From Selenomonadaceae bacterium (GTDB lineage Bacteria; Bacillota; Negativicutes; Selenomonadales; Selenomonadaceae): 64,000 nt of DNA. Location of the stretch: assembly GCA_030523645.1 (NCBI GenBank), contig JAUNIB010000001.1:248001-312000 (forward strand), given 5' to 3'. The position numbers and the translations under genes were made by a program. This document shows, piece by piece, positions 1 through 64,000 of the stretch (positions within the stretch are counted from its first letter, which is position 1; each line of letters opens with the position of its first letter). The notes under the pieces are model-generated. The model worked only from the letters and a program-made list of their open reading frames with translations. It did not search any database and was not told the origin of the DNA.

Positions 1-2667
1 CGCACTGCCATAAAGGATACCCTGCCGGGCAAGCTGCCCCAGAAGAAGATTACTCAGGGCGCAGCCGCCGGCTACAGCTCTTACGGCAATCAGGTTGGTC
101 TGGCTACCGGTCAGGTAGCGGAGGTCTATCATCCGGGCTTCGTGGCCAAGCGTCTTGAGATTGGCGCGGTAATCGCTGCAGCCCCCCGGTTTAATGTTGT
201 TCGCGAGGCTCCAAAGGCAGGAGACATTGTCATCCTGGTAGGCGGCCGTACCGGCCGTGACGGTATCGGCGGTGCTACCGGCTCCTCCAAGGGGCATACC
301 GAGGCATCCCTCACCGAGGCCGGTGCTGAGGTACAGAAGGGCAATCCGCCGACAGAGCGTAAGATTCAGCGCCTGTTCCGAAATCCGAAGGCCAGCCGTC
401 TCATCAAGCGCTGCAATGATTTCGGCGCCGGCGGCGTGGCTGTTGCCATCGGCGAGCTGACAGATGGCCTGATGATAAATCTTGATACTGTTCCGAAAAA
501 ATACGCCGGTCTCGACGGCACTGAGCTTGCTATTTCCGAGTCTCAGGAGCGTATGGCAGTCGTTGTTGCCGCTGACGACAAAGATGTGTTCATCGCTTTC
601 GCCGATGAGGAGAATCTGGAAGCTACTGTTGTTGCGGTAGTCACAGAGACTCCCAGACTCGTGATGCGCTGGAGAGGAAAATATATCGTCAACCTGAGCC
701 GCGCATTCCTCGATACCAACGGTGTTCGCCAGCATGTCAGCGTGCGGGTAAGTGCCGTTTCTGAGAGAGACCGCTATCTGAACAAGCTGCCGAAGGCTGT
801 GGAGAATGAGTCTAAGGCTGATGAGGCATGGCTGAAGAATATGGCAGACCTTAATGTCTGCAGTCAGAAGGGTCTTGTAGAGCGGTTTGACTCCTCCATC
901 GGTGCTGCTACTGTTACTATGCCCTTCGGCGGGAAGAAGCAGCTGTCTCCAGCAGAGGGCATGGTTGCCAAGCTGCCGGTGACCTACGGAGAAACCGGCA
1001 CTGCTACGGCTATGGCTTATGGCTTCAATCCCTATCTTATGAGCTGGAGTCCCTTCCACGGTGCAGTATATGCAATCGTAGAGGCTACGGCAAAGATGGT
1101 TGCTATGGGTGCTCCGGCCGATAAGCTCCGTCTTACCCTTCAGGAGTTCTTTGAGAGCATGGGCAAGGAGCCTTCCGTCTGGGGCAAGCCTTTCTCGGCA
1201 CTTCTCGGTGCTCTTTGGGCGCAGCATGAGCTGGGCATCCCTGCTATCGGCGGTAAGGACTCCATGTCCGGAACCTTTATGGATTTGAAAGTTCCGCCTT
1301 CTCTGGCTGCCTTTGCTGTCGGTGTCCTTCCGGCAGATCAGGCGGTGTCCTCCGAGTTCAAGTACGCCGGCAGCACCGTCTATATGTTTACGGCGCCGAA
1401 GGATTCCAACGATTTGCCGCTGTTTGGCCGCTTCCGCAAGGCCTACGCGAAGATAAACGAGCTGATGAGAGACCACAAGATTCTCTCGGCAGCCACCGTC
1501 AAGATGGGCGGTCTGGCAGCTACCGTTTCCAAGATGTGCCTTGGCAACGGCATCGGCTTCCGCTTCAATGAGTTCATGGGTGACAGTGACCTGTATCTGC
1601 CCAACTACGGCGCTGTAGTATTCGAGGCAGGTGCCGGAAGCAATCTGGCCAAGGAGTTGGTAGGCTTCGACTGCAAGGTTATCGGTGAGACTACTGTTGT
1701 TCCCAGTGTTGTAAACGGCAGCATGGCTGTCAGCCTGCAGGAAATTCAGGAGGCCTGGACAGCTCCGCTGGAGAATATATTCCCCACTCAGGCAAGGGCC
1801 AACGGTACAATCCGTCCCTCCGTACTCTATACATCCGGCAACCGTATTACCCGCTATGCTCCGATTGCAAAGCCGCGGGTCGTAATCCCGGTATTCCCCG
1901 GAACAAACTGCGAGTATGATACTGCCCGTGCCTTTGCTCGTGCCGGTGCTGATCCTCATACCGTGATTATTCGCAACCTTACTCCGGCTGCTATTGAAGA
2001 AACAGTAGAGACTCTGGAGAAGGAAATCCGCAAGGCGCAGATGCTCATGTTCCCCGGAGGCTTCTCCGGCGGTGATGAGCCGGACGGCTCCGGTAAATTC
2101 ATCGTGGCCATGTTCCGCAATCCTCGTCTTTCCGAGGCGGTTATGCGGCTGCTCAACCGTCAGGACGGTCTTATCCTCGGTATCTGCAACGGCTTCCAGG
2201 CTCTTATCAAGCTGGGGCTTGTTCCCTACGGCGAGATTCGTGATTTGGCACCGAATTCTCCCACTCTGACCACCAATCAGATTGGCCGCCATGTTTCCAC
2301 TATGGTTCAGACCAAGGTCGTCTCCAATCTGTCGCCGTGGCTCAATAATGTCAATGTTGGTGAGCTTCATACTATCGCCGTTTCCCATGGTGAAGGCCGC
2401 TTCTTTGCGGATCAGGAGGTCATCGCTCAGCTCCGTATTCGCGGACAGATTGCCACCCAGTATGTCAACGAGGTCGGTGATCCGTCGCTGGATATTGCCT
2501 TCAATCCCAACGGATCTGTAAATGCCATTGAAGGTATCACCAGTCCGGACGGCCGCGTTCTTGGCAAGATGGGTCATTCCGAGCGTATCGGTGAGCATGT
2601 GGCTATGAATGTACCCGGCGTCAAGGATCAGCAGCTCTTTGAAGCCGGCGTGAAGTATTATGCCTAA
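1..2667 (+). CDS. purL: Phosphoribosylformylglycinamidine synthase, single-chain (5' end outside window)
   Basis: Purine synthesis enzyme that converts FGAR to FGAM with ATP and glutamine in the cytoplasm. The frame is open from base 1, so 888 residues are visible; single-chain PurL is usually about 1,200-1,300 residues, so roughly the first third lies outside the window. The first two-thirds of the fragment has PurS/PurL synthetase character (GGRTGRDGIGGA, GGKDSMSG). From about residue 620 a class I glutamine amidotransferase domain follows (VFPGTNCEYD, FPGGFSGGDEPDG, nucleophile Cys729 in GICNGFQ, and SHGEGRF). Synthetase and amidotransferase are fused, unlike the separate PurS/PurL/PurQ of Bacillus. 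No other pur gene follows; a foldback repeat starts 16 bp after the stop. Confidence 0.97.
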   Translation, partial: RTAIKDTLPGKLPQKKITQGAAAGYSSYGNQVGLATGQVAEVYHPGFVAKRLEIGAVIAAAPRFNVVREAPKAGDIVILVGGRTGRDGIGGATGSSKGHTEASLTEAGAEVQKGNPPTERKIQRLFRNPKASRLIKRCNDFGAGGVAVAIGELTDGLMINLDTVPKKYAGLDGTELAISESQERMAVVVAADDKDVFIAFADEENLEATVVAVVTETPRLVMRWRGKYIVNLSRAFLDTNGVRQHVSVRVSAVSERDRYLNKLPKAVENESKADEAWLKNMADLNVCSQKGLVERFDSSIGAATVTMPFGGKKQLSPAEGMVAKLPVTYGETGTATAMAYGFNPYLMSWSPFHGAVYAIVEATAKMVAMGAPADKLRLTLQEFFESMGKEPSVWGKPFSALLGALWAQHELGIPAIGGKDSMSGTFMDLKVPPSLAAFAVGVLPADQAVSSEFKYAGSTVYMFTAPKDSNDLPLFGRFRKAYAKINELMRDHKILSAATVKMGGLAATVSKMCLGNGIGFRFNEFMGDSDLYLPNYGAVVFEAGAGSNLAKELVGFDCKVIGETTVVPSVVNGSMAVSLQEIQEAWTAPLENIFPTQARANGTIRPSVLYTSGNRITRYAPIAKPRVVIPVFPGTNCEYDTARAFARAGADPHTVIIRNLTPAAIEETVETLEKEIRKAQMLMFPGGFSGGDEPDGSGKFIVAMFRNPRLSEAVMRLLNRQDGLILGICNGFQALIKLGLVPYGEIRDLAPNSPTLTTNQIGRHVSTMVQTKVVSNLSPWLNNVNVGELHTIAVSHGEGRFFADQEVIAQLRIRGQIATQYVNEVGDPSLDIAFNPNGSVNAIEGITSPDGRVLGKMGHSERIGEHVAMNVPGVKDQQLFEAGVKYYA

Positions 2668-2683
2668 GTAATTAATCAGGTGA

Positions 2684-2761
2684 GCTGTGAACAAGGTCTG
2701 ACGAGAACACGCCTGCACGCGGTAATCAGTACAGCGGTTTTCGGACAGACCTGTTCACAGC
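2684..2761. repeat. Foldback element, short form (palindrome family copy 1)
   Basis: A 78-bp imperfect palindrome between purL and dtd. The left arm GCTGTGAACAAGGTCTGACG pairs with the right arm around 2732-2761. The centre (CGCGGTAATCAGTACAGCGG) resembles the centre of the copy at 26012-26147 without its inner hairpin. Shared core: GTCTGACGARAACACG on the left, CGGTTTTCNNACAGAC on the right. It could also act as a transcription terminator for purL, but no long T run follows directly. Confidence 0.75.
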
Positions 2762-2771
2762 CTTTTACATT

Positions 2772-2806
2772 AGCGAACAGACGGCTTTGTCGTCTGTTGT
2801 TCCGCT
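2772..2806 (+). other. Small hairpin upstream of dtd
   Basis: ACAGACG pairs with CGTCTGT around a seven-base loop, with AGCG/CGCT at the foot and an asymmetric bulge. It lies just upstream of the dtd ribosome binding region. It may be part of the leader or a remnant of the neighbouring palindrome. Confidence 0.4.
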
Positions 2807-2835
2807 GTAGAAAAACACTTAAACAGGATGGTAAT

Positions 2836-3279
2836 ATGCGTGCTATTGTAACTCGTGTGTCCTCCGCCTCAGTAACCATCGAGGGGAAGGTTGCCGGTGC
2901 TATTGAAAAGGGATTTCTGGTACTTCTTGGAGTTGGCCCGGAAGATACCCAGAAGGAAGCTGACCGGCTGGTAGATAAGATAACCCATCTTCGGGTTTTT
3001 ACCGATGAGAACGACAAGATGAATCTTGCCTTGGAGCAGGTGGGGGGACAGCTGTTGGTGGTATCGCAGTTTACCCTTTACGCCGACCTGAAGAGCCGCC
3101 GTCCGGGCTTCTCTCATGCAGCGCCGCCTTCATTGGCTGAGCCTCTCTATGAATACTTCCTCAGTGCCTGTGAGAAGGCCGGCTTCAAGCCGGAGCATGG
3201 GGAGTTCGGAGCGGATATGCAGGTGGCTTCCGTAAACGACGGACCGGTTACGCTCATATTTGACACTGATACCCTATAA
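2836..3279 (+). CDS. dtd: D-aminoacyl-tRNA deacylase
   Basis: Hydrolyses D-amino acids mischarged onto tRNA. The protein is 147 residues, the normal DTD length, beginning MRAIVTRVSSASVTIEGK. The two family signatures are present: SQFTLYAD near the middle and NDGPVTLIFDTD at the C-terminus (Gly-cisPro-type loop and substrate groove). The frame stays open upstream to 2680, but that part reads through the palindromic repeat and has no family match, so the ATG at 2836, preceded by AACAGGATGGTAAT, is preferred. dtd is often next to rel in Firmicutes; here rel is about 24 kb away. Confidence 0.94.
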   Translation: MRAIVTRVSSASVTIEGKVAGAIEKGFLVLLGVGPEDTQKEADRLVDKITHLRVFTDENDKMNLALEQVGGQLLVVSQFTLYADLKSRRPGFSHAAPPSLAEPLYEYFLSACEKAGFKPEHGEFGADMQVASVNDGPVTLIFDTDTL

Positions 3280-3282
3280 ATA

Positions 3283-3310
3283 TTGCAAAAATACGGAAAA
3301 GCATTATAAT
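3283..3310 (+). promoter_or_regulatory. Predicted sigma-A promoter for the pyrophosphatase gene
   Basis: -35 TTGCAA at 3283-3288, 16-bp spacer, -10 TATAAT at 3305-3310, with a leader of about 35 nt before the ATG at 3352. It starts immediately after the dtd stop. Confidence 0.7.
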
Positions 3311-3351
3311 GAGTGTAGGATAAACTGTATTTAGAACTTGGAGGAATACCA

Positions 3352-5001
3352 ATGCCGGAAAAGAAACCTATTTATGTCATCGGTCACCGCAATCCGGATA
3401 CCGATTCCATTTGCTCCGCTATTGCTTACGCCCGTCTGAAGCAGGCTCTGGGCGTAGAAAATGTTGTTGCAGCCCGTGCTGGCGAGATTAACGCCGAAAC
3501 CAAGTATGCCCTTGAGACATTCCGGGTTGATTTGCCGTACCTTCTGCAGGATATATATCCCCGTGTCAAAGATGTAATGCTGCCCATCAGCGCTACCGTA
3601 TATGAGCAGGACAGCCTTCGCCGTCTTGGCAAGGTAATGACCAGCAAAAATCTTCGCTCTGTTGTTGTAGTAAACAATCAGGAGAAGCTGGCCGGTATCG
3701 TTTCCGTAAGTGACTTGGCCAAGCGCTATTTCCAGGAGCTGAGCCTCGTTGACCTCTCCGATATTGATGTCACCTTCGGAGCTATTGTACAGGCTACCGA
3801 CGGTACTGTTCTGGTAGGCCGTGACTCCGGCCTCATTATCAAAGGCCGCATCATCATTACCTCCAGCTCTCAGGCTGTTCTGAAGTTCGGTGTCAAGGAA
3901 GGCGATATCATCATCGTCGGTGACGGCCGTGACCAGGTAATGAAGGATGCTATTGCCAACAAGGTTGCCTGCATCGTCATGACCGGCAACGGTCATGTAT
4001 CTCCGGGCATTCAGGAGGAGGCTCGTCAGGCCGGTATCTGCATTGTCACCACTGAGCATGACACCTACACCACTGCCCGTATTATCAATCAGTGCATGCC
4101 GGTCAGCCGTATCATGCAGAAGTCCCCGCTGTGCTTCAGCTCCGATGAACTGGTAACAAATATTACCGGCACCATGGAGGAGAAGCGCTTCCGCAATTAC
4201 CCGGTTCTCGACGGTGACAATCTGGTTGGTATCATCAACCGTGACCAGTTCCTTGTCCCGGAGAAGACCCGTCTCATCCTCGTTGACCACAATGAGACTG
4301 CACAGGCTGTGGAGGGCATTGACAACGGTCAGATTATAGAAATCGTCGACCATCACCGCCTCGGTGGCATTACCACTGCTGATCCTATCTATACCCGCGA
4401 AGAACCGGTAGGCTGCACTGCCACCATCATTGCCGGCATGTACATGGAGAACGCTGTGGACATTCCTGAGGATACCGCCGGTATTCTCCTGTCCGCTATC
4501 ATCAGCGATACCGTTCTCTTCAAGTCTCCCACCACCACCGACCGTGACCGCCGCATGGCTGAGAAGCTGGCTGCCATTGCCGGTGTGGATATTAATGAAT
4601 ACGGTATGAATATGCTGAAGGCCGGCTCCTCTGTTTCCGATATGCCGGCTTCCGACATCGCAAAGAATGACAGCAAGGAGTTCAGCATCGGTGACCGCCG
4701 TATGCTCATCGGTCAGATTTCCGTAATGGATACTGCCGAAGTCCTGGCAAAGAAGGATGAAATCCTTGCCGCAATGACTGCACTGACTGAGAACGACGGC
4801 TACAGCATGGTCATTCTGATGGTCACCGACATCATCAAGGAAGGCACTGAGCTGCTTTATGTGGGCGAGCCCAAGGATCTCATCGGCATGGCCTTCAAGA
4901 AGGATGCCAGCGGAGATTCCATCTATCTGCCGGGCGTCATGAGCCGCAAGAAGCAGATTGTTCCGCCTCTTACCGAGGCCGGCAAGATGCTGAAGGCATA
5001 A
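3352..5001 (+). CDS. CBS/DRTGG-domain manganese-dependent inorganic pyrophosphatase
   Basis: Family II pyrophosphatase (DHH superfamily), hydrolysing PPi to phosphate in the cytoplasm; 549 residues. The catalytic DHH part starts with GHRNPDTDSICSA and resumes at about residue 300 with VDHNE and IVDHHRLGG, followed by a DHHA2 C-terminal domain. Between the halves lies a regulatory insert: CBS (about residues 75-125), DRTGG (about 140-245) and a second CBS (about 255-305). In characterised CBS-PPases this insert binds adenine nucleotides and tunes activity, so energy-state regulation is likely by homology. RBS GGAGGA ahead of the ATG. It is monocistronic: own promoter upstream, strong terminator downstream. 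Confidence 0.93.
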   Translation: MPEKKPIYVIGHRNPDTDSICSAIAYARLKQALGVENVVAARAGEINAETKYALETFRVDLPYLLQDIYPRVKDVMLPISATVYEQDSLRRLGKVMTSKNLRSVVVVNNQEKLAGIVSVSDLAKRYFQELSLVDLSDIDVTFGAIVQATDGTVLVGRDSGLIIKGRIIITSSSQAVLKFGVKEGDIIIVGDGRDQVMKDAIANKVACIVMTGNGHVSPGIQEEARQAGICIVTTEHDTYTTARIINQCMPVSRIMQKSPLCFSSDELVTNITGTMEEKRFRNYPVLDGDNLVGIINRDQFLVPEKTRLILVDHNETAQAVEGIDNGQIIEIVDHHRLGGITTADPIYTREEPVGCTATIIAGMYMENAVDIPEDTAGILLSAIISDTVLFKSPTTTDRDRRMAEKLAAIAGVDINEYGMNMLKAGSSVSDMPASDIAKNDSKEFSIGDRRMLIGQISVMDTAEVLAKKDEILAAMTALTENDGYSMVILMVTDIIKEGTELLYVGEPKDLIGMAFKKDASGDSIYLPGVMSRKKQIVPPLTEAGKMLKA

Positions 5002-5028
5002 TAAGCCTTAAATTTATCAGACACGCCG

Positions 5029-5063
5029 CCGGGCGCCCGTGATTTGCTCGGGCGCCCGGTTTT
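5029..5063 (+). terminator. Rho-independent terminator
   Basis: Perfect 11-bp GC-rich stem, CCGGGCGCCCG paired with CGGGCGCCCGG around a nine-base loop, followed by TTTTAAT. Ends the pyrophosphatase transcript. Confidence 0.9.
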
Positions 5064-5118
5064 AATATCGGACTTTTTGAAAAGCCGGGTATCAGAGCCG
5101 GAGAAGGAGACATAGCTT

Positions 5119-6036
5119 ATGAGCATGGTTGTCATTGGAACAATCTTTGTAGATGTGAAGGGATTCCCTGCGGATGTTTATATTCCCGGCGGAAGAAATG
5201 CCGGACGGATTGAAGAAGTACACGGCGGCGTTTCCCGCAATGTGGCGGAGAATATTGCAAAATGCGGATTCAATCCGACCTTCCTGAGTCTGGTAGACGG
5301 CAGCGGAGCGGCCAAAGCTGTCATGTCGCGGCTGGATAAAGTTGGAGTAGATACAAAATATATAAAGACTACTTCCAATGGCATGGGTACCTGGCTGGCA
5401 ATCTTTGACCACACCGGTGAGGTGGTAGCCAGTCTGTCCAAGCGGCCGGATTTCATGCCGCTGGCTGAGGTTATCCGTCAGCAGGGTGATGAGATTTTCG
5501 GCGGTTGTGACAGCATTCTGCTGGAAATCGACATTGAGGAAGCTGTGGTAGCAGAAACCTTCAAGTATGCCAGAAAGTACAACAAAAAGGTTTACGCACT
5601 CATTTCCAATATGACGATAGCTCTTGAGCGAATGGAATATATCAAAGAGTGCGAGTGCTTTGTCTGCAATCAGCAGGAGGCGGGAATATTCTTCGATGCA
5701 AATCTGGAGTCCGCCGAACCGACGGAAATGGCCGCTATCCTCAGTGAGAAGGTCAAGGCTGCCGGCATGAAATCCATGATTGTTACCATGGCCGACAAGG
5801 GTGCGGCCTATGCCGACAGTAAAGGAAATCATGGGGTATGCTCGGCAGAGAAGGTAAATGTGGTGGATACCACCGGGGCAGGGGATGCCTTCTTCTCCGG
5901 GATGGCAATGGGCCTCACCTGCGGAAAGACAATGGCCGAGTCCTGTGTAATCGGTACGAAGATTGCCGCCGCTGTCATCTGCACAACGGAAAATACCTGC
6001 CCGCAGTTTACGAAGGCAGAGCTTGGCTTGGAATAA
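5119..6036 (+). CDS. PfkB-family carbohydrate/nucleoside kinase
   Basis: Ribokinase-family sugar or nucleoside kinase of 305 residues. It shows the N-terminal glycine signature (HGGVSRNVAENIAKCG, about residues 35-50) and the C-terminal PfkB signature VDTTGAGDAFFSG, whose Asp in GAGD is the catalytic base. The form of the N-terminal signature recalls pseudouridine kinase PsuK, but no psuG glycosidase is next to it, so the substrate stays open. RBS GAGAAGGAGA precedes the ATG. The gap to pcrA is only 11 bp, so it probably heads a pfkB-pcrA-ligA transcript. Confidence 0.88.
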   Translation: MSMVVIGTIFVDVKGFPADVYIPGGRNAGRIEEVHGGVSRNVAENIAKCGFNPTFLSLVDGSGAAKAVMSRLDKVGVDTKYIKTTSNGMGTWLAIFDHTGEVVASLSKRPDFMPLAEVIRQQGDEIFGGCDSILLEIDIEEAVVAETFKYARKYNKKVYALISNMTIALERMEYIKECECFVCNQQEAGIFFDANLESAEPTEMAAILSEKVKAAGMKSMIVTMADKGAAYADSKGNHGVCSAEKVNVVDTTGAGDAFFSGMAMGLTCGKTMAESCVIGTKIAAAVICTTENTCPQFTKAELGLE

Positions 6037-6047
6037 AAGGAAATAAC

Positions 6048-10536
<4,489 letters not shown>

Positions 10537-10556
10537 TTTTTATATCAAATGGGACA

Positions 10557-10595
10557 GGGGCTGTGAAAAATGAGCATTCATTTTTTCACAGCCCC
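10557..10595 (+). terminator. Terminator hairpin of the shared GCTGTGAAAAATGA family
   Basis: GGGGCTGTGAAAAATGA pairs with TCATTTTTTCACAGCCCC around a four-base loop. It follows ligA by 20 bp and so can end the pcrA-ligA transcript. The same core recurs at 22380, 45991, 52650 and 56112. The 5' half can alternatively pair with AAGCCCCTGT at 10861-10870, which would enclose the whole downstream foldback element. Confidence 0.75.
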
Positions 10596-10596
10596 T

Positions 10597-10870
10597 TCCT
10601 CTATGTAAGTTGCGAAGAAAAATGTCTGTAAGAAAACCGTTTATCTGCGTCGGTACCTGGCGACCTGCAAGTAAGCATACGAAGCAGGAGCCTAGTACTG
10701 TTACGCAGATAACCCAGACTAACTCACTTAATGAATCCGAGTGAAACGATGGATGAATTTAGTGAGTGTCATGCATGCGACCTTAGCGATTGCCGAGTGT
10801 AACGACGGCAGAGCTTAGGGAGTCGCAGTGCGAGAGCGTGTTTTCGTCAGACTTTTTTCAAAGCCCCTGT
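10597..10870. repeat. Large multi-branched foldback element (palindrome family copy 2)
   Basis: No gene is visible in the 452 bp between ligA and 10989; most of it is this structure. Outer arms GTCTGTAAGAAAACCG (10624-10639) and CGTGTTTTCGTCAGAC (10837-10852) pair imperfectly. Inside are three successive hairpins: A 10641-10712 (TTATCTGCGT/ACGCAGATAA plus GTACC.../...GTAC), B 10722-10767 (ACTCACTTAATGAATCC with its complement) and C 10773-10831 (GCGACC... with ...GTCGC). Loops B and C share GAGTGWAACGA. The layout resembles a cloverleaf. The right end of this window carries a related element in inverse orientation. Confidence 0.75.
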
Positions 10871-10896
10871 TATTTTTATTTCTCCAATGAAAATAC

Positions 10897-10925
10897 TTGA
10901 AAAATTTATTGACAGGGGGCATAAT
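10897..10925 (+). promoter_or_regulatory. Predicted promoter for the 10989 gene
   Basis: -35 TTGAAA at 10897-10902, 17-bp spacer, -10 CATAAT at 10920-10925. It lies just after the foldback element and about 60 bp ahead of an AAGGAGG ribosome binding site. Confidence 0.6.
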
Positions 10926-10988
10926 TACAAGTTGAAGGACTAGCAGTTTTTTCAGATTTTTCTGTTTAGATAAGGAGGTTGAAGCACC

Positions 10989-12044
10989 ATGTTCAAGCTA
11001 TCTACGGCAACGAAAATCAAGCTCGCTGCCTTTGGTGTTTTTTTGCTGGCTGTCGCAGCTGGAGGCGTGTACTGGTATTTCGGCTATCACATAAAGACGG
11101 CTGACTATGCGATGAAGAAGATAGAGTCATCGCTGAAAGCTCACGATGCAAATGACTTCAATCATTACTATGATAAGGCTGCCTTTGTGGATAAAGTAAC
11201 GGATGATGTATCAGCGGGAATGCTTGATGACGGCAGCTCTCTCAAGGGCGATATGAGGTCGGCTGTCCTCGAGTTTGTAAAGATTTTCCGCGCACCTTTG
11301 AAGCAGAGCGTCGAGGGAATGACGAACCGCTTTATCCGTACCGGCAGCTTCTCCGGTGATGATGCGGCAGACAATATCCACATTGATTCCGCCATGCTCA
11401 TTCGTCGTCTGGGGCTTGATACGGTGGAGTACAGAGGGATTAAGTCTGTAGTAAACCGGGAGGAGAACGGCGAGAAGTATGCCGTCGCCAAGGTAGAGGT
11501 CTATCAGAAGGCGGTCGAGGCAGAGTTTCAGCTTGAGCTGGTACTGGTACCTGACAAGGAAGGAACTTATCGCCTGAATCATATCAGCAATTTGGCAGAG
11601 TTCTTCTCTCTGACAGCAGCAAAGCGTCATGAGAGAATAGACAATTACCTCAAGCAGATTGATACTTTGAACGAAGCCCACGATAAAAAGGTGGCAGCTA
11701 TCGAGCAGCAGATGTCACTGACCCTTGCCTCCGGCAATCTGGGGACACCGGCTACCCGCGAAAAGCTCCGCCTCATGGCTGAAAACGATCTGCTGAAGGA
11801 TTGGCAGGTGCGTCTGGCTGCTTTGGAGGCACTCAATGTCCCCGATGAGGTTCAGACACTTCACAATCTCTATGTGAAGATTGCCAAGGAAAATATCGAG
11901 TATGCAAAAGAGTATGCAGCCTGGCTGGTAGACAAAAAGGGCACCACTATCAGCAGTGCCCTGAACCGCCAGCGGGAGGCAAAGACCCTGACCGGAGAAG
12001 CGGCAAAAATCAGAAAGCAGATAAAGAGCAATGAGGGGTTCTGA
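10989..12044 (+). CDS. Membrane-anchored protein of unknown function, DUF2939-like
   Basis: 351 residues: a short basic N-terminus, one hydrophobic segment (about residues 11-31, LAAFGVFLLAVAAGGVYWYF), then a soluble part predicted outside the membrane. The region after the anchor (TADYAMKKIESSLKAHDAND followed by an F..YYDK motif) is reminiscent of DUF2939 proteins; this is a visual resemblance only. The C-terminal third is rich in charged helices and may form coiled coil. Excellent RBS (AAGGAGG, 10 nt before ATG). maf starts 20 bp downstream, so it probably leads a hyp-maf-radC operon. I do not know its function. Confidence 0.85.
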   Translation: MFKLSTATKIKLAAFGVFLLAVAAGGVYWYFGYHIKTADYAMKKIESSLKAHDANDFNHYYDKAAFVDKVTDDVSAGMLDDGSSLKGDMRSAVLEFVKIFRAPLKQSVEGMTNRFIRTGSFSGDDAADNIHIDSAMLIRRLGLDTVEYRGIKSVVNREENGEKYAVAKVEVYQKAVEAEFQLELVLVPDKEGTYRLNHISNLAEFFSLTAAKRHERIDNYLKQIDTLNEAHDKKVAAIEQQMSLTLASGNLGTPATREKLRLMAENDLLKDWQVRLAALEALNVPDEVQTLHNLYVKIAKENIEYAKEYAAWLVDKKGTTISSALNRQREAKTLTGEAAKIRKQIKSNEGF

Positions 12045-12064
12045 TTTGTGAGAGGATGTAAGCA

Positions 12065-12685
12065 ATGATAATACTGGCCTCATCTTCACCCCGACGGACC
12101 GAGCTGCTGACGGCAGCCGGCATAGAGCATCGGGTAATAACAGAGGACACCTCGGAAATCAGCAGCGGCTCGCCGGCGGTTGTCGTTCGGGAGAATGCCC
12201 GTCTGAAAGCCGGGGCCGTGGCAGAGGCAATCGCCCATGGCAAATACAGCGATGATACAGGAAACTTGAAAGAGCTGCCTGTATTGGGTGCGGATACAAT
12301 CGTTGCTCTGGAGCAGTCCGGCGGAAAAGGCTCACCGCGTATTTTCGGTAAGCCGAAGGACGAGGAGGAAGCCCGGGAAATGCTGATGTCCCTGTCGGGA
12401 CGCAGCCACTCTGTGTATACCGGTATCTGTATTATTCAGGATGGCCGCGAATATTCATCGGTAGATAAGACGCTGGTTCACTTTTTGGAGATTACTCCTG
12501 AGGCACTGGAAAGATACATTTCCAGCGGAGAGTGGCAGGGCAAGGCCGGTGCTTACGCCGTACAGGGCAGAGCAATGGCATTTGTAGACAGACTGGAAGG
12601 CTCCGCCGCCAATGTTATCGGTCTGCCGGTTCATGCTGTGGTTGCCTTGGCAGAAGAAAATGGGATAAAGCTCTATGGGGATTAA
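12065..12685 (+). CDS. maf: Maf family nucleotide pyrophosphatase
   Basis: House-cleaning nucleoside triphosphate pyrophosphatase acting on modified or non-canonical nucleotides; 206 residues. Motifs: ILASSSPRRTELL at the N-terminus, LGADTIVAL at about residue 77, and a C-terminal YAVQGRAMAFVDRLEGSAAN segment. GAGAGGA lies 8 nt before the ATG. The 3' end overlaps radC by 11 bp. The order maf-radC-mreBCD is widely conserved in Firmicutes and links it to cell-shape and division genes; which nucleotide it cleaves cannot be read from the sequence. Confidence 0.93.
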   Translation: MIILASSSPRRTELLTAAGIEHRVITEDTSEISSGSPAVVVRENARLKAGAVAEAIAHGKYSDDTGNLKELPVLGADTIVALEQSGGKGSPRIFGKPKDEEEAREMLMSLSGRSHSVYTGICIIQDGREYSSVDKTLVHFLEITPEALERYISSGEWQGKAGAYAVQGRAMAFVDRLEGSAANVIGLPVHAVVALAEENGIKLYGD

Positions 12686-13370
12686 AATATCCGATATGCC
12701 TCTTCAGGATATGCCTCGGGAGAAGCTCATACGCCGCGGCCCGGAAGCTCTGACGGATGCAGAGCTGCTGGCTATCCTGCTTGGGTCCGGTACCAGCAGT
12801 CACTCCGTGCCGGAGCTGGCACAGATGATTATCAATGAACAGGGAAGTGACGGACTTACCGGCTTGGCAAGACTGGGCTACTGGGAGCTGAAGAAGCTCC
12901 ACGGACTGGGAGAAGCAAAGGCGACGAAGCTGCTGGCGGCTCTTGAGCTGGGCAAACGCTCAACCCGGCCGACAAATCTTCCGGTGAAGATACAATCATC
13001 TGCAGATGCGGTAGGATATTTCCGACAGCGATTTGCAGAGCTTGATTTAACGGTGGAGAATTTCCTGGTGCTGTCACTCGATTCACAGCTTCATCCCTTG
13101 AGCTGCCGCCGTATCAGCAGCGGTACGGTGAATATGACTGTTGCTCATCCCAGAGAAGTGATGCGTGAGGTTGTCAGAGCCGCAGCAACATCTTTCCTGG
13201 TGGCGCACAATCATCCGTCGGGCGATATGAGACCGAGCGGCGAAGATCTGACTTTAACCAAGCGGCTGGTGAAGGCAGGGGAAACGCTGATGATTCCATT
13301 GGTTGACCACATAATCGTTTCCGGAGAGGAATATGTATCTCTGCGGGACGAGGGAATAATCGAAAACTAG
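12675..13370 (+). CDS. radC: RadC family JAB-domain protein
   Basis: 231 residues. N-terminal helix-hairpin-helix-like part (PREKLIRRGPEALTDAELLA, GLGEAKATKLLAALELGKR) followed by a JAB/MPN metalloprotein domain with HNHPSGD at about residues 178-184. The family's molecular role is unsettled; the old DNA-repair label for RadC is doubtful. The start is chosen because it reproduces the family N-terminus, although it lies inside the maf reading frame and has only a weak RBS (GGGATAA). About 100 bp downstream mreB has its own predicted promoter. Confidence 0.93.
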   Translation: MGIKISDMPLQDMPREKLIRRGPEALTDAELLAILLGSGTSSHSVPELAQMIINEQGSDGLTGLARLGYWELKKLHGLGEAKATKLLAALELGKRSTRPTNLPVKIQSSADAVGYFRQRFAELDLTVENFLVLSLDSQLHPLSCRRISSGTVNMTVAHPREVMREVVRAAATSFLVAHNHPSGDMRPSGEDLTLTKRLVKAGETLMIPLVDHIIVSGEEYVSLRDEGIIEN

Positions 13371-13406
13371 AGGTACAAAATCACCGAAGTTCAATGTGAT
13401 TTTCCA

Positions 13407-13435
13407 TTGCAGAGAGATAAAAAAAATAGTAAAAT
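13407..13435 (+). promoter_or_regulatory. Predicted promoter for mreB
   Basis: -35 TTGCAG at 13407-13412, 17-bp spacer, -10 TAAAAT at 13430-13435, 39 bp before the mreB ATG, within an AT-rich gap. Confidence 0.55.
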
Positions 13436-13474
13436 ATATGGGAATTTTTTGTAAACAGGAAGGAGAATATTGAA

Positions 13475-14515
13475 ATGTGGAGTCTTTTTGACGCACTTTC
13501 TCGCGATATGGGTATAGATTTGGGCACAGCAAATACGCTGGTCCATGTAAAGGGCAAGGGTATTGTCCTCCGCGAGCCCTCTGTCGTAGCGATTAAAAGT
13601 GAAAACGGTGAGGTGCTGGCAGTAGGCGAGGAGGCTAAGCGGATGATTGGCCGTACCCCCGGCAGCATCCGGGCTATCCGCCCCATGAAGGACGGCGTTA
13701 TTGCTGACTTCGATGTTACTCAGGCAATGCTCAAATATTTCATCCGCAAGGCTATGAATACCCGCTCCTTTGTCCGTCCCCGGGTCGTTGTAGGTGTTCC
13801 CTCCGGCGTTACCGAGGTAGAGAAGAGAGCTGTTATTGATGCTGCCCAGCAGGCAGGCGCCCGTGAAGCGTATCTCATTGAGGAGCCTATGGCTGCCGCT
13901 ATCGGTGCCGGTCTCCCGGTAGAGGATGCTACCGGCAGCATGGTTGTAGACATCGGCGGCGGTACCACTGAAATCGCTGTTATCTCCCTCGGCGGTATCG
14001 TTACCAGCCGTTCTATCCGTATCGGCGGTGACGAGCTTGACTCCTCCATCGTTCAGTACATCAAGCGCAAATACAATCTGATGATTGGTGACCGTACCGC
14101 AGAGGAAATAAAGGTAACTATCGGTGCGGCAATCGTTGATCCCAATAATGATAAGACAATGGATATCCGCGGCCGTGATCTGGTAACCGGTCTGCCGAAG
14201 AACCTCAATATCCACGCCAGCGAAATTCGCGAAGCCCTTGATGAGCCTATCTACAAGATTATCGATGCAGTTAAGGGTACCTTGGAGAAGACTCCCCCTG
14301 AGCTGGCAGCGGATGTTATGGATCACGGCATCATGATGACCGGCGGCGGCGCACTCCTGACGAACTTTGACCGTCTCCTGAGCCATGAGACCGGAATGCC
14401 GGTACTGGTTTCTGAGGATGCACTTTCCTGTGTCGGTCAGGGTACCGGTCGGGCACTGGAGAACATTGACCTTCTGAAGCGGGTCGTCATGACCGCCAAG
14501 AAGATGCGTCCGTAA
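13475..14515 (+). CDS. mreB: Rod-shape-determining protein MreB
   Basis: Bacterial actin that guides lateral wall synthesis as membrane-bound filaments; 346 residues. Phosphate 1 loop ([18 protein letters not shown]), phosphate 2 ([18 protein letters not shown]) and the adenosine motif ([17 protein letters not shown]) are intact. The [12 protein letters not shown]-terminus is amphipathic and probably helps membrane binding. RBS AAGGAG before the ATG. First gene of mreBCD-mrdA, which implies a rod or curved-rod cell. Confidence 0.97.
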
Positions 14516-14535
14516 TTTACAGATAATTTGAAGTC

Positions 14536-15453
14536 ATGAGTAAAATCAAAAATGACGGCCACAGCGGTCGGGCGGCACTGCTTTTGGCAGTGGTTTTTGT
14601 CGGTGTCTTTTGCAGCGTGTTTTTTGCTGACAGAGGCCGCTTTGAGTTGCCCTTTTCCACTCCCTCGCTGATGACTGTGTTTGCCCCTTTTCAGCGGGCA
14701 GTTTCATGGGTGGGCGGTAAGTACCGTGAGATAACCTCGGATGTCTGGGATATCTTTACTATCCACGAGCAGAACAAGATGCTCCGCAACGAGGTGCGGG
14801 AGCTTCGTGAGCAGAACCGCAAAGCGGCAGAGTATGCTGCCGAAAACAACCGGCTGAGAGAATTGCTCGGCTACAAGAATGCAGCCGGTCAGTTTGATTT
14901 GATGGTGTGCAGTGTAATCGGTCGTGAGGCGGCTACCTGGACAAGTGTCATTACTGTCAATAAGGGCAGCAATGACGGAATAAAGAAGAATATGTCGGCG
15001 GTGACAAATCACGGCCTCATTGGTCATGTTACCGAGGTCGGGCCGATTTCCAGCCGCATTGAGCTGGTGACTGACCCCAGAGCGGCAGTAGCCGTACTGG
15101 ACCAGCGGTCAAGGATTGCCGGAATAGTACAGGGCGATATATCTGATATATACCGGGCCAGAATGGTAAACATTCCCCGCAGTGCTGATGTTCAGGTGGG
15201 CGATACTATCGTAACCAGCGGCTTCGGCGGCATTTACCCTAAAGGGCTGGTAGTAGGTACCGTCTCTGAGGTGAAGAATGACGCCGGCGGGCTTTTGAAG
15301 TTTGCCGTTCTGGAATCATCCGCAGACCTTCAAAAGCTGGAAGATGTAGCTATTATTACCGCTTCTCGGGAGTCTGAGGCACAGGCTCTTACGCCTCCGC
15401 CTGTCACCCCAGGCACGGAGAGCATTGATGTCTACGGCGGTGGACGGCCATGA
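14536..15453 (+). CDS. mreC: Rod-shape-determining protein MreC
   Basis: Elongasome scaffold; 305 residues with one N-terminal transmembrane helix (AALLLAVVFVGVFCSVFFA, about residues 13-31), a coiled coil (EQNKMLRNEVRELREQNRK, about 84-115) and the beta-barrel MreC domain (GREAATWTSVITVNKGSNDG; DTIVTSGFGGIYPKGLVVG). The C-terminal tail is Thr/Pro-rich. Begins 20 bp after mreB; the RBS is weak. The stop overlaps the mreD start by 4 bp, so translation is coupled. Confidence 0.95.
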   Translation: MSKIKNDGHSGRAALLLAVVFVGVFCSVFFADRGRFELPFSTPSLMTVFAPFQRAVSWVGGKYREITSDVWDIFTIHEQNKMLRNEVRELREQNRKAAEYAAENNRLRELLGYKNAAGQFDLMVCSVIGREAATWTSVITVNKGSNDGIKKNMSAVTNHGLIGHVTEVGPISSRIELVTDPRAAVAVLDQRSRIAGIVQGDISDIYRARMVNIPRSADVQVGDTIVTSGFGGIYPKGLVVGTVSEVKNDAGGLLKFAVLESSADLQKLEDVAIITASRESEAQALTPPPVTPGTESIDVYGGGRP

Positions 15454-15959
15454 GGCAGCTGGGAGTATGGGCTGCGGTAATCGGCAGTCTCTTTGTTTTG
15501 GAAACCTCCCTTATGCCTTACTTTGCTTTTCGGGGAGTGGGGCCTGACTTCCTGCTGCTCTTTGCAGTGTCCTTTACGATATTGCAGGGAAGCCGTCTCG
15601 GTGTTTTTTCCGCATTTTGCTTTGGCCTTATAGAGGATATTGTTACCGGCAGCTTCTTTGGTGTGCATACACTGGCGAAGATGGCGGCAGCCTTCGTTTG
15701 CGGTTCTCTGAGCAACCGGGTATTCAAGGAACAGACCATCATGCCGCTGATGAGCTCGCTGGGTGCAACGGCAATCCAGTACGGCGTGATTTTTGGTATG
15801 GTCTATCTGCTGGGCTACAAGCCCAGCTTCTCAACCACTGTAAGCGACATTCTTTTGCCGTGGCTGTTTTATAACTTCGTTTTTGCTCTGCCGATACATC
15901 GGCTGGTAATAAAGCTCTGTGAAAGCTATTGGCCGGAACAGCGCTCAAAGGAATCGTAA
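15450..15959 (+). CDS. mreD: Rod-shape-determining protein MreD
   Basis: Small polytopic membrane partner of MreC; 169 residues with about five hydrophobic segments and no soluble domain. Recognised by size, hydrophobicity, position between mreC and mrdA, and the FGLIEDIVTGSFFGVHTL segment typical of the family. Starts in an ATGA overlap with mreC. Confidence 0.92.
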   Translation: MRQLGVWAAVIGSLFVLETSLMPYFAFRGVGPDFLLLFAVSFTILQGSRLGVFSAFCFGLIEDIVTGSFFGVHTLAKMAAAFVCGSLSNRVFKEQTIMPLMSSLGATAIQYGVIFGMVYLLGYKPSFSTTVSDILLPWLFYNFVFALPIHRLVIKLCESYWPEQRSKES

Positions 15960-16015
15960 GGAGCATCGGTCTGTAATCAGGGCCGGTCAATTATTCCGCA
16001 ATACACAGTATATGA

Positions 16016-16037
16016 TAGGACACCTGCGGGTGTCCTA
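16016..16037 (+). other. Hairpin between mreD and mrdA
   Basis: Perfect 9-bp stem TAGGACACC / GGTGTCCTA with loop TGCG, followed by ATTT only. Too weak a T run for a clear terminator; it may lower read-through or protect mRNA ends within the operon. Confidence 0.5.
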
Positions 16038-16060
16038 ATTTCTACATAAGGAGCAAGGTC

Positions 16061-18142
16061 GTGAACAACGAATACGAGGGCCGTCTTCGGGTACTCGGTA
16101 TCGTCGTTATCCTGATTATTTCGGCCCTTATTCTCAGGGCCGGTTATTTGCAGGTATACAACGGTGAATACTATTCCCGTTTGGCAGACGGCAATAGAAT
16201 ACGCGTTATTCCGTACACTGCCCCCCGGGGACTTTTCTATGATCGTCATGGGGAAAGTCTCGTCTCCAATCGGCCGGGTTTCACGGTCAGCCTTCTGCCT
16301 TTGAATTCCCCTGTCAGTGATGATGTGGTGAATCGTCTGGCAAAGCTGCTGAATGTCCCGGCACAGGACATCAAGGAAAGAGTGGGAGACGCCGAGGGTG
16401 TAGACCCCATACGCATTAAATACGATGTGAGCCTCGAGATAATTTCTATTATCGAGGAACAGAAGGATTTGTTCCCCGGTGTCATCATCGAGGTTCAGCC
16501 CATAAGAAAATATATCAACAATCAGCTTGCCGCCCATGCAATCGGCTATGTGGCGGAGATTTCTGATGAAGAGCTGGAGAACAGGAAGGGTCAGGATTAC
16601 CGTATCGGCGATATTATCGGCAAATACGGTCTGGAACGATTCTATGACAAGGAGCTGCGAGGAAATCGCGGCGGCCGTCAGGTCGAGGTCGATGTAGCCG
16701 GTACACCGGTACAGATTCTCGGCAGCAAGGATGCTGTTCCGGGCAACGATATTTACCTGACTTTGGATAAGCGTATACAGGAAGCAGCCGAAAGGGCTGT
16801 AGACGGTGTGCTGGCTAATCTCGATACCCAGGGTGCGGCAGCCGTGGTCATGAATCCGCAGACCGGTGAAGTGCTGGCCATGGTAAGCCGGCCGACCTTT
16901 GACCCCAATAAATTTATAAACGGCATCAGTCAGAAGGATTGGCAGGAGATTATTGAAAATCCTTTCTACACGATGGACAACAAGGTAATCAGCGGCGAAT
17001 ATCCGCCGGGATCTACCTTCAAGATTGTTACTGGTACCGCGGCTCTTACCGAGGGAAAGGTTACTCCTGAGGAAAAAATCCTCGACAGCGGTGTGTACTG
17101 GATTGACGAAAAGACAAATGCCGCCGGTGAGGTTCTCGGCTGGATAAACTTTGCGGAGGCTATGGCTCACTCTGATAATATTTATTTCTACGAGATGGGC
17201 TATCGTCTTGGCATTGATAAGCTGGAGGAATACTCCCGGATGTTCGGTCTCGGCCGCAAGACCGGGATAAATCTGCCCTTTGAAAGTGAGGGTCTGGTGG
17301 CGAACCGGAAGTATAAGAAAGAGGTCTTTGACGACGAATGGTATATTTCCGAGACATTGGATGCGGCCATCGGACAGGGCTTTAATCTTGTGACTCCGCT
17401 GCAGGCAGCCATGGTTATGAGCCAGATGGCTGCCGGCGGCAAATGCTACCGTCCCTATTTGGTAGACAAAATTGTTGCCCCGGACGGTACCCTCGTAAAG
17501 AAATATGAGCCGACCTTGGATCATGAGCTTGCGGTACCGGAAAATGTTATCAGACTAGTGCAGAACAGTCTTAACGATGTTACGAACTATGGTACTGCGG
17601 CTTCCTTCTTCGGTTCCGGATTCCCGGTAAATATAGCCGGTAAGACCGGTACGGCGGAGAATCCCCACGGCCGTGACCACGGTTGGTTTGTCGCCTACGG
17701 ACCTTTTGAAAATCCGAATGTGGCAGTGGCGGTAATTGTTGAGCAGGGCGGCTTCGGTGCCAGCTCGGCAGTACCTATCGGTCGGGAAATCCTCTCGGCG
17801 ATATTCAACCCGCCGCAGCCGGTTCAGAATGATAAGAAGACAAACGACAAGCCGGGAACAGCCGGCAAAGCCGATAAGCAGCCTGCGGCAGTCCAGGGAG
17901 GCAGCTACGCGGCCGAGCAGGGAATCGCTGCCGGAGAAAATCGTGAGTCTGCCAAGGTGAACGGCGGTCAGCCTGCTGTCGGAAACTCTCAGACTGACGT
18001 GAATACCGGTAAGAAGGGCGAACATGAGCCGCAGCATCTGCCGAAGCCCCATTCCGCTCCGGAGCCGAGACAGAAGCCTGCTCCTGCGCCGAAGCCTCCG
18101 TCTGCGCCCAAGACCACTGCTTCAGCAGGAAAAGGAAACTAA
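16061..18142 (+). CDS. mrdA: Penicillin-binding protein 2 (peptidoglycan transpeptidase)
   Basis: Class B PBP that cross-links side-wall peptidoglycan with RodA; 693 residues. One N-terminal transmembrane helix (GIVVILIISALILRAGYLQV), PBP dimer domain, then the transpeptidase with Ser318 in STFK, SDN at 371-373 and KTG at 528-530. GTG start with AAGGAG 8 nt upstream. The last 110 or so residues are a Pro/Ala/Lys-rich tail that reads as low complexity, longer than the usual PBP2 end; it would lie outside the membrane and may contact wall or envelope. rodA is not in the window. Confidence 0.95.
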   Translation: MNNEYEGRLRVLGIVVILIISALILRAGYLQVYNGEYYSRLADGNRIRVIPYTAPRGLFYDRHGESLVSNRPGFTVSLLPLNSPVSDDVVNRLAKLLNVPAQDIKERVGDAEGVDPIRIKYDVSLEIISIIEEQKDLFPGVIIEVQPIRKYINNQLAAHAIGYVAEISDEELENRKGQDYRIGDIIGKYGLERFYDKELRGNRGGRQVEVDVAGTPVQILGSKDAVPGNDIYLTLDKRIQEAAERAVDGVLANLDTQGAAAVVMNPQTGEVLAMVSRPTFDPNKFINGISQKDWQEIIENPFYTMDNKVISGEYPPGSTFKIVTGTAALTEGKVTPEEKILDSGVYWIDEKTNAAGEVLGWINFAEAMAHSDNIYFYEMGYRLGIDKLEEYSRMFGLGRKTGINLPFESEGLVANRKYKKEVFDDEWYISETLDAAIGQGFNLVTPLQAAMVMSQMAAGGKCYRPYLVDKIVAPDGTLVKKYEPTLDHELAVPENVIRLVQNSLNDVTNYGTAASFFGSGFPVNIAGKTGTAENPHGRDHGWFVAYGPFENPNVAVAVIVEQGGFGASSAVPIGREILSAIFNPPQPVQNDKKTNDKPGTAGKADKQPAAVQGGSYAAEQGIAAGENRESAKVNGGQPAVGNSQTDVNTGKKGEHEPQHLPKPHSAPEPRQKPAPAPKPPSAPKTTASAGKGN

Positions 18143-18176
18143 AACGGCACGATATTTATATTGATATTTGGTGTAC

Positions 18177-18205
18177 TTGTTACCCTTTTGCTATTTTGAT
18201 ATAAT
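18177..18205 (+). promoter_or_regulatory. Predicted promoter for minCDE
   Basis: -35 TTGTTA at 18177-18182, 17-bp spacer, consensus -10 TATAAT at 18200-18205, 55 bp before the minC ATG. Confidence 0.65.
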
Positions 18206-18260
18206 GTAAGAAGTAAAAAAGACAGCGCTTACTTTCATATTTCTCAAAGGATATAGTATT

Positions 18261-19031
18261 ATGAGTGAAGAGCTTGTAAAATTTAAGGGCAACGCTGCCG
18301 GTCTTCAGTTGATGATTGCGGCAGGAGCCGATACAGAGTCTGTTCTCAATGAGCTTCGGGACAAGCTGGAGTCGGAGTGGGGCAGCAGATTTTTCCGGCG
18401 GGGGACACTGGTTCTTCTCATGCCGGGAGTGATATCTCCCGAGGACGAGGAGAGATTCACTAAGCTGTTCCGTCAGCATGGTGTATTTTTCCGGGTGGAG
18501 GATGCCGAGGCAGAGCTTCGGGAGGCGAGAGCAAGACAGGCGGCTTATGCCCAGGCTGTTGCTGTGCCGCAGCCTCCGGTGGAAAGTGTGCCTGTGGCAG
18601 CGCCTGAGCCGGTTAATGTACCGGCTGCACAGGCGCCGACGGCAGTGCCATTCAATGCCAATGAAGTTCCGCAGCCATTAGCCACCGCAGCCGAGCCGGG
18701 TACCGTTCCCATGAAGGTAATCAACCGCACAGTTCGGAGCGGTGAGAGTATTTCATCCCGGGGCGGCGTCCTCATCGTCGGCAATGTAAATGCCGGGGCA
18801 GAGATTGTAGCCGGAGGCTCTATCGATATCAGAGGCGTCTGCAAGGGCCTTGTTCATGCCGGAGCGTATGGCGACAGGAATGCTGTCATCGTGGCTGACT
18901 GCCTTATGCCGGTGCAGATAAGAATTGCTGATATAATCGCCCAGTCCCCCGAGGGGATGGCCAGACCTACGAAGGCCGAGCGGGCGCAGATAAAGGATAA
19001 CGCAATCGTCATTGAGACCATAGAAAGGTAG
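18261..19031 (+). CDS. minC: Septum site-determining protein MinC
   Basis: FtsZ polymerisation inhibitor that keeps division away from the poles; 256 residues. N-terminal FtsZ-binding domain (GTLVLLMPGVISPEDEER), an Ala/Pro/Val-rich linker of about 60 residues (about 90-150), and the C-terminal right-handed beta-helix (RTVRSGESISSRGGVLIVGN, VVAGG-like repeats, VHAGAYGDRNA). AAAGGA lies 9 nt before the ATG. First gene of minCDE. Confidence 0.94.
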   Translation: MSEELVKFKGNAAGLQLMIAAGADTESVLNELRDKLESEWGSRFFRRGTLVLLMPGVISPEDEERFTKLFRQHGVFFRVEDAEAELREARARQAAYAQAVAVPQPPVESVPVAAPEPVNVPAAQAPTAVPFNANEVPQPLATAAEPGTVPMKVINRTVRSGESISSRGGVLIVGNVNAGAEIVAGGSIDIRGVCKGLVHAGAYGDRNAVIVADCLMPVQIRIADIIAQSPEGMARPTKAERAQIKDNAIVIETIER

Positions 19032-19039
19032 GAGTATAA

Positions 19040-19825
19040 ATGAGTGAAGTAATCGTCGTAACCTCAGGAAAGGGCGGCGTTGGCAAGACTACCACCACTG
19101 CCAATATCGGTATGGGACTGGCAGCCAGAGGCAAGAAGGTCGTATTGGTGGATACCGATACCGGCCTCCGCAATCTCGATTTGCTGCTTGGGCTGGAGCG
19201 TCGTATTGTATATACTCTGGTGGATGTTATTCAGCAGCGTGTAGGCTATCGTCAGGCGCTGGTCCGTCACAAGAAGTATGAAAATCTCTACCTGCTGGCC
19301 ACCAGTCAGGTGGCGGACAAAACTGCCATCACTCCGTCTCAGATGGCAGAGCTTGTAAAGAACATGCGGGATGATTTTGACTATATCCTTATTGACTGTC
19401 CTGCCGGCATTGAGCAGGGCTTCCAGACCGCTGTAGTCGGTGCAGACTGGGCTATCGTCGTCACTATGCCGGAAGTAGCCGCAGTCCGTGATGCCGATAA
19501 GATTATCGGCAAGTTGCTGGCTGACGAAAAGAAGGTAAAGCTGGTAGTAAACCGTATCCGTCCGGAGATTGTCGCCAGAGGCGATATGCTCACGATGGAA
19601 GATATTGACGATACTCTTGGGGTAGAGCGTATCGGCCACATTCCCGATGACGCAACTGTAATTGATGCTGCCAACATCGGTGTCCCGGTAGTAGAGAATG
19701 AAAATTCTCAGGCCGGTAAGGCATACCGCAATCTGGTGGGCCGAATTATGGGTGAGTCCATTCCTTTCATGGAGTTCTCCGGCCCCAGCTTCTTCGATCG
19801 TCTCAAGGCACTTTTCGGCCGCTGA
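19040..19825 (+). CDS. minD: Septum site-determining ATPase MinD
   Basis: Membrane-associated ParA-type ATPase that recruits MinC and is driven off the membrane by MinE; 261 residues. Deviant Walker A KGGVGKTT with signature Lys11, then DTDTGLRNLDLLLGLE, DYILIDCPAGIEQGF (Walker B) and a C-terminal amphipathic helix (PSFFDRLKALFGR) for membrane binding. Eight bp after minC. Confidence 0.96.
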   Translation: MSEVIVVTSGKGGVGKTTTTANIGMGLAARGKKVVLVDTDTGLRNLDLLLGLERRIVYTLVDVIQQRVGYRQALVRHKKYENLYLLATSQVADKTAITPSQMAELVKNMRDDFDYILIDCPAGIEQGFQTAVVGADWAIVVTMPEVAAVRDADKIIGKLLADEKKVKLVVNRIRPEIVARGDMLTMEDIDDTLGVERIGHIPDDATVIDAANIGVPVVENENSQAGKAYRNLVGRIMGESIPFMEFSGPSFFDRLKALFGR

Positions 19826-19840
19826 TAAGGAGGAATATTA

Positions 19841-20119
19841 ATGTTTGATTCTCTTTTCGGCTTGTTCGGCGGCAAATCAAAGTCCTCACACGAAATTGCC
19901 AGAGACAGACTGAAGGTTGTCCTCGTTCACGATCGCGCCAGCATCAGCCCTGAGGTAATGGAGCGGATGCGGGAGGAAATTCTTCAGGTTATTTCAAAAT
20001 ATATGGATGTTGACAGGAAGTCCATGGACATCGGTCTGGAAACACAGGACGATGCGGTAGCGGTTGTAGCCAACATTCCTATTCGCAACTACAAGCATCC
20101 GGGAAATCGCCGGAACTAA
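19841..20119 (+). CDS. minE: Cell division topological specificity factor MinE
   Basis: 92 residues. N-terminal anti-MinCD region (ARDRLKVVLVHDRASISPEV) and C-terminal dimerisation/topology domain. MinE with MinCD indicates an oscillating Min system rather than the DivIVA-only type; it is one reason to favour Negativicutes or some Clostridia over Bacilli. RBS AAGGAGGA before the ATG. Confidence 0.95.
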   Translation: MFDSLFGLFGGKSKSSHEIARDRLKVVLVHDRASISPEVMERMREEILQVISKYMDVDRKSMDIGLETQDDAVAVVANIPIRNYKHPGNRRN

Positions 20120-20146
20120 AAATTAAACTTTCAAGAGGGCGAAGGA

Positions 20147-22372
20147 ATGGTCACTGTTAGAAGTAACAGATTGACACAAGACAAATATTTCAACAGCAAG
20201 CAGGCGGCGGTCCGTCTGTTTGCTGTTGTTTTATTTATGTTAGCTTTTTTTACCGGTTTCCTCGGTTCTGCGGAAGCTGAAGCAGAAGAAAAAATTGTGC
20301 GGGTCGGTTATTTCACCGATAATGATGCCTACGAGTCCGGATACGATGACGATACTCCAAAGAATGGCTACGCCTATGCTTACATTCAGGAGGTAGCCAA
20401 GTATACCGGCTGGAAGTATAAGTATGTGTACGGCAAACATGATGAATTGCTGGCGAAGCTCAACAGTGGAGAAATTGATATAATGGGAGGTATTTCCCCG
20501 CGAAATGGAAATATATCTCATGTATTGTTCCCCGGAATACCTATGGGACGAGAGGATTACCATGTGCTGGTTCATGATGACAGACCGGTCGAAAACATGG
20601 GAAGTCCGCAGTCACTGGAGGGTCTGCGCATCGGCGTGCAGTCAAACAGCACTATAGAGATTATGCTGCGGGATTTTGTGAAGCAGCATAATATAAACTG
20701 CGAAATTATTTCTTTGAGAAATTCCTTTTCCCGCATGGAGATGTTCCGTCATCGGCGATTGGATGCAGTTGCTGTGGTGGAGTACAACATGATGGAGGGT
20801 GTCAAGAGCGTTATAAACTTCGGCGGCACCCGTCTGTTCCTTTGCGTTGCCGGGAACAGACCGGATCTGCTGGCGGAGCTGAACAAGGCGCAGGAGGAAA
20901 TATTTACCCGCCAGCCTTCTTTCGACAAGAGTCTACATGAACACTACCTGAGCAAGCAGTATGTCCGGCATGGCCTTAATCAGCAGGAGAAGGACTGGCT
21001 GCGCAGCCGTCATATCAGAATCGGCTGCCTGAAGGATTTCCTTCCCTACAGCGGCTACGACAAACGCAGCGGTCAATGGGCGGGCGTTGTCGTCATTGCG
21101 GCCGAGCGGGTGAGAGATTTCACCGGATGTGAAGTCAGTCTGATGCCCTTTGATAATCAGCCGGAGCTGATTGAGGCATTGAAGCAGGGGTATGTAGAGG
21201 CTGCCTTCCCAATCTACGACAGCCTGTGGTATGCGGAGCAGGATGATGTTTTCAGCACAGGAAAATTGGCTCCAGACCGGACGGCAATAGTTTACCGGGG
21301 TGACTTCAAGGGAGATATCTACAAGAAAATCGGTATTGTTAAGCTGACTGCTCCGGCAATGGGCATTATGCGGGATATGTTTCCCAAGTCTGAGTTTCAG
21401 GGATACGACACATTGGCGGATTGCCTGGAGGCGGTAGAGAGTGGGGAGGTAAGCTCCGCTATTGCCAGCGGCGGCGTCCTGTACCGCTATCTTGATCAGG
21501 TCGATGAGTTCAGCAATCTTCATATAATCAATGTTGGAAACATAGACTACGGTTTTGTCACCAGACGGGAGAACAGAATTTTCTACGGAGTCCTTAGCCG
21601 TTGTCTTTTAGAGATAAGCCCCAATGATATAAATGATTCCATCATCAGCAGTACCTATGTTGCTTCCGATTATTCTGTTGCCAGCTTTATCAGGCACAAC
21701 AGCGGCAAGGTGACGATTGGCTTCTGTATTTTCATTCTGCTGCTTATTGTAAATTTCTATGTGTATTGGCGCCGTACCAAGCGGTACAATAATGAGATGT
21801 CTGCCTCACTGGCAAGAGAAGCCAGCTACAGCAGTCAGCTTAAATCGGCCAACGAGGATCTTCAGCGGCAGATGGATATCATCAGAGAGCAGGAGGGCAT
21901 CATTACAATAGATGCTCTCACGCAGGTAAACAATCGCTATCAGCTTGAGAAATATATCAAGGCGCTGTTTGCGGAGTACGACCCGTCTGACGGTGAGAAG
22001 ATTTATCTGGCAATCAGTGACCTGAATAAATTCAAGAGCATCAATGATACCTTTGGTCACAAGGAAGGCGACAAGGCGCTGGTAATCGTTGCCAATGCGA
22101 TGAAGACCGCCTGCGGATGGACGCAGGCATTCCTGGCCCGTTACGGCGGTGATGAGTTCGTCATTATCGTGAAGTCTGAGGCGGACGGTACCATACGGGA
22201 TATATGCCGCAGGGTTGATGAGATATTGGCTAAGGCCAGTGAGGAACTTCCTTATGTGTTGTCCACGAGCTTCGGAATAGCTGAGTACGATGACCCGTCC
22301 GAGTCATTTGAGAAGCTGTTCCGCCGTGCGGACGATGAGCTGTATAAGGTGAAAAATTCGGGAAAAAGATAA
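20147..22372 (+). CDS. Diguanylate cyclase with two periplasmic solute-binding sensor domains
   Basis: 741 residues. Signal-anchor segment (about 24-46), two tandem SBP_bac_3-like domains (about 50-260, starting VRVGYFTDNDAYES, and about 275-490), a transmembrane helix (IGFCIFILLLIVNFYVYW, about 525-543), a short coiled coil and a GGDEF domain with intact GGDEF at 667-671 and DLNKFKSINDTFGHKEGD. It should make cyclic-di-GMP in response to a small ligand. No RxxD inhibitory site precedes GGDEF. The N-terminal sensor resembles that of the 50052-52457 pseudokinase. Begins 27 bp after minE with AGAGGG upstream; followed by a terminator, so it is probably the last gene of the min operon. Confidence 0.93.
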   Translation: MVTVRSNRLTQDKYFNSKQAAVRLFAVVLFMLAFFTGFLGSAEAEAEEKIVRVGYFTDNDAYESGYDDDTPKNGYAYAYIQEVAKYTGWKYKYVYGKHDELLAKLNSGEIDIMGGISPRNGNISHVLFPGIPMGREDYHVLVHDDRPVENMGSPQSLEGLRIGVQSNSTIEIMLRDFVKQHNINCEIISLRNSFSRMEMFRHRRLDAVAVVEYNMMEGVKSVINFGGTRLFLCVAGNRPDLLAELNKAQEEIFTRQPSFDKSLHEHYLSKQYVRHGLNQQEKDWLRSRHIRIGCLKDFLPYSGYDKRSGQWAGVVVIAAERVRDFTGCEVSLMPFDNQPELIEALKQGYVEAAFPIYDSLWYAEQDDVFSTGKLAPDRTAIVYRGDFKGDIYKKIGIVKLTAPAMGIMRDMFPKSEFQGYDTLADCLEAVESGEVSSAIASGGVLYRYLDQVDEFSNLHIINVGNIDYGFVTRRENRIFYGVLSRCLLEISPNDINDSIISSTYVASDYSVASFIRHNSGKVTIGFCIFILLLIVNFYVYWRRTKRYNNEMSASLAREASYSSQLKSANEDLQRQMDIIREQEGIITIDALTQVNNRYQLEKYIKALFAEYDPSDGEKIYLAISDLNKFKSINDTFGHKEGDKALVIVANAMKTACGWTQAFLARYGGDEFVIIVKSEADGTIRDICRRVDEILAKASEELPYVLSTSFGIAEYDDPSESFEKLFRRADDELYKVKNSGKR

Positions 22373-22379
22373 GACAACG

Positions 22380-22419
22380 GAGCTGTGAAAGATGAGCAGT
22401 CATTTTTCACAGCTCTTTT
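22380..22419 (+). terminator. Rho-independent terminator, GCTGTGAAAAATGA family
   Basis: GAGCTGTGAAAGATGA pairs with TCATTTTTCACAGCTC, followed by TTTTG. Eight bp after the GGDEF gene stop. Confidence 0.88.
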
Positions 22420-22443
22420 GTTAATGAATTTTTATTAAACGAC

Positions 22444-22472
22444 TTGTTTGTAGAGAACAATTTGGCTATAAT
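22444..22472 (+). promoter_or_regulatory. Predicted promoter for pheST
   Basis: -35 TTGTTT at 22444-22449, 17-bp spacer, -10 TATAAT at 22467-22472. The leader to the pheS ATG is only about 50 nt, too short for a T-box. Confidence 0.65.
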
Positions 22473-22526
22473 ATATTTTTGATATTTTGTAAATTTTCGG
22501 CGATATGCCACTTGAGGAGGATATAC

Positions 22527-23555
22527 ATGGAAGAGAAAATCGCGCAGCTTACCCAAGAAGCTGCGGAGCTCATCAAGAACAAAGCTCAGACTCTGCCGGA
22601 ACTCAATGACATCCGGGTTCGTTTCCTGGGTAAAAAGGGTGAAATCACCGGTATGCTGAAGAGCCTCGGCCAGCTGGCACCGGAGGAGCGTCCAAAGTTC
22701 GGTCAGGTAGTAAATCAGGCTCGGGCCCAGCTGGAGGAAATGATTGCGGACAGAACAGCAGAACTGAAGGCTGAAGAGCTGAAGCAGAAGCTGGCTGATG
22801 AGCGCATTGATGTTACTCTGCCGGGACGCCCCCTGTGGACCGGTCATTTCCATCCGCTGACTCAGACCTTGAACCGCATCAAGTCCATCTTCATGGATAT
22901 GGGCTTTACTATCGAGGACGGTCCCGAGGTTGAGTCCGATTACTATAACTTCGAGGCACTTAATCTGCCCAAGGATCATCCCGCCCGCGATATGCAGGAT
23001 TCCTTCTATATCACTGAGGACATCCTCATGCGCACTCAGACCTCCCCGGTACAGGCTCGTACCATGGAGGCTCACGAGCCCAACAGCCCCATCCGCATGA
23101 TTGCCCCGGGCCGGGTTTATCGCCGTGATGATTACGATGCTACCCATTCTCCCATGTTCACTCAGGTAGAGGGTCTTGTTATTGACGAGGGCATTACCTT
23201 TGCAGATTTGAAGGGTACTCTGGAGTTGTTCCTCCACAAGATTTTCAGCGAGGATGTAGGCGTTCGCTTCCGTCCCAGCTTCTTCCCCTTTACCGAGCCC
23301 AGTGCTGAGGTAGATATTTCCTGCGTTATGTGTCACGGCAAGGGCTGCCGGGTCTGCAAGGGTACCGGCTGGCTGGAAATTCTCGGTGCCGGCATGGTTC
23401 ATCCCCATGTACTGGAGATGAGCGGCTACGACCCGAAGAAAGTCTCCGGCTTTGCCTTTGGTCTCGGCGTTGAGCGTATTGCAATGCTTTCCTACGGCAT
23501 TGATGACCTCCGCCTTTTCTATGACAATGATGTTCGCTTCCTGTCCCAGTTCTGA
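22527..23555 (+). CDS. pheS: Phenylalanine--tRNA ligase alpha subunit
   Basis: Catalytic subunit of the alpha2beta2 PheRS; 342 residues. N-terminal coiled coil, then class II motifs: [31 protein letters not shown] (motif 2) and [14 protein letters not shown] (motif 3). The frame is open from 22479, but the ATG at 22527 has GAGGAGG 6 nt upstream and gives the family start. pheT follows after 12 bp. Confidence 0.96.
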
Positions 23556-23567
23556 GAGGTGATATAG

Positions 23568-26006
23568 ATGCAGGTTTCTATTAAATGGCTTAAAGATTAT
23601 ATAGATTTCACCGAGACCGCCGAGGAGCTGGCTGAGAAGCTGACTCGTGCCGGTGTTCCGGTAGAGAATGTTATTCGGGCAGATAAGGGTCTGGAGAAGG
23701 TTGTTACCGGCCGTGTAGACGAAATCGTTCGTCACCCGGACTCTGACCACATGTTCATCTGCACCATGAATGTGGGAGAAGACAAGCCTCTCACCATCGT
23801 TACCGGTGCTCAGAATGTCCATCAGGGTGATGTCGTGCCGGTAGCTCTTGTAGGTGCCGACCTTCCCTGTGGCAAGAAGATTGCCAAGTCCAAGCTCCGC
23901 GGCGTAGCCTCTGCCGGTATGCTCTGCTCCGCAGATGAAATCAAGATTGATACTACCGGTCTCACCGAGGCACAGCTGAACGGTATTTATATTCTGGACG
24001 CCGATACTCCTATCGGCCGTCCCATTGCTGAGGTTCTTGGCCTCGATGATGCTGTATTGGAGTTCGAGCTCACGGCAAACCGTGCCGACTGCTTCAGCGT
24101 AATCGGTATCGTCCGTGAGATAGCAGCTCTTACCGGCAATCAGCCCAAGTGGCCGGATATAAAGGTCACTGAGGATGATGCGGCAAAGGCTGCCGATATG
24201 ATTAAGATTGCTATCGACGATCCGGACCTTTGCTCCCGCTTCTCCGCCCGTGTGCTGAAGAATGTAAAAATCGGTCCCTCTCCGGCGTGGATGCGTACCC
24301 GTCTCGAAGGTGCAGGAATCCGCTCCATCAGCAATGTAGTCGATGTAACCAACTTTGTAATGGTTGAGCTTGGTCAGCCTATGCACGCTTACGACTACGA
24401 TGAGATTGCCGGTCAGTCTCTCACTGCCCGCCGGGCCAATGCCGGCGAGGAGCTGCATACTCTTGATGATTCTTCCCGTCTTGCCAAGGGCGGCGAGCTG
24501 GTTATTGCCGATGCCGTAAAGGCAGCCGGTCTTGCCGGTGTAATGGGCGGATTGGAAACCGAAATCACCGAGAAGACTACTACCGTCGTATTGGAAGCAG
24601 CTTCCTTCTTTGGACCTTCCATCCGTCGTACCTCCCGCTCCATCGGTCTTCATTCCGAGGCCTCCGGCCGTTTTGAGCGCGGTATAGATGTAGAGCATAC
24701 CATCCGTGCCCTTGATCGTGCAGCCCAGCTCCTTCAGGATATGGGTGCCTGCACCGTTGCTCAGGGTGTTATCGATGTATATCCGGCTCCGAAGGAGCAG
24801 CCGGTTGTTCCGTTCACTGCCGAGCAGATTAATAAGCGTCTCGGCACCGATATCCCGGCAGAAGAAATCCTCCGCATCCTTGCTTCCCTCGATATCGAGG
24901 TTAAGGATCTTGGCGGCGGCAATTACGAGGCTGTTTCTCCCACCTGGAGAAAAGATATCGCCCTCATGGAAGACATCTCCGAGGAAATTGCCCGCATCTA
25001 CAGCTATGACAATATTCGGGCTACTCTTCCCAGAGGCGGCGTAATGCTGGCCCGTCAGAGCGAGGATCAGAACCTTGTAGACAAGATTACGGAAACTCTC
25101 GTGGCCCAGGGTATGCTGGAGACCCGTTCCTTCAGCTTCCAGCATCCGGATATGTGCGACAAGCTGAATGTTCCGGCTGACAGCATTCTCCGCACCATGA
25201 TTCCTATCATGAATCCGCTGTCCGACGATTATCCCAATGTCCGCACCTGCATTCTCACCACTCTCTTTGAGACTGTTCTGCGGAACTTCGCCCGTAAGAA
25301 CGAAGATGTCCGTGTATTTGAAATCGGCCCTGTTTTCTTCCCGAAGGCTCTGCCGGTAACCGAGCTGCCTGACCAGAAGCTGAAGCTGGCCGGCGTAATC
25401 TCCGGTCGCCGCTATCCCCAGAACTGGACCGACAGCAATGAGATGGTTGACTTCTACGATGCCAAGGGTATCGTTGAGAGTCTCCTTGATGCCATCGGCA
25501 TTCGTGACTGTGCTGTCGAGGCCGGTGAGCATTTCTGCCTCCATCCGGGCAAGACTGCCGTATTCAAGAAGGGCCGTGAGGTTATCGCTACCGTGGGTGA
25601 AGTTCATCCGCAGGTCATGGAAAACCTTGGCACCAAAAAGAAGATGTATATGTTTGTCCTGACTGACATCAAGACTCTTCTGAAATATACCGGCAAGAAG
25701 GCGAAGTTCACTCAGCTGCCGAAATATCCGGCTGTTGAGCGTGACCTGGCTCTTACTGTTGCCGATGATGTGTCTGCCGGACTTATTGCCCGCACCATCA
25801 CCAAGCAGGGCGGCAAGTATCTCCAGAGCGTAAATCTCTTTGACCTGTACACCGGCAAGCAGCTGGGCGAGGGTAAGAAGAGTCTGGCGTTCTCCCTGAA
25901 GTTCCGGGCGGCTGACCGTACCCTTACCGATGAGGAAGTTGATGTAGCATTCAATGCTATTGTCGAGGCAGTGGCAAAGAACTTCGGCGCTGAGCTTCGT
26001 AAATAA
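23568..26006 (+). CDS. pheT: Phenylalanine--tRNA ligase beta subunit
   Basis: 812 residues, full length. N-terminal tRNA-binding OB domain (about 40-150), B3/B4 editing domain, B5 domain (TAEQINKRLGTDIPAEEIL), core catalytic-like domain and a C-terminal anticodon-binding FDX-ACB domain (FTQLPKYPAVERDLAL to the end). It binds tRNA-Phe and edits mischarged Tyr. Followed by a foldback repeat instead of a simple terminator. Confidence 0.96.
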   Translation: MQVSIKWLKDYIDFTETAEELAEKLTRAGVPVENVIRADKGLEKVVTGRVDEIVRHPDSDHMFICTMNVGEDKPLTIVTGAQNVHQGDVVPVALVGADLPCGKKIAKSKLRGVASAGMLCSADEIKIDTTGLTEAQLNGIYILDADTPIGRPIAEVLGLDDAVLEFELTANRADCFSVIGIVREIAALTGNQPKWPDIKVTEDDAAKAADMIKIAIDDPDLCSRFSARVLKNVKIGPSPAWMRTRLEGAGIRSISNVVDVTNFVMVELGQPMHAYDYDEIAGQSLTARRANAGEELHTLDDSSRLAKGGELVIADAVKAAGLAGVMGGLETEITEKTTTVVLEAASFFGPSIRRTSRSIGLHSEASGRFERGIDVEHTIRALDRAAQLLQDMGACTVAQGVIDVYPAPKEQPVVPFTAEQINKRLGTDIPAEEILRILASLDIEVKDLGGGNYEAVSPTWRKDIALMEDISEEIARIYSYDNIRATLPRGGVMLARQSEDQNLVDKITETLVAQGMLETRSFSFQHPDMCDKLNVPADSILRTMIPIMNPLSDDYPNVRTCILTTLFETVLRNFARKNEDVRVFEIGPVFFPKALPVTELPDQKLKLAGVISGRRYPQNWTDSNEMVDFYDAKGIVESLLDAIGIRDCAVEAGEHFCLHPGKTAVFKKGREVIATVGEVHPQVMENLGTKKKMYMFVLTDIKTLLKYTGKKAKFTQLPKYPAVERDLALTVADDVSAGLIARTITKQGGKYLQSVNLFDLYTGKQLGEGKKSLAFSLKFRAADRTLTDEEVDVAFNAIVEAVAKNFGAELRK

Positions 26007-26011
26007 AGCAG

Positions 26012-26147
26012 CGTGAATAAGGTCTGACGAAAACACGCTCTCGCTCGGCAATCAACATAGCGGCACTAGGCTCCTGCGTCGCATGCTTGCTCGCAGGTCG
26101 CCAAGTACCGATGTTGATTAACGGTTTTCTTACAGACATTATTCACT
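26012..26147. repeat. Foldback element (palindrome family copy 3)
   Basis: A palindrome of about 136 bp just after pheT. Locus-specific outer arms GTGAATAA (26013-26020) / TTATTCAC (26139-26146); family core GTCTGACGAAAACACG / CGGTTTTCTTACAGAC; inner arm AATCAACAT / ATGTTGATT; central hairpin CGGCACTAGGCTCCTGC / GCAGGTCGCCAAGTACCG with a 15-base loop. It is the clearest complete copy with a single inner hairpin. Confidence 0.8.
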
Positions 26148-26164
26148 TGGATATCACATTAAGG

Positions 26165-26192
26165 TAGAGACGGTTACACCGTCTCTATTTTT
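26165..26192 (+). terminator. Rho-independent terminator
   Basis: TAGAGACGG / CCGTCTCTA stem, loop TTACA, then TTTTTG. Probably the true end of the pheST transcript; it lies only 19 bp before the yraN start. Confidence 0.8.
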
Positions 26193-26210
26193 GACTGGGT
26201 GACTTTCTTT

Positions 26211-26573
26211 ATGAACAACAAAGAACTGGGCAACCTCGGTGAGGCGGCAGCAGCTGACTACCTGATGAAAAAAGGCTATCGTATTCTGGAGAAGCAGTAT
26301 CGGATAAGAGAAGCCGAGGTAGACATCATCGCGGAGAAGGACGGAGTTATCGTCTTTGTCGAAGTGAAGACCCGGCGCAGTATCCGCTGCGGCTCCCCGG
26401 CCATGGCAGTGACACCGGCCAAGCAGCGGAAGATAATCCGGGGAGCGACCTGGTATATCATGGCAAAGAAGCTGCAAGAATGCCTGTGCCGCTTCGATGT
26501 GATTGAAGTAATTGCGGCAGATGATGGCCAGCTGTTCATCAATCAGCTTGAGAATGCCTTTGAGGTCAACTGA
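26211..26573 (+). CDS. YraN/UPF0102 family protein (predicted endonuclease fold)
   Basis: 120 residues beginning MNNKELGNLGEAAAADYLMK. The family has a restriction-endonuclease-like fold; the motif GEAAAADYL, then EVDIIAEKDGVIVFVEVKTRRS (shown here as separate acidic and EVK parts) gives the D...ExK catalytic signature. A GTG at 26199 in frame is an alternative start; the ATG is preferred because it gives the family N-terminus and sits 8 nt after GGGTGA. Biological role not established. Confidence 0.9.
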   Translation: MNNKELGNLGEAAAADYLMKKGYRILEKQYRIREAEVDIIAEKDGVIVFVEVKTRRSIRCGSPAMAVTPAKQRKIIRGATWYIMAKKLQECLCRFDVIEVIAADDGQLFINQLENAFEVN

Positions 26574-26595
26574 GGCGTCGGTTTCCGTAAAGAAA

Positions 26596-26655
26596 AAGAG
26601 CTGTTTGCAATACAAGGGAAAAACCTTTGTCTTTGCGAACAGCTCTTGTTTATTT
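26596..26655 (+). terminator. Rho-independent terminator after yraN
   Basis: AAGAGCTGTTTGCAA pairs with TTTGCGAACAGCTCTT across a loop that holds a second small stem (AGG/CCT), followed by GTTTATTTG. The -35 box of the rel promoter lies within the end of the stem and its T-rich tail. Confidence 0.8.
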
Positions 26656-26674
26656 GTTTTCACTGCATTATAAT
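26646..26674 (+). promoter_or_regulatory. Predicted promoter for rel
   Basis: -35 TTGTTT at 26646-26651, 17-bp spacer, -10 TATAAT at 26669-26674, 33 bp before the ATG. The boxes match those of the pheST promoter exactly. Confidence 0.65.
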
Positions 26675-26706
26675 AAAACGATAAACTGTAATCGGAGGCG
26701 GGCAGG

Positions 26707-28947
26707 ATGAGTGAAGCTTATAACGAGCCGGTAACAATAGATTTTATACTGGACATCGTCAGGAAATCTCAGCCGGATGCCAATTTTGATATTATAAGGA
26801 AAGCCTATGAGCTGGCGGCCGAAGCCCATAAGGGACAGAAGAGGGCTTCCGGGGAAGAATATATTATTCATCCCCTTAATGTTGCTGCAATCATTGCCGA
26901 CCTGCACATGGACGAGTCCACCATAAGCGCGGCGCTCCTTCACGATGTAGTAGAGGACACTACCTTTACCATCGAGCAGATGGAGGAGATGTTCTCGCCG
27001 GAGATTGCCATGCTCATTGACGGCGTGACAAAGCTGGGCAAGATTGAATACAAGTCCAAGGAAGAGCAGCAGCTGGAAAACTATCGCAAGATGTTCCTGG
27101 CCATGGCTAAGGATATCCGCGTTATCCTCATTAAGCTGGCAGACCGTCTGCACAATATGCGGACGCTGAAGTACATGCGGGAGGACAAGCAGCAGCGTAT
27201 CGCTCAGGAGACGAAGGAAATATATGCCCCGCTGGCCAACCGCATGGGTATATCCAATATCAAGTGCGAGCTGGAAGACCTATGCCTTCGTTATCTCCAT
27301 GCCGATGTGTACTATGACCTGGTAGAAAGCGTCAAGCAGAAGCGCACCGAGCGAATGGAGTTCATCGACAACGCCATAGAGCAGATGCGCAAACAGTTCG
27401 TTGAGGACGGCATCAAGTGCGAAATACACGGCCGAGCCAAGCACTTCTACAGTATCTACAAGAAGATGCGCCGCGACAACAAGAGCATCAACGAGATATA
27501 TGACCTCTCAGCCGTCAGGGTGCTGGTTCACTCTGTCCGCGACTGCTATGCTGTACTGGGAACTCTCCATGAGATGTGGAAGCCGATACCCGGCCGCTTC
27601 AAAGATTACATCTCTATGCCGAAATCAAACGGCTATCAGTCCCTACATACTACGGTAATGACTAAGGGCTATCCGCTGGAGATTCAGATTCGCACCTTCA
27701 AGATGCATCAGGTCTCCGAGTACGGTGTTGCCGCACATTGGAAATACAAGGAAGCCGGAGCCTCGGTCGGAGCGACAGGCGAACTGGATCAGAAGATGAG
27801 CTGGCTCCGTCAGATGGTAAACCTGCAGCAGGAACTCAGCGACCCGAAGGAATATGTAGAAGCCTTGAAGGTCGATGTATTCTCGGATGAAGTATTCGTC
27901 TTCACCCCGAAGGGCGAGATAATCAATCTGCCGAAGGGCTCTGTCCCACTGGACTTTGCCTATCGCATCCATACGGAGGTCGGCCATCACTGCGTCGGCG
28001 CCAAGGTAAACGGCAAGTTGGTTCCTCTTGAGCATAAGCTGAAGAACGGCGACATTGTATCAATAATCACCAATAAGGCCAACGGCGGCCCAAGCCGCGA
28101 CTGGCTGAACATCGTCGGCTCTCCCGACAGCCGCAACAAGATTCGCAGCTGGTTCAAGAAGGCAAAGAGGGAAGAGAATATCGAGCGGGCTAAGGAAATG
28201 CTTCATGAAGAATTGAAGCACCTCAGCTACGACCCAAAGGATTTGCTGCAGAAGGATAAGATGCAGCAGGTGGCCGACCGCTTCAATTTGGCAACAGAGG
28301 ATGACCTGCTGGCTGCTATCGGCTATGGCGGCGTTTCTCTGAAGACTGTCGTGACCAAGCTGGTAGAGATGCACAAGAAGGAAGTGCAGAAAGCTGCCAG
28401 TGCGGATATGTCGAAGATACTGGAGGAGCTGAAGCCTCACAACGCAGGCTCCAGGAAGGCCGGTCACGGTGTCCTTGTTCAGGGTGAGGGCGGTCTGATG
28501 GTCCGTCTGGCTCACTGCTGCAATCCGATACCCGGTGACCCCATCGTTGGCTTTATTACACGAGGCAGAGGCGTATCTGTTCATCGTTCCGACTGCCCGA
28601 ATATTTCTTCCGGTCTCAGCGACATTGAGCGAGTCATGGAGGTCAGCTGGGATATCGGTATCGATAAGTTCTATACGGTCAAGCTGGAAATCACCTGCAA
28701 CGACAGGCAGGGTGTACTCACTCAGCTGCTGGCCGTACCGAGTGAACTGAAGCTGAACATCAGCTCTATCAATGCGAGGGCAAACCGCAAGAACCGCACT
28801 TCTGTGGTTGAGATGGGTCTGGAGGTTACCAGCTCGTCGCAGGTAACACAGGTTATTAACAAGCTGCGTCAGCTGAAGGATGTCTATAGCGCCAGCCGTA
28901 AGATGACTTCCTCCGGCAGCAAAGGAGATGACGGAAATGAGGATTAA
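26707..28947 (+). CDS. rel: Bifunctional (p)ppGpp synthetase/hydrolase
   Basis: Stringent-response enzyme; 746 residues. HD hydrolase domain with His55, His79-Asp80 (LLHDVVEDT) and DRLHNMRTL; RelA/SpoT synthetase domain (DLSAVRVLV, KPIPGRFKDYIS, NGYQSLHTTV); TGS domain (VFTPKGEIINLPKGSVPLDF); zinc-finger/helical region with HCCNPIPGD; C-terminal ACT domain. Both hydrolase and synthetase motifs appear intact, as expected of the single long Rel of Firmicutes. GGAGGCGGGCAGG precedes the ATG. The 3' end overlaps the MBL gene by 11 bp. Confidence 0.96.
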   Translation: MSEAYNEPVTIDFILDIVRKSQPDANFDIIRKAYELAAEAHKGQKRASGEEYIIHPLNVAAIIADLHMDESTISAALLHDVVEDTTFTIEQMEEMFSPEIAMLIDGVTKLGKIEYKSKEEQQLENYRKMFLAMAKDIRVILIKLADRLHNMRTLKYMREDKQQRIAQETKEIYAPLANRMGISNIKCELEDLCLRYLHADVYYDLVESVKQKRTERMEFIDNAIEQMRKQFVEDGIKCEIHGRAKHFYSIYKKMRRDNKSINEIYDLSAVRVLVHSVRDCYAVLGTLHEMWKPIPGRFKDYISMPKSNGYQSLHTTVMTKGYPLEIQIRTFKMHQVSEYGVAAHWKYKEAGASVGATGELDQKMSWLRQMVNLQQELSDPKEYVEALKVDVFSDEVFVFTPKGEIINLPKGSVPLDFAYRIHTEVGHHCVGAKVNGKLVPLEHKLKNGDIVSIITNKANGGPSRDWLNIVGSPDSRNKIRSWFKKAKREENIERAKEMLHEELKHLSYDPKDLLQKDKMQQVADRFNLATEDDLLAAIGYGGVSLKTVVTKLVEMHKKEVQKAASADMSKILEELKPHNAGSRKAGHGVLVQGEGGLMVRLAHCCNPIPGDPIVGFITRGRGVSVHRSDCPNISSGLSDIERVMEVSWDIGIDKFYTVKLEITCNDRQGVLTQLLAVPSELKLNISSINARANRKNRTSVVEMGLEVTSSSQVTQVINKLRQLKDVYSASRKMTSSGSKGDDGNED

Positions 28948-29557
28948 GACTCTGGTTGTTGGCCCCATTGATGTAAACTGCCACATCCTTTGGGATGCAG
29001 ATACGAAAGAAGCTATCGTGGTGGATCCGGGCGGAAACCCCGAGCGGATTATGGCGGAGATAAAGAAGGACGGACTGACCGTAAAGGCTGTAGTCAATAC
29101 CCATGGCCACAGTGACCATATCGGCGCAAACGACGCCATCTGTGAAGAGACCGGCGCCAAACTGATGATACACAAGGATGACTCTCCCATGCTGGGAGAT
29201 CCTCGTGCCAATCTCTCCGCCTACATGGGCCTGAAGATAACTTCACGCCCGGCGGATGAATATCTGGCTGACGGTGACGAGGTGAAGTTCGGAAATATCT
29301 CCCTGAAGGTACTTCATACTCCCGGCCATTCTGCCGGCGGTATCTGCCTCTATGGAGCGGGGGCGCTCATCAGCGGTGACACGCTGTTTTACGGTTCCAT
29401 CGGCCGTACCGATTTCCCCGGCGGCTCGCTGACGAAGCTGGTAGGGGGCATTAAGGAGAAGCTCCTCTGTCTGCCCGATGATACCAGGGTATTCACCGGT
29501 CACGGACCCGGCACCACCATCGGTGATGAAAAGATGATAAATCCATATTTGGGATAA
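28937..29557 (+). CDS. MBL-fold metal-dependent hydrolase, glyoxalase II-like
   Basis: 206 residues. Metallo-beta-lactamase fold with THGHSDHIGA (His56, His58, Asp60, His61), HTPGHSAGG, SGDTLFYGSIGRTD and a C-terminal GHGPGTTIG: a complete two-metal site. Resembles small glyoxalase II-like hydrolases that in Firmicutes commonly follow rel; substrate unknown. An in-frame ATG at 28928 exists but AAAGGAG touches it, while it is 9 nt from the ATG at 28937, which is chosen. Translated from the end of rel. Confidence 0.9.
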   Translation: MRIKTLVVGPIDVNCHILWDADTKEAIVVDPGGNPERIMAEIKKDGLTVKAVVNTHGHSDHIGANDAICEETGAKLMIHKDDSPMLGDPRANLSAYMGLKITSRPADEYLADGDEVKFGNISLKVLHTPGHSAGGICLYGAGALISGDTLFYGSIGRTDFPGGSLTKLVGGIKEKLLCLPDDTRVFTGHGPGTTIGDEKMINPYLG

Positions 29558-29564
29558 GCTTCAG

Positions 29565-29595
29565 ACGCAAATTTCTTTTGAAATTTGCGTCCTTT
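29565..29595 (+). terminator. Rho-independent terminator after the rel operon
   Basis: Perfect 11-bp stem ACGCAAATTTC / GAAATTTGCGT, loop TTTT, then CCTTTT. Confidence 0.85.
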
Positions 29596-29606
29596 TATGT
29601 TAAGAT
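29578..29606 (+). promoter_or_regulatory. Predicted promoter for the Fur-family gene
   Basis: -35 TTGAAA at 29578-29583, 17-bp spacer, -10 TAAGAT at 29601-29606. The -35 box is embedded in the loop and 3' arm of the preceding terminator. No clear Fur or PerR box seen. Confidence 0.5.
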
Positions 29607-29654
29607 AGATTGATGATTTTTGCATTACCGTAAATTGATTTCCGGAGGGATAGC

Positions 29655-30098
29655 ATGAGCAGCAGATTTACAATGCAAGACCTTGAGACTCGTTTGAAGG
29701 CCCGGAGGCATAAGCTTACCAGCCAGCGGCGGACTGTTTTGGAGATTTTCCTTGAAAATCCGGGCGAGCATCTCAGTGCTGAAGATGTATACGGTCTGCT
29801 CCGGGACAAGGGACTTGATGTGGGTCTTGCTACTGTATACCGCTCTCTTGAGCTTCTGGCTGAGTTGGGAATCCTTCAGCGGATGGAGTTCGGTGACGGC
29901 TGCAGCCGCTATGAGATAGGCGACAATGACCCGCTGGCCCATCAGCATCATCATCTGATTTGCCTGAAGTGCGGTAAAGTAAGAGAGTTTCCGGATGATA
30001 TGCTGGACGAGCTGGAAAAAGAAATTTCCGAGAAGTCCGGTTTCCAGATTGATGACCATCAGGTTATGTTTTTCGGTTGCTGCAAGGAGTGCCAGTAA
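29655..30098 (+). CDS. Fur-family metal- or peroxide-responsive repressor
   Basis: 147 residues. N-terminal winged helix (TSQRRTVLEIFLENPGEHLS; GLATVYRSLELLAELG as recognition region) and C-terminal dimerisation/metal domain with AHQHHHLICLKC (His cluster, Cys103, Cys106) and a terminal Cys pair set in FGCCKEC (Cys143, Cys146), i.e. a four-Cys structural zinc site. The Fur, PerR and Zur branches cannot be separated with confidence. GGAGGGATAGC precedes the ATG. Followed after 3 bp by hemZ, so a link to iron or haem metabolism is plausible but inferred. Confidence 0.9.
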   Translation: MSSRFTMQDLETRLKARRHKLTSQRRTVLEIFLENPGEHLSAEDVYGLLRDKGLDVGLATVYRSLELLAELGILQRMEFGDGCSRYEIGDNDPLAHQHHHLICLKCGKVREFPDDMLDELEKEISEKSGFQIDDHQVMFFGCCKECQ

Positions 30099-30101
30099 GC
30101 T

Positions 30102-31688
30102 TTGCTGATAAAAAAGCTGATAATTCGGGAAGATGAAAAGGGGAATTTCCACGGTCATCGTCCCGAGGTTGTAGAAAAGGTTATAAAGGAAGTCCTCAAT
30201 CTCTTTCGTCTGCCCCTCTACGATGAGGCCGCAGAGAAGGCGAAGCAGTGGGCGCTCTACACCAGCCGGGCTCCTTTGCCGGAGCCGGTGGGAGAGGTCT
30301 GGGAGGTCTGCCATACTATTACGGCAGATGGGCCGGACAATCCGGATACACGGATTACCGTTACCACTACCTTCATCCGTGATGGCAGGGAAAGCCGCCC
30401 GGTAATGGGAGAGTCGGTAGGGGACGAGGCACCGAAGGCGGCGGTTCACCGATTGGTGAAGCTGAATTTCTACAACATACTGATTAATGACAGTATCGCA
30501 AAAGATTTGAATATAGAGGAAGCACCATGGGGAATACTCCACGGTGTCCGGCCTACGAAGATTGTTCATCATGCCCTTGACAGAGGGGACAGCCGGGAGT
30601 CTGTCATCGATATGCTTCGCCGTGATTACGGTGCAGGGGAAGAAAAATCGGTGATGATAACCGATTTGGCTATCCGCCAGAGACCTTTCCTGGCGCAGAC
30701 GGATGAAAAGACCGTAAGCATTTATGTAGGCATTCCTTTCTGTCTGACCCGCTGTCTGTACTGTTCTTTCCCTGCTTATATACTGCCGGGAAGAGATGGG
30801 CTGCGGAAATTCTGGCAGGCAATGACCGCCGATATGAAGGCGGCAAAGGAAGCCGTGGAGAAGTACGGCTTTACTGTTCAGAATGTATATATCGGCGGTG
30901 GTACGCCTACGGCCCTGCCCAATGATATGTTTGAGCAGCTTTTGGCGGCGGTGGAGACAAACTTCATTACCGATAAAACCATTGAGTTTACGGTGGAGGC
31001 CGGCAGGCCCGACAGCATGAGCCTGGAAAAGATTGGCTCTATGAGCCGTCACGGGGTCAACCGGGTAAGCGTAAACCCGCAGACAATGCAGATAAAGACT
31101 CTGCGGCGAATCGGGCGCCGTCATACTCCCAAGGACATTGCGGCTATGTACCATCTGCTGAGAGGCTTGGGAGATTTCTCCATCAATATGGACTTGATTA
31201 TCGGCCTGCCGGGGGAAACTGCGGCAGAGGTAACAGATACAATGGCTCAGCTTGAGCCGCTGAAGCCTGACGACATCACTGTTCATGCCTTAGCATTGAA
31301 GCGCGGCTCCCGTTTGGCCATGCACATAGAGGACTATGAGCTGCCGGATGACGAAGAGGCACAGAAGATGTTCGCCGTGGCCAGAGATACCATTGAGGGC
31401 TGGGGACTCCGCCCCTACTATCTGTATCGTCAGGGCTACCAGAGAGGCGAGCTGGAGAATGTAGGCTTCTGCCGTCCTGGAGCCGAGAGTATGTACAATA
31501 TCCAGATAATGGAGGAGCGGCAGACTATCATCGGCATCGGCGGAGCGGCAACTACCAAGGTGGTTGACCCGGCGACCGGAGTCATGAAGGCCTGCTTCAA
31601 TGCAAAGGAGCTTTCGGTCTATCTGGAAAGAATAGAAGGATATACTCAGCGGCGGGCTGATTTTCTGGCTGCCGCCTACAATATATAA
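30102..31688 (+). CDS. hemZ: Coproporphyrinogen dehydrogenase-like radical SAM protein HemZ
   Basis: 528 residues. N-terminal region of about 200 residues typical of HemZ, then a radical SAM core with the CxxxCxxC cluster Cys214/Cys218/Cys221 (IPFCLTRCLYCSFPAY), VYIGGGTPTALP and a C-terminal HemN-like part. Annotated in Firmicutes as oxygen-independent coproporphyrinogen III dehydrogenase; many HemN/W/Z relatives are haem chaperones or have other roles, so the reaction is tentative. TTG start with AAGGAGT 11 nt upstream. Probably co-transcribed with the Fur-family regulator. Confidence 0.87.
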   Translation: MLIKKLIIREDEKGNFHGHRPEVVEKVIKEVLNLFRLPLYDEAAEKAKQWALYTSRAPLPEPVGEVWEVCHTITADGPDNPDTRITVTTTFIRDGRESRPVMGESVGDEAPKAAVHRLVKLNFYNILINDSIAKDLNIEEAPWGILHGVRPTKIVHHALDRGDSRESVIDMLRRDYGAGEEKSVMITDLAIRQRPFLAQTDEKTVSIYVGIPFCLTRCLYCSFPAYILPGRDGLRKFWQAMTADMKAAKEAVEKYGFTVQNVYIGGGTPTALPNDMFEQLLAAVETNFITDKTIEFTVEAGRPDSMSLEKIGSMSRHGVNRVSVNPQTMQIKTLRRIGRRHTPKDIAAMYHLLRGLGDFSINMDLIIGLPGETAAEVTDTMAQLEPLKPDDITVHALALKRGSRLAMHIEDYELPDDEEAQKMFAVARDTIEGWGLRPYYLYRQGYQRGELENVGFCRPGAESMYNIQIMEERQTIIGIGGAATTKVVDPATGVMKACFNAKELSVYLERIEGYTQRRADFLAAAYNI

Positions 31689-31747
31689 CAAGATGTATAT
31701 GGACTGTCTGATGACAGTCCGCAACTTATCATACTGGAGGAGTAAGC

Positions 31748-33007
31748 ATGTTGATAGAACGCCCCCGCGGTACGAAGGATATACTTCCCGATACTGTGGG
31801 CAACTGGCGCTATGCCGAGGGAAAGGTACGGGATATCTGCAAAAAATACGGCTTTCGGGAAATCAGAACGCCGCTGTTTGAGCATACCGAGCTGTTCCAG
31901 CGAGGCATTGGTGACACCACTGATGTAGTTGAGAAGGAAATGTACAGCTTCACGGACAGAGGCGGCCGCAGCGTCACCCTTCGTCCGGAGAACACAGCAG
32001 CAGCAGTCAGAGCCTACCTGCAGAATAAGCTTTATGCCGATAATCAGCTTACCAAGCTGTTCTACATCGGCTCCATGTTCCGCTATGACCGTCCGCAGGC
32101 CGGCCGCCAGAGAGAGTTCCATCAGTTCGGCGTTGAAGCTCTTGGCGTAGCTTCCCCGGCAGTGGATGCCGAGGTCATCCTGCTGGCTACCCGCTTCCTC
32201 CAGTCGCTGGGATTGAAGAACCTTACTCTCTCCATCAACTCCGTAGGCTGCCCCAAGTGCCGCCCGGTATACCGCAAGGCTCTGCAGGACTTCCTGGCCC
32301 CGAAGCTGGACGGTATGTGCGACAACTGCAAGTCACGCTTCGACCGCAATCCTCTTCGTCTGCTGGACTGCAAGGAGGAAAAATGCCATCAGCTAAATGC
32401 CGGCGCTCCGGAAATCGCTGATTGCCTCTGCGATGAATGCCGTGACCATTTTGAGAAGCTCAAGAGCTACCTTACAGCTCTCGGCCTGAAATATGAGCTT
32501 GATTCCCGCCTCGTCCGCGGCCTTGACTATTACACCAAGACTGCTTTTGAGATTAAGTATGACAACCTTGGCGCCCAGAGCGCTGTCTGCGGCGGCGGCC
32601 GCTACGACGGTCTCGTAGAGGAAATCGGCGGCCCGGCCACTCCGGCTGTAGGCTTTGCCGTAGGCCTCGAGAGAGTGCTTCTGGTTCTGGAGGAGCAGGG
32701 GCTTCTGCCTGATGCTCAAGAAAATCTGGATGTCTATATGGTCTCTCTCGGTGAGGAAGCCAAGCAGGTGGCCTTTGCTGTTACAGATGAGCTTCGTCAG
32801 GCAGGACTGGTTGTCGAGGCTGATTTGGCCGGCCGCAGCATGAAGGCTCAGATGAAATCTGCCGACAAGAGCGGCGCTCACTTCGCCGTTCTGATTGGAG
32901 AGGAAGAAGTGAAGAGCGGAATCGTTCAGTTCAGAAATCTGAAGGAAGGCACGCAGGAGCCGGTGGCTCGCAAGGACCTTCTGGCCAAGATTGAATCACT
33001 GAAGTGA
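31748..33007 (+). CDS. hisS: Histidine--tRNA ligase
   Basis: Class II synthetase; 419 residues. RGTKDILPDTVGNW at the N-terminus, motif 2 IGSMFRYDRPQAGRQREFHQ, the histidine-specific LVRGLDYYTKTAFE, motif 3 VGFAVGLERVLLVL, and a C-terminal anticodon-binding domain. GGAGGAG 7 nt before the ATG. Its own promoter is not clear; it may continue the fur-hemZ transcript across a 59-bp gap. Confidence 0.96.
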   Translation: MLIERPRGTKDILPDTVGNWRYAEGKVRDICKKYGFREIRTPLFEHTELFQRGIGDTTDVVEKEMYSFTDRGGRSVTLRPENTAAAVRAYLQNKLYADNQLTKLFYIGSMFRYDRPQAGRQREFHQFGVEALGVASPAVDAEVILLATRFLQSLGLKNLTLSINSVGCPKCRPVYRKALQDFLAPKLDGMCDNCKSRFDRNPLRLLDCKEEKCHQLNAGAPEIADCLCDECRDHFEKLKSYLTALGLKYELDSRLVRGLDYYTKTAFEIKYDNLGAQSAVCGGGRYDGLVEEIGGPATPAVGFAVGLERVLLVLEEQGLLPDAQENLDVYMVSLGEEAKQVAFAVTDELRQAGLVVEADLAGRSMKAQMKSADKSGAHFAVLIGEEEVKSGIVQFRNLKEGTQEPVARKDLLAKIESLK

Positions 33008-33109
33008 AAAGAAGCTCTAACATAGGAAACTAATACCTCATCCGTCAGCCGATGTGTGAGGTTGATAATAAAGAAATTACATTATAATTCTATATGAGGT
33101 GAAAGAATA

Positions 33110-34909
33110 ATGGAAACTTTGGAAGGTCTTAAACGCACCCATCACTGCGGCCAGCTTCGCGACAGTGAAGTAGGGCAGAGCGTAGTTCTCTGCGGCTGGG
33201 TATCCCGTCGCCGTGACCATGGCGGTCTGATTTTCGTTGATCTCCGCGACCGTTCCGGCTATGTTCAGGTTGTTTATGATGAAGCTCAGCTTGGCGAGAA
33301 TTTCCACAAGGCTGAGACTCTCCGCAACGAGTTCGTTATCGCCGTTGTTGGTAATGTCCGGGCTCGTTCCGCCGATACTGTTAATCCGAAGATGGATACC
33401 GGTACTATTGAGGTAGTCTGCACTGAGCTGCGTATTCTCAACAAGGCCAAGACTCCTCCCTTCTACATTCAGGATGACCTCGATGTTGATGAGATGCTTC
33501 GCCTGAAGTACCGTTACCTCGACCTCCGTCGTCCGGAGATGCAGAAGAACCTCATTCTCCGCCATCGCGTAACCAAACTCATGCGTGACTACTTCGACCG
33601 CAACGGCTTCCTTGAGATTGAGACTCCGATGCTCTGCAAGTCTACCCCTGAGGGTGCCCGTGACTTCCTCGTTCCCAGCCGTCTGAACCCCTGCAAGTGG
33701 TATGCTCTTCCCCAGAGTCCGCAGATCTTCAAGCAGATTCTCATGGTTGCCGGCATGGAGCGTTATTTCCAGATTGTTCGCTGCTTCCGCGATGAAGACC
33801 TTCGTGCAGACCGTCAGCCGGAGTTCACTCAGCTGGATGTTGAGATGAGCTTCATCGATCAGGAGACCATTCTCAATATTATGGAAGACCTCGTTACCGA
33901 GCTCTTCGATAAGGCCTGCAATGACCGTCCGCAGCAGCCGTTCCTCCGCATGACCTGGGATGAGGCCATGGAGCGCTACGGCTCCGACAAGCCGGATATC
34001 CGCTTCGGCATGGAGCTGCAGAACATTTCCGAGTTCCTCAAGGGATCTGACTATAAGGTATTCACCTCCGTCATCGAGAACGGCGGTCAGGTAAAGTGCA
34101 TCAAGGTTGACGACTATGCAGACATTCCCCGCCGTGAGCTGGACGGCCTCGTAGAGTATGTCAAGCAGTACGGCGGCAAGGGCATGGCCTGGATTCAGTA
34201 CAGTGCCGAAGGCATCAAGTCCCCCTTCAAGAAGTTCTACAGCGATGAGACCTTTGAGGCCATCAAGCAGGCTACCGGCGCAAAGACCGGCGACCTCCTG
34301 CTCATCGTCGGTGACAAGCCGCTGGTCGTTGCTCAGGCTCTCGGCGCTCTCCGTCTGGAGATGGGCCGTCGCCGCGGTCTCATTGATCCGGACAAGCGCT
34401 GCTTCCTCTGGGTCATCGACTTCCCGATGTTCGAGTACAGCGAAGAGGACAAGCGCTGGAAGGCTATGCATCATCCCTTCACCGCTCCGAGAGAAGAGGA
34501 TATCCAGTATCTTCAGTCCGACCCGGGCCGCGTAAAGGCAAACGCCTACGATATGGTTCTCAACGGCGTAGAAATCGGCGGCGGCAGCCTCCGTATCTAC
34601 AACAGCGAGCTGCAGGAGAAGGTATTCGAGGCTATCGGCCTGACCAAGGAAGAAGCCCGTGCCAAGTTCGGCTTCATGATGGATGCGTTCGAGTACGGCA
34701 CTCCTCCTCACGGCGGTATTGCCTTCGGTCTCGACCGTCTCGTCATGCTCATGGCAAAGCGCAGCTCTATCCGCGATGTAATCGCTTTCCCGAAGACCCA
34801 GAGTGCTTCCGATGTTATGAGCCAGGCTCCCAGCGAGGTTGAGGAGAAGCAGCTTGATGAGCTGTATGTCCGCAACCGTGCTATCGTCAAGAAGGCAGAT
34901 AAGGAATAA
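33110..34909 (+). CDS. aspS: Aspartate--tRNA ligase
   Basis: 599 residues, bacterial type: N-terminal OB anticodon-binding domain, GAD insertion, and class II core with YALPQSPQIFKQILM, FRDEDLRADRQPEFTQLD (motif 2) and GIAFGLDRLVML (motif 3). hisS-aspS adjacency is common in Firmicutes. A TATAAT at 33083-33088 with TTGATA 15 bp upstream may give it its own promoter. Whether it also serves tRNA-Asn cannot be judged here. Confidence 0.96.
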   Translation: METLEGLKRTHHCGQLRDSEVGQSVVLCGWVSRRRDHGGLIFVDLRDRSGYVQVVYDEAQLGENFHKAETLRNEFVIAVVGNVRARSADTVNPKMDTGTIEVVCTELRILNKAKTPPFYIQDDLDVDEMLRLKYRYLDLRRPEMQKNLILRHRVTKLMRDYFDRNGFLEIETPMLCKSTPEGARDFLVPSRLNPCKWYALPQSPQIFKQILMVAGMERYFQIVRCFRDEDLRADRQPEFTQLDVEMSFIDQETILNIMEDLVTELFDKACNDRPQQPFLRMTWDEAMERYGSDKPDIRFGMELQNISEFLKGSDYKVFTSVIENGGQVKCIKVDDYADIPRRELDGLVEYVKQYGGKGMAWIQYSAEGIKSPFKKFYSDETFEAIKQATGAKTGDLLLIVGDKPLVVAQALGALRLEMGRRRGLIDPDKRCFLWVIDFPMFEYSEEDKRWKAMHHPFTAPREEDIQYLQSDPGRVKANAYDMVLNGVEIGGGSLRIYNSELQEKVFEAIGLTKEEARAKFGFMMDAFEYGTPPHGGIAFGLDRLVMLMAKRSSIRDVIAFPKTQSASDVMSQAPSEVEEKQLDELYVRNRAIVKKADKE

Positions 34910-34950
34910 TCTCCGCTTTCTTCGTGAGACTGCTCAAATATGATAAATGC

Positions 34951-34982
34951 AAAACCTCGGCATCAGCCGGGGTTTTGTTTTT
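34951..34982 (+). terminator. Rho-independent terminator after aspS
   Basis: AAAACCTCGGC / GCCGGGGTTTT stem (one G-U pair), loop ATCA, then GTTTTT. Confidence 0.88.
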
Positions 34983-35011
34983 ATGCGGATAAAACTTATA
35001 ATTCAACTACT

Positions 35012-35148
35012 GTCGAAATATCATCTAACGGAAACTTGCTTTTGCTCTGTTGTTCACGCAGCGGTACTAAGCTCTGACTGCACCGGCCGGTTTGTCAGTC
35101 GCTAAGTACCGGCGTTCACAAAGGCTTCCTTATAGATGATATTTCGTC
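35012..35148. repeat. Foldback element (palindrome family copy 4)
   Basis: Fills most of the 387-bp gap between aspS and hrcA; the rest holds a terminator and the hrcA control region. Locus-specific outer arms GTCGAAATATCATCT / AGATGATATTTCGTC; family core AACGGAAACTTG / AGGCTTCCTTAT; inner hairpin with CGGTACTAAGCTCTGAC / GTCAGTCGCTAAGTACCG. The inner part matches the CGGCACTAGGCTCCTGC segment of copy 3. Confidence 0.75.
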
Positions 35149-35197
35149 AGCACAACACTAGTGAAGAAAAAATCTTAAATTTTTAGACCTTGACTTA

Positions 35198-35226
35198 TTG
35201 ACTTTTTGACGAATTAGTTGTACTAT
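35198..35226 (+). promoter_or_regulatory. Predicted heat-shock operon promoter
   Basis: -35 TTGACT at 35198-35203, 17-bp spacer, -10 TACTAT at 35221-35226. Two further TTGAC hexamers (35190, 35206) overlap. The predicted start site falls just before the CIRCE operator. Confidence 0.75.
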
Positions 35227-35238
35227 CATGTCAGCGGA

Positions 35239-35265
35239 TTAGCACTCAACAAAAAGGAGTGCTAA
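35239..35265 (+). promoter_or_regulatory. CIRCE operator for HrcA
   Basis: Perfect match to the CIRCE consensus: TTAGCACTC, nine bases, GAGTGCTAA. It sits right after the -10 box and in the 5' leader of hrcA-grpE-dnaK-dnaJ, so HrcA autoregulates the operon and heat relieves repression. Confidence 0.97.
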
Positions 35266-35296
35266 CAACGAGGCTTCAGGAAGCAGGTGAGAGTTG

Positions 35297-36328
35297 ATGC
35301 TCGATGAGCGAAAGCGCAAGGTATTAAGCGCAGTAGTCACTGACTACATTGCCTCGGCTGAGCCGGTTGGCTCTCGCACCATTGCTCGGAAGTATGACCT
35401 GGGTGTAAGCCCGGCAACCATCCGCAACGAAATGGCCGACCTGGAAATGCTCGGCTATCTGGAGCACATTCACACATCATCCGGCCGGGTACCGTCCTCG
35501 AAGGGCTATCGCCTCTATGTTGACAATCTGCTGCCGCCTCAGGAAATGAGGCTCAGCGATGAGGATAAGAAGCTGATTGACAGCTGGTACAAGGCAAAGG
35601 TCAAACGGGTAGATGAGGTCTTTAAGGAAACAGCGAGAATAATCTCCAAGGTAACAAATAATGTTTCCCTGCTGCTGGCTCCTCAGATGAGTCAGGCCGC
35701 ATACCGGTGCCTGCAGTTCCTGCCCCTTGATGACAGCAGAGCCATCGCCGTGCTGATGACGGATGCGGGCTTTGTTGAAAACAGGATTATCGATATACCG
35801 GCAGGAGCCACCTTTGATGACCTGCGGCGGGTAGCCGGAGTTTTCAACGATGAATGTGCCGGCTATGCAATAGATGCCATTCATCCCCAGAGTCTGGCGA
35901 AAATTCGTCAGGATGTAGGAGACGAAAGCCTGTATGAAGCGGCTCTCGATGTAATAAACCGCTCGCTGGAGGGCGAGAAAAAGGAGCGGCTGTACCTGGG
36001 GGGAACAACTCAGATGCTGGCTCAGCCGGAATTTCAGGATGTTGAGAAGGTCAAGGAAACCCTCATCATGCTGGAGGAGGAGCAGCTCCTGAAGGACATC
36101 CTCCACGCTCACAGAGGCGAAGGCCTGTCGGTGACAATCGGCAGTGAGAATAAATACGACGGTGTCAAGGATATGAGCATTATCACCGCCACTTACCATC
36201 TGGGCGGTGAGCTGCTGGGAACGCTGGCGGTCATGGGCCCCACCAGAATGGAGTACGGCAAGGCCATATCGATGCTCAACTATATGAATGACCACATTGC
36301 CGAAATAATCAAACAATTCCGCTGGTGA
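35297..36328 (+). CDS. hrcA: Heat-inducible transcription repressor HrcA
   Basis: 343 residues. N-terminal winged helix (MLDERKRKVLSAVVTDYIAS, EPVGSRTIARKYDLGVSPATI, NEMADLEMLGYLEHIHTSSG) followed by GAF-like and dimerisation domains; LSVTIGSEN and MGPTRMEYGKAI near the C-terminus. An in-frame TTG precedes the ATG by one codon; the ATG is chosen. Binds the CIRCE site 32 bp upstream; its folding depends on GroEL in characterised species. Confidence 0.95.
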   Translation: MLDERKRKVLSAVVTDYIASAEPVGSRTIARKYDLGVSPATIRNEMADLEMLGYLEHIHTSSGRVPSSKGYRLYVDNLLPPQEMRLSDEDKKLIDSWYKAKVKRVDEVFKETARIISKVTNNVSLLLAPQMSQAAYRCLQFLPLDDSRAIAVLMTDAGFVENRIIDIPAGATFDDLRRVAGVFNDECAGYAIDAIHPQSLAKIRQDVGDESLYEAALDVINRSLEGEKKERLYLGGTTQMLAQPEFQDVEKVKETLIMLEEEQLLKDILHAHRGEGLSVTIGSENKYDGVKDMSIITATYHLGGELLGTLAVMGPTRMEYGKAISMLNYMNDHIAEIIKQFRW

Positions 36329-36347
36329 CAGCGAGAGGAGATAAGAC

Positions 36348-36953
36348 ATGGGAATCAATCAGGAAGACATTAAGCTGGAAACCGAGCAGGAAAAAGGCAC
36401 GGTTGATCCGGCTGCCGCTGCGGCCGCCTACGAGAAGCAGGCACAGGCAGCAGAGAACGCAGGGGAAGGAATGGCGGGAGAGAATGCCGCCGAGGAAGCC
36501 CCGGCAGAAAATGAAGTGGATAAGCTGAAAGCCGAGCTGGCGGAAAAGGATGACAGAATCCTTCGTCAGCAGGCCGAGTTCCAGAACTTCCGCCGCCGCA
36601 CCCAGAAGGAAAAGGAAGAGCTGGGAAATATCATCAGACAGGATGTGCTGAAGGCACTGCTCCCCATTGTTGACAATTTCGAGCGGGCGCTGGCTGCCGA
36701 AGCATCCGATGCCGAAAACCTTAAAAAAGGCGTAGAAATGGTCTACGGTCAGATGATGCAGGCTCTGAAAGACAAGGGGCTGAAGGTCATTGAGACCGAA
36801 GGTCAGAAGTTCGACCCCAACTTCCATCAGGCAGTTATGCGGGTACAGAATCCTGATCTGGAGGATGACACCATCGCTGCCGAGCTTCAGAAGGGCTATA
36901 TGGTAGGCGAGGCGGTAATTCGTCCCAGCATGGTTCAGGTCGTTGCAAACTAG
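36348..36953 (+). CDS. grpE: Nucleotide exchange factor GrpE
   Basis: 201 residues. Acidic, Ala/Glu-rich N-terminus of about 55 residues, long coiled coil (LKAELAEKDDRILRQQAEFQ), then the beta-sheet head (GLKVIETEGQKFDPNFHQAV; KGYMVGEAVIRPSMVQV). Releases ADP from DnaK. GAGAGGAG before the ATG; 19 bp after hrcA. Confidence 0.95.
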   Translation: MGINQEDIKLETEQEKGTVDPAAAAAAYEKQAQAAENAGEGMAGENAAEEAPAENEVDKLKAELAEKDDRILRQQAEFQNFRRRTQKEKEELGNIIRQDVLKALLPIVDNFERALAAEASDAENLKKGVEMVYGQMMQALKDKGLKVIETEGQKFDPNFHQAVMRVQNPDLEDDTIAAELQKGYMVGEAVIRPSMVQVVAN

Positions 36954-37038
36954 CCGCAATAAACCGATGTAACGCCGCATAGCGGCATTATCATAAATAA
37001 GTAATCTCTTTCTTTGTTAGAAATTGGAGGAATAAAAA

Positions 37039-38886
<1,848 letters not shown>

Positions 38887-38908
38887 TATTTTCCCGACAG
38901 AATAACTG

Positions 38909-38939
38909 ATAGGGGCGGGTTTGTCCCGCCCCTATTTTT
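38909..38939 (+). terminator. Terminator-like hairpin between dnaK and dnaJ
   Basis: Perfect 11-bp stem ATAGGGGCGGG / CCCGCCCCTAT, loop TTTGT, followed by TTTTA. It has every feature of a rho-independent terminator, yet dnaJ starts 17 bp later without an evident promoter between; partial termination would lower DnaJ relative to DnaK. Confidence 0.85.
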
Positions 38940-38955
38940 ACAAAGGATTGGAACA

Positions 38956-40098
38956 ATGAGCGAAAAACGCGATTATTATGAAGTCCTTGGCGTCGCAAAA
39001 GGCGCTTCGGAAGCAGAGATAAAGAAAGCGCACAAAAAGCTCGCCCGCAAGTATCATCCTGACCTCAACCCCGACGACCCGAAGGGTGCCGAGGAAAAGA
39101 TGAAGGAAATCAACGAGGCAAAGGATGTCCTGCTGGACCCCAACAAGCGTGCCCAGTATGACCAGTTCGGTCATGCCGCCTTTGAGAACGGCATGGGCGG
39201 TGGCGGAGGTGCCGGCTTTGGCGGCTTCAGCTCCGGCGGCTTCGGTGACATGGGCGACATATTTGATATGTTCTTCAACGGCGGACGCGGCGGCTCCCGT
39301 CGTCAGGGCCCCCAGCGAGGCGATGACCTGCGCTTTGACCTGGAGATTTCCTTTGAGGAAGCAGCCTTTGGCGTTGAGAAGGAAATCAGCATCCCCCGTA
39401 CCGAGAACTGCAAAAAGTGCGGCGGCACCGGTGCGGCCCCGGGAACATCCCCGGAGACCTGTCCGGACTGCCACGGTCAGGGTCAGCAGCAGGTAGTACA
39501 GAATACTCCCTTCGGCCGCATGGTGAACTCCCGTACCTGCGGACGCTGCAGCGGCTCCGGCAAGATAGTCAAGACTCCCTGCCCGGACTGTCATGGCTCC
39601 GGCCATCAGCGGGTCACCCGGAAGATAAAGGTAAAGATTCCGGCCGGTGTGGACGACGGAGCCCGCATCAGAGTCAGCGGCGAGGGCGGAGCCGGTACCC
39701 GCGGCGGCGGCTACGGCGACCTCTATGTATATACCTTTGTGAAGCCGCACAAGCTCTTCAAGCGTGACGGCGACGATGTCTTCTGTGAAGTTCCTGTTAC
39801 CTTCGTTCAGGCTACACTGGGCGACAAGGTGGCAGTGCCTACTCTTGACGGCAAGGTAGAGCTGACCGTACCGGCCGCTACTCAGTCCGGCACCATCCTC
39901 CGCATGAAGGGGAAGGGCGTACCGCACCTTCGCGGCGGCGGACGCGGCGACCAGCACGTCCGTATCAAGGTTCTCACTCCGCAGAACCTCAACACCAGAC
40001 AGAAGGAGCTGCTGAAGGAGTTTGCCGAAATATCCGGCGACAAGGTGAATCCGGAGCAGAAGAGCTTCATGGACCAGTTGAAAAAATTCTTCAGCTGA
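38956..40098 (+). CDS. dnaJ: Chaperone protein DnaJ
   Basis: 380 residues, class I J-protein. J domain with HPD in [10 protein letters not shown], Gly/Phe-rich region (about 75-115), four zinc-binding CxxCxGxG-type repeats ([33 protein letters not shown]) and the C-terminal substrate-binding domains. Stimulates DnaK ATPase and delivers clients. Probably reached by read-through from the CIRCE promoter. Confidence 0.97.
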
Positions 40099-40114
40099 TG
40101 AATGCACCAATGAC

Positions 40115-40154
40115 AAAATCCCATCGGTTCAATTTGAGCCGATGGGATTTTTTT
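40115..40154 (+). terminator. Rho-independent terminator after dnaJ
   Basis: AAAATCCCATCGG... pairs with ...CCGATGGGATTTT around an AT-rich centre, followed by seven or more T. Ends the heat-shock operon. Confidence 0.9.
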
Positions 40155-40257
40155 CGATTAAATCTCAAATAATGATGTATTTTTTTCCGGAATGTGGTAG
40201 ACTATAACAAAATAAAATGTTGTAGAAAATCTGTGGAAACTTGACTGATATTATTAG

Positions 40258-41571
<1,314 letters not shown>

Positions 41572-41595
41572 AAAGAAACAGCTGTGAAATAATAT

Positions 41596-41646
41596 GCTCC
41601 CTTTCGACAGACAGGAAAACCCTGTTGGTCGGAAGGGAGCCTTTTG
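41596..41646 (+). terminator. Rho-independent terminator after eno
   Basis: GCTCCCTTTCGAC pairs with GTCGGAAGGGAGC (one mismatch, G opposite T side), inner AGG/CCT stem, followed by CTTTTG. Confidence 0.82.
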
Positions 41647-41764
41647 CTTTGAGGGACGGCGGATTTTTCGTTTTTTTCAGATTGCACTGCTATACTGAAG
41701 CCGAAGAGATTATATAGTCAGGGAACGGCTCGGCTTTTGATAAGCGGCAGAGTGTCTTTGATGT

Positions 41765-42967
41765 ATGGGAGTCAATAGTTTGGAAGAAAGAAAAAATTTC
41801 CGTCTGACGGTTTTCCTGGGGATTCTGGCGGCGATGGCCCCGCTGGCAACAGATATGTACCTGCCGGCACTGCCTTCGATGCTGAAGACCTTTGGGATAA
41901 ATGCCTCTATGGTACAGCTTACGCTGACCATGACAATGGCCGGAATGGCTGTCGGCCAGCTTCTTGCCGGGCCGGTAAGTGATATGCTGGGAAGAAGGCT
42001 GCCGCTGATTGCGGGCATGGCGGTGTTCGGACTTTCCTCGGCGGGCTGTGCTTTTTCCGAAGGTATCGGTATGTTTCTCGTCTGCCGGTTTCTGCAGGGT
42101 TTGTCGGGGGCTGTAGGCATCGTCAATGCCAGGGCGATAGCCCGTGACCTCTGTACAGGCAGGGAGCTGACACGGTTCTTCTCCATGCTCATGCTGGTAA
42201 ATGGTATAGCGCCGGTTATTTCACCGGTTATCGGTGGTCAGATGCTGAGATTTGCCTCGTGGCGGGGGATATTCCTGCTGCTGACGGTGATAGGCGTGCT
42301 GCTGTCCGTATCTTCGTTTTTCTTCAGGGAAACCTTGCCGAAGGAGCGGAGAATAGACAGCCTGAAGGCTTCTTTCCACACTTTCGGCGTGCTGCTCCGT
42401 GACAAGTATTTTATGGGCAACTGCCTTGTGCAGTGGTTTTTCTTCGGCGGCTTCTTTGCCTACATATCCGGCTCGTCATTCCTGTTTCAGAATATTTATC
42501 ATGTGACCCCACAGGAGTTCAGCCTTATATTCGGCAGCATCGGCATAGTAGTTGCCGTTACCGGCGGCATTGCCGGGCGGATGAGCAACAGGTTTTCGGA
42601 AGTAACAATGCTGAAAGCCGCTCTTCGGGTGGCAAATTTCGGGGCATGGTTCTTCCTTGCCTGCGTATTGGTGAAGGCCCCTCTCTTGGCGGTGATGGCT
42701 GCACTGCTGTCGATTGTGCCGATGGTTACGGTCATCGGGGCCATGACCTTTTCACTGGCCATGCGGTCACAGGGGAAGAATGCCGGCGGTGCGGCGGCCT
42801 TGCTGGGCTTTTTCTCGATGCTGTCCGGTGGCATGACGGCGCCGCTGGTAGGAATCATGGGGGAGGCCAATGCATTGCCTATGGCGGCCATGATGATTTT
42901 CGGCTCGGCCGGGTCAATGACGTGCTATTACAAAATGATTCTGCCCGCTCATTCCAATGAGAGATAA
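41765..42967 (+). CDS. MFS exporter of the Bcr/CflA family
   Basis: 400 residues, about 12 hydrophobic helices. The Bcr/CflA signature ATDMYLPALPSML occurs in the first helix region and the motif A-like GQLLAGPVSDMLGRRLPL between helices 2 and 3; GLSGAVGIVNARAIARDLC follows. Such proteins export drugs such as bicyclomycin or metabolites by proton exchange; the substrate here is unknown. No clear RBS lies before the ATG; a TTG at 41780 is an alternative start. It stands alone between eno and floA. Confidence 0.9.
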   Translation: MGVNSLEERKNFRLTVFLGILAAMAPLATDMYLPALPSMLKTFGINASMVQLTLTMTMAGMAVGQLLAGPVSDMLGRRLPLIAGMAVFGLSSAGCAFSEGIGMFLVCRFLQGLSGAVGIVNARAIARDLCTGRELTRFFSMLMLVNGIAPVISPVIGGQMLRFASWRGIFLLLTVIGVLLSVSSFFFRETLPKERRIDSLKASFHTFGVLLRDKYFMGNCLVQWFFFGGFFAYISGSSFLFQNIYHVTPQEFSLIFGSIGIVVAVTGGIAGRMSNRFSEVTMLKAALRVANFGAWFFLACVLVKAPLLAVMAALLSIVPMVTVIGAMTFSLAMRSQGKNAGGAAALLGFFSMLSGGMTAPLVGIMGEANALPMAAMMIFGSAGSMTCYYKMILPAHSNER

Positions 42968-43028
42968 GCCGTGTCATAAGTAATAATCGATGCTGCGGGG
43001 AAATTTATTTTCCTGCCGGTAACGATTG

Positions 43029-43037
43029 TGATATAAT
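43029..43037 (+). promoter_or_regulatory. Extended -10 promoter for floA
   Basis: TGATATAAT at 43029-43037 (TGn plus TATAAT) with no good -35 box at the proper distance; 33 bp upstream of the ATG. Confidence 0.55.
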
Positions 43038-43070
43038 CTTCGTATTTGAATCTGAAAGGAGTCTTGTTTT

Positions 43071-44036
43071 ATGAGTTTGTTCGGCGGAGGAGTTTTTTCT
43101 ATAGTCCTCATTATTGTCGGCGTTGTCCTGTTTCTGCATTTCGTTCCTATCGGTCTGTGGATTTCTGCCATTGCGGCGGGCGTGCGGATCAGCATTTTCA
43201 ATCTGGTAGGCATGAGGCTTCGCCGGGTCGTACCGGAGAAGATAGTCCTGCCGCTTATCAAGGCAAATAAGGCCGGTCTTGATGTAAATGTCAATCAGCT
43301 GGAGGCACACTATCTGGCCGGCGGTGATGTCGACAATGTAGTCGATGCACTCATTGCCGCTCATCGTGCAGAAATTCCTCTGCCCTTTGCCCGCACTGCT
43401 GCCATTGACCTGGCCGGCCGCGATGTTCTGGAGGCAGTTCAGATGAGCGTAAATCCGAAGGTCATCGAGACCCCGGTCATCTCCGCTGTAGCCAAGAACG
43501 GTATCGAGCTGAAAATCGTGGCTCGCGTAACTGTAAGAGCAAATATCGACCGCCTCGTCGGCGGTGCCGGTGAGGCGACTGTTATCGCCCGTGTCGGCGA
43601 AGGTATCGTTACCACTGTCGGCTCTGCCGAGAGCCATACCGCCGTGCTGGAGAGCCCGGATGATATTTCCAAGGTCGTTCTCGGCAAGGGACTGGATGCC
43701 GGTACGGCCTTCCAGATCCTCTCTATCGACATTGCCGATGTGGATGTAGGACGAAACATCGGTGCCGCCCTTATGACCGATCAGGCAGAGGCTGACAAGC
43801 GAATCGCTCAGGCCAAGGCCGAGGAGCGCCGCGCTATGGCGGTGGCCAAGGAGCAGGAAATGAAGGCCTACACTCAGGAGATGGAGGCAAAGGTAGTAGA
43901 GGCTCAGGCTGAGGTACCGCACGCAATGGCGCAGGCTCTCCGTGAGGGTAAAATGGGCGTAATGGACTACTACAACATGAACAACATCAAGGCTGATACG
44001 GCGATGAGAGATGCAATCGCCGGTGGTAAGCAGTGA
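43071..44036 (+). CDS. floA: Flotillin-like protein FloA
   Basis: 321 residues. N-terminal membrane hairpin (about residues 5-40), a PHB/SPFH-type domain ([11 protein letters not shown]-like region, [43 protein letters not shown]) and an Ala/Glu-rich coiled coil (about 240-290, [19 protein letters not shown]). Organises membrane microdomains. In Bacillus the gene follows an nfeD-like partner; none is seen here. GAAAGGAG before the ATG. Its stop overlaps the next start as TGATG. Confidence 0.94.
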
Positions 44037-44578
44037 TGGAGGAGAGCTTCAACAGCATCGCTTTTCATGGCCTCATGGGGATAGTTGACAATCTGCTTCC
44101 GATGGTCTTCATGTACCTTGTGTTCCGCCTTATTACAAGGTCTATGAAGAAATATCAGCAGGATAGGGAACAGGAAACTCCGGGGACATGGGAAGCCGAG
44201 CCGCCAGTTGACGAGCCGGCGGAGGAGCTGGGCTTCGAGGTGCCGCAGATGCGCAGAGCGCCGCGAATCGAGCGGCGGAGCGGTGTCTATCAGGATGGCG
44301 TGTACCATGAGACAAAGCCTCTTGGGGAAAGTGAGTCACCGGAAATTCGGCAGAATTGCAGTGCTTCGACAAAAGGCAGCTCCATAACGGAAGGAAGACA
44401 CTCCTGCGAAGCCAGCGAAGCACCATCGGAGTACAAAGGCGAGCGGCCCTCCCACCTGCATGAGGAAAAGCCCCAGCCAGCTGACCGAAAAGGCCCTGTG
44501 CTGAATGCCAGAGACCTGATGGCAGTAGTGGTAATGACAGAGGTGCTGGGAAAGCCGAAGGCTCTGAGGAGAAGATGA
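44036..44578 (+). CDS. Small single-helix membrane protein coupled to floA, unknown
   Basis: 180 residues. One hydrophobic segment near the N-terminus (about 16-35, IVDNLLPMVFMYLVFRLITR), then a long hydrophilic, Glu/Pro-rich part without a recognised domain; the C-terminus (LNARDLMAVVVMTEVLGKPK) is again ordered-looking. ATG overlaps the floA stop by one base; a GTG one codon earlier is also possible. The tight coupling suggests the two products work together. Codons for about residues 100-140 come from a stretch with inverted repeats (44361-44432) that looks like a captured dispersed repeat. I do not recognise the protein. Confidence 0.75.
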   Translation: MEESFNSIAFHGLMGIVDNLLPMVFMYLVFRLITRSMKKYQQDREQETPGTWEAEPPVDEPAEELGFEVPQMRRAPRIERRSGVYQDGVYHETKPLGESESPEIRQNCSASTKGSSITEGRHSCEASEAPSEYKGERPSHLHEEKPQPADRKGPVLNARDLMAVVVMTEVLGKPKALRRR

Positions 44579-44590
44579 CTGCCATTTAGT

Positions 44591-45343
44591 GTGCCTGTAG
44601 GGGTGGAAATCAAAGAGCGGGCTTGCTGCGGCAAGCCCCTACAACGGCGAGTCTTTACGGGGATAATGAAAAAAATATTCCCGTAAGTCAATAAACACTG
44701 TGTCCTTTGGGATAACGCCTGTAGGGGTCGCCCGCAGGCGACCCGAAAATGATGGAAACCAAAGAACGGGCTTGCTGCGGCAAGCCCCTACAACGGCGAG
44801 TCTTTACGGGGATAATGAAAAAAATATTCCCGTAAGTCAATAAACACTGTGTCCTTTGGGATAACGCCTGTAGGGGTCGCCCGCAGGCGACCCGAAAATG
44901 ATGGAAACCAAAGAACGGGCTTGCTGCGGCAAGCCCCTACAACGGCGAGTCTTTACGGGGATAATGAAAAAAATATTCCCGTAAGTCAATAAACACTGTG
45001 TCCTTTGGGATAACGCCTGTAGGGGTCGCCCGCAGGCGACCCGAAAATGATGGAAACCAAAGAACGGGCTTGCTGCGGCAAGCCCCTACAACGGCGAGTC
45101 TTTACGGGGATAATGCAAAAAATATTCCCGTAAATCAATAAATCCTGTGTCCTATGGGATAACGCCTGTGGGGGTCGCCCGCAGGCGACCCGAAAATGGT
45201 GGAGCCTGAAGAACGGGCTTGCTGCGGCAAGCCCCTACAACGGCGAGTCTTTATGGGGATAATGAAAAAATATTCCTGTAAATCAATAAACACCGTGTCC
45301 TTTGGGATACCGCCTGTAGGGGTCGCCCGCAGGCGACCCGAAA
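44591..45343. repeat. Tandem array of REPIN-containing units, period 149 bp
   Basis: The 803 bp between the floA partner and the RAYT gene. Six units start with CTGTAG at 44595, 44719, 44868, 45017, 45166 and 45314 (spacings 124, 149, 149, 149, 148). Each full unit has a REPIN: REP-a GTAG plus hairpin GGGTCGCC-CGCA-GGCGACCC, a spacer of about 20 bp, and the inverted REP-b GGGCTTGC-TGCG-GCAAGCCC-CTAC. The rest of the unit has a third hairpin (TTACGGGGATA / TATTCCCGTAA). Units 1-3 are nearly identical; unit 0 lacks most of REP-a; the last is a lone REP-a 39 bp before the RAYT start. Confidence 0.92.
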
Positions 45344-45381
45344 TATCCATTGTCGAGGGCGTAACATCAGAGGTGGCAACA

Positions 45382-45831
45382 ATGACTGAACTGCCAAAAC
45401 GAAAAAATATCCGCCTAAATGCAGAGAACTATGCAATGGGTGGATATTTTTTCATTACTGTTTGTGTCCGTGATAGAAAACAAATTTTAGGGACGATAAG
45501 AAATGGAACGACAGAATTAACCGACATAGGAAAGTTAATCGAGGAAGAAATTAATCTGATGTCATCCTATCACGACTCTACAGAAATAGTTGATGTGGTT
45601 ATTATGCCGGACCATGTTCATTTTATTATGCGTTATGAAGGAGCGAAAACACATTTCGGTCGGATTGTTGGCAATATGAAATCTGCCGTTACGAGAAGGT
45701 TGGGATATAGTATTTGGCAGAGAAATTATTATGAACACATTATCCGCAACGAGACAGAATTATTGGAGACTCAGCGTTATATGCAGGATAATCCTTTGCG
45801 TTGGGAATTAAGGTGCAAGGGGTTGGTTTAA
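45382..45831 (+). CDS. REP-associated tyrosine transposase (RAYT, Y1 family)
   Basis: 149 residues, the usual RAYT size. Single-strand HUH-type transposase: HUH motif MPDHVHFIM (His78, His80), candidate catalytic Tyr116/Tyr117 in WQRNYYEHIIRNE, and a C-terminal family signature YMQDNPLRWEL. Homologues act on REP hairpins by cutting near a 5' GTAG. AGAGGTGG lies 6 nt before the ATG at 45382; the frame is open back to 45196 but that part only reads the repeat array. Base composition is visibly AT-richer than the flanking core genes, suggesting horizontal origin. REP sequences flank it on both sides. Confidence 0.93.
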   Translation: MTELPKRKNIRLNAENYAMGGYFFITVCVRDRKQILGTIRNGTTELTDIGKLIEEEINLMSSYHDSTEIVDVVIMPDHVHFIMRYEGAKTHFGRIVGNMKSAVTRRLGYSIWQRNYYEHIIRNETELLETQRYMQDNPLRWELRCKGLV

Positions 45832-45861
45832 GTTTAAGCATTTGAGGAGTAGGCTGTAGTG

Positions 45862-45937
45862 GTTGTAGGGGTCACCTGCAGGCGATCCGAAAGGGTGAAA
45901 ACCGAAGCGCGGGCTTGCTGCGGCAAGCCCCTACAAC
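45862..45937. repeat. REPIN downstream of the RAYT gene
   Basis: Forward REP with GTAG and GGGTCACC-TGCA-GGCGATCC (one G-U type pair), 21-bp spacer, then inverted REP-b GGGCTTGC-TGCG-GCAAGCCC-CTAC, as in the array. With the lone REP-a at 45314 it brackets the RAYT gene with REPs. Confidence 0.88.
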
Positions 45938-45986
45938 TATAACGGCAAGTCGCTGCAGGATGCCAACATAAAATCTATTTGACATA

Positions 45987-46034
45987 AAAACGGCTGTGAA
46001 AAAATGATTGCTCATTTTTTCACAGCCGTTTTTT
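45987..46034. terminator. Bidirectional terminator, GCTGTGAAAAATGA family
   Basis: Perfect 22-bp stem (AAAAACGGCTGTGAAAAAATGA and complement) with loop TTGC, with A and T runs on both sides. Separates the + strand RAYT region from the - strand signalling operon; the stop codon of the receiver gene lies at its edge. Confidence 0.92.
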
Positions 46035-46818
46035 ACGGGTTGAAGAATTTATGGACGGTGGTTTTTACGGCTTCGACACCGTTTGATTTAAGGATGTAGC
46101 CGGCGGGATGGAGGCTCATTACCTGAGTGATGGAGTCACGGTCATTTTTTCCGGTGAGGAAGATGATGGGAAGGTCCGCATAGGTCGGGTCGGCTCTGAG
46201 CATTCTCAGGAGCTGCGGGCCGTCACAGATAGGCATTTCATAGTCCAGGAGGACGAGGTCGGGCTGATCAAGGCAGATATGCTTGATGGCCACGAGGCTG
46301 GAATTGGCTATGTTGACATCATATTCACTGCCCAGCCATGTCTTGATGTTGCGGAGCATGGCACCGGAGTCATCTACCGCCAATATTTTGCGGCGGCGGC
46401 GGTTATTGAGGCTGCCGAGAGCTTCGCACATGCCGGTGACCATTTCGGAGAAGTCGATGGGGCGGGTGAATTCCCGGAGTATAAACTGCTTTGGAATTAT
46501 CTGCTCCAGCTGATAAAGCTCGTCATGCTGATTGGCAAGGACGAAAATACTCAGTCGCCTTTCTGCGGCCTGTTTGCGGAAGGCCTGAAGAGCTTCCGGC
46601 TTGGCCAGCATAGCCGGACTGAGATAAAGGAACAGCACCCGTACATCGGAGCCGGCACGGCGCAGAGCGTCCGGACTGGCAGAGCTGCTTATTACATGGA
46701 ATCCGGCCTCCAGAATTTTTTCTCTGATGGTGATGTTGAGATAGCCCGTACCCTCGGATACGAATAGGACGAGGTAATTGCCGGGGTAGATTTTTTTGAC
46801 CGGCGCGCTTGTGCTCAT
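46033..46818 (-). CDS. Receiver-only response regulator with a degenerate N-terminal receiver
   Basis: 261 residues. The C-terminal half (about 143-261) is a complete REC domain: Asp149-Asp150 (LAVDDSG), phosphoacceptor Asp192 in LLDYEMP, Thr222 (FLTGK) and Lys244 (YILKSNG). The N-terminal half (about 14-135) has REC-like alternation, but the acceptor position reads FLYLSP, Tyr65 in place of Asp, and the acidic pocket is missing. There is no DNA-binding or enzymatic output, so it would act like CheY/Spo0F by protein contact. RBS AAAGGAG before the ATG. Last gene of a three-gene operon, 27 bp after the hybrid kinase. Confidence 0.88.
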   Translation of the reverse strand: MSTSAPVKKIYPGNYLVLFVSEGTGYLNITIREKILEAGFHVISSSASPDALRRAGSDVRVLFLYLSPAMLAKPEALQAFRKQAAERRLSIFVLANQHDELYQLEQIIPKQFILREFTRPIDFSEMVTGMCEALGSLNNRRRRKILAVDDSGAMLRNIKTWLGSEYDVNIANSSLVAIKHICLDQPDLVLLDYEMPICDGPQLLRMLRADPTYADLPIIFLTGKNDRDSITQVMSLHPAGYILKSNGVEAVKTTVHKFFNP

Positions 46819-46845
46819 AGGAATTTGCTCCTTTCAGTTTCTTCT

Positions 46846-49800
46846 TTATTGCAGCTTTTCCAGCAGGCTGTTGACGATATTGGCGGTGCCGTTGGCATCC
46901 ATGTCCGTTACATAGCCTTCCAGTCTGGCGATATCCTTGGCCCAGTCATCCGGCAGTCTGGCACCGGCGATTTGAGCCATTGCATCGTCCATGGCATCCA
47001 TATCAAGTGCGGAGACTGCGTTCCTGAGAGTAATCAGAAGCTCCCGGATGGTCTCGTTGTCCAGATTTTCCTTGGGAATCTCATCGTCCTTCTTCAGAGT
47101 GGCCGCTATACGCTCCTTGTAGGAATAGAACTCAGCTAAAAGAGGCGGAGTTTTCTCCTGTATCAGGTCGGTCTGGAAATTCTTGCCGGCCATCTCCATC
47201 TCGAAGAATTTCTCACCCAAATCCATGGCACCGATTAGGCGTGCGACGCTCTTCATGGCGTGAACCTCAATGGTGTAGCGTGGGATATCTCCCGACTGCA
47301 GGTAGCCTTCTATTTCTTCGCACTTCAGCTCTGCCATTTTCACGAAGTCTTCCAGAAGACCAAGGAAGTTTTTGGCAGTGCCGCAGTTCTTGATACCGAT
47401 AGCGTTGTCTATGCCTTCAATCTTCGGCAGTCCTGCCAGCTCATTGGAAGCAGGCGGCTGGTCCGCTGTCTCCTCATAGCCGCAGTCCGGCTCCTCGCTG
47501 CCGATTGACTGTACATCCTCTTTGGTGGGACGGAGCAGCTTCTCCGGCGGCAGCCAGTTCCGGAGGACGGCGGTTATTTCCTTGCTGTCGATAGGCTTGG
47601 CGACGAAGCCGACCATGCCGGCGGCCATGAACAGGGCTCGGCTCTCGGCAAAGACATTGGCTGTGAGGGCGATGATAGGAACGGTCTTGAAGTACGGCTC
47701 GTCATGGCTCCTGATGATGGAGGTGGTCTCGCAGCCGTCCATGCCCGGCATCATGTGATCCATGAAGATGATGTCGAAGGGCTCGGAGGTTTCCACCAGA
47801 CGGATGGCCTCCGGGCCGCTGTTGGCGGTGGTTATCTGCATACCCAGCGGCTTCAGGAGGCCGCTTGCGACCCGCAGATTCATATCGTTGTCATCGACGA
47901 TGAGAACTCTGACATCGGGGGCAATGAAGGTGAAGGATTCATCCCGCATGACTTCCGCAGTCTCGACAGTCTCCCTGTTCAGCACCTGACAGAAGTTCAT
48001 GGAGTAAAGGGGCTGATTTATAACAATAGCTGCGGGGTCCTGTATGCTGCTGATGAGAGCATTCTGGACGATTACCAGCTGGGTGTGTGCTTTCAGCTCA
48101 TTGCAGAGTTTGCTCTTGCTCTGATAGATGGCGCTGTCCACGAATAGGAAGTCGGGGAAGCGGCCATGGATAGAGAGCTGCCGGATATCTACGAAGCGGA
48201 TGCCGAAGTCACTGGCCAGCTCCCGGAGGAGATTGGTATTGTCGGTAGATGAGAATATTGCGCCGATGGAGGGAGATTTCTCCTTGACGCACTCATTCAG
48301 CGAGGCGGCGGGGGTATCGTCGGCTACGCCCTGAGGGACTGTAAAGTAGAACTCACTGCCCAGACCCTCTTCGCTGCGGACTCCGATAGTACCGCCCATC
48401 AGCTCGACGAGGCGCTTGGAGAGGGCGAGACCGAGGCCGGTGCCTTCCTTGTCGCGGTTCTTGAGATTGTCTACCTGCTGGAAGTCGCTGAAGAGCTTTT
48501 TCAGGTTTTCCTTGCTGATGCCCTGTCCCGTATCAGAGACAGCGGCGTGGAGCAGTATGCCGTTTTCTCCGTTTGGCTCTACCCGGACGGATATCCGGAC
48601 ATAGCCCTTCGCGGTGAACTTGATGGCGTTGTTGGCCAGATTTATCAGTACCTGACGCAGGCGTACTCTGTCGCCTATCAAAACCTGAGGCAGATCCTTG
48701 GCCAGTGAATACTGGAGCTCCACCGGCTTCTCGCCGATACGGCTCAGCAGTATCATGCTCATATCGTTCAGAAGAGACAGGGGCTCATATCGGTCGTTTA
48801 CCAGCTCCATTTTGCCGGACTCTACTTTGGAGAAGTCCAATATCTCGTTGATGATAGCCAGCAGGGAGGTGCCGGCGGTACGGATATTGCCCAGATACTC
48901 CAGCTGCCTTGACAGGGGCTTGTCCCGGAGAAGTATCTCTGTGATGCCGACGATGGCATTCATCGGGGTGCGTATCTCATGGCTCATGTTGGCCAGAAAG
49001 ATGGATTTCGCCCGATTGGCCTGCTCGGCGCGTTCTTTCAGCTGCCTCATCTGCTCGGCCTTCGTTACCATGTCGGTGATGTCCACCAGCGTGATGAAGT
49101 AGCCTTTGTCCACCTGCTCATGGGAGAGATTCTGGAGGCGGGCGCTGTAGGTGCGGCCGGCGATGTTCAGATTGGTGGAGCCGCCGGTGTCATCTATGGC
49201 ACCCTCGGCCAGTATCCATGAGGCCAGCTGCTCCGGCTTCATGTGAGGCAGCAGGATGTCGGCGGCCTTGTTTGAATAGGAGACCCGCATATCCTTGTCC
49301 AGAACTATTACACCTTCGGCAGTGTTTTCGATAACACTGTCCTTCGCGGCCCGGACGATATCATACAGACCGTAGTGAGCGAAGAAAAGGTATTGGATGA
49401 GGCAGTTGGTGAATATTCCTACCGGTACCAGATCATCGGTGATGAGTCGGCTGTTGGTAATGATGACGGGAATGATGACGGTGAACTGAGCCAGCAGGAT
49501 GTGCTTGCAGAGGGTGGCCCGGCTTGGATTGCTGCAGGCCAGATTCTCCCTGTAGCTGATGTAGAGAACATAGAGGGCAGTACACAGCTCCGTGATGAGG
49601 GTGGCGGCTATCAGCAGGTAGCCGATGCCCTTGCCGGTGAGTACGACCTTGGCACCGGGTATCAGTACGGAGTCTGCCAGCCGATAGCCGGTGTAGACAA
49701 GGCTGTGATAGTTGGAGGACAGGATGAGTATCGTGCCGATGAAGGAACCGCCTACCATGAACAGCATCAGCCAGCGGGGCAGCTTATAGGCCAGAAAGCG

Positions 49801-50055
49801 GCAGATGAAAAGAACGCCGAACAGGGCGTACAGGTCTTTGGCCGAGGCCGACAGCTTGCCCAGTGCGTGCATCTCGTGGAGAGTTAGAGCCGTATAGCTG
49901 GAGTTGGTAGCCCAGATTGCTATCGCGCTGAATATCATCAGGATTAGCATGGTACTCTTGAATCCTGAGTCCTCACGGCGGTAAAGGTCAATGAAAACAA
50001 CGGCTGCAATGAGGAGGCAGAGAATGTTGAGGTCGTACCACCAGTTCGTTATCAT
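46846..50055 (-). CDS. Hybrid sensor histidine kinase: 7TM-PAS-HisKA-HATPase-REC-Hpt
   Basis: 1069 residues. Seven or so N-terminal transmembrane helices (HisK_N 7TM-like, about 1-235), a PAS domain, HisKA with phosphoacceptor His359 (NMSHEIRTPMNAI), HATPase_c with N-box NLANNAIKF, G1 SDTGQGI and G2 GTGLGLALSK, a degenerate receiver-like region (about 590-700), a full REC (LIVDDND, Asp766 in FMDHMMPG, Lys in AKPID) and a C-terminal Hpt with His932 (VHAMKSVARLIGA). All phosphorelay residues are present. RBS GGAGGTGA. The start overlaps the stop of the upstream pseudokinase by 4 bp. Confidence 0.93.
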   Translation of the reverse strand: MITNWWYDLNILCLLIAAVVFIDLYRREDSGFKSTMLILMIFSAIAIWATNSSYTALTLHEMHALGKLSASAKDLYALFGVLFICRFLAYKLPRWLMLFMVGGSFIGTILILSSNYHSLVYTGYRLADSVLIPGAKVVLTGKGIGYLLIAATLITELCTALYVLYISYRENLACSNPSRATLCKHILLAQFTVIIPVIITNSRLITDDLVPVGIFTNCLIQYLFFAHYGLYDIVRAAKDSVIENTAEGVIVLDKDMRVSYSNKAADILLPHMKPEQLASWILAEGAIDDTGGSTNLNIAGRTYSARLQNLSHEQVDKGYFITLVDITDMVTKAEQMRQLKERAEQANRAKSIFLANMSHEIRTPMNAIVGITEILLRDKPLSRQLEYLGNIRTAGTSLLAIINEILDFSKVESGKMELVNDRYEPLSLLNDMSMILLSRIGEKPVELQYSLAKDLPQVLIGDRVRLRQVLINLANNAIKFTAKGYVRISVRVEPNGENGILLHAAVSDTGQGISKENLKKLFSDFQQVDNLKNRDKEGTGLGLALSKRLVELMGGTIGVRSEEGLGSEFYFTVPQGVADDTPAASLNECVKEKSPSIGAIFSSTDNTNLLRELASDFGIRFVDIRQLSIHGRFPDFLFVDSAIYQSKSKLCNELKAHTQLVIVQNALISSIQDPAAIVINQPLYSMNFCQVLNRETVETAEVMRDESFTFIAPDVRVLIVDDNDMNLRVASGLLKPLGMQITTANSGPEAIRLVETSEPFDIIFMDHMMPGMDGCETTSIIRSHDEPYFKTVPIIALTANVFAESRALFMAAGMVGFVAKPIDSKEITAVLRNWLPPEKLLRPTKEDVQSIGSEEPDCGYEETADQPPASNELAGLPKIEGIDNAIGIKNCGTAKNFLGLLEDFVKMAELKCEEIEGYLQSGDIPRYTIEVHAMKSVARLIGAMDLGEKFFEMEMAGKNFQTDLIQEKTPPLLAEFYSYKERIAATLKKDDEIPKENLDNETIRELLITLRNAVSALDMDAMDDAMAQIAGARLPDDWAKDIARLEGYVTDMDANGTANIVNSLLEKLQ

Positions 50056-52457
50056 GCTGTCACCTCCTCATGGATGGGGTTTTCCTCTCCGGCCAGTTCC
50101 AGAGGCAGTATGATGGTGAAATAGGTGCCTTCTCCTTTTTCACTGGTGACGGAGATGGTGCCGTTCATACTCTCCACCAGCTTCTTGGCGATGACATTGG
50201 AGAGCCGTGAGGTGTAGGTCAGGTCATCGGTGCGTATGGCCAGAGGATAATGGGGGGTGAATATCTGCCGCAGCTGAGCCTCGGTCATACCGATACCGCT
50301 GTCCGCGATGATGAAGCGAAAGAAGGCAAAATTCTTGTTCGCAGCTAGGTCGTCGATAAGCTCGGTGACATTGAGGCTGGCGGTATGGCCGTCGCAGGAG
50401 TAGATGACAGCCAGCGTCATCAGCTGCCGGATGATGTACTCCAGCTGCCGGGGGGATGTATATACTTCCTTGTGGAGGAGGTAGATGTTGGAGTCAATTG
50501 ATACCTGCCGATGAGCGCCCAGCTGTTCACCGTCCTCGACAATCCGGCGGAGGAGCCTGTCGAGGTCCAGCTTCTCTCTGGTGTACGGTACCTCGCCTAT
50601 CTCGATGCGGCTGATGTCAAGGACATCGTTCATGATGGTGTCAAGCCCTTGGCCGATAGTCCGGATATTGGTAATTGCTCTAAAATTTTCGGCGGGCTTG
50701 GCTGATTTCAGGCCGATGGCATTGGTCTCTATATCGTCCAGGAAATTGCGGACGGTGCGGCAGAGCGCCTCGTAGACGGTGGCTCTTTCCAGAGAACCGC
50801 GGTTTACCTGCTCCAGCAGCTCGGACATGAGCTGCGTTTCCTGTTGACTCTTTTGGAGCTTTCGGTATATCCAGGTGATAACTATTAAGAGCAGCAGGAC
50901 GATTAAAGCGGCGGTGATGACAGCGGATGTCCACATGAAGGAAGAATCGCCGGATGTATCATTTTTGCTCATTGCCTTGATACGGGCGTCATTGACGATG
51001 CCCGCGGGCAGGGAAGAGATTCCGCGGTTCAGCAGAGCCTGAAGGGTGCTGTTGCCGGCGGCTACCGCCATTGATACGCCGTAGACCTCCGGCAGGGGGA
51101 ATTCCCGATAGGCAGCGTTTATCGCCCGGCGCTGGGCATTCTGATTGTTGAATACATCGGAGTCGATGACGACGCTGTCTGCTTTGCCGCTGCGGACGGC
51201 GATAAGGCATTCCTGCATATTGGCGTAGTAGTCTATCTGTGCCTGAGGGTAGTGGCACCTGATGAAGTAGGCGTGGGATTCGTTCTGTATCGGAACGGCT
51301 ACGCGCTTTAGCAGTTCTCTGTAGCTGGTCGTGCCTTCCCGCTGGTAGGCCAGAGCCATTTTCGCCTGAGTGACCGGCTTCGTGATGATGATGTTCTGCT
51401 CTTCGGCTGCCCAGGGGTCGCCGCCTACCGGCAGAGCGATATTTATCTTTCCTTCCTTCAGGGCGTAAATCATCTGACCGGTGGTCTCGAAGGGGACATA
51501 GCGGAAGTTGAGACCGGTGACGGAGGAAATGTGGCGAAGGGCTTCCGGCAGGATTCCCGACACGGAGGTAGAGGAATTGAGTTCGGTATCGCAGTAGGGG
51601 ATGACGCCCTGCACATAGCCGACGGTAAGTATCGGATTTTTCTCGATGAAGTATTTTTCGTCGTCGGCTCTGACGGCAGATACGATGGTGCCGCTGTTTA
51701 CATATTTCAGGTAGTTTTCTTCGTTGTACAGGGGATTTTTGCCGTTTATTTGCCGAATGGCGTAGTTCAGCTCGTCCAGTATGTCGGGGTTTTTCCGGGT
51801 GACCGCGAAGTAGGTGTCTGTTCGGCCGACCCGGGAGCCCATGACGAAGCGGTTGTCCTGAGTGGACAGGCGGGTGATTGGGGTGGAGATGATGGCGTCG
51901 ACGAGTCCGTTGCTGAGGGCCAGCTCACGGGCGGACTGAGATTCGATTGGTACAGTCATGCACTGAAGGTTGTTTTTGACACAGTACTTGTTGAACAGCT
52001 CGGTCTGATAGCGGCCGGGGGCAATGCCAACTGTCTTGTAGCTGAGAGAGCTTGGCTGGCCGATAGTGATGCCGGAGCGTCCGGCGACAAAGTAGATGTA
52101 GTAGTCTTCGATACCGCAGGGAAGAATGCTGAAGAGCAGCTGGCTCTCTCGCTCCGGGGTCTTGACCACGCCGCCCATCAGGTCTATCTCACCGCGGCGG
52201 AGCTTATCCATAAGGGCGTCGAAACGGTCGTAGACATACTCGTACTGCCAATTGGTGTAGTAGGATATCTCTTGGAGGTATTCGTAGCCGTAGCCTGATT
52301 TCGCCTCACCGGCAGCGCCCTCCTGAAAGCCGGCCTCCAGCAGGTAGCCTACCCGCACGATGCGGCTGGCTGCCAGGGCGGTGCTGTTGTCAGAGCCGAT
52401 ACCGCCCAGTATAAGGGAGAGGAATAGAAGAAATGCCGCTGTAATTTTTCCCAGCAT
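50052..52457 (-). CDS. BvgS-like periplasmic sensor with histidine pseudokinase domain
   Basis: 801 residues from the ATG at 52457; a TTG at 52496 is an alternative but the ATG gives a proper signal peptide (MLGKITAAFLLFLSLILGG). Two tandem SBP_bac_3-like domains (about 30-245 and 265-480), a transmembrane helix (about 510-530), a coiled segment and a HisKA/HATPase-like region. Aligned with its neighbour, the H-box SHEIRTPMNAI reads CRTVRNFLDDI, placing Arg567 at the phosphoacceptor; the N-box is QLMTLAVIY and G2 is SRLSNVIAKK, so Mg-ATP binding looks lost. G1 (ADSGIGM) remains. Coupled by ATGA to the hybrid kinase. Predicted to sense a ligand and act on that kinase rather than phosphorylate. 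Confidence 0.9.
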   Translation of the reverse strand: MLGKITAAFLLFLSLILGGIGSDNSTALAASRIVRVGYLLEAGFQEGAAGEAKSGYGYEYLQEISYYTNWQYEYVYDRFDALMDKLRRGEIDLMGGVVKTPERESQLLFSILPCGIEDYYIYFVAGRSGITIGQPSSLSYKTVGIAPGRYQTELFNKYCVKNNLQCMTVPIESQSARELALSNGLVDAIISTPITRLSTQDNRFVMGSRVGRTDTYFAVTRKNPDILDELNYAIRQINGKNPLYNEENYLKYVNSGTIVSAVRADDEKYFIEKNPILTVGYVQGVIPYCDTELNSSTSVSGILPEALRHISSVTGLNFRYVPFETTGQMIYALKEGKINIALPVGGDPWAAEEQNIIITKPVTQAKMALAYQREGTTSYRELLKRVAVPIQNESHAYFIRCHYPQAQIDYYANMQECLIAVRSGKADSVVIDSDVFNNQNAQRRAINAAYREFPLPEVYGVSMAVAAGNSTLQALLNRGISSLPAGIVNDARIKAMSKNDTSGDSSFMWTSAVITAALIVLLLLIVITWIYRKLQKSQQETQLMSELLEQVNRGSLERATVYEALCRTVRNFLDDIETNAIGLKSAKPAENFRAITNIRTIGQGLDTIMNDVLDISRIEIGEVPYTREKLDLDRLLRRIVEDGEQLGAHRQVSIDSNIYLLHKEVYTSPRQLEYIIRQLMTLAVIYSCDGHTASLNVTELIDDLAANKNFAFFRFIIADSGIGMTEAQLRQIFTPHYPLAIRTDDLTYTSRLSNVIAKKLVESMNGTISVTSEKGEGTYFTIILPLELAGEENPIHEEVTA

Positions 52458-52522
52458 ACAATCACCGACCTTGTTGCTCTTGAGAGCATATATCAATAAA
52501 GTATATGTACAAGTTGTAGTAT

Positions 52523-52528
52523 ATTATA
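52523..52528 (-). promoter_or_regulatory. Candidate -10 box for the signalling operon
   Basis: TATAAT on the - strand, 66 bp upstream of the ATG at 52457. No convincing -35 hexamer at 16-18 bp, so an activator or another sigma contact may be needed; low certainty. Confidence 0.35.
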
Positions 52529-52643
52529 GAAATGCTATCGTAATTGTACTTTAATTGGGAGGATAATGCAATAAATTTAGTCGGTGGCGAATGAAAAATG
52601 AAGGGGTTTCTTTACAGACGGCAATGCCGCTGATTTGTGCATA

Positions 52644-52691
52644 AAAAAGGCTGTGCAAAAATGATTGCTCATTCTTGCACAGCCATTTTTT
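52644..52691. terminator. Bidirectional terminator, GCTGTGAAAAATGA family
   Basis: GGCTGTGCAAAAATGA / TCATTCTTGCACAGCC with loop TTGC, flanked by AAAAAA and TTTTTT. Ends the - strand 5'-nucleotidase gene, whose stop overlaps the hairpin foot. The T-to-C change in GTGC is matched by a G in the other arm. Confidence 0.88.
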
Positions 52692-54183
52692 AAGTCTTTT
52701 GCGGCGGGCGATTCATGATGGTAATTCGTCCGTCCACACTTGCCGTCAGGTTGTGGTGGTTGGCGAAGTATTCCTGAATCAGGTCGTTGTCGCTGGTGGC
52801 GTAGATTTCATTGCTGTAGTAGTTTGGTATTTTTTCCGGGTCGATGTTCAGGCACATTTTGATGTTGTCAAAGTGGAAGCCCTGCATGGCCACATGATAG
52901 AGCCTGTTTGGCTCCACCGGCTTTCCCTTGATGGTGAAGGTCAGCAGCTCCTTCGTCTTGAAGTCATAGACGATGCGGACATAGTGGGGAACCTGATAAA
53001 ACTCCGTATGTCCCAGCAGGATTTCATCCCGGCACATATACTTTATTCCGTCGATAAGGTCCCTTCCGTAGATGTGGGCGACGACCATCCGGTCGGAGAA
53101 GGGGAATGTCTCGGTGAGTACCCGGAGGGAGAGGACAGGGCCGACCTTGGTCTTGCGGATGCTGCCGGAGCCTATGAGGGCAAGGTCACAGCCCCCCTTG
53201 GTGTCAATCATGGCGCTGAGGGCATCGGCGAAGAGGTTGCCCAGCTCCGTCTCCATCTGCCGGAGGGGATGGGTGAGAGGCCGGTCGAGATTGGTGATTA
53301 CCTGATCGTATTTCGCACTTACCTGCTCCTGATAGTGCTTCAGGAGATGGTCTACCACCGGGTCTTTCTCGCAGAGTTTATCATTTATCTCCAGCAGCTG
53401 CCACTTATAGTCCAGTATGCTGTTTCTGTCCAGATTGACGGTGAGGTCAAGCCTGCCGATGGCCCGGCACTCGCAGCCGGCCTGCACGATAAGGACGCCG
53501 TTCACGAAGGCCGGAGCCTGAGGGAAGGTGTGGGAGTGACCGCCGATGATAATATCAATCCCCCAGGTGGGGTCAAGGCGGGAGGCCAGCTCCTGATCCT
53601 CAAGGAAGCCGATATGGGTGATGAGGACAGTGCAGTCAATATCGGAGCCGCGATAGCTATTGACGATGCGGCCGATTTCCGTGATGGCATCCTCTACTCT
53701 GATGAATTTTGCCAGCAGAGGGTCTTTCTTGGCATTGGCCATTATTTCATCGGTAATGATGCCGATGAACAGCACCTTGATACCGTTGACATTGCTTATT
53801 TTGTGGGAGTGGAAAAGACGAAGCCCGTTGACGGTGATATACAGGTTGGCGGTAATGATGGGGAAGGTGGCACACTTCTCCAGGAAGAGCAGGTGGGCAA
53901 GACCGTAATCCATCTCGTGATTGCCGAGAGAGGCGATATCCGGGTCAAGATGGTTGATGATTTCCATGGTGGAAATGCCCTGATACTCCTCGTCGATGAT
54001 GGAGCCTCGCAACATATCGCCGGCGATTACATACAGTACATTGTTTTCTGACTCGCGCTGCTCTTTCACATAGCCGGACATTCTGGCTATGCCGCCTACG
54101 GAGTGACCGTCCTTCATTTCCGACAGGAAGTCTCCGTGAATGTCATTTGAGTGCAATATAGTAAGCTTTTTTAGTTTCATCAT
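52690..54183 (-). CDS. Bifunctional metallophosphatase/5'-nucleotidase family protein
   Basis: 497 residues. N-terminal calcineurin-like metallophosphatase domain with LHSNDIHGDF, VIAGDMLRGS, SLGNHEMDYG and GGHSHTFPQ, supplying the two-metal ligands; C-terminal 5'-nucleotidase domain (about 300-480). No signal peptide is seen: the protein starts MMKLKKLTILHSNDIHG, so unlike UshA/YfkN it appears cytoplasmic. Substrate could be nucleoside monophosphates or other phosphoesters. AGAGGAAT lies before the first ATG. Alone between two repeat-bearing gaps. Confidence 0.9.
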   Translation of the reverse strand: MMKLKKLTILHSNDIHGDFLSEMKDGHSVGGIARMSGYVKEQRESENNVLYVIAGDMLRGSIIDEEYQGISTMEIINHLDPDIASLGNHEMDYGLAHLLFLEKCATFPIITANLYITVNGLRLFHSHKISNVNGIKVLFIGIITDEIMANAKKDPLLAKFIRVEDAITEIGRIVNSYRGSDIDCTVLITHIGFLEDQELASRLDPTWGIDIIIGGHSHTFPQAPAFVNGVLIVQAGCECRAIGRLDLTVNLDRNSILDYKWQLLEINDKLCEKDPVVDHLLKHYQEQVSAKYDQVITNLDRPLTHPLRQMETELGNLFADALSAMIDTKGGCDLALIGSGSIRKTKVGPVLSLRVLTETFPFSDRMVVAHIYGRDLIDGIKYMCRDEILLGHTEFYQVPHYVRIVYDFKTKELLTFTIKGKPVEPNRLYHVAMQGFHFDNIKMCLNIDPEKIPNYYSNEIYATSDNDLIQEYFANHHNLTASVDGRITIMNRPPQKT

Positions 54184-54301
54184 GGGATTCCTCTGCTGAA
54201 TACTATTGCGTCAGGCCTCGTATGAGGTTAGTTTATTCTATTATAATGCCTTTGTTTGAGAAATTGCAAGGTAATATATTTGACACACGCTGCGTTGATG
54301 C

Positions 54302-54383
54302 CTGTAGGGGGCGCCTGCAGGCGCCCCGAAATAAAGGGTGTCCTTTGTCCGACAGCGGGGCGGCTGCGGCCGCCCCCTACAAC
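54302..54383. repeat. REPIN with divergent stems
   Basis: In the 485-bp gap between the 5'-nucleotidase and the transporter. Forward REP: GTAG then GGGGCGCC-TGCA-GGCGCCCC. Inverted REP: GGGGCGGC-TGCG-GCCGCCCC then CTAC. Spacer about 27 bp. The stems differ from those of the array but are fully paired; GTAG and the YGCA loop are kept. Confidence 0.85.
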
Positions 54384-54404
54384 AGCAAGTCCGTACAAAG
54401 ATTT

Positions 54405-54514
54405 CACCCCTCAGTCAGCTTCGCTGACAGCTCCCCTAAATGGGAGCCTTTTGGGGACACGGCGACGCCTAAAAGCCTCCCTTCTAGGGGAGGTGCCCGA
54501 AGGGCGGAGGGGTG
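54405..54514. repeat. Inverted pair of double-hairpin elements
   Basis: CACCCCTC...GAGGGGTG termini. Left half (reverse): hairpins TCAGC-TTC-GCTGA and GGCTCCCATTT-type; right half (forward): CCTCCC-TTCT-AGGGGAGG then GCCC-GAA-GGGC. Same pattern as the elements in the suf gap and at the window end. Open frames through it are repeat artefacts. The remaining 150 bp up to the transporter hold a weak promoter-like pair (TTGTAA 54595, GATACT 54618) and nothing else seen. Confidence 0.7.
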
Positions 54515-54668
54515 AGTGTCCGCCCTGGCATTCAGGGAGGACGCATAAGTAATAAGAACGCTGGACAAATACCGATGCACAGGGTACAATTCACTTGTAA
54601 AGACCGGAATCAATCTGGATACTTCCATAATAAAGATGATACATTTAAAGAGAGAAAAGAGGATAGCT

Positions 54669-55481
54669 ATGAGCAATACAGGCAATCAGTCGCCGCGGAT
54701 GTTTTCACCGGCCCAGATAGCCGAGAACTATCTGAATATCGGCGTGAACAAGGTGAGGCAAAATCCCCTGTCAGCCTTCCTGCTGGCCGTGATGGCCGGC
54801 ATGATGATTGCGCTGGCGGGAGCGGCGGCAACCGTCGGCTCGGCGGCCATAGAGAATCCATCGGCAGCGAAGCTGATAAGTGCCGCAATATTCCCGGCAG
54901 GACTGGTGATGGTGCTTATCGGCGGCAGCGAGCTTTTCACCGGCAACTGTATGCTGGTGATACCGCTGGGCAAGAACAGGATAACCTTCGGTGAAATGAT
55001 GAAGAGCTGGGCCATCGTGTACGGCGGAAATCTGGTGGGGGGACTGCTGGTGTCGGCTCTCTTTGTCTACAGTCACACTCCGTCACTCTTCGGCGGCAAG
55101 CTGGCGGCGGTGATAACGGCTACCGCCGCCGCGAAATGCACCCTGTCCTTCGGCGATGCCCTGATGCGGGGCATTCTCTGCAACCTGCTCGTCTGTCTCG
55201 GCGTATGGCTGAGTTTTGCGGCCACGGATATTGCCGGTAAGGTCATCGGCTGCTATCTGCCGGTGTTTGCATTCGTAGTAGCCGGGTATGAGCATTGCAT
55301 TGCCAATATGTACTATATACCGGCAGGAATATTTACTGCCGGTGAGTACGGACTGACGGCTCCCGGTCTCAGCTTCGGAGCTATGGCGGTGAACAATCTT
55401 ATACCTGTCACCATCGGCAACATTATCGGCGGTTCTCTGCTGGTAGGCGGCATATACGGGCTTGCGTACCTGCGGAAATAA
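54669..55481 (+). CDS. Formate/nitrite transporter family protein
   Basis: 270 residues with six membrane segments. FNT-channel signatures: IGGSELFTGNCML after helix 2 and GYEHCIANMYYIPAGIF, where the His corresponds to the central pore histidine of FocA/NirC. It would move formate, nitrite or a similar small anion. The frame is open from 54636; the ATG at 54669 after GAGGATAGCT is the better start. No pyruvate-formate lyase or nitrite reductase gene is nearby, so formate versus nitrite cannot be decided. Confidence 0.92.
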   Translation: MSNTGNQSPRMFSPAQIAENYLNIGVNKVRQNPLSAFLLAVMAGMMIALAGAAATVGSAAIENPSAAKLISAAIFPAGLVMVLIGGSELFTGNCMLVIPLGKNRITFGEMMKSWAIVYGGNLVGGLLVSALFVYSHTPSLFGGKLAAVITATAAAKCTLSFGDALMRGILCNLLVCLGVWLSFAATDIAGKVIGCYLPVFAFVVAGYEHCIANMYYIPAGIFTAGEYGLTAPGLSFGAMAVNNLIPVTIGNIIGGSLLVGGIYGLAYLRK

Positions 55482-55533
55482 ATTTGAAGCATAAAAACAA
55501 ATAGGTACAATGTCTTAATTTATAGTAAAAGAT

Positions 55534-55563
55534 TTGATTTATAAATGAGTTCCGTAGTATAAT
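55534..55563 (+). promoter_or_regulatory. Predicted promoter for the MarR gene
   Basis: -35 TTGATT at 55534-55539, 18-bp spacer, -10 TATAAT at 55558-55563 (TAGTATAAT), about 65 bp before the preferred start. Confidence 0.6.
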
Positions 55564-55627
55564 CGTAAAAAATAAGGATATTAAACATATCCAATGGGTG
55601 AAAGGTATGAACTTGGGGGAAAAGCTG

Positions 55628-56095
55628 ATGAAAAAGAAAGAGCAAAAAACTCCGGAAAGGGTAGATGCAATCGTTAGTATCATCGAGCGTGTCGCTGAGG
55701 AGCTGAGGCAGAGCCTGCGTCAGTATAAGGCGGAACAGGCAACCGGAGAGGCGAAGGCGTTGCTGCATCTTACTCTGACGCAGCTTCACTACATACATGC
55801 TATCTACGCCAGAGACGGCGTGACAGCCAGTGAGCTTTCGAACATATTCCATGTTCAGAAGCCGACTGTTACCAACATCATCAACCGTCTGCAGAATCAG
55901 GGACTGGTGGAGAAGGAGCAGTCTGCCAGAGACCGCCGCATATTCCATCTGGCTCTTACCGATGCCGGCAAGAACCTCGTCTATGTGGAGCGCCGCGGCT
56001 ATCAGGCCTTCGCAGAGCGGGCAGAGAAGCTGCTGACTGTTGAGGAGCATGACCAGCTGTACAGGCTGCTGGAAAAGCTTCTGATGAAGAAGTAA
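55628..56095 (+). CDS. MarR-family transcriptional regulator
   Basis: 155 residues from the chosen ATG. Winged helix-turn-helix with LTLTQLHYIHAIYARDGVTA, ELSNIFHVQKPTVTNIINRL (recognition helix) and the wing SARDRRIFHLALTDAG. Other in-frame starts are the ATG at 55607 and GTG at 55598; TGGGGGA 8 nt upstream favours 55628. Its target is unknown; neither neighbour is an obvious drug pump, and it has its own promoter and terminator. Confidence 0.9.
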   Translation: MKKKEQKTPERVDAIVSIIERVAEELRQSLRQYKAEQATGEAKALLHLTLTQLHYIHAIYARDGVTASELSNIFHVQKPTVTNIINRLQNQGLVEKEQSARDRRIFHLALTDAGKNLVYVERRGYQAFAERAEKLLTVEEHDQLYRLLEKLLMKK

Positions 56096-56111
56096 AATCA
56101 GATTTTGTGGG

Positions 56112-56152
56112 GATTGTGAAAAATGAGTACTCATTTTTCACAGTCATTTTTT
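56112..56152 (+). terminator. Rho-independent terminator, GCTGTGAAAAATGA family
   Basis: GATTGTGAAAAATGAGTA / CTCATTTTTCACAGTC with one mismatch region, then ATTTTTTG. Sixteen bp after the MarR gene. Confidence 0.9.
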
Positions 56153-56232
56153 GTTGCAAATAAATGCAGTCTGAATTATAATTAAAAATCATTATGGTAA
56201 TATATTTATGTAGAATCTGACGGAGAATTGAT

Positions 56233-58563
56233 ATGTTCGGTGTGAGAAGAAAGGATAACATAGTCACATCAACCCGGCGCAGGAAAAATGCGATGGGTTG
56301 GTTTGGTATTGCCGTTATCGTTGTTCTCACCATGCTCTGCACCGGTATAGCCGGTATGTGGATGCTGGAGCAGGCTGAGAGAAATCTCTACAGCCAGTCG
56401 TCGGCCAATGCGGAGAAGTTTAATACATGGTATCGTCAGATTATCGGTGAACTGCGTATCTACAAGAACTATATAGAGAAGTCATCCCGTGACGGCACGC
56501 CGACGGAAAACCATATCCAGCAGTCCGCCTACGAAAATTTTGTCTATCCGGACGGTGTGTATCTGGGAACTATTTCCGGCAAGTATGTGGATGCCATCGG
56601 CTGGAAGCCGCCGGCGGGATATCGGGTGACTGAGCGTCCTTGGTTTGCTGATGCACTGAAGACTGTTGACTTTGCCATCACAGAGCCTTATATAGATGCC
56701 TTTACCGGTGCGCCTTGCGTGACCATATCCACCCGTCTCAGCGATATGCAGGAGACTACGGTCATGGCGGCGGATGTGTTCCTTGACTATGCCCGGGAGC
56801 TGGTAAATCACATTTCCGGACGGAAAATGGTTGACGGTGCGGTATTTATCACCGGGGCAAATAGGCTGATTGTCGCCGATTCAGAGGTGAAGGGCGAGCG
56901 GAAGGATTTCACTCCCCAGACAGAGCTGCACAGGAAACTGGCCGAGCTGATAGAGGAACGGGACATCGAGCAGACGACGGTGACAGCCGATGGGGAAACC
57001 TTCTACATAAACATCCACCACATCATAGGAATAAACTGGTATCTTATTACTTATGTCAGAGCCAGTACGGTATGGATGGAAGTGGGCAAGAGTTTTGCGG
57101 TCATCTTTGGCCTGCAGCTTATGATTCTCCTGCTGATAACAGTCACCTTCCGGCAGAAGGAAGATGAGCTGGATGAATCGAAGGATGAAGCCGAGCTTCG
57201 CGCCAGGGTTAATGATGCTCTGAATAAAGACTTTTTCATCCATGCGATTATTGATTTGAAAAATGACGGCTATCGGGTATTCTATCAGGCGGACTTTGTT
57301 CGTGACCAGGTTACTTCCTTGTCGGCTAAGGCGGGGGAGACATTGATAAAGTCGGTTGAGGCCTTTGTCGAAGAACCCTTTAAGCCTATGATGCTGGGGT
57401 TCGTGGACTTGAATACTCTGCCGGAGCGGATAAAGGACAAGCCCCGTCTCACGGCGGAATATTGCAGCCGTATCACCGGCAGCTGGTGCCGCTGCAGCTT
57501 CCTGCCCATATTCTTCGACGATGAGGGCAATGTCACCCATGTGCTTTATTCTGTCCAGTCTACGGAGGGCGAAATTCTCTACCTGCGGGACAAGCTGCGG
57601 ATAGAGGAAACAATCGTAGAGTGTATCCGTACCCTCACGGCATCTACGGGCTTCAATGATTCTATTCAGCGAATGCTGAGGATACTGGGCGAATACTACA
57701 AGGCTGACCGGGCCTATATGTATTCCGTGGACAGAGAAGCAAATGTGGCCAACATGGAGCAGGAGTGGTGCGCCGAGGGCGTGGCCCCGACCTTCGCAGA
57801 CCGCAATCAGGTATCTCTCAGCAAGGTGGATGCCTGGGTCAGTGAGATGGACGGTGAGGGCAAGCGGGTTATTGAAAACATTGACGAGCTTGAGGCTTCC
57901 CGTGAAGATTATGTCACCGTGCTCAGAAAGAAGGGCGTCAGCAATCTCTGCCATGTCCGTGTCGGCTCCGACTCTCGGGAATATCGTGGCCTGCTGGGCA
58001 TCGAAAACCGCAAAGACAATCTGTCTGCGGATGTACTGCTGACCTCTGTGGCCTCCTTCATGTCTGAGGAGCTGATAAAGAAGGAATATACTGAGACCCT
58101 GTACGAACTCAGCTACAAGGACATGCTGACGGATGTAATGAATCGCCATGCTTTCATGCGTGATGTCAAAGCCATGAATGAAGACAAGAGTAAAAATGTC
58201 GGTGTCATCTTCGTGGATGTGAACGGACTGAAGCAGACAAATGACCAGCTGGGTCATGAGATGGGCGATGAGATAATCAAGCGGACAGCCGCAATCCTGA
58301 AGGACCGGTTCGGCAGGCGTTCTGTCTACCGACTGGGCGGCGACGAATTCGTGACTATCTGTCAGACTGCCGATGAAGAGGGCTTTAACGCTGTAGTAGG
58401 GGAAGTTTCTGCTGAGGGCTATGGCCTCTTCTCAGTGGGCGAGGCCTGGATAGATGTCTGCACAGACATCGAGCATCAGGTGAAGATTGCCGACAAGCGG
58501 ATGTATAAGCGGAAGCGTGAATACTACGAAACACAAGGCAATGACAGACGCCGCATGACTTGA
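56233..58563 (+). CDS. Diguanylate cyclase with extracytoplasmic Cache, PAS-like and GAF-like domains
   Basis: 776 residues. Transmembrane helix (about 22-42), dCache-like sensor (about 45-275, with the small-ligand motif YRVTERPWFADAL), second transmembrane helix (about 280-302), PAS-like region (about 325-460), GAF-like region (about 470-620) and GGDEF domain with GGDEF at 702-706 and FVDVNGLKQTNDQLGHEMGD. Active-site motif intact; no RxxD inhibitory site upstream. Makes cyclic-di-GMP in response to an extracellular and perhaps a cytoplasmic cue. GGAG lies 8 nt before the ATG. No EAL or HD-GYP phosphodiesterase is in the window. Confidence 0.91.
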   Translation: MFGVRRKDNIVTSTRRRKNAMGWFGIAVIVVLTMLCTGIAGMWMLEQAERNLYSQSSANAEKFNTWYRQIIGELRIYKNYIEKSSRDGTPTENHIQQSAYENFVYPDGVYLGTISGKYVDAIGWKPPAGYRVTERPWFADALKTVDFAITEPYIDAFTGAPCVTISTRLSDMQETTVMAADVFLDYARELVNHISGRKMVDGAVFITGANRLIVADSEVKGERKDFTPQTELHRKLAELIEERDIEQTTVTADGETFYINIHHIIGINWYLITYVRASTVWMEVGKSFAVIFGLQLMILLLITVTFRQKEDELDESKDEAELRARVNDALNKDFFIHAIIDLKNDGYRVFYQADFVRDQVTSLSAKAGETLIKSVEAFVEEPFKPMMLGFVDLNTLPERIKDKPRLTAEYCSRITGSWCRCSFLPIFFDDEGNVTHVLYSVQSTEGEILYLRDKLRIEETIVECIRTLTASTGFNDSIQRMLRILGEYYKADRAYMYSVDREANVANMEQEWCAEGVAPTFADRNQVSLSKVDAWVSEMDGEGKRVIENIDELEASREDYVTVLRKKGVSNLCHVRVGSDSREYRGLLGIENRKDNLSADVLLTSVASFMSEELIKKEYTETLYELSYKDMLTDVMNRHAFMRDVKAMNEDKSKNVGVIFVDVNGLKQTNDQLGHEMGDEIIKRTAAILKDRFGRRSVYRLGGDEFVTICQTADEEGFNAVVGEVSAEGYGLFSVGEAWIDVCTDIEHQVKIADKRMYKRKREYYETQGNDRRRMT

Positions 58564-58589
58564 CAAGAGGGCGAAAACGCAATAAAATG

Positions 58590-58637
58590 GCGAGTGTGAA
58601 TTCCTACTGTTTTACTAGGAATTAACACTCGCTTTTG
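58590..58637 (+). terminator. Rho-independent terminator after the diguanylate cyclase gene
   Basis: GCGAGTGTGAATTCCTA pairs with TAGGAATTAACACTCGC (one mismatch), then TTTTGATTTT. Separates the cyclase gene from the suf operon. Confidence 0.85.
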
Positions 58638-58694
58638 ATTTTACATGATTTTCACGATTAAAATAGATTTGTGCAGCAGCAGGGAGAGAAGAAA

Positions 58695-59438
58695 ATGGCA
58701 GATATGTTGACAGTAAAAGACCTCCACGCAGCCGTGGACGGCAAAGAGATATTGAAGGGTCTGAACCTGACCGTAGGCAAGGGCGAAGTCCATGTCCTGC
58801 TGGGGCCAAACGGCTCCGGCAAGTCCACCCTCATGAATGTGCTGATGGGTCATCCACGCTATCAGGTCACCGGCGGTGAGATTTCCTTCGATGAAGAAGA
58901 CCTGCTGGCCATGAAGACTTTTGAACGCGCCCGGAAGGGTCTTTTCCTGTCCTTCCAGACCCCGGAGGAGATTCCCGGCATCACCGTAGAGAATATGATT
59001 CGCACTGCTAAGCAGGCTGTCACCGGTGAGAAAATAAAGATAATGGCCTTCAAGAAGGAACTGAAGGCAGCAATGGCCGAGCTGGAGATAAATGAGAGTT
59101 ACGCCGGCCGCTATATGAATGTAGGCTTTTCCGGCGGCGAGAAGAAGCGCAATGAAATCCTGCAGCTGATGATGCTCCAGCCGAAGCTGGCTCTTCTCGA
59201 CGAGACTGACTCCGGCCTTGATGTAGACGCTGTTCAGATTGTTTCCAAGGGTGTAGCAGCCTTCCACAACGAAAACAACTCCTGCCTCATCATCACTCAC
59301 AATGCCCGTATCCTTGACCGTCTTACCGTAGACAGGGTTCATGTAATGAAGGAAGGCCGCATTATTCAGGAGGGCGGCGCCGAGCTTATCGACGAGATTA
59401 ACCGCTCCGGTTTTGCACATCTGCTGGAGGAGAAGTGA
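58695..59438 (+). CDS. sufC: Fe-S cluster assembly ATPase SufC
   Basis: ABC-type ATPase of the SufBCD scaffold; 247 residues. Walker A LGPNGSGKST (36-45), Q-loop LSFQTPEEIPG, signature FSGGEKKRNEIL, Walker B LALLDETDSGLD and H-loop ITHNARIL. The frame is open from a GTG at 58671; the ATG at 58695 with GGGAGA 7 nt upstream gives the usual start. First gene of the suf cluster; no Fe-S regulator (IscR/SufR) box was recognised upstream. Confidence 0.96.
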   Translation: MADMLTVKDLHAAVDGKEILKGLNLTVGKGEVHVLLGPNGSGKSTLMNVLMGHPRYQVTGGEISFDEEDLLAMKTFERARKGLFLSFQTPEEIPGITVENMIRTAKQAVTGEKIKIMAFKKELKAAMAELEINESYAGRYMNVGFSGGEKKRNEILQLMMLQPKLALLDETDSGLDVDAVQIVSKGVAAFHNENNSCLIITHNARILDRLTVDRVHVMKEGRIIQEGGAELIDEINRSGFAHLLEEK

Positions 59439-59446
59439 GGCAGTCT

Positions 59447-60853
59447 ATGGCAAAGCAGAAAACCTTTATCGACGACATTGAGCGCACGCTCTATGACATA
59501 AAGAATGAAGACAAGGCCCTCTATAAGAGTCAGGCCGGTCTCACGGAAGATATAGTCCGTGACATATCCGCCAAGAAGCATGACCCGGAGTGGATGCTGG
59601 AATTCCGCCTGAAATCCCTTGAGGTATACAATCAGCTCTCCCTGCCCACCTGGGGCCCCGACCTCTCCGAGCTGGACATGGACAACATCGTCACCTATGT
59701 CAAGCCGGATGCCAAGATGGTAGGCAACTGGGACGAGGTGCCGGAGGACATCAAGGACACCTTCGACAGACTTGGCATCCCCGATGCGGAGAAGACCTCT
59801 CTGGCCGGTGTCGGCGCTCAGTACGACTCTGAGGTAGTCTACCACAGCGTACAGGAGAGCCTCACGAAGCAGGGCGTAGTCTACACCGATATGGAGACGG
59901 CTCTCCGGGAATATGAGGACATCGTGAAGGAATACTTCATGAAGCTGGTTCCACCGAAGGATCATAAGTTTGCCGCCCTTCACGGGGCAGTCTGGTCCGG
60001 CGGCTCCTTCGTATATGTCCCGGCGGGTATAGATGTGAAGATTCCGCTGCAGTCCTATTTCCGTCTCAATGCGCCGGGAGCAGGACAGTTTGAGCATACT
60101 CTGATTATTCTTGAAAAGGGTGCAAAGCTCCACTTCATCGAGGGCTGCTCAGCACCGAAATACAATGTGACGAACCTTCACGCCGGCTGTGTTGAGCTGT
60201 TTGTGAAGGAAGGCGCCCGCCTCCGCTACTCCACCATTGAGAACTGGTCCAGGAACATGATGAACCTGAACACCAAGCGTGCATACGTGGAGAAGGACGG
60301 CATCATCGAGTGGGTGTCCGGCTCCTTCGGCTCCCATATTTCCATGCTTTATCCTACCAGTGTTCTGGCCGGCGACAGCGCCCGCTGCGAATTTACCGGT
60401 GTCACCTTTGCGGCCAAGGGGCAGAATCTGGATACCGGCTGCAGCGTAATCTGCACGGCACCCAATACTTCGGCCACCGTCAACACCCGCACCATATCGA
60501 AGGCCGGCGGTCAGGCAACCTATCGCAGTGCCGTGAAGGTCACGAAGAAGGCAGACAATGTAAAATGCTCCGTGAACTGTGAATCCCTCATGCTGGACAA
60601 TATCTCCCGCTCGGATACACTGCCCACTATGGATATTGAAAATGCCACCGCTGACATCGGCCATGAGGCAAAAATCGGCCGTATCAGCGATGATGCGGTA
60701 TTCTACCTCATGAGCCGCGGCATCAGCGAGGAAGAGGCGCGGGCCATGATAGTCCGCGGCTTCGTCGAGCCGATAGCCAAGGAGCTGCCGCTGGAATATG
60801 CCGTAGAGATGAACAATCTTGTTACGATAGAACTGGAAGGGACGATGGGCTGA
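59447..60853 (+). CDS. sufB: Fe-S cluster assembly scaffold SufB
   Basis: 468 residues. Scaffold subunit on which the cluster is built with SufC and SufD. Family segments: DPEWMLEFRLKSLEVY, SVQESLTKQGVVYTDMETAL, GGSFVYVPAGIDVKIPLQ, FIEGCSAPKY, and SRGISEEEARAMIVRGFVEP at the end. The ATG at 59447 lies 8 bp after sufC. Stop overlaps the sufD start by one base (TGATG). Confidence 0.96.
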   Translation: MAKQKTFIDDIERTLYDIKNEDKALYKSQAGLTEDIVRDISAKKHDPEWMLEFRLKSLEVYNQLSLPTWGPDLSELDMDNIVTYVKPDAKMVGNWDEVPEDIKDTFDRLGIPDAEKTSLAGVGAQYDSEVVYHSVQESLTKQGVVYTDMETALREYEDIVKEYFMKLVPPKDHKFAALHGAVWSGGSFVYVPAGIDVKIPLQSYFRLNAPGAGQFEHTLIILEKGAKLHFIEGCSAPKYNVTNLHAGCVELFVKEGARLRYSTIENWSRNMMNLNTKRAYVEKDGIIEWVSGSFGSHISMLYPTSVLAGDSARCEFTGVTFAAKGQNLDTGCSVICTAPNTSATVNTRTISKAGGQATYRSAVKVTKKADNVKCSVNCESLMLDNISRSDTLPTMDIENATADIGHEAKIGRISDDAVFYLMSRGISEEEARAMIVRGFVEPIAKELPLEYAVEMNNLVTIELEGTMG

Positions 60854-61713
60854 TGGAACAAAAGAATAACAGCATCGTCTATACTGAAATACCGATGCGC
60901 ACCTGGCGGTGGCTGGGTGTCAACGAAGGCAGAATAAGTGCCGACCTTCTCTCACGGCTCCCCATGAGAGGCAGAATATATGTGAAGCCGGGAATGACTG
61001 ATTCTCAGGTTCATGTCTGCCGCAAAAGTGACAGAGAGATATGTCAGGTTGCGGTAGGGGCGAATGCGAACTGCACCGTTACCAATATAGTGCTGGCTCC
61101 CGATGATGCCGATTGGGCAGGGGCTATGAAGATACGAGTGGATGCCGGCGGTCATGTTCAGGCCAATGTCATCCATCTGGGGGGTAAGAACACTCTCTGC
61201 TCGGTGGAGATAGAGCTGGTAGGCGACGACAGTTCGGCTGAGCTGAATGCCCTCTACTTCGCTGCCGATGAAGAAAAGTATGATATGAATTTCATCATCC
61301 GGCAGATGGGCAAGCGTACCGATGCCAAGATGAATGTCTACGGTGCTCTGGGCGGCAATGCGGATAAGATTTTCCGCGGCACCCTTGACTTCGTACAGGG
61401 CTGCTCCGGCTCCGTGGGCAACGAAAAGGAAGAAATAATTCTCCTGTCCGATGGCGTCCGCAACCGTACTGTACCCCTCATGCTGTCCGGAGAGGACGAT
61501 GTGGACGGCCATCATGCCGCCAGCATCGGCCGTATGGACGAGGAGAAGCTCTTCTACCTCATGAGCCGCGGTCTTGATGAAGAGGAGGCAAAGCGCCTTG
61601 TGCTGGAGGCCACCTTTGCTCCTGTAGTGAGCCTCATCGAGGATGAAGAATTGAAATCTGAGGTCGAGGAGGCTATCAACCGTAAGGTAGCCAAGTGCCT
61701 CGGCAACATATAA
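60853..61713 (+). CDS. sufD: SufD-type Fe-S assembly subunit (short form)
   Basis: 286 residues. C-terminal part has the SufB/SufD hallmark (VDGHHAASIGRMDEEKLFYL, SRGLDEEEAKRLVLEATFAP). Typical SufD is about 400-440 residues; this one lacks much of the N-terminal helical region but its beta-helix core and end appear intact. Position after sufB supports the SufD role. Translation coupled to sufB. Followed by a 456-bp repeat-filled gap before sufS. Confidence 0.88.
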   Translation: MEQKNNSIVYTEIPMRTWRWLGVNEGRISADLLSRLPMRGRIYVKPGMTDSQVHVCRKSDREICQVAVGANANCTVTNIVLAPDDADWAGAMKIRVDAGGHVQANVIHLGGKNTLCSVEIELVGDDSSAELNALYFAADEEKYDMNFIIRQMGKRTDAKMNVYGALGGNADKIFRGTLDFVQGCSGSVGNEKEEIILLSDGVRNRTVPLMLSGEDDVDGHHAASIGRMDEEKLFYLMSRGLDEEEAKRLVLEATFAPVVSLIEDEELKSEVEEAINRKVAKCLGNI

Positions 61714-61725
61714 TCCGTCTAATAA

Positions 61726-61773
61726 CCCTCTCCTATGGAGAGGGGGGACCGGCGAAGCCGGTGGGTGAGGTTA
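61726..61773 (+). repeat. Double-hairpin element, forward
   Basis: Hairpin CTCTCC-TAT-GGAGAG, then GGGGGACC, hairpin GGC-GAA-GCC flanked by CC/GG, then GGTGGGTGAGGTTA. Begins 12 bp after sufD. Confidence 0.7.
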
Positions 61774-61811
61774 GCGTATACAACCTCCTGCTGGATTGCC
61801 AGCGGCTGTGT

Positions 61812-61860
61812 CCTCCCTGCTTGCAGGGAGGGGGACCATGCGCAGCATGGTGGAGGGTAA
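61812..61860 (+). repeat. Double-hairpin element, forward, variant stems
   Basis: Hairpin CTCCCTGC-TT-GCAGGGAG, then GGGGACC, hairpin ATGC-GCA-GCAT, then GGTGGAGGGTAA. Same architecture as the element at 61726 with different but paired stems. Confidence 0.7.
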
Positions 61861-61880
61861 GAGAAAAAGACAAACTTAAT

Positions 61881-61928
61881 TAACCCACCACCGCCTAGCG
61901 GCGGTCCCCCGCCCTTGAAAAGGGCGGA
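61881..61928 (-). repeat. Double-hairpin element, reverse
   Basis: On the - strand: hairpin CCGCCCTT-TTC-AAGGGCGG, then GGGACC, hairpin GCCGC-TA-GGCGG-type, then TGGTGGGTTA. Confidence 0.68.
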
Positions 61929-61954
61929 CTGTAAAAAATACTATAATCCATCCA

Positions 61955-61978
61955 GGGTCGCCTGCGGGCGACCCCTAC
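61955..61978 (-). repeat. Single REP sequence
   Basis: Read on the - strand: GTAG then GGGTCGCC-CGCA-GGCGACCC, identical to REP-a of the array 17 kb away. No inverted partner, so a solo REP. Confidence 0.85.
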
Positions 61979-61995
61979 CGTCAATAACCTCAAGG

Positions 61996-62099
61996 CCCCC
62001 ATTCAGGGGGGCTGTCGCCGTAGGCGACTGAGGGGTAATAGCTAAAAGAAGCCTGTATTTACCCCTCCGCCCTTCGGGCACCTCCCCTGGAGGGGAGGC
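61996..62099. repeat. Facing pair of double-hairpin elements
   Basis: Forward half: CCCCC-ATTCA-GGGGG, GTCGCC-GTA-GGCGAC, GAGGGGTAA. Reverse half: TTACCCCTC, GCCC-TTC-GGGC, CCTCCCCT-GG-AGGGGAGG. Half-site order is opposite to that at 54405-54514. Together with the preceding elements it accounts for nearly all of the 61714-62169 gap; no gene or clear sufS promoter was found there. Confidence 0.68.
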
Positions 62100-62169
62100 T
62101 TTCAGGTAACGACGCTCTTAACCGTCCCCAGAGGGGAAGGTATTTATAACATACAAGTGAAGTGATAAC

Positions 62170-63399
62170 ATGTCAGACAACTATCGTGCCGACTTTCCTC
62201 TCCTTTCAGAGAAAATGAACGGCCTTCCCATTGCCTACCTTGACAACGGCGCCACTACCCAAAAGCCGGAAAGCGTCATTGAGGCAATCACCGAATACTA
62301 TCGCAGACAGAACGCAAACCCCCATCGCGGCGCTTACGCTCTGTCCGTCACCGCCACCGATGTTTACGAAAACTGCCGTGAGCGGGTGGCGAAATTCATC
62401 AACGCCAAGCGGGCAAGGGAAATAATTTTCACAAAGAATGCCACCGAATCTCTCAATCTGGTGGCCTACAGCTACGGCCTGTCCGTGCTGAAGCCGGGAG
62501 ACGAAATCCTTATCTCCGTCGCCGAGCATCATTCCAATCTGGTGCCTTGGCAGATGGTGGCTGCCCGCACCGGAGCAAAGCTGAACTACATCTATCTGGA
62601 AGAGGACGGCAATCTCCGGGAGCAGGATATACAGGAAAAGATTACCGAAAAGACGAAAATTGTCGCCGTCACTCAGGTTTCCAATGTCCTTGGTCTTATC
62701 AACGATGTGAAGACTATCGGGGAGAAGGCTCATGCCGTCGGCGCAGTCATCCTCGTGGACGGCTCCCAGAGCGTACCGCACATTGCTGTAGATGTACGGG
62801 AGCTGGACTGCGACTTCCTGGCATTCTCCGGTCATAAGCTGCTTTCCCCTATGGGCATCGGCGTCCTCTACGGCAAGGAAAAGCTCCTGAACGAAATGCC
62901 GCCGTTCCTCATGGGCGGCGACATGATAGAGTATGTCACCGAGCAGCATACCGACTACGCAGAGCTTCCGGCCAAGTTCGAGGCCGGCACTCAGAATGTG
63001 GGCGGAGCCGCCGGACTCACTGCCGCTATCGACTATCTGGAAAAGGTGGGCTTTGACTACATTACTGCCCGGGAGAAAGAGCTTATTGACTACGCACTGC
63101 CGCAGCTGAAGGAGCTTGACTTCATCGAACTGTACGGCTGTGACTCTCAGCGGGACAATAAGACCGGACTCATCACCTTCAATGTGAAGGATGTTCATCC
63201 CCATGATGTATCTACCATCCTCGATGCTGAAGGCGTAGCTATCCGGGCCGGTCATCACTGCGCTCAGCCCCTGATGATATATCTGGGACAGAACGCTACC
63301 TGTCGGGCCAGCTTCTACTTCTACAACACAAAGGAAGATGTTGACCGCTTTATTGCCGGTCTGAAAAAGGTAAGGGAGGTAATGCACCTTGGGTCTTGA
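62170..63399 (+). CDS. sufS: Cysteine desulfurase SufS
   Basis: PLP-dependent enzyme that takes sulfur from cysteine for Fe-S assembly; 409 residues. YLDNGATTQKP near the N-terminus, VAEHHSNLVPWQ, VDGSQSVPH, PLP lysine Lys223 (FSGHKLLSP) and active-site Cys364 in RAGHHCAQP with a short group II-type lobe. SufU overlaps its end by 11 bp. Separated from sufD by repeats, so it may depend on read-through or on an unseen promoter. Confidence 0.96.
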   Translation: MSDNYRADFPLLSEKMNGLPIAYLDNGATTQKPESVIEAITEYYRRQNANPHRGAYALSVTATDVYENCRERVAKFINAKRAREIIFTKNATESLNLVAYSYGLSVLKPGDEILISVAEHHSNLVPWQMVAARTGAKLNYIYLEEDGNLREQDIQEKITEKTKIVAVTQVSNVLGLINDVKTIGEKAHAVGAVILVDGSQSVPHIAVDVRELDCDFLAFSGHKLLSPMGIGVLYGKEKLLNEMPPFLMGGDMIEYVTEQHTDYAELPAKFEAGTQNVGGAAGLTAAIDYLEKVGFDYITAREKELIDYALPQLKELDFIELYGCDSQRDNKTGLITFNVKDVHPHDVSTILDAEGVAIRAGHHCAQPLMIYLGQNATCRASFYFYNTKEDVDRFIAGLKKVREVMHLGS

Positions 63400-63814
63400 T
63401 GACATCTACACAGAGCTGATAGCCGAGGAAAGCCGCAACAGCGAGCATAAGCATCACCTTGCCGCTCCTACGGCCACGCTGAAGGGCCGCAACCCATCCT
63501 GCGGCGATGAGATAACCATCGAGCTGGAGATAGCTGACGGTATCGTGAAGGACGCATCCTTCACCGGTGTCGGCTGTGCTATATCTCAGGCATCCGCCTC
63601 CATGATGATAAGTCTCATAAAGGGTAAGTCCGTAGAGGAAGCAAAACGGTTGGCCGGACTCTTCATGGGAATGATTAAGGGTGATGTCACCGACGAGGAA
63701 CAGCTTGAGGAGTTGGGAGATGCTGCCGCACTGGAGAGTGTATCTCATCTGCCGGCGCGGGTAAAATGCGCCGTCCTTGGCTGGCATACGCTGGACGAAG
63801 CACTGGAAGAATAA
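63389..63814 (+). CDS. sufU: SufU zinc-dependent sulfurtransferase
   Basis: 141 residues, SufU type of the IscU-like fold. Three Cys ligands Cys38 (NPSCGDE), Cys63 (GVGCAIS) and Cys127 (VKCAVLGW) with Asp40; the spacer between the second and third Cys is the long one characteristic of SufU rather than IscU. It accepts persulfide sulfur from SufS. TTG start with GGGAGG 9 nt upstream, inside the end of sufS. Confidence 0.93.
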   Translation: MGLDDIYTELIAEESRNSEHKHHLAAPTATLKGRNPSCGDEITIELEIADGIVKDASFTGVGCAISQASASMMISLIKGKSVEEAKRLAGLFMGMIKGDVTDEEQLEELGDAAALESVSHLPARVKCAVLGWHTLDEALEE

Positions 63815-63818
63815 AAAA

Positions 63819-64000
63819 GGGGCTGTGAAAAAAGTCTGACACCGACCTCATCCGTCTCGCTTCGCGAGCCACCTTCCCCAAAGGGGAAGGTCTTTACCCT
63901 CTCCTTTGGAGAGGGGGGACCGGCGCAGCCGGTGGGTGAGGTAGATAAACGGTTTTCTTACAGACATTTTTCTTCGCAACTACATAGAGGAAGGGACTGT
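63819..64000. repeat. Composite foldback element (palindrome family copy 5, cut by window end)
   Basis: GGGGCTGTGAAAAAAGTCTGAC (two parts, 63819-63840) and GGTTTTCTTACAGAC...GAGGAAGGGACTGT (63951-64000) match, in inverse order, the two flanks of the element at 10597-10870. Between them, instead of three hairpins, sits an inverted pair of double-hairpin elements (63844-63943: ACCTCATCC... and ...GGTGGGTGAGGTA). This looks like one repeat family nested in another. The element continues past base 64000. Confidence 0.75.

Follow-up and report, generated by a model that had tools for sequence, protein, structure and literature searches.

The BOX element of Streptococcus pneumoniae has been described as a composite intergenic repeat in which the outer parts pair with each other and the inner hairpin modules vary in number; BOX repeats insert into other repeats and are now slow to move (PMC3049150). 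In the Bacillus cereus group, bcr1 to bcr18 are presented as high-copy, intergenic, and MITE-like repeats, some with a conserved secondary structure and many of them transcribed (PMC3446304). The REP/BIME sequences of the GTAG and CGTC super-families are imperfect intergenic palindromes, often forming inverted dimers and in some cases lying within other palindromes, and the same account treats the CGTC type as one without a known transposase (PMC3733652). Group IIC introns, for their part, are reported to insert at terminator hairpins and imperfect palindromes (PMC4424553).

The structure that follows ligA in the window analyzed here, a stretch of 64,000 nucleotides from a Selenomonadaceae bacterium, represents a composite copy of E1, a repeat dispersed through the genome, and not a ligA-specific RNA. 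E1 is a gene-free repeat of about 150 bp, present at about 75 places in the genome of this rumen-type bacterium, and its design combines a long variable outer stem, a UAA/GU loop, a stem P2, a three-way junction, one long arm, and a mini-hairpin with a GNRA loop. By analogy, it stands nearest to the composite small interspersed repeats, and to BOX in particular: the outer modules of E1 pair, and its inner hairpin modules are optional (no arm, one arm, an arm plus a unit termed E3, or a unit termed E2 instead), a likeness of build, taken from the description of BOX, that claims no relation in sequence. New with respect to the BOX kind are the larger branched fold, with its three-way junction and GNRA hairpin, the variable outer stem, and the fact that the additional module, E3, is an independent repeat that occupies loops. 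E1 also resembles bcr1 to bcr18 in being high-copy, intergenic, and MITE-like. With REP/BIME sequences it shares the form of imperfect intergenic palindromes, but it is branched and about 150 bp long, as opposed to a hairpin of 20 to 40 bp, and its hairpin base carries no GTAG tag. Like group IIC introns, it sits at terminator-like hairpins, but it is without an intron-encoded protein or known domain V, and no reverse transcriptase was found in its host.

The upstream gene is identified as ligA by Pfam (DNA_ligase_aden and others), and the ORF at 10989-12044, downstream of the structure, matches no Pfam family. The minimum-energy fold of 10557-10870 includes the three hairpins recognized in the preliminary description as well as the outer stem, in which GTCTGTAAGAAAACCG (10624-10639) pairs with CGTGTTTTCGTCAGAC (10838-10853), and its energy of -130.1 kcal/mol compares with -82.5 +/- 5.1 for dinucleotide shuffles (z, -9.3), 0 of 100 of which equal it. 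The outer stem pairs as had been claimed, but its extent was understated, with GTTGCGAAGAAAAATGTCTG (10609-10628) also pairing with the sequence that begins CAGACTTTTTTC from 10848 on. Likewise, the wider pairing of AGGGGCTGTG with CAAAGCCCCT is feasible, but 10556-10597 mainly folds on itself as a near-perfect hairpin. Arms 2 and 3 do have the motif GAGTGWAACGA in common, and a larger frame, CTTARYGA ... GARCTTAG, with a UU mismatch and tandem G.A, plus an A/GA internal loop, recurs in each of the three arms. The supposition that the ligA transcript ends before the structure found no support: no T-run follows the 10556-10597 hairpin, and a scan finds only a weak terminator-like site of 5 pairs at 10517-10531, within the end of ligA. 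As anticipated, a promoter-like sequence lies downstream, TTGAAA-17-CATAAT at 10897-10925, upstream of the ORF at 10989 (10 of 12 matches; one site found, with 0.8 expected by chance). Rfam yielded no window match at the gathering score, and a relaxed Rfam search of 10500-10950 returned chance-like weak matches alone, mostly to microRNA and snoRNA families. The parts of this copy and the other copies in the window are collected in Table 1.

Table 1. Parts of the composite E1 copy after ligA and further E1 copies in the window
Feature	Coordinates	Strand	Remarks
LH hairpin AGGGGCTGTGAAAAATGA-GCAT-TCATTTTTTCACAGCCCCT	10556..10597	+	Repeated terminator-like palindrome adjoining E1
Linker, conserved left end of E1	10598..10608	+	CCTCTATGTAA in the window copy; the majority of copies have CCTTAATGTAA
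Outer stem P1 and P2 with the UAA internal loop, 5' strand	10609..10639	+	
Arm 1 (P3 of E1)	10640..10714	+	CT bulge, UU mismatch, tandem G.A, A/GA loop, AGCA loop
E3 (arms 2 and 3)	10715..10829	+	Separate two-arm repeat at the P3/P4 junction of E1; missing from one-arm copies, e.g., L091-L094
P4 mini-hairpin GC-GAGA-GC	10830..10837	+	GNRA loop
P2 and P1, 3' strand CGTGTTTTCGTCAGACTTTTTTCAAAGCCCC	10838..10868	+	
Probable 3' arm and T-tract of old ligA terminator, TTTTTTCAAAGCCCCTGTTATTTTTATT	10854..10881	+	From comparison with the sister Schwartzia MAG
E1 copy without arm 1, after GACGACAAAGCCGTC hairpin	2677..2770	-	26.9 bits
One-arm E1 copy	26003..26158	-	159.8 bits
One-arm E1 copy	35004..35158	-	139.9 bits; same site occupied in sister MAG (C55:8664)
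E1 copy (L100), with E2 (63840-63945) at the place of arm 1	63815..64000	-	Extends beyond the window end

When 10540-10880 was compared with its own genome (2.31 Mb in 15 contigs), there were at least 97 matches (40 of 152 candidates scored), most of them partial and two near full-length besides the query. The second three-armed copy sought in this genome exists twice, at C14:229246-229565 and C8:167442-167751 (91-92%). A covariance model, R1, built from 38 aligned one-arm copies, gave at least 87 matches at E 0.01 or better, which merge into at least 77 places, a lower bound that reflects the scoring of 150 of 523 candidates. In a sister Schwartzia MAG, the ligA protein of which shows 92% identity, R1 found 108 matches at E 0.001 or better, and in two other Schwartzia MAGs it found none. 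What had been taken for a single intergenic cloverleaf belonging to ligA is instead a high-copy repeat that harbors a second, nested repeat and occurs in either orientation beside unrelated genes, and the dispersed copies exclude a ligA-specific riboswitch or terminator.

The modules of E1 come in the order palindrome (often LH), linker, outer stem P1, GTAAGAAAACC, payload, and closing strands. The payload may be arm 1 alone (L091-L096), arm 1 with arms 2 and 3 (the window copy, L089, and L090), or empty (L103 and L104); in L097, arms 2 and 3 lie within the loop of arm 1. In other copies, arm 1 is replaced by the GC-rich four-hairpin unit E2, beginning CCTCACCCACCGGC (L098, L100, and L102), which looks like a third repeat family and which may in turn contain another unit (L099, L101, L105, and L108). 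The arms of P1 are complementary within a copy and differ between copies. Copying of P1 from the target site at insertion is conceivable, but the P1 stems of related copies look like drift from a common TGAATAATGTCTG form. In some places (L106 1482-1500; sister C68:33098), the linker in reverse orientation, where it has the sequence TTACATTAAGG or a close variant, coincides with the probable ribosome-binding site of the gene that follows.

Across the copies of E1, the folded shape is kept while the letters change. The 38 one-arm copies were hand-picked from side-by-side copies and from a loose pattern-plus-fold scan, the output of which was mostly coding noise; L095 and L126, which have weaker folds, were retained among them. 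Their MAFFT alignment has 45 consensus pairs, 33 of which changed on both sides, and 96.3% of the cells pair. In a larger set of 138 copies from the own genome and the sister MAG (E 1e-15 or better), aligned by fitting to the model and hence biased toward structure, 95.6% of paired cells pair, as against a mean of 80.0% for shuffled and 29-44% for slid versions, and the 38-copy alignment agrees. A further alignment across genera, obtained with R2 (R1 widened with a second genus), has 98.1% of cells paired (35 sequences). The preliminary description favored a structured RNA or a protein-recognized DNA fold over a terminator, and this fits the compensatory, both-sided changes at 40 of the 45 pairs over the 138 copies and the conserved loop and bulge motifs, which include a GNRA tetraloop on P4 in 123 copies (GNYA in 1) and UAA/GU between P1 and P2, at the hairpin base, in 104. 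Because G.U cells exceed A.C cells (199 versus 76, a single pair column giving 62 of the G.U; by column, 24 versus 13, with 8 ties), the data favor a single folded strand, the one written, over a symmetric cruciform as the conserved form, which does not in itself prove an RNA.

Such conservation raises the possibility of a structured RNA with a host function, be it a 3' UTR element, a riboswitch, or an sRNA, that has spread through its usefulness. The strong covariation, the GNRA loop, and the preference for one folded strand would suit it; however, a host-serving RNA does not follow from covariation alone, the G.U excess, itself modest, owes much to one column, and no Rfam family was found at threshold, nor a credible one in the relaxed search. 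Further, many sites are not shared with the sister MAG in spite of the closeness of the ligA proteins, and the orientation of neighboring genes is inconsistent: 114 copies (excluding 18 that overlap an ORF call and 13 at stretch ends) divide into 35 ++, 30 +-, 30 --, and 19 -+, a mixture expected of a mobile element rather than of a 3' UTR signal. We regard a host RNA as unlikely. Relative to local GC skew, own copies are 48 anti and 23 co and sister copies 24 and 16, counts that are confounded by local skew and shared stretches. It is also conceivable that the pairing is maintained by mutation, namely, template switching between palindrome arms, and not by selection. P1 changes fast and yet stays paired, and the variable pair of the LH pattern is Watson-Crick in 42 of 45 matches in the own stretches scanned, a strand-wise count in which one palindrome can score on both strands. 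The unpaired UAA/GU and GNRA motifs are kept as well, however, as are short helices, and the excess of G.U over A.C likewise speaks against template switching, which we consider distinctly unlikely.

Hairpins are frequent in the surroundings of the copies. Among 133 full copies with sufficient flank, the linker is present in 110 (up to 3 mismatches) and absent in 23; CCTTAATGTA with at most 1 mismatch occurs in 77 copies, as against 1 in a scrambled control. In 60 of the 110 copies, the end of a stem with 7 or more pairs lies no farther than 8 bases from the linker, compared with 5 on the far side and 6 in shuffled sequence. As an association, then, E1 directly adjoins terminator-like hairpins. 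Solitary, terminator-like LH-type palindromes with a CTGTGAAAAAATGA core also occur in the window, at 22379-22418, 45986-46033, and 56110-56143, with flanking pairs that vary with their complement. The idea of the LH hairpin as an uptake sequence was dropped, the exact 15-mer occurring 8 times.

At the same place after ligA, the sister Schwartzia MAG has a plain terminator hairpin followed by the T-tract TTATTTTTATTT, which in the window lies just to the right of the element. Comparison with this plain terminator in the sister suggests that the pairing of AGGGGCTGTG with CAAAGCCCCT is the remnant of the old ligA terminator, with the 5' arm of the LH hairpin at 10556..10597 probably being the 5' arm of that terminator. 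E1 carrying E3 would have entered the terminator or landed beside it, thereby separating the terminator stem from its T-tract.

E3 itself is found in 12 copies in the own stretches and 5 in those of the sister MAG, by a search pattern that catches close copies only. All 17 lie within other palindromic repeats, in one of their loops or junctions, contexts being judged by eye, with the caveat that stem-breaking insertions may have been removed by selection and hence be unseen; the hosts are the P3/P4 junction of E1, the arm loop of E1, and the loops of GC-rich hairpins. Comparison of the copies shows that the three-armed form at ligA arose from E3 within E1, in a composite that remains foldable.

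The question of movement was approached by comparing sites between the two genomes, using 73 of the 77 own and 72 of the 75 sister copies from the match list, within fetched stretches, and reading the site pairs by eye among the matches listed. At some sites, a copy is present in one species and missing from the other, examples being sister C69:6344, opposite which the own genome has an LH terminator, and sister C47:12867. The same spacer may also have different occupants, as with own C8:167436 (-), three-armed, versus sister C49:1393 (+), one-armed. Pairs with occupants in opposite orientation number at least 23, halves included, many of them confounded by neighboring copies; the clear cases are the C8:167436/C49:1393 pair just named and own C3:84378 (+) with sister C2:8069 (-). 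There are deletion-like empty sites that retain the linker and half of P1 (e.g., the own counterpart of sister C3:6376) and true orthologs (own C5:43457 with sister C99:13011 and the window copy at 35004 with its sister counterpart). The identity of nearest neighbors among 59 own copies has a median of 0.81 and a maximum of 0.95 rounded. Because no own pair reaches 95% unrounded, we infer the movement of E1 from the species comparison and not from fresh copies, and recent movement is without support. By eye, no target duplication was seen in 14 compared site pairs. The B. cereus element bcr1 makes a target duplication, which has no counterpart seen in E1, and it belongs to another host group. 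A 15-of-16 repeat flanks the ligA copy and is absent around other copies with LH, and no fixed terminal repeat of E1 was found among the compared copies.

As to a mobilizing enzyme, one candidate might be a RAYT, a Y1 transposase that would mobilize E1 as a REP/BIME element. The arms do form imperfect hairpins in which the mismatches are conserved, there are head-to-head pairs, and the window does encode one RAYT-like protein (Y1_Tnp, 45382-45828). Its gene, however, adjoins a 149-bp tandem array (44800-45350) with units that contain its own GTAG-type REPs, TGTAGGGG...CCCCTACA, and the two form a REPtron-like locus separate from E1. Across 121 genomes, Y1_Tnp does not track E1, being missing from 6 of the 15 E1-positive genomes (present in 9) and present in 48 of the 106 E1-negative ones; in 14 Y1-gene loci scanned, no RAYT gene was flanked by E1, the sole arm lying about 4.9 kb from its Y1 gene. 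On these grounds, mobilization by the resident RAYT was rejected, and the REP/BIME explanation as a whole appears highly unlikely. A degenerate retroelement akin to group IIC introns, with a folded RNA inserted at terminators, would agree with the terminator-hairpin habit of these introns (PMC4424553), and the GNRA loop and one-strand folding suit RNA. Against this, RVT_1 has no match in the own genome (listed as 100% complete) or the sister MAG (G000 and G009), on which ground a reverse transcriptase in the host was rejected; it is present in 4 of 9 E1-positive genomes tried. There is also no Rfam group II match, and loops of nonterminator palindromes are hit too. Such a retroelement seems to us very improbable.

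Beyond the two genomes, R1 matches 15 of 121 genomes and 3 of 30 genera of the family, and R2 matches 34 of 380 genomes and 9 of 102 genera of the class, the matches being strong and full-length in two genera and weaker, partly arm-only, elsewhere. By eye, the frame CTTAGCGA...GAGCTTAG of the arm reappears in different contexts in the genera with weaker matches. In G159, from another family of the class, short arm-like hairpins stand in tandem or singly (L271-L274), each followed by CCTTGTGGTATAAT or a similar TATAAT-like, promoter-like box. A distant blastn search with the core of one one-arm copy gave no match in phages or plasmids, and a 20-base pattern had no exact match in viral contigs; on these negatives, carriage of E1 by viruses or plasmids was rejected. 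A search of the open-licence literature returned no description of a repeat of this kind from Selenomonas, Selenomonadaceae, or Negativicutes, a result that argues only weakly for the absence of earlier reports; other Negativicutes motifs are named in two surveys of bacterial structured RNAs (PMC8632094, PMC6429828).

Taking these findings together, we propose that E1 is probably a dispersed, noncoding, nonautonomous, BOX-like mobile repeat with hairpin-guided insertion, of which the window holds a composite copy. A putative enzyme might recognize the arm CTTAGCGA...GAGCTTAG in its folded, single-stranded form and move E1 and E3 units, and the same enzyme might select hairpin loops or hairpin feet as targets. 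More tentatively, E1 and E3 could represent a new class of structure-seeking element, in which a folded strand of RNA or DNA is joined by an enzyme to the feet or loops of hairpins so that stacked elements stay foldable, and the arm may mark the same machinery in other families. With about 75 copies per genome, a strong constraint on pairing, and an occurrence in two species and a second genus, these repeats offer an unusually rich natural data set for the study of a mobile structured element. Should hairpins truly direct insertion, this would explain the growth of composite palindromes in intergenic DNA and would give a testable target rule.

What the first reader, a model, noticed from the sequence alone, without database searches (positions are those of the whole stretch)
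45314..45937. RAYT transposase gene bracketed by REPs and adjoining a REPIN array
Seen: a 149-residue Y1 HUH protein (His78/His80, Tyr116/117) with a solo REP-a 39 bp upstream and a REPIN 31 bp downstream; each REP has GTAG directly 5' of the hairpin. Known: RAYTs of Proteobacteria recognise GTAG-tagged REP hairpins. A complete RAYT-REP pair in a Firmicute-type genome is less documented, and this one has REPs at three further sites in the window (54302, 61955, 45862).
Basis: partly seen in the sequence, partly recalled or inferred. Interest (0 to 1): 0.68.

Follow-up and report, generated by a model that had tools for sequence, protein, structure and literature searches.

The report
Ordinary REP/RAYT pair in a Selenomonadaceae genome
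A bacterium of the Selenomonadaceae carries one copy of a small single-strand DNA-cutting enzyme gene together with about 60-70 scattered copies of the short hairpins it probably recognises; this is a well-known kind of domesticated transposon system, and it proves to be fairly common in Firmicutes.

Summary
Window 45382-45831 encodes a 149-aa Y1 HUH protein, the only such gene in the 2.3-Mb genome. Hairpins of the form GTAG-GGGN5-YGCA-N5CCC number 13 in the window and 57 in the genome, against 0 for the reversed control; a covariance model finds about 70. The catalytic tyrosine is Y133 (YMQDNP), not Y116/117. The 'solo' REP upstream is the last half-unit of a five-copy, 149-bp tandem REPIN array (44604-45343).

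The protein falls in the widespread RAYT/TnpAREP clade with YIxNNP/WQ motifs and 'GTAGGGG' hairpins, published subclass 2.4 (RAYT group 4). Of 80 relatives, 75 have such hairpins beside or inside the gene. The clade occurs in 27 of 398 sampled genomes of the same phylum, and 22 of 30 fetched loci have GTAG hairpins. The Firmicute pairing is therefore not exceptional.

A second Selenomonadaceae genome (G005) has a 45%-identical RAYT with 42 REPs of a different loop (GGTG) that is absent here, which supports cognate pairing. Three REPIN sites are empty in the sister species. This is a new member of a known kind.

The parts
45382..45831 (+). tnpAREP/RAYT gene, 149 aa; H78/H80, W112-Q113, E118-H119, R122, Y133, N137-P138
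44604..45343 (.). tandem array, period 149, five copies, each unit one 71-bp REPIN plus a 78-bp spacer; the first and last REPIN are incomplete
44619..44642 (-). REP-b (GTAGGGGCTTGCCGCAGCAAGCCC), right half of the truncated first REPIN of the array
44721..44791 (.). REPIN 1 (REP-a + / REP-b -)
44870..44940 (.). REPIN 2
45019..45089 (.). REPIN 3
45168..45238 (.). REPIN 4 (left REP has GTGG)
45316..45339 (+). REP-a, left half of the last array unit, 42 bp before the RAYT start codon
45865..45934 (.). REPIN downstream of the RAYT; left REP degenerate, right REP-b intact
54304..54380 (.). dispersed REPIN (REP-a type / REP-c type)
61955..61978 (-). dispersed single REP-a

Best explanation
This is a REPtron: a single-copy RAYT (TnpAREP, most likely subclass 2.4 / group 4) with its own REP/REPIN population. 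The likely mechanism, inferred from E. coli and S. maltophilia TnpAREP, is as follows. The protein, probably a dimer, binds the REP hairpin in single-stranded DNA such as the lagging-strand template. It uses the 5' GTAG as a guide through W112/Q113/E118/H119/R122, and the tip loop YGCA as an identity mark. Y133, with a metal held by H78/H80, cuts at a pyrimidine-T step next to GTAG and rejoins the ends. REPINs of 70-77 bp (REP-a, spacer, REP-b or REP-c) are thereby spread or amplified in intergenic DNA. The 149-bp tandem array beside the gene probably arose by local re-duplication of one REPIN plus its flank. Shown: sequence and predicted fold, genome-wide population, covarying stems, exclusive loop pairing in two genomes, empty sites in the sister species. 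Inferred: cleavage, mobility and present-day activity.
For: Only Y1 gene in the genome. Best solved relative is 4er8, E. coli TnpAREP with a REP hairpin, and the AlphaFold model (pLDDT 91.8) matches it with TMq 0.69, the best TMq among the listed PDB hits. NCBIfam REP_Tyr_transpos scores 75.7 bits, just under the cut-off of 80. HUH, WQ, EH, R and YxxxNP residues are invariant in 39 relatives. 57 strict REPs at 28 sites, control 0; about 70 by covariance model; stem covariation. 75 of 80 relatives have GTAGGG hairpins beside or in the gene, where chance gives about 0-0.5 per locus. G005: RAYT 45% identical, 42 REPs with loop GGTG, 0 of these in G000; its genus-mate G033 has neither. 149 of the 150 other family genomes sampled have no strict YGCA REP. 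Three REPIN sites are empty in G001 between conserved flanks. CT or TT stands directly 5' of GTAG in 41 of 53 REPs; E. coli and S. maltophilia enzymes cut at CT (PMC8266576).
Against: G001 (same genus, 83% complete) keeps 4 strict REPs (9 by model) with no cognate RAYT found. G113 has 18 GTAGGGGC...GCCC hairpins without a RAYT in the stretches fetched. So GTAG hairpins alone do not prove a RAYT. No biochemical or transposition evidence for this subclass was found in the papers read. The intergenic regions compared with G001 have diverged heavily, so 'empty site' could also mean loss in G001.
Confidence: 0.9

Rival explanations
1. An IS200/IS605-like insertion sequence: the Y1 protein is an autonomous transposase and the hairpins are its ends or decayed copies.
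For: Same HUH fold; ISDra2 TnpA has a comparable Foldseek E-value.
Against: Single copy; Y...NP instead of Y...Q; the IS200 model scores far below its cut-off (21.1 vs 55 bits); no neighbouring tnpB among the ORFs listed; hairpins spread as 70-77-bp pairs without the gene.
Confidence: 0.03
2. The hairpins are transcription terminators or RNA-stabilising elements kept for that use, and the RAYT is a bystander.
For: REPs lie mostly outside long ORFs (37 of 53, background about 22% outside), and the two strands fold equally well.
Against: A conserved 5' GTAG outside the stem is not needed for a terminator, and there is no T-run. Loop identity follows the RAYT lineage. YGCA REPs are absent from 149 of the 150 other family genomes sampled.
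Confidence: 0.05
3. The pair is a relic: the RAYT is no longer active and the REPs are being lost.
For: The REPIN next to the gene is degenerate on one side and the population is modest.
Against: 45 of 57 strict REPs belong to two identical sequence classes. The gene is intact with all catalytic residues. Sites differ between species.
Confidence: 0.15

Closest known systems
TnpAREP/RAYT subclass 2.4 (= RAYT group 4), PMC6006769
   Same: WQ and YIxNNP motifs; long canonical REPs whose stem foot is three G-C pairs with 5' GTAG; scattered over many phyla; one gene with its own REP family. Nearest relatives in sequence are of this type.
   Different: DHVH instead of the usual NH[IFV]H; only 149 aa, with none of the variable insert or internal REP between the HUH and W motifs (34 residues here, 46-80 in most relatives).
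E. coli TnpAREP (4er8), subclass 2.2 / group 2
   Same: Fold, HUH, guide-binding W/Q/E/H/R positions, Y in YxxxNP; single gene beside REP pairs.
   Different: E. coli REPs are longer with a bulge; here 8-bp stems without a bulge. No long C-terminal tail.
S. maltophilia REPtron Sm, group 3 (PMC8266576)
   Same: 8-bp perfect stem directly after GTAG; loop bases matter there, and the loop is a conserved part here.
   Different: 3-nt loop there, 4-nt YGCA here; different RAYT clade.
RAYT/REP pair of uncultured Selenomonadaceae CAMCDL010000114 (G005, L034)
   Same: Sister RAYT (SH-aLRT 94), same compact form, 8-bp stems on GTAG.
   Different: 45% identity; REP loop GGTG instead of YGCA; no exchange of REP types between the two genomes.

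Membership tests
RAYT / TnpAREP (class 2 TnpAY1) | Y1 HUH fold with HuH and Y...NP motif | tested here: met
   DHVH and YMQDNP
RAYT / TnpAREP (class 2 TnpAY1) | single or low copy number, not an IS | tested here: met
   one PF01797 match in the whole genome
RAYT / TnpAREP (class 2 TnpAY1) | gene flanked by REPs that are repeated through the genome | tested here: met
RAYT / TnpAREP (class 2 TnpAY1) | NCBIfam REP_Tyr_transpos at or above the curated cut-off | tested here: inconclusive
   75.7 bits against a cut-off of 80; best-matching family by far
RAYT / TnpAREP (class 2 TnpAY1) | binds and cleaves single-stranded REP in a GTAG-dependent way | not testable with these tools
   guide-contact residues conserved, no biochemistry
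subclass 2.4 / RAYT group 4 | WQ and YIxNNP motifs, canonical long REP with three G-C pairs at the foot | tested here: met
   WQ and YMQDNP, with I replaced by M; GTAG-GGG...CCC
subclass 2.4 / RAYT group 4 | placement in a tree with reference members of the subclass | tested here: inconclusive
   groups with relatives that show 2.4 hallmarks, but no labelled reference set was available, and subclass 2.7 ([ND]HVH, WQ, YI[LR][NQ]NP) is not excluded
subclass 2.4 / RAYT group 4 | variable insert or in-frame REP between HUH and W motifs | tested here: not met
   34-residue spacing, no REP in the gene; described as predominant, not universal, in PMC6006769
REPIN | two inverted REPs at short fixed spacing, dispersed as a unit | tested here: met
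   18 distinct REPINs of 70-77 bp with a conserved inner spacer
IS200/IS605 | Y...Q motif, several near-identical copies | tested here: not met

The most novel reading that the evidence does not exclude
The REPIN here is a two-ended element: the left REP is always of the TCGCC/GCGCC type, mostly followed by GAAA, and the right REP is always of the CTTGC or GCGGC type, mostly followed by GC. A compact RAYT without the usual insert might treat the two ends differently, as IS200-type transposases treat left and right ends, so that REPINs move as polar units.
Probability: 0.15. Interest if true: 0.4.

Novelty: new member of a known kind. Interest (0 to 1): 0.22.

Why it matters
It adds well-supported RAYT/REP pairs from the Selenomonadaceae, and shows that this RAYT clade with GTAG hairpins is in roughly 7% of sampled genomes of the same phylum (27 of 398, which includes the window genome), a group that the 2013 GTAG survey did not list. 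The two Selenomonadaceae pairs with exclusive loops (YGCA, GGTG) would make a convenient test of which RAYT residues read the hairpin loop.

Tried and rejected
IS200 transposase: rejected on motif, copy number and model score. Tyr116/117 as nucleophile: rejected by alignment to 4er8. Independent 'solo' REP upstream: rejected, since it is in register with the tandem array. Clean orthologous empty site for the RAYT locus itself: not obtained. G001 contigs C55 and C30 both end there in a different tandem repeat, and the two-component genes next to the RAYT (46033-50055) gave no match in G001. Shared REP at 54304 between G000 and G001: both have a REP in that intergenic region, but the alignment does not put them at the same position. 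The careful maximum-likelihood tree did not finish; the quick tree is used.

Full report
What is there. The ORF at 45382-45831 (+) encodes 149 aa with a Pfam Y1_Tnp match over its cut-off. It is the only match to that family in the 2.3-Mb genome. NCBIfam's REP-associated tyrosine transposase model is the best family, at 75.7 bits against a cut-off of 80. Among solved structures the best sequence match is 4er8, E. coli TnpAREP bound to a REP hairpin. The AlphaFold model (mean pLDDT 91.8) matches 4er8 with TMq 0.69, and IS200/IS605 transposases with TMq 0.52-0.58. The alignment puts H78 and H80 in the HUH motif, W112-Q113, E118, H119 and R122 at the GTAG-guide contacts known from E. coli (PMC6006769), and Y133 of YMQDNP at the catalytic tyrosine of the YxxxNP motif.

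REPs and REPINs. The pattern GTAG-GGGN5-YGCA-N5CCC occurs 13 times in the window (0 in 100 shuffles) and 57 times in the genome, at 28 sites (0 for the reversed control). A covariance model finds about 70, counting degenerate copies. Stem pairs covary. Eighteen distinct pairs form units of 70-77 bp: a left REP (TCGCC or GCGCC stem) mostly followed by GAAATAAAGG, a short spacer often ending in GACAGC, and a right REP (CTTGC or GCGGC stem) in the opposite orientation. CT or TT stands directly before GTAG in 41 of 53 REPs. The E. coli and S. maltophilia enzymes cut at CT (PMC8266576), so this is a plausible cleavage step, but that is inference. REPs lie mostly outside ORFs of 100 codons or more.

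Array. Upstream of the gene is a tandem array with period 149 and five copies at 44604-45343: four full REPINs, a truncated one at the left end, and a last left half (45316-45339) that stands 42 bp before the start codon. The 'solo REP' is thus the end of the array. A REPIN with a degenerate left REP follows the gene at 45865-45934. REP dimers reiterated in tandem with flanking DNA are described for other genomes (PMC3733652).

Specificity and distribution. In 150 other genomes of the family only the same-genus G001 has strict REPs (4). The covariance model finds 9 there. No cognate RAYT was found in that 83%-complete genome; its one Y1 protein is of a different type (NHVH, YILNNP). G005, in another genus of the family (its contig is deposited as uncultured Selenomonadaceae), has a 45%-identical RAYT with REPs on both sides and 42 copies of GTAGGGGN5GGTGN5CCC, a loop type with 0 copies in G000 and in G033, the RAYT-less genus-mate of G005. 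This exclusive pairing supports the idea that each RAYT reads its own hairpin. At three G000 REPIN sites the sister species G001 has conserved flanking genes and no REPIN, consistent with insertion after the species split, although loss is not excluded.

Not rare in Firmicutes. Of 80 relatives from many phyla, 75 have GTAGGG hairpins within 1.2 kb or inside the gene, including five from Clostridia, Oscillospiraceae or Eubacteriales (L040, L043, L064, L086, L097). A profile search of 398 genomes of the same phylum found the clade in 27, and 22 of 30 fetched loci (one of them the window's own) have GTAGGG or GTGGGG hairpins, some also in tandem. In-frame REPs between the HUH and W motifs, the hallmark of subclass 2.4 in PMC6006769, are common among the relatives and absent here. 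This protein and its sister L034 are the compact form.

Verdict. It is a RAYT with its REP/REPIN population, most likely subclass 2.4 (group 4), in a Selenomonadaceae genome. The kind is known and the taxonomic setting is less documented in the papers held, but not exceptional on these data. From the papers read, how REPINs move is still unproven, and nothing here settles it.

Noticed in passing
window 54403-54516 and about 61700-62110; G001 many contigs: Another dispersed repeat family (50-150 bp, e.g. ACCCCTCAGTCAGCTTCGCTGACAGCTCCCCT) with dozens of copies in the sister species G001. It accounts for much of the intergenic turnover there.
   Followed up: partly
G001 C55:1-300 and C30:25350-25509 (L214, L215): At the contig ends next to the orthologue of the RAYT site, G001 has a different tandem repeat (unit ...GAAACCTCATCCGTCCTCGCTACGCTCGGCCACCTTCCCC...), as if this intergenic spot attracts repeat arrays.
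   Followed up: partly
G113 (family genome), e.g. L264:4835 and 5023, L267:3092 and 3289: 18 GTAGGGGC...GCCC hairpins, often as convergent pairs 110-200 bp apart, with no RAYT relative in the 61 kb fetched. Possibly a MITE or another REP type.
   Followed up: partly
window 45196-45831: The RAYT frame stays open upstream through REP-a (211-aa ORF), so a longer protein reading through the REP is formally possible, but the ATG at 45382 has a plausible ribosome-binding site (AGAGGTGG).
   Followed up: no
window 45986-46033: Perfect 22-bp inverted repeat just after the downstream REPIN, at the 3' end of the convergent response-regulator gene; a likely bidirectional terminator.
   Followed up: no
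L239 (1075-2243), L249, L257: Other Bacillota RAYT loci with tandem REP/REPIN arrays beside the gene (e.g. period 196 in L239), similar to the 149-bp array here.
   Followed up: no
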